In this document: piece by piece, positions 1 to 22,807 of the stretch
Position numbering within the stretch: position 1 is the stretch's first letter
Layout: each line of letters opens with the position of its first letter
Source: Gammaproteobacteria bacterium
GTDB lineage: Bacteria > Pseudomonadota > Gammaproteobacteria > UBA9214
Direction of reading: 5' to 3'
Assembly: GCA_029859555.1 (NCBI GenBank)
Contig: JAOUCV010000001.1
Location: 1-22,807 of the forward strand
DNA length: 22,807 bases
Translations under genes and position numbers: made by a program
Notes under the pieces: model-generated
Database searches by the model: none
Seen by the model: the letters and a program-made list of their open reading frames with translations, nothing else
What the model was told of the DNA's origin: nothing

Positions 1-18
1 AAAAGGTTTTAATTTCAT
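1..18 (-). CDS. 5' end of a truncated, probably Fur-controlled gene (first six codons only)
   Basis: Read on the minus strand, an ATG at 18-16 is followed by five open codons to the window edge (M-K-L-K-P-F). The start is supported by a Shine-Dalgarno GGAG at 25-28 with a six-base spacer, and by a perfect TATAAT -10 box at 54-59. Met-Lys-Leu-Lys is a common beginning for a Sec signal peptide, and a Fur-box-like sequence covers the likely -35 region. An iron-uptake or other iron-repressed product (for example an outer-membrane receptor) is therefore a reasonable inference. The body of the gene lies outside the window, so the product cannot be identified. Confidence 0.5.
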
Positions 19-23
19 GGGAC

Positions 24-54
24 TCTCCAGCAAGGTACGTCTTCTTGCTGGAGA
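24..54 (-). promoter_or_regulatory. 11-bp perfect inverted repeat covering the Shine-Dalgarno of the edge gene
   Basis: Positions 24-34 and 44-54 are exact reverse complements (11 bp, 9-base loop). In minus-strand RNA the second arm contains the GGAG at 25-28 used by the ATG at 18. A transcript starting upstream of 54 could hide its ribosome-binding site in this stem. The -10 box at 54-59 predicts a start near 47, which would leave only four or five pairs, so the repeat may act as DNA or serve transcripts from farther upstream. It is not followed by a T-run on either strand, which argues against a terminator. Confidence 0.45.
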
Positions 55-82
55 TTATAGATAATCTAACTACAAATGCAAA
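54..82 (-). promoter_or_regulatory. Sigma-70-like promoter for the edge gene
   Basis: On the minus strand the -10 hexamer TATAAT lies at 59-54 and a weaker -35, TTTGCA (4 of 6 consensus bases), at 82-77, separated by 17 bases. The -35 sits inside the Fur-box-like sequence at 72-90, the arrangement expected for iron-dependent repression. The predicted start near 47 gives a leader of about 30 bases. Confidence 0.5.
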
Positions 83-107
83 TCATTATCATTTATAGTT
101 AGATTAT
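61..107. promoter_or_regulatory. Long near-perfect palindrome containing a Fur-box-like operator
   Basis: Arms 61-78 and 90-107 are reverse complements at 17 of 18 positions (the outer 12 bp are perfect) around an 11-base centre. Positions 72-90 match the classical 19-base Fur box (GATAATGATAATCATTATC) at 14 of 19 positions by my count, and the half ATCATTATC at 82-90 is perfect. In the 7-1-7 form, TGCAAATCATTATCA at 77-91 matches 12 of 14 defined bases. The palindrome sits between the minus-strand edge gene and the plus-strand ORF at 108, so it could control both. A metal-responsive repressor is inferred from the sequence match only. Confidence 0.6.
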
Positions 108-449
108 GTGCTCATGCAGCCAGATCCTGACGATAGTTGCGCTAACCCTGGATGGACAAGGAAAGACTGCCAGGACTTGAATGGTGACCCCGGCGGTATA
201 TCAGGATTTGCTGAACACGAGCCGGGTGGCCGGGTGAAAATTGATGTGATTAATAGGGATCCATTCAGCCTTGATGCTATTAAGACGGCGGTCAGCCCTG
301 AAGCGACGGTTACACCTGGATTCCGCGTTTTTCTTGACGCTGGCACCACGCCTATCGATGCATTTTCTGCGCTCTTTCACTGTTATATTACCTTCAATAA
401 GGACTTTTACACTGCTATGGGAAAGGATCTAACATTTTGTCTTGCATAG
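108..449 (+). CDS. Hypothetical protein, 113 residues, doubtful
   Basis: A 113-codon open frame starting with GTG at 108 (ATG alternative at 114), directly after the Fur-like palindrome. I do not recognise the product. It has no signal peptide or obvious membrane segment and is acidic in its N-terminal half. No Shine-Dalgarno precedes either start and the start abuts the palindrome arm, which counts against it. In its favour, the codon choice looks ordinary and a small hairpin with a T-run (463-483) lies just behind the stop, as expected for a transcribed unit. A minus-strand frame (104-349) overlaps it and looks less convincing. It may be a degraded gene remnant or a leader region rather than a working gene. 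Confidence 0.3.
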   Translation: MLMQPDPDDSCANPGWTRKDCQDLNGDPGGISGFAEHEPGGRVKIDVINRDPFSLDAIKTAVSPEATVTPGFRVFLDAGTTPIDAFSALFHCYITFNKDFYTAMGKDLTFCLA

Positions 450-462
450 CTATTGTACTTTG

Positions 463-483
463 GTGCCAGAACAGGCACTTTTT
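463..483 (+). terminator. Weak intrinsic terminator after the ORF at 108
   Basis: A 5-bp stem (463-467 with 474-478, loop of six bases), extendable by a G-T pair, is followed by five T at 479-483. It lies 14 bases after the stop at 449. The stem is short, so efficiency is uncertain. Confidence 0.4.
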
Positions 484-510
484 AGCAACATAGCAGAGTC
501 TGGCTATAAT
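482..510 (+). promoter_or_regulatory. Sigma-70-like promoter for the DUF7931 gene
   Basis: TTAGCA (482-487, 4 of 6 consensus) and a perfect TATAAT (505-510) are separated by 17 bases. The predicted start near 517 gives a leader of about 54 bases to the ATG at 571. Confidence 0.55.
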
Positions 511-570
511 TAATGCTGACTGCAGGCGTATCTGCAGACAGGATCGCTCAAGACTTTTTAGGAGAAGCCT

Positions 571-1119
571 ATGCGTTCGGTTTCTGATGACCCGGTTCCC
601 GCCGGGGAGCTGGATATCTCCAGCATGCAACTGGGTATTGATGACCTTGAATTTGCCTTGAATAGTCGTGAGCACGTGCGCAACATCGCACAATCGTTTT
701 CGCAACAGGCACACCGCGAGTTGCTCCTCTATACGGATGATCTTGAACCGGATATTTTTGACCAGCAAGCATTCCTTGATGCCACCAGCGCACTGGTAAG
801 ACAACATCAGGATGCTCGCGTATGGGTATTGCTGGAGAACAGTCGCAAAACAGTGCAGCATGGCCATCGTCTCATAGAACTGTCACGCAGACTCAGCTCG
901 CAGATAATGTTAAGGCGCCCGCCGGTGCAATATCGAAACCATGGCATGACGTACCTGCTGTGTGATGGAACCGGGTATTTTTACCGGCCGCTGGCAAGTC
1001 GCTACGAAGGCACCTGCAATTTCAACAACCCCGGTCAAACCACGGTATACAGAAAGCATTTCATGGAAATCTGGGATCAAAGTCAGGCTGATGGAGAAAC
1101 GCGGCGCCTGCATTTATAG
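571..1119 (+). CDS. DUF7931-type (PLD-like) protein, standalone
   Basis: A soluble 182-residue protein with no signal peptide or membrane helix. It resembles the domain often found C-terminal to a GNAT acetyltransferase in gammaproteobacteria and now called DUF7931, which has a phospholipase-D-like outline. The recognisable pattern is L-N-S-R-E near residues 30-34, a segment of alternating hydrophobic residues with YTDDLEPDIFD, then LVRQH, a WVLLENSR strand, HGHRLIELSRRLSS and the late YRPLASRYEG motif. Here the GNAT half is absent, so this is a freestanding version. The biochemical role is not known to me. The start is fixed by GGAG at 561-564 seven bases from the ATG, and a good promoter lies at 482-510. 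It appears to be a single-gene unit that converges on the DUF1269 gene. Confidence 0.75.
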   Translation: MRSVSDDPVPAGELDISSMQLGIDDLEFALNSREHVRNIAQSFSQQAHRELLLYTDDLEPDIFDQQAFLDATSALVRQHQDARVWVLLENSRKTVQHGHRLIELSRRLSSQIMLRRPPVQYRNHGMTYLLCDGTGYFYRPLASRYEGTCNFNNPGQTTVYRKHFMEIWDQSQADGETRRLHL

Positions 1120-1130
1120 CTGCAGGCGCC
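1103..1130. terminator. GC-rich hairpin over the DUF7931 stop codon, possible shared terminator
   Basis: A perfect 10-bp stem (1103-1112 with 1121-1130, 8-base loop) encloses the stop codon at 1117-1119. On the plus strand it is followed by a pyrimidine-rich but not T-pure stretch. On the minus strand it lies about 23 bases after the DUF1269 stop and is followed by GCGTTTC. It sits between convergent genes, so it may slow or end transcription both ways. The poor T-runs lower confidence. Confidence 0.4.
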
Positions 1131-1153
1131 TGCTGTTCTTCAGGTACTTACTG

Positions 1154-1669
1154 TTAAGGAAAAGCGGGGATAACCGGTTCGGTTCCTTCCACCTCGACTT
1201 CCGGGTGATGTTTCTGGATGAGCAAGGTTGTTTCATCGACCTGCTCCTTGGGCACATCAACCATCATCAGCAAACTGCCTTCGCCAATGGCCTCCTCAAA
1301 CTCTTTGAGGCGTGAACTGGGTGCCGAAATACCAATCATGCCTGACGCCCAGGCACCGAGCCCGGCACCAGCCAGGCCTATTCCAAGTATCGCTCCTCCA
1401 CCCAGTGCAAGTCCGACACCGGGCAAGGCGACAGCAGCAATACCCGCCACAATTCCGGTAGCGCCGCCGATGGCGAGTCCGCGCTCTACGGCAGGGACAA
1501 AGTCACTCTCCTGCAGCAAGTTGGCTTCCGGCAGGTTTGCTTCCAGCAAGGCATGGTGATCTGCGGCAGCAATGTGAATATGCCGCTGCTCAATTCGCGC
1601 CAGCAGCAGTTCATCAACGATGGCTTTTGCACTTTCAACGGTAGGTATCAGGAAATAAAGTCTTCTCAT
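1154..1669 (-). CDS. DUF1269-family glycine-rich protein
   Basis: 171 residues. The N-terminal 55 residues (MRRLYFLIPTVES...) form an alpha/beta segment typical of DUF1269 proteins. Residues about 70-115 form a small-residue Gly/Ala stretch resembling a glycine zipper or two short membrane-spanning hairpins. A C-terminal ferredoxin-like strand/helix unit (LLMMVDVPKEQVDETTLLI) follows. The family is usually linked to general stress or membrane association, but its molecular role is not established. I chose the ATG at 1669 over an upstream in-frame ATG at 1705 because a strong GGAGG (1676-1680) lies six bases before it and the conserved domain begins exactly there. The perfect palindrome at 1693-1704 lies just upstream of the Shine-Dalgarno. 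Confidence 0.8.
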   Translation of the reverse strand: MRRLYFLIPTVESAKAIVDELLLARIEQRHIHIAAADHHALLEANLPEANLLQESDFVPAVERGLAIGGATGIVAGIAAVALPGVGLALGGGAILGIGLAGAGLGAWASGMIGISAPSSRLKEFEEAIGEGSLLMMVDVPKEQVDETTLLIQKHHPEVEVEGTEPVIPAFP

Positions 1670-1692
1670 ATATTGCCTCCTTATTAATTGGA

Positions 1693-1704
1693 TGCGACGT
1701 CGCA
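1693..1704. promoter_or_regulatory. Perfect 12-bp palindrome upstream of the DUF1269 gene
   Basis: TGCGACGTCGCA is identical to its reverse complement and lies 24 bases upstream of the DUF1269 start codon, in the AT-rich gap between this gene and the arsenosugar operon. AT-rich sequences resembling -10 boxes (TATAAA-like on the minus strand around 1728-1740) lie just upstream of it. A dimeric repressor site is a reasonable guess, but no specific regulator can be named. Confidence 0.35.
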
Positions 1705-1784
1705 CAACATGTACGCATCATGAATTTATACTTTATAGTATTGGTTATTTTTGCGATTTTTCCAGTCGATCGTTGCTATTACTA

Positions 1785-2396
1785 TTACATATTCATATAT
1801 ACAGCATAATCCTCCGCAGTATCAATATCCTTGCGCACTGTCAGGCATTGCCAGCTCAGCTGCAGTTGCCGCAGGCGTTTTTCTGTTATTTCCAGCACCC
1901 TGTGTGTGCTCCACGGTATCTCTTCAAACAGCGCGGGATGGTAACGGCTCATACCAATCAGGTAGTAGCCACCGTCCTCGGCCGGCCCCAGAACCACATC
2001 ACTGCCCTGCTGCAATGCATGTAACGCTGCGTCGAGATCACCCACAGTCAGCGTCGGGCAATCTGCTCCTATTAATACAACATGATCAGCAAACTGCAGG
2101 GTCGACCGAACAGCCCGAGACATTCTCAGTCCGAGGTTACCACTCACTTGTTGCTGAAGGCCGGTTTCATACTGACTACTGCACTGTCGAAAGAAAGGAT
2201 GATCGGGCGAAGGATCACACCAGATATCAACTGGACAGAGTTTCGCCGAAACGCATGTCGTCAGACATTCATGCACCAGTTTTTCATAAATATCAGCTGC
2301 TGCCTGCATGCCCAGATGCGATCCCAGGCGCGTTTTAACTTTTCCGGGTTCCGGTGCCTTGCTTAGCAACAGCAGCCGAGCTTGCGGATACTTCAC
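1785..2396 (-). CDS. TIGR04282-type arsenosugar glycosyltransferase (DUF2064)
   Basis: A 203-residue nucleotide-diphospho-sugar-transferase-like protein of the DUF2064/TIGR04282 family, repeatedly found with arsenosugar genes. The N-terminal nucleotide-binding signature SKAPEPGKVKTRLG lies at residues 12-25. The acidic VLIGADCPTL loop is in the middle, and the family-typical GPAEDGGYYLIGM follows. The length is normal. The exact donor and acceptor are not established; attachment or modification of the ribose unit is inferred from context. Its ATG overlaps the stop of the upstream glycosyltransferase by four bases (2393-2396, ATGA), implying coupled translation. It is the last gene of the run, and I see no clear terminator between it and the DUF1269 gene. 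Confidence 0.85.
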   Translation of the reverse strand: MKYPQARLLLLSKAPEPGKVKTRLGSHLGMQAAADIYEKLVHECLTTCVSAKLCPVDIWCDPSPDHPFFRQCSSQYETGLQQQVSGNLGLRMSRAVRSTLQFADHVVLIGADCPTLTVGDLDAALHALQQGSDVVLGPAEDGGYYLIGMSRYHPALFEEIPWSTHRVLEITEKRLRQLQLSWQCLTVRKDIDTAEDYAVYMNM

Positions 2397-3100
2397 GAAA
2401 TATCCATCCCGTAGTACTTTTCAAGGCGCTCTGGACTGACGCCGCAGTAGTAAGCAAGGCGTAAGCCCCACATGGTCACAATGGTCCGGGTGATACCGTG
2501 CTTGTTCCAGCGTCTTGCAGAGGTTATCAGTTGCTCGCCAACGCATACCGGGCGTGAAGATGCCTTCAGAGTACGGCTGAAGGCTATATCTTCCATCAGC
2601 GGGATCGAGGGCATACCTCCAATCCGCTGGTACAGTGATCGACGCACAAATATTCCCTGATCGCCAGTGGCGATAGACGTAAGTGATGAGCGCAGATTCA
2701 TCATAAACGCCACGCAGACCAGCATCGGGTGCCGGTCCGACAAAGCGATATCAAACCGTCCCCAGTGTGCGTTGTGGTTTGCAAGCGCATCGAGTATCAG
2801 CTGGTCTGCCTTTTCCGGGACGCCGGTATCTGCATGCAGGAACCAGAATACCGAACCCTTTGCCGCTGCAGCACCAGCACGCATTTGCAAGGCGCGTCCG
2901 CGTGCAGCGCTAATAACCCTGTCAGTCTGCGACTCTGCAATCGCTATTGTCTGATCTGTACTTCCACCATCAACCAGGATCACTTCATGCCCGCGCTGGC
3001 GCAATGGCTGCAAGGCAGCACAAAGTACTCCAACAGAGTCCGCCTCGTTGAGTGCCGGGATGATGACAGAAATTTTTTGTGTGTTAGCAGCAGCCGCCAC
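2393..3100 (-). CDS. TIGR04283-type arsenosugar glycosyltransferase (family 2)
   Basis: A 235-residue GT-A-fold glycosyltransferase of family 2. Visible landmarks are the first beta strand SVIIPALNEADSV (residues 11-23), VDGGSTDQT (43-51) for nucleotide-sugar binding, RGRALQMRAGA (67-77) typical of the TIGR04283 subgroup, and FLHADT (87-92) in the place of the metal-binding DXD. The usual metal-dependent transfer of a sugar from a nucleotide donor is expected, and the arsenosugar role is inherited from the family and its neighbours. The start is GTG at 3100 because no ATG precedes the first strand; it lies inside the end of arsM (17-base overlap) without a strong Shine-Dalgarno, so it probably relies on coupling. 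The stop overlaps the next start by four bases. Confidence 0.85.
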   Translation of the reverse strand: MAAAANTQKISVIIPALNEADSVGVLCAALQPLRQRGHEVILVDGGSTDQTIAIAESQTDRVISAARGRALQMRAGAAAAKGSVFWFLHADTGVPEKADQLILDALANHNAHWGRFDIALSDRHPMLVCVAFMMNLRSSLTSIATGDQGIFVRRSLYQRIGGMPSIPLMEDIAFSRTLKASSRPVCVGEQLITSARRWNKHGITRTIVTMWGLRLAYYCGVSPERLEKYYGMDIS

Positions 3101-4178
3101 TTGTTGCTACCGGAGTGTCAGGCGAGCTGGTAGCGCAACAACCGCTTTCCGCACTTTTTTCGCTTTGTGTTGACAGGTCGATGAAGGCCCCCTTAAAGGC
3201 AGGGTTCATCAGTAATTGCTGTGTATGTTCTGCAATAGTGATACGCTGGCCACGGTTATAGAGGGTGCCGTCCTCGCCAATAACAGCTGCAAAGGGACCC
3301 CGATACATAACGGTCTGGTCGTCTGCCGCGCCGCTGCCCTGTACCGGTTTGACTGCTGTCAGGGTTACCGACCGGAATTCTATACCGGCAATAACCTGCC
3401 AGGGTTCTGTGTCCCATTTGTCATAACAGACAGCACCAAAGCCGGCGCTTGCAAATTCGTCGAGAAATTCATCTTCACGAAAGGCACCCGAGATACAGCC
3501 ACTCCACAGTTCGGGATCGTTTTTCATGTCTTCCGGTACCGGCTGATGGCTGATTATGTCGGAAATGGCTACACGGCCACCCGGTTTCAACACGCGAAAT
3601 ATTTCCCGGATCATTTGTTGTTTCTCGTGGTCTGCCACCAGATTCAGCACACAATTGGAAATCACCAGGTCAACAGACTGGTCCTGTATCAATGGATCCT
3701 CCCTGCGTTGCCTGGCTTCCCATGCTTTCAATTCAGAATAATCACTGTGACTGCTGACTGGATGTGACTCCAGGTAGTTGCTGAGCGTGTCAACACTCAA
3801 GCCAAGATCCTGAATACTGCCTTTTACAAAGCTCACCCGGTCACTGCCAAGCTTCTCTGCCATTTCAGGCTGGTATTTCCGGGCCAGCGCCAGCATGTCG
3901 TCATTCATGTCCACGCCGATCACCTTCCCCTGGTCACCGACGATGCTGGCGGCCATGTAGCAGACCTTGCCACCACCGGAACCAAGATCCAGCACTACGT
4001 CACCCTCTTCTACATAGCGTGAAGGGTCACCGCAACCATAGTCTTTCTCGATGATTTCATCAGGCAGAATGGACAACAGGCTCGCATCATAGGAGACCGG
4101 GCAACACAGTGCCGACTGTTGCTGTTTGGCTCCCTCGGAATATCTGTCAAGGACTGTTTCTTCTACATTCATGGACAT
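3084..4178 (-). CDS. arsM: ArsM-type SAM-dependent arsenite methyltransferase of the arsenosugar set
   Basis: 364 residues, cytoplasmic. Class I SAM methyltransferase motifs are VVLDLGSGGG (61-70), IGVDMN (87-92) and the FRVLKPGGRVAISD region (194-207). Three cysteines sit in the contexts used by ArsM enzymes to bind As(III): Cys49 (YGCGDP), Cys176 (SNCVLN) and Cys228 (WSGCISG). There is also a Cys25-Cys26 pair near the N terminus. A C-terminal extension follows (about 285-364), holding a GPFAAVIGEDGTLYNRGQ-like segment and ending in two Cys-Cys pairs (347-348 and 363-364). The expected reaction is stepwise methylation of arsenite to methyl- and dimethylarsenicals, the precursors of dimethylarsinoyl sugars. 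The ATG at 4178 has AGGAG six bases upstream. It lies 45 bases after arsS and overlaps the next gene. Confidence 0.88.
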   Translation of the reverse strand: MSMNVEETVLDRYSEGAKQQQSALCCPVSYDASLLSILPDEIIEKDYGCGDPSRYVEEGDVVLDLGSGGGKVCYMAASIVGDQGKVIGVDMNDDMLALARKYQPEMAEKLGSDRVSFVKGSIQDLGLSVDTLSNYLESHPVSSHSDYSELKAWEARQRREDPLIQDQSVDLVISNCVLNLVADHEKQQMIREIFRVLKPGGRVAISDIISHQPVPEDMKNDPELWSGCISGAFREDEFLDEFASAGFGAVCYDKWDTEPWQVIAGIEFRSVTLTAVKPVQGSGAADDQTVMYRGPFAAVIGEDGTLYNRGQRITIAEHTQQLLMNPAFKGAFIDLSTQSEKSAESGCCATSSPDTPVATSGGCC

Positions 4179-4223
4179 CTTGGACTCCTGATACTCAAAC
4201 TATTAAATGAACACACTAAGGGT

Positions 4224-5192
4224 TTACGCCTCCAGCGCTCCAGCACAGCCAGAACCCTGTCCGGCGGTGCAGCCATAGCAATGCGCGGCGACCTGAATGC
4301 TATTGCCACGGACGTCAATGCCGGTCAGCTCGGAGATATGCAGTTTCGGTCGGGAATCAACTTGCAGCGGCATATCCAGCATCTGGTTAAAATCACAGTC
4401 ATAGACATACCCCCGCCAGTCGATGCTGAGCAGGGAACGACACATCACAGATGCAGTATTCTCGTCCTTGTGGGCGCTCTTGAGCAGTTTCATGTAGCCG
4501 TCAAATTCACCACGACTGATGAGTGTGCTGCCAAATCGCTGGATTGGCATATTGGTGAGTGTTAGCAGCTGGTTGAACTGTATACCGTACTGCCCGGCGA
4601 GATGCTGCTTGTAGTCCTGCTCCAGGGCCTGTTGCGGGGGTGGAAGTCTTGGCCCCTGTGGATTAAAGACCAGGTCAAGCTGCAGGCCGGAGCCCGGCTG
4701 CGCGTAGCCCAGGCTATTCAGTAGCCGTAACGCCTTCAGGCTGGTTTCAAAGGTTCCATCGCCTCTTTGATTATCAACATTATCTTTTAGATAACAGGGT
4801 AATGAAGCAACCACCTTTACTTTATTCTCGGCCAGGAATGCAGCGGTATGCTCTTGCCCCGGTTCAAACAGGACAGTCAGATTGCAGCGATCAATCACCT
4901 CTATGTCACGCATACGGGCTGCGCTCACAATGGATCTGAACAGCGGGTTAAGCTCTGGCGCACCGCCGGTTAAATCCAGCGTTTTGACTGTTACTGTTGC
5001 ATCTATAAACGCAAACAACGCATCAACTGTATCCTGATTCATCAACTCGGTGCGTTTCGGCCCGGCATTGACATGGCAATGCAGGCAGGACTGATTGCAC
5101 AAATACCCCAGATTGACCTGCAGGGTTTCAAGTGTGACACGCTGGATACCAGGGAAGTCGCTGTACGTCAGTAATGGCAGGGTCGCGTGCAT
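4224..5192 (-). CDS. arsS: Arsenosugar biosynthesis radical SAM protein ArsS
   Basis: 322 residues. The radical SAM cluster motif C-x3-C-x2-C is Cys32, Cys36, Cys39 (CNQSCLHC), followed by LTGGAPELNP (74-83), the SAM-binding GGE-like region with A-P in place of E. The C-terminal third carries Cys251, Cys266, Cys305, Cys308 and Cys316, consistent with an auxiliary iron-sulfur cluster. It matches the ArsS/TIGR04167 family, proposed to join the 5'-deoxyadenosyl group of SAM to dimethylarsinous acid to build the arsenosugar skeleton. It starts 22 bases after the MerA-like gene with a weak CGGA ribosome site and is followed 45 bases later by arsM. Family assignment is strong; the detailed chemistry is from the family. 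Confidence 0.9.
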   Translation of the reverse strand: MHATLPLLTYSDFPGIQRVTLETLQVNLGYLCNQSCLHCHVNAGPKRTELMNQDTVDALFAFIDATVTVKTLDLTGGAPELNPLFRSIVSAARMRDIEVIDRCNLTVLFEPGQEHTAAFLAENKVKVVASLPCYLKDNVDNQRGDGTFETSLKALRLLNSLGYAQPGSGLQLDLVFNPQGPRLPPPQQALEQDYKQHLAGQYGIQFNQLLTLTNMPIQRFGSTLISRGEFDGYMKLLKSAHKDENTASVMCRSLLSIDWRGYVYDCDFNQMLDMPLQVDSRPKLHISELTGIDVRGNSIQVAAHCYGCTAGQGSGCAGALEA

Positions 5193-5214
5193 GGATAATT
5201 CCGTTATCGTCAGC

Positions 5215-6630
5215 TCAGGGTATCAGGCGATTTAACAGCCACACCAGTGAGCGTACTTTTTTTGATTGTAACAAGCCGGCATAGCTTGCATTAATTGTGC
5301 GGCGATTAATTTGCGCATAACTCGGGTAGGCGTGCACCAGTCTGGACAGGGTCTTGGCTTTTGCATTGACCTGCATGGCCAGTGCCAGCTCATGAATCAG
5401 CTCACCTGCATGCGCGCCAATCAGGCTTGCTCCTAGAATGCGACCCTTGCTGATCAGTATTCTGGCCACTCCCGCAGCAGCATCGTCTGTAATGGCGCGA
5501 TCGATATCGGCCATGGGAAACTCGACAAGTTGATGTTTTATCCCCTGCTCCAGCGCCTGCTTTTCAGAGATACCAACCGAGGCCACTTCCGGGTCCGTGT
5601 AAACAACTCGCGGGATGACCCGGTAGTCTGTTTTTGCGGGAATACGAAACATAATGTTGGCAAGAATAATACCTGCCTGGTATTCAGCTGTGTGTGTGAA
5701 CTGGTAGTGACCACAAACATCACCTGCCGCATAAATATGTTTTTGCGTGGTACGCAGACGCCGATCTACGGTTATACCCTTGCGGTTAAATTCAACCCCT
5801 GCCGCTTCCAGGCCCAACCCGTGCACCACAGGCTGCCTGCCGGTGGCAACAAGAATCCGGTCACAATCGACCGTTGCGTGACTGGAAAGCCTTAATTGTC
5901 TGGCATCTCCCTCCCTGTGTATGCCCGCCACCTGGGCCGCCGTTATGATTTCTACACCTTCTTCTTCAAGTGCTGCCTGCAGCTGCCTTGAAATGGCTTC
6001 GTCTTCATTAATCAGCAAACGATCGGCCATTTCAATGATCGTTACGCGACTGCCCAAACGTGCAAACGCCTGCGCCAGTTCCACGCCGATCGGTCCCCCG
6101 CCAATGATAGCGAGATGATGCGGCAGAGTCCGTCGCATGAAGATTGTTTCGTTGGTGTCGAACCCGGCCTGTTCCAGCAGTGGTATCGGCGGAATAGATG
6201 GCATCGAACCGGTTGCTATTACAAAACGTTTGCCGGTTATTGTTTGGTCGTTTACCGAGATCTCGTGCTTGCCGGTAAATTGCGCTGTTCCAAAAATGAC
6301 ATCACAGCCATAGCTGCGGAAGCGTTCCGGGTCATCATGTAGCTGGATGGTTTCCCTGACCCGGTTCACATGATCGATCGCCTTGCCAAAATCTATATCC
6401 GGCATGGTGGACAGGAGTCCCTGTGCAACCCCGTTGCGCGCAGTATGGGCAGTGCGCGCCATATGAATGAGTGCCTTGCTGGGTACACAGCCCGCATGCA
6501 GGCAGTCGCCGCCGAGGAGCGGTGTTTTTTCTACCAGGGTAACCTTCAGGCCTGCTTGCGCAGCCACGCTGGCGACTACCAGCCCGCCAGGGCCGCCACC
6601 GATAACAACCAGGTCCTGACGCTTTGTCAT
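5215..6630 (-). CDS. MerA-like FAD-dependent pyridine-nucleotide disulfide oxidoreductase
   Basis: 471 residues. FAD-binding GGGPGG lies at 11-16, the redox-active pair Cys43/Cys48 in GGDCLHAGCVPSK, a second Rossmann motif (IIGGGPIGVELA), and the ATG/AAGDV flavin motif (YAAGDVCG). A C-terminal dimerisation domain follows. It belongs to the mercuric-reductase/dihydrolipoamide-dehydrogenase family, but the C terminus (ending LNRLIP) lacks the vicinal Cys-Cys of true MerA, and the segment aligned to the His-Pro-Thr...Glu catalytic motif reads YPSYAQ. I therefore do not call it MerA. I chose the ATG at 6630 (AGGA seven bases upstream) rather than a longer frame reaching 6909, because the flavin motif starts there and it forms an ATGA overlap with the TVP38 stop. 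Similar proteins are commonly paired with TVP38 proteins. Confidence 0.85.
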   Translation of the reverse strand: MTKRQDLVVIGGGPGGLVVASVAAQAGLKVTLVEKTPLLGGDCLHAGCVPSKALIHMARTAHTARNGVAQGLLSTMPDIDFGKAIDHVNRVRETIQLHDDPERFRSYGCDVIFGTAQFTGKHEISVNDQTITGKRFVIATGSMPSIPPIPLLEQAGFDTNETIFMRRTLPHHLAIIGGGPIGVELAQAFARLGSRVTIIEMADRLLINEDEAISRQLQAALEEEGVEIITAAQVAGIHREGDARQLRLSSHATVDCDRILVATGRQPVVHGLGLEAAGVEFNRKGITVDRRLRTTQKHIYAAGDVCGHYQFTHTAEYQAGIILANIMFRIPAKTDYRVIPRVVYTDPEVASVGISEKQALEQGIKHQLVEFPMADIDRAITDDAAAGVARILISKGRILGASLIGAHAGELIHELALAMQVNAKAKTLSRLVHAYPSYAQINRRTINASYAGLLQSKKVRSLVWLLNRLIP

Positions 6631-7283
6631 GATTGCTTCCTGCGCCGTTTCATCAAGATGCGCGATGCAAACGCAATGGTTGCAATGACGGCAAGCGCCA
6701 GTAATGCCTTCCTGATAAAGTCTTCCCCGCCACTGGCGACTTCCCGGCCGGCATAACCCAGATAGGTATAGGCGGCGCCTCCGGGAGCCATAAAAACAAA
6801 CGAGGTAATGACGTAATGCGAGAGACGAAGTCGCGTCAGTCCGAGCGCATAATTCAGCAGGTTGAACGGAAACAGTGGCACCAGGCGGGCAAAGGCAACA
6901 AAACGCCAACCCTCCTCCTCTACACCTTCTACCAGTTGCCGCAAACGGTTACCGGTACGCTCTGCTACCCAGTCGTAGGCAATATAGCGGGCCGTCAGGA
7001 AAGCAAGTGTGGCACCGAGTGTCGCTCCTGCAAGATTATAAAGTGTCCCATAGACCGGACCGAACAATACGCCTCCGGCGAGGGTAAACAGTATACCGGG
7101 CATAAAAAAAACCGTAGCAACAGCGTAACAGGCTATGAATACCAGCGGTGCGTACCAGCCGAGCGCACTAACACTGGCTGCCAGTGATTCCACAGAAACC
7201 TGGTCGCGCAACAGAATGGCGATAACAATACCGGATGCAAGCAGCAGCAAAAAAATAACGCGTCTGCGGGCATCAGCTGCCAT
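6627..7283 (-). CDS. TVP38/TMEM64 (DedA-superfamily) membrane protein
   Basis: 218 residues with about six hydrophobic segments. The first is near residues 8-25 (VIFLLLLASGIVIAILL). The SNARE-associated/VTT core includes FMPGILFTLAGGVLFGP (about 59-75) and the late re-entrant motif FARLVPLFPFNLLNYALG (about 133-150). Basic residues (MKRRRKQS) close the C terminus on the cytoplasmic side. Relatives in this superfamily move or scramble lipids across membranes. It overlaps the upstream desaturase by 11 bases and the downstream MerA-like gene by four (ATGA), so the membrane protein and the oxidoreductase are probably made in fixed proportion. Transport of an arsenic compound or lipid is inference. 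Confidence 0.87.
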   Translation of the reverse strand: MAADARRRVIFLLLLASGIVIAILLRDQVSVESLAASVSALGWYAPLVFIACYAVATVFFMPGILFTLAGGVLFGPVYGTLYNLAGATLGATLAFLTARYIAYDWVAERTGNRLRQLVEGVEEEGWRFVAFARLVPLFPFNLLNYALGLTRLRLSHYVITSFVFMAPGGAAYTYLGYAGREVASGGEDFIRKALLALAVIATIAFASRILMKRRRKQS

Positions 7284-8127
7284 TACTATTCCACTTGCGG
7301 CGATTTATGGCGTAATCAGTGACTTTTCCCCAAAAGGGCATCAGTAATAGCCGATGCAGGGGTATGCATTGTTTGCTGTCGCGAAAGGTGTCTATGCCTA
7401 TCACCATATTTTCATGTCCGTCATCCGGTTGTGCGCGATAGGTGCCAAACAGATGGTCCCATAGCGACAGGTTGAAGCCGAAATTGCTATTGGTCTCGTG
7501 AGCATAATGCGAATGATGCACCCGGTGCATATCCGGTGTAACGATAAATATGCGCAACAGTCGGTCAAGCCCCAGGGGCAGACGCGCATTACTGTGATTA
7601 AACATCGAGGTTGCATTCAGCAATACCTCGAAAATCACGACGGCCGCCAGCGGCGGCCCCAGCAGCAGGATTGCGGCAAACTTGATCAGCATGGACAGTA
7701 GTATTTCTATGGTGTGAAAACGGGCCCCGGTAGTGACATCAAAATCCATATCAGCATGGTGAACCCGGTGCAGTCGCCAGAAGGCAGGTACTGCGTGAAA
7801 CATGACATGCTGCATATAAATCAATCCATCAAGCAAAATCACAGAGATAATCACCGCTAACCATGCAGGACTGTTTAGCTGATTAAACAAACCCCATTGC
7901 TGCTCTGTTGCGTAGGCGGCAACGCCAATGGCCGCCGTCGGAAAGACAACGCGCACCACGACAGTGTTGACAATGACGAGCGCGATATTATTTATCCAGC
8001 GAGCCGACTTCGACTGCGTCAGAACGCGGCGTGGCGCCAGCAGCTCCCAGAGTGCCATGACAGAAAATATACCGAAGAAAAATCCCAGGCGGATGGCGGT
8101 CTCGTATGTGGCAATAAAATTATCCAT
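7273..8127 (-). CDS. Sterol desaturase / fatty acid hydroxylase family membrane di-iron enzyme
   Basis: 284 residues. Hydrophobic helices occupy about 12-30, 45-72, 88-105 and 144-172. The di-iron histidine clusters are complete: H107-x3-H111, H120-x2-HH124, H178 and H201-x2-HH205, plus a late His225. The family oxidises C-H bonds of lipids (hydroxylation, desaturation, ether-lipid cleavage) at the membrane face. The substrate cannot be read from the sequence. Its ATG lies inside the end of dusA (8-base overlap) with AAGAG upstream, and its stop overlaps the TVP38 start. It is thus the first membrane gene of the arsenosugar run. A lipid-tailoring step for an arsenolipid is possible but untested; an unrelated housekeeping lipid role is the alternative. 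Confidence 0.85.
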   Translation of the reverse strand: MDNFIATYETAIRLGFFFGIFSVMALWELLAPRRVLTQSKSARWINNIALVIVNTVVVRVVFPTAAIGVAAYATEQQWGLFNQLNSPAWLAVIISVILLDGLIYMQHVMFHAVPAFWRLHRVHHADMDFDVTTGARFHTIEILLSMLIKFAAILLLGPPLAAVVIFEVLLNATSMFNHSNARLPLGLDRLLRIFIVTPDMHRVHHSHYAHETNSNFGFNLSLWDHLFGTYRAQPDDGHENMVIGIDTFRDSKQCIPLHRLLLMPFWGKVTDYAINRRKWNSNGS

Positions 8128-9142
8128 GGCTCTTATTGTAACTTTTGCTCGATGTGTCTGTGCTGGCTGCTATGGTACGCCTCTCCAGTGCCTCCAGGAC
8201 AACCTCTGTTCCGGCTGTTGAAGACGGTGCATTCTCGCTTAAATAGCGCCGCCAGTGGCGTGCGCCAGGCATTCCCTGGTACAGCCCCAGCATATGCCGG
8301 CTGATATGTTTGAGTAGTGTTCCCTGTTTCAGTTCCCTTTCAATGTAGGGAATCATGCCGAGAACGATATCATCACGATCGGGGATCGGGTGTGAATCGT
8401 TAAAGATCTGCCTGTCGGCCTGCGCAAGCACATAGGGATTGTGGTAGGCAGCACGACCGAGCATGATGCCATCTACCCTCTGCAAATGTGCCTCGGCCTC
8501 GTCAAGGCGTTCTATGCCACCATTCAGGATAATGACAAGATCGGGAAACAATTGCTTGATGCGATAGGCAAAATCATAGTTAAGTGGCGGGACGGTGCGG
8601 TTTTCCCTGGGACTTAGTCCCTGCAGATAGGCCTTGCGCGCATGAATAATGAAAGTCTTGCAACCTGCAGCCCGAACGCAGCCGATAAAATGCGCGAGCT
8701 CATCAAAAGAATCGCGGTCATCTATACCGATGCGCGTCTTTACAGTGACAGGCACTGACACTGCCGTATTCATCGCGGCAACGCAATCAGCTACCAGCCC
8801 GGGTTCTGCCATCAGGCAGGCACCAAAGCGGCCCGACTGTACCCGGTCACTCGGACAGCCAACATTCAGATTGACTTCGTCATAACCATAATCAGCACCA
8901 ATGTTCGCGCATTCAGCGAGTTCCGCCGGGTTGCTGCCGCCCAACTGCAGTGCCAACGGATGTTCCGCGTCATCATGACCGAGGAATCGCTGCCGGTCGC
9001 CATGTAGCAGCGCGCCCGTTGTGACCATTTCCGTATAGAGCAAGGCGCGCTGTGTCACCAGTCGTAACAGGTAACGACAATGACGATCAGTCCAGTCCAT
9101 CATGGGGGCAATCGAGAGTCGCTGTGCTATTGAATAAGTAAT
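8120..9142 (-). CDS. dusA: tRNA-dihydrouridine synthase A, probably with an ATT start
   Basis: An FMN-dependent enzyme that reduces specific D-loop uridines of tRNA to dihydrouridine using NADPH. Landmarks are APMMDWTDRHCRY at the N terminus, LLYTEMVTTGA, ALQLGGS, NLNVGCPSDRVQSGRFGACLM with the catalytic Cys, VTVKTRIGIDD, FIIHARKA, NGGI, MLGRAAYHNP and GARHWRRYLSEN. The first ATG (9103) would cut off the conserved RLSIAP strand. The frame is open upstream to a stop at 9241-9239 but contains no ATG, GTG or TTG. An ATT at 9142-9140 has CGGAG (9155-9151) eight bases upstream and gives a normal 340-residue protein, so I use it. If the usual start set is insisted on, the gene runs from 9103. It leads the arsenosugar-containing operon. 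Confidence 0.9.
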   Translation of the reverse strand: MTYSIAQRLSIAPMMDWTDRHCRYLLRLVTQRALLYTEMVTTGALLHGDRQRFLGHDDAEHPLALQLGGSNPAELAECANIGADYGYDEVNLNVGCPSDRVQSGRFGACLMAEPGLVADCVAAMNTAVSVPVTVKTRIGIDDRDSFDELAHFIGCVRAAGCKTFIIHARKAYLQGLSPRENRTVPPLNYDFAYRIKQLFPDLVIILNGGIERLDEAEAHLQRVDGIMLGRAAYHNPYVLAQADRQIFNDSHPIPDRDDIVLGMIPYIERELKQGTLLKHISRHMLGLYQGMPGARHWRRYLSENAPSSTAGTEVVLEALERRTIAASTDTSSKSYNKSHG

Positions 9143-9237
9143 GTTGTTTGCTCCGCCCGGATCTTTAAATTTGGCTGCCTCTGCCGATACACGGTTAATG
9201 GGCAGGTGGAGTGTCGCAGAAGAGTGATTCCGGTCAC

Positions 9238-9243
9238 ATTATA
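9238..9243 (-). promoter_or_regulatory. Candidate -10 box for dusA and the following operon
   Basis: A perfect TATAAT on the minus strand (plus strand ATTATA). No good -35 is found at 16-18 bases, so an activator may help or the call may be wrong. A start near 9231 would give a leader of about 90 bases before the proposed ATT start. Confidence 0.35.
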
Positions 9244-9274
9244 TTAATTACTGCTTTTGTATTCTGTCACCGGG

Positions 9275-9283
9275 TGCTATAGT
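9275..9283 (+). promoter_or_regulatory. Extended -10 promoter for the small secreted BamE-like protein
   Basis: TGCTATAGT is an extended -10 element (TGn plus a 5 of 6 TATAAT match). No strong -35 is needed for this type. It lies about 55 bases before the ATG at 9338 and is divergent from the dusA promoter candidate. Confidence 0.45.
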
Positions 9284-9337
9284 CAAAAAATTATACACCT
9301 GTAGCCTGTTTTCTTACATATTTACAAGGAGTTAGCT

Positions 9338-9628
9338 ATGAATATTTGCCGTTCCATGTTGCTTTTTCTGACACTGGTTCTCGCTGGCGCCGCACAGGCA
9401 GCAGGTGACGTGCTGTTGATCGAAAGCATCAAGTCTGCCCCGCAAGTGAATACACCGCGCAACGGCCTGACAATGGACCAGGTTCGCCAGCAATACGGAG
9501 AACCTGCAAGTACCGTTGCTGCCGTGGGTGAACCACCAATATCACGCTGGGAATATACCGGTTTCTCGGTGTTTTTTGAAAACAACCTTGTACTCCACTC
9601 CGTCATACAGCACCCGGTGAATAACTAA
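9338..9628 (+). CDS. Small secreted protein with a BamE/SmpA-like domain
   Basis: 96 residues. A Sec signal peptide (MNICRSMLLFLTLVLAGAAQA) is followed by a likely cleavage after Ala21. The mature part has the pattern G-L-T-M-D-Q-V-R-x-x-Y-G-E-P (43-56) and then W-E-Y-x-G-F-S-V-F-F (71-80) and VLHSVI. This is the helix-turn-strand layout of the BamE/SmpA/OmlA fold. It has no lipobox cysteine at the cleavage site, so it is probably soluble in the periplasm rather than a lipoprotein. The function is unknown; proteins with this fold often help outer-membrane assembly or act as binding modules. The start is set by AAGGAG at 9326-9331. It appears to be a single-gene unit. Confidence 0.75.
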   Translation: MNICRSMLLFLTLVLAGAAQAAGDVLLIESIKSAPQVNTPRNGLTMDQVRQQYGEPASTVAAVGEPPISRWEYTGFSVFFENNLVLHSVIQHPVNN

Positions 9629-9645
9629 GACCCATGTTAGCGTAC

Positions 9646-9693
9646 CCGGTTACCGGCACTCACACCCGGTAACCGGTTGCACAGCCCCCCCCC
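9646..9693 (+). other. Inverted repeat followed by a run of nine C
   Basis: An 11-bp perfect stem (9646-9656 with 9666-9676, 9-base loop) lies after the BamE-like gene. It is not followed by T, so it is a poor intrinsic terminator, though it may act as an RNA 3' end stabiliser. Nine consecutive C follow at 9685-9693, about 120 bases before the DAHP synthase start. Such homopolymers are prone to slippage in replication or sequencing. Confidence 0.45.
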
Positions 9694-9732
9694 ACGGGCA
9701 ACCCTTCCCTGTAGCTGATCTGCATCTCTGAC

Positions 9733-9773
9733 TTGACCTCGGTCATGGTCAATCCAGCTAATTTATGGATAAT
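9733..9773 (+). promoter_or_regulatory. Possible control region of the DAHP synthase gene
   Basis: An inverted repeat TTGACC (9733-9738) / GGTCAA (9747-9752) with an eight-base gap overlaps a good -35-like hexamer. GATAAT at 9768-9773 is a plausible -10, but no -35 lies at ideal spacing from it (TTGACC is 29 bases away). The repeat could be a regulator site. It does not look like the TyrR box (TGTAAA-N6-TTTACA). Confidence 0.3.
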
Positions 9774-9811
9774 AGCCCGCTAATTCCACTTGCAGATCCT
9801 GGAAAATACGC

Positions 9812-10945
9812 ATGATTCTCATTCTTCAGCCAGACACCGACAAGTCGGGCGATGACTACCGGCAATTACAGGAATACCTTTCAAATCTGAGTAATATCCA
9901 GTCTCGTGTCCACGACGAAACAGGTACTCTGCAAACACTGACAGAAATTTACCTTGTCGGCGACACCGCTGCACTGTCCACCGAAGAGATGGAAAGCTTC
10001 ACCTGCGTTGAGCGGGTTGTCAGAATTTCAGAAGAATATCGCGTTCTGGGCCGGCATCATGATGACAACCGGCCAACCTACTTCGACTACAACGGTGTGC
10101 GCTTTGGCCAGGACAATCTGAATGTTTTCGCCGGCCTGTGCGCGGTCGACAACCCGGAACATGTTGAAATCATGATGAAGGCACTGCAGGAACACGGACA
10201 ATCGTGTACCCGTATGGGGGCCTATAAACCACGCACCAACCCGTACTCGTTCCAGGGACACGGCAAAAGCTGTCTTCCCTATGTATTTGAGCTCGCCGGA
10301 AAATATGGCATCAAGGTAATTGCCATGGAGGTCACACACGATAACCATGTGCGTGAAATTCATGAAGCGCTGGAATTGACGGGACACCCCACCGGTATCA
10401 TGCTGCAGATCGGCACCCGCAATACCCAGAACTTTGAGTTATTGAAGTCAATCGGGCGTGAACCGGAATTCCCGGTTTTGTTGAAACGCGGTTTTGGCAT
10501 CACGCTTGAAGAGTCCCTGAATGCCGCTGAATACCTTGCCAGTGAGGGTAATCGCCGCGTCATATTCGGTTTGCGCGGGATGAAAACCAATATGGGTGAT
10601 CCGCATCGCAATTTTATCGATTTCGCACATGTACCCGTGGTGCATCGACTTACACGCATGCCGGTGTGTATTGATCCTTCACATTCTGTGGGCACCCGGG
10701 AAGCGACGCATGACGGAATCATGGATGTTTTTCACGTGACGGCACAGGGTGTTATCGCAGGTGCCAATATGGTGCTGGTAGATTTTCATCCGGCCCCCGG
10801 TAAAGCGCTGGTTGACGGCCCACAGGCTTTACATATGGACGAGTTGGGTTATTTTCTGGAAGATATCCATATTGCCAGAGAGGCCTATGAAAAACGGGTC
10901 AAGCTGGCGAAACAGCAGTACAAAAAAACGCTCCCGGCAGGTTAA
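9812..10945 (+). CDS. 3-deoxy-7-phosphoheptulonate (DAHP) synthase, type I-beta
   Basis: 377 residues. Condenses phosphoenolpyruvate with erythrose 4-phosphate, the first step of the shikimate route to aromatic amino acids. An N-terminal ferredoxin-like domain (about 1-72, MILILQPDTD...) precedes the KDO8P/DAHP synthase barrel. Barrel landmarks are GAYKPRTNPYSFQGHG (136-151), VLLKRGFGITLEE, and CIDPSHSVGTR with a metal-binding His. The usual A-G-P-C strand reads FAGLCAVDN (106-114), with Leu in place of Pro while the metal-site Cys110 is kept. The absence of a fused chorismate mutase suggests that feedback control, if any, acts through the N-terminal domain. It stands apart from other aromatic genes in this window. 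Family assignment is strong. Confidence 0.9.
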   Translation: MILILQPDTDKSGDDYRQLQEYLSNLSNIQSRVHDETGTLQTLTEIYLVGDTAALSTEEMESFTCVERVVRISEEYRVLGRHHDDNRPTYFDYNGVRFGQDNLNVFAGLCAVDNPEHVEIMMKALQEHGQSCTRMGAYKPRTNPYSFQGHGKSCLPYVFELAGKYGIKVIAMEVTHDNHVREIHEALELTGHPTGIMLQIGTRNTQNFELLKSIGREPEFPVLLKRGFGITLEESLNAAEYLASEGNRRVIFGLRGMKTNMGDPHRNFIDFAHVPVVHRLTRMPVCIDPSHSVGTREATHDGIMDVFHVTAQGVIAGANMVLVDFHPAPGKALVDGPQALHMDELGYFLEDIHIAREAYEKRVKLAKQQYKKTLPAG

Positions 10946-11062
10946 AATTGCTGATACCCGGGTGGAGTTCAGAATTTCATGCCGGAAGCGCTGTAATACA
11001 CAATTGATAGTAGTATGTTTGCGTTATTCACATGAAATCAAGGGCCAGAGAGGTTTAGTATC

Positions 11063-11218
11063 ATGAAGCCGTACATTACTGTTTTATTACTTCTTTTGGG
11101 ACTGGGCGCGCAGCCGGCAGTGGCTGATGTGTCTTTAACAGCGTGTGAAGATATTGTCGCTGCGGACCCTCCGCCGCCGCCGGAACCTGAACCTGAGGAG
11201 GAACCTGACTGTGAGTGA
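11063..11218 (+). CDS. 51-residue secreted Pro/Glu-rich microprotein
   Basis: An ATG at 11063 preceded by GAGAGG (11048-11053) opens a 51-codon frame ending in TGA at 11216-11218. Residues 1-21 form a clear Sec signal peptide (MKPYITVLLLLLGLGAQPAVA). The 30-residue mature part has Cys28, then a run of five Pro (36-40), an alternating Glu-Pro tail and Cys50. It lacks an obvious fold and is highly acidic. The two cysteines could form a disulfide or carry a sulfur group. It lies 117 bases after the DAHP synthase gene and 75 bases before the rhodanese gene on the same strand, suggesting a link with the latter. I do not recognise a family. Its short length means routine gene callers may miss it. 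Confidence 0.6.
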   Translation: MKPYITVLLLLLGLGAQPAVADVSLTACEDIVAADPPPPPEPEPEEEPDCE

Positions 11219-11293
11219 TGCCTTTCAGGCAAGGCTCAATCACGGAAAGGAATTGTATTTTTACCGAGTAAAAAAAACCCAAGGAGCTTATAA

Positions 11294-11959
11294 ATGAAGT
11301 CAGTCAAGACACTTGTTGCAACCTCTATTCTTACCACGTCATTACTTCTTTCTTTTGGCAGTCAGGCAGAAGACAAACCGGCAGTCGGTATAACCCCGGA
11401 CATGACCTCTGTATCTGTTATGCATGACGGCAAGAAGACCTCTATCACGCGTAACCAGGACCAGAAGAACACAGTGAACCCGGCATTTGCGAAGACATCA
11501 CGCAAGTGCCCGCCATTCTGTATCCAGCCAGTTGTACTCGCCCCCGGCGTTGAGACAATTGCAGAAGTCGAAATGCTCGACTACCTGAGTAAAATGAGTG
11601 CTGGCGACACATCAATCATGGTGATTGATTCACGCACACCCGACTGGGTTAAAAAAGGCACTATCCCGGGTTCAGTCAACATCCCATGGACTGCTTTGAA
11701 CCCGGCCAAGGGTGCCGACCCGATTTCGATTGGCGAAATCATGGTTGACAAGTTCGACGTCAAGGAACTCGAGGGTCTTTGGGACTACTCCGGCGCAAAG
11801 ACACTGGTGATGTTCTGTAATGGCATGTGGTGTGGCCAGTCGCCGAATAACATCAAAAATCTTCTCAAGTTTGGCTACCCGGCTGACAAGATCAAGTGGT
11901 ACCGCGGCGGTATGCAGGACTGGGAAATCCTTGGTCTTAGTACGGTAAAAGGCAAATAA
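11294..11959 (+). CDS. Periplasmic rhodanese-domain protein
   Basis: 221 residues with a Sec signal peptide (about 1-25, cleaved after SQA). An N-terminal segment carries the pair Cys72/Cys76 (KCPPFCIQP), and a rhodanese domain occupies about 85-216. Domain markers are VIDSRTPDWVKKGTIPGSVNIPW (110-132), the active-site loop beginning at Cys175 (CNGMWCGQSP, with a second Cys180) and WYRGGMQDW (202-210). The catalytic cysteine should carry a persulfide and pass sulfur to an acceptor; the periplasmic location points to handling of external sulfur compounds or redox repair. AAGGAG lies at 11280-11285. A strong terminator 23 bases after the stop closes the unit. The extra cysteine pair and the two-Cys active loop are unusual for a simple rhodanese. 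Confidence 0.85.
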   Translation: MKSVKTLVATSILTTSLLLSFGSQAEDKPAVGITPDMTSVSVMHDGKKTSITRNQDQKNTVNPAFAKTSRKCPPFCIQPVVLAPGVETIAEVEMLDYLSKMSAGDTSIMVIDSRTPDWVKKGTIPGSVNIPWTALNPAKGADPISIGEIMVDKFDVKELEGLWDYSGAKTLVMFCNGMWCGQSPNNIKNLLKFGYPADKIKWYRGGMQDWEILGLSTVKGK

Positions 11960-11982
11960 GTCCATATTATAATGTTTGACGA

Positions 11983-12007
11983 GGGCGGCCTTGGCCGCCC
12001 TTTTTTT
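11983..12007 (+). terminator. Strong intrinsic terminator after the rhodanese gene
   Basis: GGGCGGCC (11983-11990) pairs with GGCCGCCC (11993-12000) around a minimal loop and is followed by seven T (12001-12007). A position 11982 A-T pair can extend the stem. Confidence 0.9.
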
Positions 12008-12051
12008 GTGGCCGCACAATGGTCTTAAAATACATGACATCCTGTAGTAGC

Positions 12052-12057
12052 TATACT
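12052..12057 (+). promoter_or_regulatory. Candidate -10 box for the DsrE-family gene
   Basis: TATACT (5 of 6) lies 42 bases before the ATG at 12099, in the gap after the rhodanese terminator, where a new promoter is required. No convincing -35 is visible. Confidence 0.35.
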
Positions 12058-12098
12058 GCAATACACCTTGTGTGAATTGTTCAATTTGGGGGGAAATT

Positions 12099-12617
12099 AT
12101 GTATTTCAGAAAAATTACGGCCATCACCATGCTGGCTTTTTTCAGCCTGGCAGCAGCTGCGGCTGATGATGCCGCCCGAACCGTCATGACGCCCTACAAT
12201 GAGCCAAACGTCGTTTACGATTTCTACTTTGATGAACCTGCAAAGATAAACAGCGCCCTCTACTGGATTCGCTCGCTGATGAATCCGTTAATCGAACAAC
12301 CCTACAACATGGCGCCTGAATTCATGAATATCAAGGTGGTGATACACGGCACCGAAATTGTGACTGTTGCGCGAAAAAACTACGAAAAATACAAGGATGC
12401 AGTAGAGCGAATGCGCTATTACGCCAGTCTTGGCGTTGAATTCAAGGTCTGCGGGATCGCCGCTCATGACTACGGCTATACGGTTACGGATTTTCAGGAA
12501 TTTATCGAGGTTGTGCCTTCAGCCATCAATGAACTGGCACACTGGCAACTGCAAGGCTATGCATTGATCACCCCGACAGCGATGGAAAAGAAATTTGCTA
12601 TTGAGGAAATTCGCTAG
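12099..12617 (+). CDS. Secreted DsrE-family protein
   Basis: 172 residues. A signal peptide (MYFRKITAITMLAFFSLAAAAA) is followed by a DsrE/DsrF-like alpha/beta domain. Landmarks are VVYDFYFDEPAKINSALYWI (38-57, first strand and helix), IKVVIHGTEIVTV (78-90), and FKVCGIAAHDYG (115-126) with the single conserved cysteine Cys118. DsrE-like cysteines carry and transfer sulfur. Cleavage of the signal would place it in the periplasm, as with the rhodanese upstream, from which it is separated by a terminator and its own promoter region. The start is ATG 12099 with GGGGGG just upstream; an upstream in-frame start (12072) would spoil the signal peptide. The sulfur relay with the rhodanese is inferred from location and family. 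Confidence 0.8.
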   Translation: MYFRKITAITMLAFFSLAAAAADDAARTVMTPYNEPNVVYDFYFDEPAKINSALYWIRSLMNPLIEQPYNMAPEFMNIKVVIHGTEIVTVARKNYEKYKDAVERMRYYASLGVEFKVCGIAAHDYGYTVTDFQEFIEVVPSAINELAHWQLQGYALITPTAMEKKFAIEEIR

Positions 12618-12630
12618 TTTTTTTCTGGCT

Positions 12631-14931
12631 TTACCTGTCAAGCTTCATCAGCAGGGGTGGCAGGAATAGAAAGTCTGCCAGCAACGCCAGGGCGATGGTG
12701 ATCGATGTGAGCAGGCCCATGTCAGAATTCAGCTTGAAGCTGGACTGTGCCAGCACCAGGAACCCGGCCACCAGCACGATTGTTGTGACCAGCAGCGCAA
12801 CACCAACCGTATGAAAGGCATAGCGCACGGCATCCTGCGAGTTCATACCCTGCTCCCGCCGTGCGCGCAGATACTTGCTGAGGAAATGCACGGTATCATC
12901 GACCACGATACCCAGCGTCAAGCCGGCTACGATGGACAGTCCCAGGCCAACCTGCCCGTAGAGCAGCCCCCACAGGCCAAAACCCATCGCTGCCGGGGCC
13001 ATGTTCGGTATCAGGCTGATCAGCCCGATCTTTACAGAGCGCAGTGCAAACACAAGGATCAGGGAGATCAATACCAGTGCAATGCTGGTCCCTATCAGCA
13101 TGCTGATAATATTACGTTGCCCGATATAGGCAAACATGACAGCCGGGCTGGCCCCGGCTGATTGCAGGTGTGGTGCATTTTCAGCCAGCCACTGCTGTGC
13201 CCTGCCTTCCATGGCCAGCAGTTCATTACTCGACAGGCTCTGCAGAAAAACGGTCAGTTTTGTTGAAGACTTGCTGATATCAATCCGGTTGGTCAGGTCA
13301 AGCCCGTAGGGTAGCGACATTTCGTACAGCAGCAGGTACTGCGCGGCAAGTTCACGTTCTTCAGGCAAGCGGTACCAGTCCGGATCATCAGCATGCATGT
13401 TCTTGTTCAGGCGTTTCATAATGTCGGTCAGCGTGGTGACATGCAGGACATTTTTCTGGGTCCTGAACCACTGCGCAAAGCGTTCGACGTCGTGCAGAAA
13501 TTCAGGATCATTGACACCACCGGTTTCGCCGTTACCCAGTGAATAATCGACCGTATACAGCCCGGTCAGGTTGCTGGTTGTAAATTCAGTAGCAGTGCGA
13601 AAATCAACGGTTTCATCGAAATACTTGATGAACTCGTCATTGAGTTCATTGCGCGGCAAAAAACTCACCAGTGCCACGACCAGTATTCCCATGCCCCAGA
13701 ACAGGGGATTACGACGGGCAATGACCAGCTCTGCAAAACGGTCTACCCGCCGTGCGCTCCCGGTTGATACCGGTTTTACGCGCACCGGCAGAACCAGCAT
13801 TAAAGCCGGTAGAAACGAAACTGAAAATATAAAGGCCGCGGCGACGCCCATGGCGACAATATTGCCCAGGTCCCTGAAAGGAGGCGCGTCACTGAAGTTC
13901 ATGCTGAGGAAGCCAATGACGGTAGTAAGAGTCGTCAGAAATACCGGTTGCAGATTAATGCGAATACTCTCGACCATGGCAGCACGCTTGTCGAGCCCGC
14001 GTCGCATGGCATGCAGGAACGTCACCAGGATATGGACACAGTCCGCCACTGCCAGCGTCATGATAATGGTGGGCGCAGACGCGGAAGGTGGCGTCAGGGC
14101 AATACCCAGCCAACCGGCTATGCCCATTGCGGCTGCGATACTGAAGATGATAATCATGAATGTGCCAACCGTGGCCACAAATGAACGCAACAGTAATATC
14201 AATGTCAGTATGATGATGCCAAACATCAATGGCACCAGTGTCTGTTGGTCGTGAATACTGACTTCCGGGAAGGAGTTATTCATCATCACCATGCCGGTGA
14301 GATAAATATCCAGGTGCGGGTTTTCTGCTCTTGCCTTTTCTGCGAGGTCCCGTGAAAAGGCGGCAACCGAAGGAACTTCCTTGCCACTGGTATCATCCGG
14401 CAGCTGGATGGTGACATTCACCCCGGTGACATGACCACGGGCAGAGATCAGGTGATCGACCAGCAAGGGCTCATTAAGTGCTATGTTACGGATGCGTTGT
14501 ATTGCGGCCTCATCGAGCGCATCCAGCACATCCTCAGGCACAAGGTCATCAACCAGCAGGTCATCATCCCGGGCTTCTGTGTGCTGATAATTCGTGATCG
14601 AGTCAACCCGCAGGGAATACGGGATCTGCCATGATTCCTCGGTTAACCGAGCAATCGCATTGAGTGTCTCGGGGCTGAATACCTCGCCGTCCTTTGGCGC
14701 AAGTACAAACATGACATTGTCTGTCTTGGTGTAGGTGTTTTGCAGCTCCTCAAATGCCTGTAACTGCGGGTTATCTTCGCTGAAGAAGACCCGATAATCG
14801 GTATCAAATGTTATAAAGCGTGCGCCGCTTCCGATCCCCGCTACCAGGGCAAGTGTTGCGACCAGGATCAAATAGCGCCAGCGTACCAGCCATTCAGCAT
14901 AGGTTTTACCCATCTGGATTCCCTGCTCCAT
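12631..14931 (-). CDS. RND-superfamily (MMPL-type) exporter
   Basis: 766 residues with two similar halves and about twelve membrane helices. Helix 1 lies near 18-37, a large periplasmic loop spans about 40-225, and a helix cluster follows (IIILTLILLLRSF onward) with TLAVADCVHILVTF. A second periplasmic loop precedes a second cluster with GLTLGIVVDDTVHFLSKY. These acidic-residue helices are typical of proton-driven RND/MMPL transporters that move lipids or hydrophobic compounds. No periplasmic adaptor or outer-membrane partner is adjacent. The start is the ATG at 14931; a second ATG six codons later is a fair alternative. The stop lies 13 bases from the stop of the convergent DsrE gene, with no terminator hairpin visible between. 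An extended -10 promoter lies at 14992-15000. Confidence 0.85.
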   Translation of the reverse strand: MEQGIQMGKTYAEWLVRWRYLILVATLALVAGIGSGARFITFDTDYRVFFSEDNPQLQAFEELQNTYTKTDNVMFVLAPKDGEVFSPETLNAIARLTEESWQIPYSLRVDSITNYQHTEARDDDLLVDDLVPEDVLDALDEAAIQRIRNIALNEPLLVDHLISARGHVTGVNVTIQLPDDTSGKEVPSVAAFSRDLAEKARAENPHLDIYLTGMVMMNNSFPEVSIHDQQTLVPLMFGIIILTLILLLRSFVATVGTFMIIIFSIAAAMGIAGWLGIALTPPSASAPTIIMTLAVADCVHILVTFLHAMRRGLDKRAAMVESIRINLQPVFLTTLTTVIGFLSMNFSDAPPFRDLGNIVAMGVAAAFIFSVSFLPALMLVLPVRVKPVSTGSARRVDRFAELVIARRNPLFWGMGILVVALVSFLPRNELNDEFIKYFDETVDFRTATEFTTSNLTGLYTVDYSLGNGETGGVNDPEFLHDVERFAQWFRTQKNVLHVTTLTDIMKRLNKNMHADDPDWYRLPEERELAAQYLLLYEMSLPYGLDLTNRIDISKSSTKLTVFLQSLSSNELLAMEGRAQQWLAENAPHLQSAGASPAVMFAYIGQRNIISMLIGTSIALVLISLILVFALRSVKIGLISLIPNMAPAAMGFGLWGLLYGQVGLGLSIVAGLTLGIVVDDTVHFLSKYLRARREQGMNSQDAVRYAFHTVGVALLVTTIVLVAGFLVLAQSSFKLNSDMGLLTSITIALALLADFLFLPPLLMKLDR

Positions 14932-14991
14932 TAGTATCTTTTCCCTGCATTTGTAACCCTGCGGTTTGCAGCCTAGAATGCCTGCTGGACC

Positions 14992-15000
14992 GTTATACCA
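14992..15000 (-). promoter_or_regulatory. Extended -10 promoter of the RND exporter gene
   Basis: On the minus strand TGGTATAAC (15000-14992) is an extended -10 element with a 5 of 6 TATAAT match. The -35 region is poor, as allowed for this type. The predicted leader is about 55 bases. Confidence 0.5.
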
Positions 15001-15104
15001 GTCGAGTACTTTTAGTAGATATTTTGCAGTGTTACAAAGAGCCGGGTAGTTGCCCGGATGGCATTAACCTGCTCTGGATATGGATAATACAGGAGAACAA
15101 ACAA

Positions 15105-15308
15105 ATGAGCGCAATTAGAATGCTGTTTTTGATGGTTGCTGCACTAACAATGCTCGGAATCTGGCTAACCGGCTTCGGTGTCGTACACTGGGTTCTCTAT
15201 GTGCCGGTAGCCGCACTTGCATTTGCCGGTATTACCGGCATCTGCCCCGGTTATATGATTTTCAAGAAACTCGGATTCAGGGGCCAGATGCCTGGCGACA
15301 ATATCTGA
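15105..15308 (+). CDS. DUF2892-type two-helix inner-membrane protein
   Basis: 67 residues with two hydrophobic helices (about 6-22 and 27-45). The turn between them and the end of the second resemble the DUF2892/YgaP membrane domain (LTGFGVVHWVLYVPVAALAFAGITGICPGYMIFKKLGF), with a conserved Cys47-Pro. In YgaP this domain is fused to a cytoplasmic rhodanese; here it stands alone, with a secreted rhodanese about 3 kb away. AGGAG (15091-15095) sets the start. The gene is divergent from the RND exporter and closed by a strong terminator at 15336-15370, so it seems to be its own unit. The function is unknown; a membrane anchor or small-molecule path for sulfur compounds is speculation. Confidence 0.75.
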   Translation: MSAIRMLFLMVAALTMLGIWLTGFGVVHWVLYVPVAALAFAGITGICPGYMIFKKLGFRGQMPGDNI

Positions 15309-15335
15309 TAGAGAATTTTCCGCTTATCCCATGAC

Positions 15336-15370
15336 GCTGGTGCCCTGAGATCAGGGCACCAGCTATTTTT
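15336..15370 (+). terminator. Strong intrinsic terminator touching the mfd start
   Basis: A perfect 13-bp stem (15336-15348 with 15351-15363, tight loop) is followed by TA and six T (15366-15371). It ends the DUF2892 unit. The T-run lies only a few bases before the possible mfd start codons. Confidence 0.9.
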
Positions 15371-15375
15371 TGACC

Positions 15376-18300
15376 ATGACCTGTATGAGCAACACAGCCC
15401 GTCCTTCTGGAAATAACACCTCCCTCAGCAGCATACTCGAACCCGCTATCCCGGCCACTCGTGATCGACTGATCTGGACAGGGCTTGGCGGCGACAGTCT
15501 GCCACTCGCTGTTGCCGGCCTGGTCGACAAGCATGCAGGCCTGGTGGTGGTTATTACACCTGACATGCAATCGGCTGAGTTACTGCAAGACCAGGTAGAG
15601 TACTTCGCGGCACACAGCAAGCTAAAAGTAACCACGCTTCCCGACTGGGAGACACTGCCTTACGATAAATTCTCGCCGCATCCGGATATTATTTCCGAAC
15701 GGCTGGCTACGCTTTACCAGCTGGCAGGGATGCAACGTGGCTTGCTGATTGTTTCAGTCCCAACCCTGCTGCAGCGCTTGCCGCCGAGTGAATATATCTA
15801 TCAAAACAGTCTGATCCTGAAAACCGGCGACACACTGAAGCTGGATGATATGCGCACACGGCTTGCCAATGCCGGTTACCGGTCCGTGTCACAGGTGATG
15901 GAACACGGTGAATTCGCCGTGCGCGGGTCTCTACTTGATATTTACCCCATGGGTAACGAGCTGCCCTACAGAATTGACCTGCTTGACGAGGATATTGATT
16001 CCATCCGGACTTTCGACTGTGATAGCCAGCGCTCACTGGATACGGTTGAATCAATTCGTATGTTACCTGCACGCGAATTCCCGATGCATGAGGAAGCGAT
16101 ACGACTGTTTCGCAGGCGTTTTCGTGCCGCATTTGAGGGTGACTCACAAAACTGCAGCATCTACCGCGAAGTCAGCCAGGGCAATGCACCGGCAGGTATC
16201 GAGTATTACCTGCCACTGTTCAGTGAAGACACCTGTACGCTGTTTGACTATCTGCCGGACAATGCTGCCTTGTTGCAGCTGGATGCGACTGATATCGCCA
16301 GTGAAAACTTTATTGAACAGCTTGAAGAACGCTACGATGCACGTCGTCATGACATAGAACGACCAATATTGTCTCCGCAACAGCTGTACATCAATAATGA
16401 AGAACTGCAATCCCGGCTTGCCGGGTATCCCTGCATAGAAGCGCGCCTGTTTAAAGGAACAAGCCGCAGTGGCAAGCTGGTCGATTACCATATCAGCGTG
16501 CCGGGTGACGTCAGAATAAGGCCGCGTGGTGAACAACCCGCGATGGCCCTGCAAAGTTTTATAGACGGATTTTCAGGACGCATCCTGATCACAGCAGAAT
16601 CAACCGGCCGTCGTGAAACCCTGCTTGACCAGTTGCTCGGCTTTGGCTTGAGACCGTTAGCGGTTGAGAACTGGCGTGGTTTTCTGGAATCTGAAGGGAT
16701 GCTGTGCATTACGGTGGCACCCCTGGAAGCCGGGATGATGCTGAATGATTCAGCACTGGCCGTTATTACTGAAACGGCACTGTTTGGTGATCATGCCCGG
16801 CAAACACGGCGCAGGAAACCAACGCGTGATCCGGCCAGTGTGGTCAGAAATCTTACTGACCTGGAAATCAATGCCCCGGTAGTGCATGAGGAAAACGGTG
16901 TTGGACGCTACCTTGGCCTGGAAACTATTCGCGTCGGTGACATTGAGACAGAATACCTTGCGCTGGCCTATGCCGGCGGCGACAAGCTCTATGTCCCGGT
17001 TGCCTCTCTGGCACTGGTCAGTCGCTACACCGGCGCATCACCGGAAAATGCGCCGCTACACAAGCTTGGCAGCGACCAGTGGGAGCGTGCACGTAAAAAG
17101 GCAACCAAACGCATCCATGATGTCGCCGTAGAACTGCTGGACATCTACGCGCGACGAGCTGCCCGCAAGGGTTATGCGTATACGGCGCCACAGGAAGAAT
17201 ACCAGGCCTTTGTCTCGACATTTCCGTTTGAAGAGACCCCGGACCAGGAAGAATCCATTCGGGTGGTACTTGAAGACATGCAGTCTGACAAACCTATGGA
17301 TCGGCTGGTCTGCGGTGATGTCGGTTTTGGCAAGACCGAAGTTGCCATGCGTGCGGCCTTTATGGCGGTACAGGGTGGCAAACAGGTGGCACTGCTGGTG
17401 CCAACTACGCTGCTGGCACAGCAGCACTACCAGAATTTCTGTGATCGTTTTGCCGACTGGCCGGTACGTATCGAACTGTTGTCGCGCTTCCGTTCCGGCA
17501 AACAGACAGATGCCGCACTGGCCGCCTTACAGCAAGGTACCGTCGACATTGTTGTAGGCACCCACAAGCTGTTACAACCTAATGTCAAATACAAGCGCCT
17601 CGGCCTGTTGATCATTGACGAAGAACATCGTTTCGGCGTGCGCCAGAAGGAAAGCATCAAAAACCTGCGCTCGGAAGTCGACATCCTGACGCTGACAGCC
17701 ACACCGATTCCACGGACCCTCAACATGTCGCTGTCAGGTATGCGTGATCTGTCCATTATCAGTACGCCACCGGCGCACCGGCTGGCGGTAAAGACCTTTG
17801 TCTGCGAGTGGGACAGGGAAACCCTGAGGGAGGCCTGCCTGCGCGAGATCAAGCGCGGCGGGCAAATTTACTTCCTGCATAATGACGTGGCAACGATTGA
17901 ACGCATGGCAGTCGAGCTTGCCGGGATCGTCCCGGAAGCCGGCATCGAGATTGCGCATGGCCAGATGCGCGAGCGTGACCTTGAAAAGGTCATGCTGGAT
18001 TTTTACCATCGTCGTTTCAATTTACTGCTATGCAGCACCATTATTGAAAGTGGCATCGATGTCCCCACGGCAAATACCATTATCATGAACCGTGCAGACA
18101 AGCTCGGACTGGCACAACTGCACCAGCTGCGCGGTCGTGTTGGCCGTTCACATCACCGCGCCTATGCTTACCTGCTGGTGCCGCCGGGCCGCACCATGAG
18201 TGCGGATGCCCGTAAACGCCTTGCTGCAATTGAATCGATGGAAGATATAGGTGCCGGTTTTACGCTGGCGACCCATGACCTGGAAATTCGGGGTGCCGGA

Positions 18301-18882
18301 GAACTGCTGGGCGAGGACCAGAGTGGCCAGATCCACGAAATCGGATTCTCTCTCTACATGGACCTGCTGGAACGCGCAGTCAGGGCGCTCAAGGAAGGGC
18401 GCAGCCCGAACCTCGACCAACCCCTGCACCAGGGAACTGAAATCGACCTGCTGGTACCGGCACTCCTGCCTGATGACTTTATTCACGATGTGCATACCCG
18501 CCTGGTGCTGTACAAACGCGTTGCCGGCATGGAAACCACCGCAGACCTGCGCGACTTGCAAGTCGAGATGATAGACCGCTTTGGCATCCTCCCCGACGCG
18601 GCGAAACACCTGTTCAGAATTGCCGGGCTCAAATTACTGGCCGTACCGATGCGCATCAGGAAAATAGAGGTTGGAATGGAAGAGGCCCGGGTATTATTCG
18701 ACAGTGATCCGAACATTAACACCGATCGACTGATCGAACTGGTCCAGTCAAAACCGCAGCAATACCGCTTCGAGGGAGGTAACAAGCTCCGGATTTACGG
18801 TGACTTCCCGACCAGTGAAGCGCGTTTTGTGGCGGCCTCTGAGTTGCTTGAGCTACTCAGCCCCCCCTCGCCGGCCTGCTGA
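15376..18882 (+). CDS. mfd: Transcription-repair coupling factor Mfd
   Basis: 1168 residues, near the usual 1150. Removes RNA polymerase stalled at DNA lesions and recruits UvrA. The order is complete: UvrB-like N-terminal part (LADWETLPYD-like TLPDWETLPYDKFSPH, MEHGEFAVRGSLLDIYPMG), a CarD-like RNA-polymerase-binding module near residues 495-560 (VHEENGVGRYLGLE...LYVPVASL), Walker A GDVGFGKTE (about 646-655), the DEEH box in LIIDEEHRFG (about 747), helicase motifs TATPIPRTLNMSL and QLRGRVGRSHHRAYAY, and the C-terminal D7 domain. The start is uncertain: TTG 15370, ATG 15376 and ATG 15385 are in frame, none has a Shine-Dalgarno, and the preceding terminator leaves no room for a normal leader. 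The stop overlaps an in-frame ATG of the csiV reading frame. Confidence 0.93.
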   Translation: MTCMSNTARPSGNNTSLSSILEPAIPATRDRLIWTGLGGDSLPLAVAGLVDKHAGLVVVITPDMQSAELLQDQVEYFAAHSKLKVTTLPDWETLPYDKFSPHPDIISERLATLYQLAGMQRGLLIVSVPTLLQRLPPSEYIYQNSLILKTGDTLKLDDMRTRLANAGYRSVSQVMEHGEFAVRGSLLDIYPMGNELPYRIDLLDEDIDSIRTFDCDSQRSLDTVESIRMLPAREFPMHEEAIRLFRRRFRAAFEGDSQNCSIYREVSQGNAPAGIEYYLPLFSEDTCTLFDYLPDNAALLQLDATDIASENFIEQLEERYDARRHDIERPILSPQQLYINNEELQSRLAGYPCIEARLFKGTSRSGKLVDYHISVPGDVRIRPRGEQPAMALQSFIDGFSGRILITAESTGRRETLLDQLLGFGLRPLAVENWRGFLESEGMLCITVAPLEAGMMLNDSALAVITETALFGDHARQTRRRKPTRDPASVVRNLTDLEINAPVVHEENGVGRYLGLETIRVGDIETEYLALAYAGGDKLYVPVASLALVSRYTGASPENAPLHKLGSDQWERARKKATKRIHDVAVELLDIYARRAARKGYAYTAPQEEYQAFVSTFPFEETPDQEESIRVVLEDMQSDKPMDRLVCGDVGFGKTEVAMRAAFMAVQGGKQVALLVPTTLLAQQHYQNFCDRFADWPVRIELLSRFRSGKQTDAALAALQQGTVDIVVGTHKLLQPNVKYKRLGLLIIDEEHRFGVRQKESIKNLRSEVDILTLTATPIPRTLNMSLSGMRDLSIISTPPAHRLAVKTFVCEWDRETLREACLREIKRGGQIYFLHNDVATIERMAVELAGIVPEAGIEIAHGQMRERDLEKVMLDFYHRRFNLLLCSTIIESGIDVPTANTIIMNRADKLGLAQLHQLRGRVGRSHHRAYAYLLVPPGRTMSADARKRLAAIESMEDIGAGFTLATHDLEIRGAGELLGEDQSGQIHEIGFSLYMDLLERAVRALKEGRSPNLDQPLHQGTEIDLLVPALLPDDFIHDVHTRLVLYKRVAGMETTADLRDLQVEMIDRFGILPDAAKHLFRIAGLKLLAVPMRIRKIEVGMEEARVLFDSDPNINTDRLIELVQSKPQQYRFEGGNKLRIYGDFPTSEARFVAASELLELLSPPSPAC

Positions 18883-18980
18883 TGCGGACCAGGCCATGTT
18901 CACGCTTTAGCGATAAAGTTGTTTATCGCGGTTTCATTACAAAATATACTGCAAACATTCCAATTGCAGAGTTACTCGAT

Positions 18981-19706
18981 ATGACATTATCCAGCAGAAT
19001 ACGTAATCTTTTCAGCCATGCGCTGATCTCCTGCCTGCTGGTGTATGCCGCCAGTACAGCACCGGCATTTGCTGCACAGCCGAACAGTTACGATGTTGAA
19101 GTAGTGGTATTCAGCTATCGCCACCCTGCCGACAATGGTGAAGTGTGGCCCTCACAGGCAGCTGAAGATCCCTCGGCAAGCAGCGGTTATTCCAGCAGTG
19201 ATGTGCGTGTACTGTCAGCAGGCGAATACAAGCTAGGCGGCATCAGCAATGGCCTGCGCCAGTCGAGCAATTATTCCGTTCTGTTTCACCAGGCATGGCG
19301 TCAACCGGCCTATGGTGATGCCAACGCCGTGAATCTTCCTGTTCGGGCTGTTGCTGCAAATGGCCGGGAGAATATTGAAGGCAATGTCCGTCTGATACGC
19401 GAACGCTTTCTGCATCTCGATACAGACCTGCAGATGAAGCAGGCAGCTGCTAACCGGAATCCGGTGATGGAATTAAATGTCCCGGGAGTATCACCGGTTT
19501 ATACGCTCAGGGAAAAACGTCGCATCAAGAGCAACGTTGTTCACTATTTTGACAACCCGCGTTTCGGCATGATTGCCACAGTCACGCCCTACTACTCTGC
19601 CGAGGAATCCCGGCAGTTGCTGGAAGATGCGCAGGCTGAAGAAACAGTTGATACAGAAGAGCCGCCCGTTTCATCACCACAGGAAGATGATCAGTTAACC
19701 CGCTAG
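18981..19706 (+). CDS. csiV: CsiV-family periplasmic protein
   Basis: 241 residues. A signal peptide (MTLSSRIRNLFSHALISCLLVYAASTAPAFA) is cleaved before AQPNSYDVEVVVFSYRHP, the characteristic first strand of the CsiV family (PF10972). In Vibrio cholerae CsiV binds peptidoglycan and is needed for LpoA-dependent activity of the cell-wall synthase PBP1A. Other family features are the HQAWRQP motif, the long middle beta-rich segment, and LREKRRIKSNVVHYFDNPRFGMIATVTPY near the end, followed by an acidic Gln/Glu tail. The frame extends upstream to an ATG at 18882 overlapping the mfd stop, but the signal peptide supports the ATG at 18981. The Shine-Dalgarno is weak. The order mfd-csiV is shared with many gammaproteobacteria, as far as I know. 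Confidence 0.8.
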   Translation: MTLSSRIRNLFSHALISCLLVYAASTAPAFAAQPNSYDVEVVVFSYRHPADNGEVWPSQAAEDPSASSGYSSSDVRVLSAGEYKLGGISNGLRQSSNYSVLFHQAWRQPAYGDANAVNLPVRAVAANGRENIEGNVRLIRERFLHLDTDLQMKQAAANRNPVMELNVPGVSPVYTLREKRRIKSNVVHYFDNPRFGMIATVTPYYSAEESRQLLEDAQAEETVDTEEPPVSSPQEDDQLTR

Positions 19707-19755
19707 CAGCGGCTGATCTGTTATGCCTGCAAGTTTGCGGTAAGGCGTTTGCCGG

Positions 19756-20505
19756 CTATAGCGGATGCGTGTCCGCCAATGTTTCCGTGAGCACCGATCT
19801 AACATCAGCCATACCCTCATGCAACGCCGTTTCAATAGCCTGCATTACGATCGGTCCGGCTTCCCGCCCGGCTGCATAATTGACAGACAGCGCAATGACG
19901 GCATAACACAGCCCCAGTTCACGCGCGATAGACGCCTCCGGCATGCCGGTCATACCGACAATATGGCAGCCATCCCTGTCCATCCTGTCTATTTCGGCTG
20001 CCGTTTCCAGCCGCGGCCCCTGGGTAGCGCCATAGGTAACATCAGTACTTGCAGCAACGCCGGCTTTTACAGAAGCAGCTATTAACTGCTGGCGCAATGG
20101 TTCGCAATAGGGTTCGGTAAAATCAATGTGTGCTGCAAAATCACTGGCATCCTCGTAGATGCTGTGTCGCCGGGAATGGGTGTAATCGATCAACTGGTCA
20201 GGAATGCTGAGACTCCCGGGTGACATGTCCGCACGGATACCGCCTACGGCACACACGGCAATTACCTGCGTGGCCCCTGCCTGCTGCAGTGCAGCAAGAT
20301 TGGCACAGTAATTTACCTTGTGCGGCAGAATACTGTGATCGTCGCCATGGCGGGCGAGAAAGATGACCTGCTTGCCGGCATAGCTGCCATATGTGAGCGC
20401 ACTGGAGGGTTCACCATAGAGTGTCTCCACGCGCTTGCGATGTGCAATTACAAGCCCGTCGAGCTTATCCAGTCCACTGCCGCCGATAATACCTGTCACT
20501 GACAT
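19756..20505 (-). CDS. S-methyl-5'-thioinosine phosphorylase
   Basis: 249 residues of the purine nucleoside phosphorylase / MTA phosphorylase family. Landmarks are GIIGGSGLDKL (5-15, phosphate loop), ARHGDDHSILPHKVNY (51-66), AVGGIRADMSPGSL (86-99), QGPRLETAAEI (162-172), GMTGMPEASIARE (184-196) and ALSVNYAAG (205-213). Asn209 stands where adenine-specific MTA phosphorylases carry Asp, which favours a 6-oxopurine (inosine-type) base. The expected reaction cleaves methylthioinosine to hypoxanthine and methylthioribose-1-phosphate, as described for the Pseudomonas enzyme that lies beside nagZ. It starts six bases after the hypoxanthine phosphoribosyltransferase stop, so the released base can be reused at once. 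An MTA phosphorylase with ordinary adenine use is the alternative. Confidence 0.85.
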   Translation of the reverse strand: MSVTGIIGGSGLDKLDGLVIAHRKRVETLYGEPSSALTYGSYAGKQVIFLARHGDDHSILPHKVNYCANLAALQQAGATQVIAVCAVGGIRADMSPGSLSIPDQLIDYTHSRRHSIYEDASDFAAHIDFTEPYCEPLRQQLIAASVKAGVAASTDVTYGATQGPRLETAAEIDRMDRDGCHIVGMTGMPEASIARELGLCYAVIALSVNYAAGREAGPIVMQAIETALHEGMADVRSVLTETLADTHPL

Positions 20506-20511
20506 AGCAAG

Positions 20512-21072
20512 TTACCCGGCTGAGTCCGCCAGTGCGTAAATACCGTTGAGGTTACGCAGGTAGCCCTTGTAATCCATACCAAAACCAAAGACGTAACGAT
20601 CCTCGACTTCCAGTCCGATAAAATCGGCTGTAACACCATCGACCAGTCTGTCATGGCGTTTTTTTACCAGCACCGCACTGAATACACGATCGGCACCGGC
20701 GTTGCGGCAATATGCGAGCACCTCCGCCAGGGTATTCCCCTCATCGAGAATGTCATCAACCACCAGCACGGTTCTCCCCTCAAGCGACAGTCGCGGTTTG
20801 CATAGCCATGCGACTTCCGCACCGCGTGTTTCACCCTGGTAGCGAGTCGCTTGCAGGTAGTCTGTTTCAAGAGGAAATGTCAGCCGGGTCAACAGATGAC
20901 CGGTCATGACAAGTCCGCCGTTCATGACGCATAGAATGATCGGCAGGCTGCCAGCAATGGCAGTGCTGATCTCTCCAGCCAGATGATCGAGAATAGCCTG
21001 TACGGCGACTGCATCGTGAATGCATTCAGCGTCCGCATGAATTTTTACAAGGTCAGCGTGGTCGAGCGCCAC
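20512..21072 (-). CDS. Hypoxanthine-guanine phosphoribosyltransferase
   Basis: 186 residues. The PRPP-binding signature VVDDILDEGNTL lies at 104-115. Other landmarks are LPIILCVMNGGLVMTGHL (43-60), ATRYQGETRG (75-84) and a C-terminal DRYVFGFGMDYKGYLRNL, typical of the bacterial hypoxanthine-guanine type. The enzyme joins hypoxanthine or guanine to PRPP to form IMP or GMP in the cytoplasm. The start is GTG at 21072, preceded by AGGGGG six bases upstream. It lies 115 bases after nagZ and six before the methylthioinosine phosphorylase. A fair promoter candidate lies in the AT-rich gap (21140-21167), so the pair may be transcribed on its own as well as with nagZ. Confidence 0.9.
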   Translation of the reverse strand: MALDHADLVKIHADAECIHDAVAVQAILDHLAGEISTAIAGSLPIILCVMNGGLVMTGHLLTRLTFPLETDYLQATRYQGETRGAEVAWLCKPRLSLEGRTVLVVDDILDEGNTLAEVLAYCRNAGADRVFSAVLVKKRHDRLVDGVTADFIGLEVEDRYVFGFGMDYKGYLRNLNGIYALADSAG

Positions 21073-21139
21073 CGGCGGCCCCCTGTTCTGGTACAGCGTT
21101 GGTTACCGGGTATGCGCAAACAGGCACATAAAACATTGC

Positions 21140-21167
21140 GGTATAATACATTAGATTAACTTCTCAA
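21140..21167 (-). promoter_or_regulatory. Candidate promoter for the purine salvage pair
   Basis: On the minus strand TTGAGA (21167-21162, 5 of 6) and TATACC (21145-21140, 4 of 6) are separated by 16 bases. They sit in the AT-rich gap between nagZ and the phosphoribosyltransferase gene. The same gap carries TATAAT on the plus strand at 21142-21147, but no plus-strand gene follows it. Confidence 0.35.
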
Positions 21168-21187
21168 TATACTGATTAATATATCTA

Positions 21188-22237
21188 TTAACTTAAATCA
21201 AGGTCCAGCTCGGGATTGTCCTCGTAGCCTCGCACGGCAGCCACGGCCTGCGCCCAACGCGGGTCATTGTGCAGGCTCTTGATATCGATCGGATGACGGC
21301 CATGCATGCGCATCATACGGGTATGTGCGACCGGGTTTTCATAACTGCCGAGCGATTCCGCCACCAGGCCGGAGGCCTCCCTGTCATTACAGACCAGCAC
21401 CATGTCACAGCCTGCCTCCAGTGCAGTGCCGGCACGGGCAACATGGTCACCGGCACAGGCAGCACCTTCCATGCTCAGGTCATCACTGAAAACCAGGCCG
21501 TTAAAATGCAGATGATCACGCAAAATATCCTTGATCCAGCGCGAGGAAAATCCGGCAGGCCAGGAATCGACATCGGAATAAACCACGTGCGCCATCATGA
21601 TGGCGGCAATACCTGCATGAATCATGCGCCTGAACGGCACAATATCCCACTGTTCAATATCCTGGTAGCGACGCTCATCAAGCGGGAGTGCCAGGTGCGA
21701 ATCGGCGGCTACTGCGCCATGACCAGGGAAGTGCTTGCCGGTCGCCGCCATGCCGGCATCATGCATACCTGACTGGTAGGCCTGTGCCAGTTCGGCAACC
21801 GCCTCCGGGCGCTGATGTAATGCGCGGTCACCGATGATGGTAGATACCCCGAAGTCCAGATCCAGCACCGGGGCAAAACTTAGATCGATACCGGCAGCGC
21901 GCAGTTCCGAGGCCATCAGCCAGCCGGTTGTTCTGGCAAGATGTTTAGCCCGGGCCTTGTCCTTGTCGTAAATCTTTCCGAGACAGGCCAGCGGTGGCAG
22001 GTGTGTAAATTCGTCCTTGAAACGCTGCACGCGCCCGCCTTCCTGGTCAACCGCAACCAGCAGGTGCGGATCTCGCAGTTGATGAATATCGGCGACCAGT
22101 GCAGCAAGCTGTTCTGCCGAACCGTAATTACGGGCAAACAGAATTACCCCACCGATGGCCGGATGCAGCAGCAACTCCCGGTCCTCCGGAGTTAACTCGT
22201 AACCTTCGACATCAGCCATCAACGGACCCAGTGTCAT
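21188..22237 (-). CDS. nagZ: Beta-N-acetylhexosaminidase NagZ
   Basis: 349 residues, glycoside hydrolase family 3, cytoplasmic (no signal peptide). Removes N-acetylglucosamine from GlcNAc-anhydromuropeptides in cell-wall recycling. Landmarks are VAVDQEGGRVQRF (61-73), KHFPGHG (168-174) with the DSHLALP loop (179-185), which holds the catalytic Asp-His pair, and FSDDLSMEGA (250-259) with the nucleophile Asp252. Its ATG lies inside the stop of the upstream permease (ATGA, 22234-22237), so the two proteins are probably translated together. The two genes after it handle purines, an association also known from Pseudomonas, where the methylthioinosine phosphorylase neighbours nagZ. Confidence 0.95.
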   Translation of the reverse strand: MTLGPLMADVEGYELTPEDRELLLHPAIGGVILFARNYGSAEQLAALVADIHQLRDPHLLVAVDQEGGRVQRFKDEFTHLPPLACLGKIYDKDKARAKHLARTTGWLMASELRAAGIDLSFAPVLDLDFGVSTIIGDRALHQRPEAVAELAQAYQSGMHDAGMAATGKHFPGHGAVAADSHLALPLDERRYQDIEQWDIVPFRRMIHAGIAAIMMAHVVYSDVDSWPAGFSSRWIKDILRDHLHFNGLVFSDDLSMEGAACAGDHVARAGTALEAGCDMVLVCNDREASGLVAESLGSYENPVAHTRMMRMHGRHPIDIKSLHNDPRWAQAVAAVRGYEDNPELDLDLS

Positions 22238-22807
22238 TTCCGGTCTTTCTCCTCACTGATCATGCGTATATCCAGTTTATCGCGCAGCCGGTCGCCAAGC
22301 AGATTGACAGACAACACCACTGCAAAAATCGCCACGCCCGGCACGATAACCATGTGCGGGGCAACCAGCATGTAACGGGTGCCGTCACGAATCATGGCAC
22401 CCCACGAGGCCCCCGGTGGCTGTACACCAAGCCCCAGAAATGACAGGCCGGCCTCCGCTATCACAACCGCCGCAATGCCAAAGGTCGCCTCGACGATCAA
22501 GGGTGCCAGCATCAGCGGCAGCAGGTGTTTGCGAATAATACGCCATTTCGATGTGCCCAGCGCCTCTGCTGCCTGTACATGCTCCCGGTGCTTCAGTGAA
22601 AGTACCTGCGCGCGTGACAGACGTGCATAGCCAACCCAGCCGACGATCGTCAGGGCAATAACCACATTGCCGATACCTGGGCCTAATAACCCGGCCAGTG
22701 CGATCGCCAGCAGGATGCCCGGAAAAGCCATAAACACGTCTACAGTCAACACAGCAAGCCGGTCCCACCAGCCGCCTTGGTAGGCCGAAGCCGTACCGAA
22801 CAGCGTA
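22234..22807 (-). CDS. DppC/OppC-type ABC transporter permease (5' end cut by the window)
   Basis: The frame is open to the right edge, giving about 191 residues of a binding-protein-dependent transport permease. Visible are VDVFMAFPGILLAIALAG, a helix cluster, and the cytoplasmic EAA loop (VQAAEALGTSKWRIIRKHLLP) that docks on the ATPase. The late EAGLSFLGLGVQPPGASWGAMI typical of DppC/OppC proteins and a final helix follow. These permeases import di- or oligopeptides, or nickel. The residues before the internal GTG at 22752 (GGWWDRLAV) match the family too, so that codon is not the start. The four-base overlap with nagZ suggests that muropeptide or peptide uptake feeds the recycling enzyme. 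Other transporter subunits are expected to the right of the window. Confidence 0.9.
   Translation of the reverse strand, partial: TLFGTASAYQGGWWDRLAVLTVDVFMAFPGILLAIALAGLLGPGIGNVVIALTIVGWVGYARLSRAQVLSLKHREHVQAAEALGTSKWRIIRKHLLPLMLAPLIVEATFGIAAVVIAEAGLSFLGLGVQPPGASWGAMIRDGTRYMLVAPHMVIVPGVAIFAVVLSVNLLGDRLRDKLDIRMISEEKDRK

Follow-up and report, generated by a model that had tools for sequence, protein, structure and literature searches.

A membrane hydroxylase, a TVP38 protein and a flavin disulfide oxidoreductase as recurrent neighbours of arsenosugar genes in Gammaproteobacteria

The locus described here raises the question of whether three genes for membrane and redox proteins that stand beside a set of arsenosugar genes belong to the same pathway, possibly one leading to arsenolipids. 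It lies in a 22,807-nucleotide stretch of contig JAOUCV010000001.1 from a gammaproteobacterium of lineage UBA9214, hereafter the window. Profile scans placed all the genes named in the original prediction on the minus strand, in the tightly spaced order dusA, FAH, TVP, MerL, arsS, arsM, TIGR04283 and TIGR04282. The tRNA-dihydrouridine synthase gene dusA (8120 to about 9103/9142; DusA model, 509.8 bits against a cut-off of 269) overlaps by 8 bases the gene for FAH, a PF04116 (FA_hydroxylase) membrane di-iron hydroxylase (7273–8127). This gene overlaps by 11 bases that of TVP, a TVP38/VTT membrane protein of the DedA superfamily (6627–7283), which in turn shares 4 bases with the gene for MerL, a flavin disulfide oxidoreductase (5215–6630) read at first as MerA-like. 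After a gap of 22 bases comes the radical SAM gene arsS (4224–5192) and, 45 bases further on, arsM (3084–4178), which overlaps by 17 bases the TIGR04283 glycosyltransferase gene (2393–3100); a 4-base overlap joins the latter to the gene for the TIGR04282 glycosyltransferase/nucleotidyltransferase-like protein (1785–2396). The overlaps of 4–11 bases ascribed to the three upstream genes were found at FAH/TVP and TVP/MerL but not at the MerL–ArsS junction, and the proposed span to 9142, which covers the claimed genes, also takes in dusA, which had gone unnamed.

ArsS passed the curated TIGR04167 cut-off (440.7 versus 300 bits), and the TIGR04283 and TIGR04282 proteins both exceeded theirs (272 versus 182 and 204 versus 134 bits). 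The ArsM-like arsenite methyltransferase aligned to solved ArsM structures (4kw7, E 2.5e-33) and scored below every NCBIfam ArsM cut-off shown, including that of the best model, NF040538 (353.9 against 500 bits), and that of AsSugarArsM, NF038099 (123.4 against 400 bits). Of the four genes described as the recognised arsenosugar set, ArsM falls outside the curated arsenosugar subfamily NF038099. A purine nucleoside phosphorylase (PF01048, 19756–20505) was considered as a remover of adenine and dropped, lying more than 10 kb away and behind mfd. Of the 369 genomes sampled from the class, 183 carried ArsS, so arsenosugar capacity is common there.

The surroundings of arsS were surveyed at 100 loci from 99 genomes, mostly one per family, which were hand-picked from the listed ArsS places rather than drawn at random and include some that end early at contig ends. 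TVP was found in 35 of these loci (at a threshold of 50 bits, which lets in distant VTT proteins such as the PLD-VTT protein of locus L117), FAH in 26, MerL in 23 and any of the three in 43, compared with none in 40 random regions (of 41 places drawn). Far from rarely accompanying arsS, the three genes stand beside arsenosugar genes beyond chance. When the open reading frames of the 100 loci were clustered, the six commonest ArsS neighbour families were TIGR04283 (69), TIGR04282 (62), ArsM (34), TVP (27), FAH (26) and MerL (26). The clustering split ArsS itself into single-member groups, presumably from its resolution setting, and its other counts agreed with the direct profile search of the loci.

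To call the genes locked into one operon proved too strong, as of 110 FAH places listed for genomes that also had a listed arsS place, 74 had no arsS within 15 kb on their contig, a count in which, draft genomes being included, location on another contig does not prove distance. FAH was found in only 9 of the 80 loci closest by ArsS sequence. Judged by ArsS sequence, this close set shares three loci with the survey (L006/L134, L069/L148 and L077/L164), and the two were not pooled for tests, except that both were placed on the ArsS tree (FastTree, 180 rows; locus L020 is without a retained ArsS frame). The fewest changes of linkage on this tree, counted regardless of branch support and with no comparison to shuffles, were 26 for TVP, 25 for MerL, 24 for ArsM, 19 for FAH and one for dusA. 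Independent pairs on the tree, a test with little power here, gave no significant association of TVP linkage with that of FAH (median p 0.5, 7 pairs) or MerL (median p 0.06, 8 pairs). The dusA gene was near ArsS in 12 of the 80 close loci, 1 of the 100 survey loci and 1 of the 40 random regions; it heads the cluster in a single lineage and is outside the conserved set. Its membership in the pathway was ruled out by the single change on the tree and the single survey locus.

Presence or absence of FAH and MerL was then compared across the 369 genomes, partly draft, with one E-value threshold per search; TVP was counted at loci only, since a genome can hold several VTT proteins (5 in that of the window). 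FAH occurred in 148 of 183 arsS-positive and 28 of 186 arsS-negative genomes (odds ratio 23.9), and MerL gave an odds ratio of 9.9, compared with 2.1 and 1.2 for the control genes ccoG and menA. FAH, MerL or both were present in 177 of the 183 arsS-positive genomes, FAH being absent from 35 and MerL from 45, and 44 of the arsS-negative genomes carried MerL. Both profiles were built from ArsS-linked sequences and lean towards arsS-positive genomes; without the profile-contributing genomes the odds ratios were 20.0 (FAH) and 8.8 (MerL), and that of FAH was 17.7 when all genomes listing it near ArsS were removed as well. Within families (Mantel-Haenszel; 230 of the 369 genomes, leaving out unlabelled genomes, which were negative in all lists) the values were 16.5 for FAH (p 7e-6) and 7.7 for MerL (p 0.0016), compared with 2.0 and 3.3 for the controls (p 0.86 and 0.43). 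Removal of the profile genomes left 13.3 (p 2e-4) and 7.5 (p 0.002), and further removal of genomes with FAH near ArsS left 9.8 for FAH (p 0.003). Moreover, the FAH–ArsS odds ratio was 22.5 when split by ccoG. The expected co-occurrence with arsS is therefore borne out, all three genes being recurrent neighbours and FAH and MerL also tracking arsS across genomes. The partnership of FAH, TVP and MerL with ArsS is real and recurrent.

Class I flavin disulfide oxidoreductases are characterized by a CxxxxC redox disulfide and a C-terminal catalytic histidine, and the mercuric reductase MerA by a C-terminal vicinal cysteine pair. MerL, scanned in the longer frame 5215–6909, carries PF07992 and PF02852 and has the class I features: residues C43, C48 and H433 were kept in 73 of 73 sequences. 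The acidic partner position was E in 44 of these and Q in 29, among them the window protein. MerL shares with MerA its superfamily and the CxxxxC motif; it differs in scoring below the MerA cut-off (TIGR02053, 376.3 versus 454.45 bits), in the C-terminal pair, no CC or CxC motif being present within the 20 C-terminal residues of any of the 73 sequences, and in its kept catalytic histidine. The failed cut-off and the missing metal-binding pair rule out that MerL is a mercuric reductase, and the proposal that it sets the arsenic redox state, which leaned on the MerA name, loses its footing. Because of these same two features, a thiol or disulfide appears the likelier substrate.

TVP exceeded the PF09335 gathering score (86.4 versus 33.9 bits) and is thus a member of the VTT/DedA superfamily. 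At 41 of 180 loci it is fused with MerL into a single protein, and it was detected in 41 of the 47 MerL-labelled proteins longer than 600 residues; PF07992 and PF02852 were scanned for and present in the fusion protein of locus L036. A predicted model of a fusion (pLDDT 82.9, pTM 0.71) was too uncertain in its inter-domain arrangement, and a search of solved structures with TVP gave one row only, at chance level. In three of three scanned proteins of 321–349 residues, TVP was fused to rhodanese. The available text of a DedA survey (PMC10127716) presents COG0398 proteins as putative phospholipid flippases with missing acidic re-entrant residues, ties them to aerobic metabolism and notes their fusions to pyridine nucleotide-disulfide oxidoreductases, rhodanese fusions being given for COG0586. 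The general claim that DedA-superfamily proteins handle lipids thus has a published counterpart for one subfamily. The proteins studied here resemble those of that survey in their VTT domain and in both types of fusion partner, PF07992 plus PF02852 and rhodanese, and differ in their ArsS neighbourhood, 'arsen' being absent from that paper's available text. The close relatives of the window protein include rhodanese fusions, a COG0586 trait in that source.

FAH exceeded the PF04116 gathering score (93.9 versus 31 bits), and ten histidines (107, 111, 120, 123, 124, 138, 178, 201, 204 and 205) were invariant in all 30 aligned sequences, which comprised the window protein and 29 of 35 recovered FAH proteins. 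Its closest known systems include the ornithine-lipid hydroxylase OlsE, whose cut-off it misses by far (NF052566, 94.1 against 475 bits), and the yeast sphingolipid hydroxylase Scs7p. No match was obtained with its predicted model in Foldseek at E ≤ 0.001 or in a search of solved structures, and a protein search with its profile gave at least 7999 candidates, with names such as 'sterol desaturase family protein' among the matches listed. In four loci FAH is placed between TIGR04283 and TIGR04282. An ArsR-rhodanese regulator adjoins it on the opposite strand in 14 of 35 FAH loci and was present in 4 of 5 inspected FAH loci away from ArsS; FAH loci also contain DsrE and multihaem cytochromes. 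The rhodanese, DsrE and multihaem cytochrome partners of relatives of the three genes point to sulfur and thiol redox as much as to lipids.

A close known system is that of Synechocystis sp. PCC 6803, for which the available text of PMC8552651 and PMC12159101 reports that ArsM methylates arsenite and ArsS adds a 5'-deoxyadenosyl group. Both loci have a curated-level ArsS adjoining an ArsM-type methyltransferase, but the present one additionally encodes the hydroxylase and, as a separate protein, the flavin disulfide oxidoreductase, and its ArsM lies outside the curated arsenosugar subfamily. In the sources as available, Synechocystis ArsM is slr0303 and is not induced by arsenic (PMC4010505), a TVP38 homologue is slr0305 (PMC3836016), and slr0305 relatives are linked to thylakoids, not arsenic (PMC3836016, PMC13174344); the accessible portions of PMC7345539, PMC8787705, PMC13077682, PMC8801600 and PMC4284471 likewise give ArsM as slr0303 and otherwise hold nothing bearing on the argument. 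A single locus number, slr0304, which we take to be ArsS, separates ArsM from the TVP38 homologue. Synechocystis reportedly also synthesizes arsenolipids, to go by the title of a 2014 paper by Xue cited in PMC12159101. No report of a partnership of FAH, TVP or MerL with ArsS was found among the open-licence PubMed Central titles and abstract starts listed.

The reading we favour, to which we give a little less than an even chance, is that the three proteins form a membrane-bound arm of arsenosugar or arsenolipid synthesis that depends on oxygen and NAD(P)H for its oxidative and reductive steps. ArsM would methylate arsenite and ArsS would add the 5'-deoxyadenosyl group, as reported for the Synechocystis enzymes, and the TIGR04283 and TIGR04282 proteins would act on the sugar. 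Handling of the resulting product, or of a lipid form, would then take place at the inner membrane, where TVP, of a scramblase-type family, may bind or move a lipid-linked substrate. Either fused to TVP or docked on it, MerL could spend NAD(P)H through its C43–C48 disulfide and thereby maintain the reduced state of a dithiol or thiol-bound arsenical, and FAH, with O2 and two iron atoms, would hydroxylate the aglycone or the lipid. The end product would likely be a lipid-linked or lipid-modified arsenosugar. In favour of this reading are the rank of the three families among ArsS neighbours, their co-occurrence with ArsS, the many changes of linkage on the tree, the placement of FAH between TIGR04283 and TIGR04282, the TVP–MerL fusions, the intact PF04116 histidines, and the locus numbers and reported arsenolipids of Synechocystis. 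Weighing against it are the rhodanese, DsrE and cytochrome partners, the arsS-positive genomes without FAH or MerL and the arsS-negative ones with them, the listed FAH places not near ArsS, the rarity of FAH in the close loci and its low OlsE score, the pair tests of TVP linkage, and the Synechocystis reports on slr0305 relatives and arsM induction. An arsenolipid product is plausible: the three genes recur with arsS as the arsenolipid hypothesis would have it, but the commonest ArsS neighbour families that were annotated, a subset of all the families, included neither an acyltransferase nor a phosphatidyltransferase.

The main rival, which we consider unlikely yet the most serious, is support of thiol and sulfur redox rather than lipid synthesis. 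MerL and the variants with TVP-rhodanese, DsrE and multihaem cytochromes would maintain thiols and trivalent methylated arsenicals in the reduced state that ArsM and ArsS need and would also deal with persulfides, TVP serving as a membrane anchor and FAH as a parallel oxygenase. MerL, with its universal C43, C48 and H433 and no metal-binding tail, does resemble thiol-disulfide enzymes, and the rhodanese fusions, the ArsR-rhodanese regulator both beside FAH and at FAH loci away from ArsS, and the DsrE and cytochrome partners agree with such a role. However, the protein most strongly linked to ArsS (odds ratio 24) is FAH, a lipid-type hydroxylase, for which thiol support by itself offers no role. 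In addition, PMC10127716, as available, describes one DedA subfamily as putative phospholipid flippases.

A shared lifestyle, in which aerobic aquatic Gammaproteobacteria tend to retain arsenosugar genes and membrane-lipid oxygenases alike with no joint function, is improbable. The two traits are patchily distributed and depend on lineage, many listed FAH places are not close to ArsS, and COG0398 proteins are tied to aerobic metabolism (PMC10127716, as available); but the association survives within families, also without the profile genomes, and after the ccoG split, control genes show little of it, and the physical linkage (43 of 100 loci, none of 40 random regions) is left unexplained. That the arsenosugar genes were inserted by accident behind dusA and unrelated membrane genes in one lineage is highly improbable: housekeeping dusA does head the cluster and recurs in the close loci, but its linkage to ArsS is one change on the tree compared with 19–26 for TVP, FAH and MerL, all absent from the random regions.

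Extending the favoured membrane-arm reading, it is possible, if somewhat doubtful, that the missing membrane arm in the bacterial synthesis of arsenosugar lipids consists of FAH together with the TVP38-flavoenzyme pair, and that the function of DedA-oxidoreductase fusions, so far tied only to aerobic metabolism (PMC10127716, available text), is arsenosugar or arsenolipid handling. The partnership with ArsS in any case gives these DedA-flavoenzyme fusions a candidate role. The literature, as far as available, assigns only the first arsenosugar steps, those of ArsM and ArsS, and the genes described here offer chemists concrete candidates for missing steps of arsenic-sugar or arsenic-lipid synthesis. 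As the FAH and MerL families track ArsS within and across bacterial families, late arsenosugar or arsenolipid enzymes may be approachable by single-gene knock-outs.

The window carries, between 9.1 and 1.8 kb, a minus-strand row of eight genes that all point the same way, in the order dusA, FAH (PF04116 membrane di-iron hydroxylase, 7273..8127), TVP (PF09335, a TVP38/VTT membrane protein of the DedA superfamily, 6627..7283), MerL (PF07992 and PF02852, a flavin disulfide oxidoreductase, 5215..6630), ArsS (radical SAM), an ArsM-like methyltransferase, TIGR04283 and TIGR04282 (4283 and 4282), with neighbours overlapping by up to 17 bases or separated by up to 45. The ArsM-like protein falls below every curated ArsM cut-off shown, yet can be aligned to solved ArsM structures. 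Re-reading of the window bore out the genes and overlaps of the original prediction, which left dusA unnamed although its coordinates included that gene; MerL and ArsS are separated by 22 bases. The first ATG, GTG or TTG of the dusA frame lies at 9103 (minus strand), and the frame stays open further upstream as far as an ATT codon at 9142, the end originally predicted, so that either the gene uses a rare start codon or the assembly contains an error here. Downstream of TIGR04282, a 183-residue glycine-rich hydrophobic protein (1154-1705, minus strand) has no Pfam or NCBIfam match but matches 14/14 members of a neighbour family (f17) that follows 4282 in 14 of the surveyed loci. Adjoining rhodanese and DsrE-family proteins (11294-11959 and 12072-12617, plus strand) lie 2-3 kb from the cluster, and the FAH/TVP loci of relatives likewise include rhodanese and DsrE proteins. 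A phosphorylase-superfamily protein (PF01048; 19756-20505, minus strand) adjoins a phosphoribosyltransferase; although more than 10 kb from the cluster, it could conceivably remove adenine from the ArsS product.

The surroundings of ArsS were surveyed in the 80 contigs with the closest ArsS sequences and in a second set of 100 loci from 99 genomes. These loci were chosen by hand, in most cases one for each family, from the ArsS places listed for the 183 ArsS-positive genomes in a sample of 369 from the class. In both sets, open reading frames were predicted label-free and then clustered. The six commonest neighbour families of the second set were 4283 (69), 4282 (62), ArsM (34), TVP (27), FAH (26) and MerL (26). 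Direct search within 9.75 kb of ArsS in these 100 loci found 4283 in 71, 4282 in 71, TVP in 35, ArsM in 34, FAH in 26, MerL in 23 and dusA in 1. In 40 random regions from 30 of the surveyed genomes, TVP, FAH and MerL were each found in 0 and dusA in 1 (Fisher p = 1.7e-6, 6.8e-5, 2.6e-4 and 0.49, respectively). The predicted co-occurrence with arsS was recovered, with at least one of the three genes in 43/100 loci and all three in 11/100.

The full eight-gene order from dusA to 4282 was seen in L006/L134 (one contig), L008, L009 and L010, all close relatives by ArsS. Elsewhere it varied (FAH-TVP-ArsS, MerL-ArsS, ArsS-MerL), and four loci (L135, L159, L168, L197) had FAH inserted between 4283 and 4282. 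On a tree of ArsS with 180 rows, with short loci scored unknown and changes counted regardless of branch support, the minimum number of linkage-state changes was 26 for TVP, 25 for MerL, 19 for FAH, 24 for ArsM and 1 for dusA. This repeated linking and unlinking resembles that of ArsM and gives TVP, MerL and FAH the pattern of functional partners; dusA is a bystander. In a stricter test across independent supported pairs of this tree, TVP linkage was not significantly associated with that of FAH (median p 0.5, 7 pairs) or MerL (median p 0.06, 8 pairs).

Other neighbours recur as well. Family f39, a phosphate transporter of PHO4 type with members in 8 loci (e.g. L184:8268-9353), possibly for uptake of arsenate or organoarsenical phosphate, is directly upstream of arsS in 7/8. 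A larger conserved cluster is found in L061, L022, L041 and comparable loci of the close set, most of which bear the label Burkholderiales or Betaproteobacteria; in L061 it comprises arsS, an SSF-like transporter (below the Pfam cut-off), a 330-residue protein of unknown kind, a TVP-MerL fusion, DUF547, 4283, 4282, DUF3047 and a Rieske oxygenase. A regulator with ArsR-type helix-turn-helix and rhodanese domains is divergent from FAH in L182 (15247-15990) and 13 more loci, and in the genome that holds the window a fragment of such a regulator lies at the end of contig C458.

All 369 genomes were searched with profiles for FAH (A1) and MerL (A2) and for the control genes ccoG and menA, with 176, 182, 191 and 26 positives, respectively. 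ArsS and FAH occurred together in 148 genomes, ArsS only in 35, FAH only in 28 and neither in 158 (odds ratio 23.9; 22.5 when stratified by ccoG); for MerL the counts were 138, 45, 44 and 142 (odds ratio 9.9). The controls gave 2.1 (ccoG) and 1.2 (menA). Within 86 families (230 genomes, the remainder having no printed family label), odds ratios were 16.5 for FAH (p 7e-6), 7.7 for MerL (p 0.0016), 2.0 for ccoG (p 0.86) and 3.3 for menA (p 0.43). As the profiles came from ArsS-linked sequences, counts were redone without the contributing genomes, giving 20.0 for FAH (within families 13.3, p 2e-4) and 8.8 for MerL (7.5, p 0.002); also dropping all genomes with FAH listed near ArsS left 17.7 for FAH (9.8, p 0.003). 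FAH and/or MerL was present in 177/183 ArsS-positive against 54/186 ArsS-negative genomes. We consider a shared lifestyle an improbable source of the association of ArsS with FAH and MerL. Among genomes with a listed ArsS place, 36/110 listed FAH places shared a contig with ArsS at a distance of at most 15 kb and 74/110 did not, which speaks against a tight operon.

The gene slr0304 of Synechocystis is presumably ArsS. In published work it is named a hypothetical protein in a table row (PMC3516471), slr0303 is ArsM, not induced by arsenic there (PMC4010505), and slr0305 is a TVP38/DedA homologue linked by the authors of those papers to thylakoids (PMC3836016, PMC13174344). The locus numbers slr0303 and slr0305 differ by two, which is consistent with a TVP38 gene next to ArsM/ArsS outside the Proteobacteria. 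According to further papers, ArsS with ArsM performs the initial arsenosugar steps in Synechocystis (PMC8552651), ArsS adenosylates arsenic (PMC12159101, whose reference list includes a 2014 title by Xue on arsenolipid biosynthesis by Synechocystis), and COG0398 DedA proteins are putative phospholipid flippases, linked to aerobic metabolism, whose commonest fusions are to the same oxidoreductase domains as here, rhodanese fusions being recorded for COG0586 (PMC10127716). The string "arsen" does not occur in the available text of PMC10127716, and the titles, abstract beginnings and some passages of open-licence PubMed Central yielded no report of a partnership of these genes with ArsS.

Direct action of the oxidoreductase on arsenic, as originally proposed, is conceivable but finds no support in its active site, from which the metal tail of MerA is missing. 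The rhodanese, DsrE and cytochrome partners point to thiol or sulfur redox as the role of the partnership, an explanation that we regard as rather unlikely though better placed than shared lifestyle. FAH, TVP and MerL are partners of ArsS. Because one of them is a lipid-type hydroxylase and another a membrane protein of scramblase type, we tentatively favour, at a little under even chances, a lipid-linked arsenosugar as the candidate chemistry that this partnership may serve.
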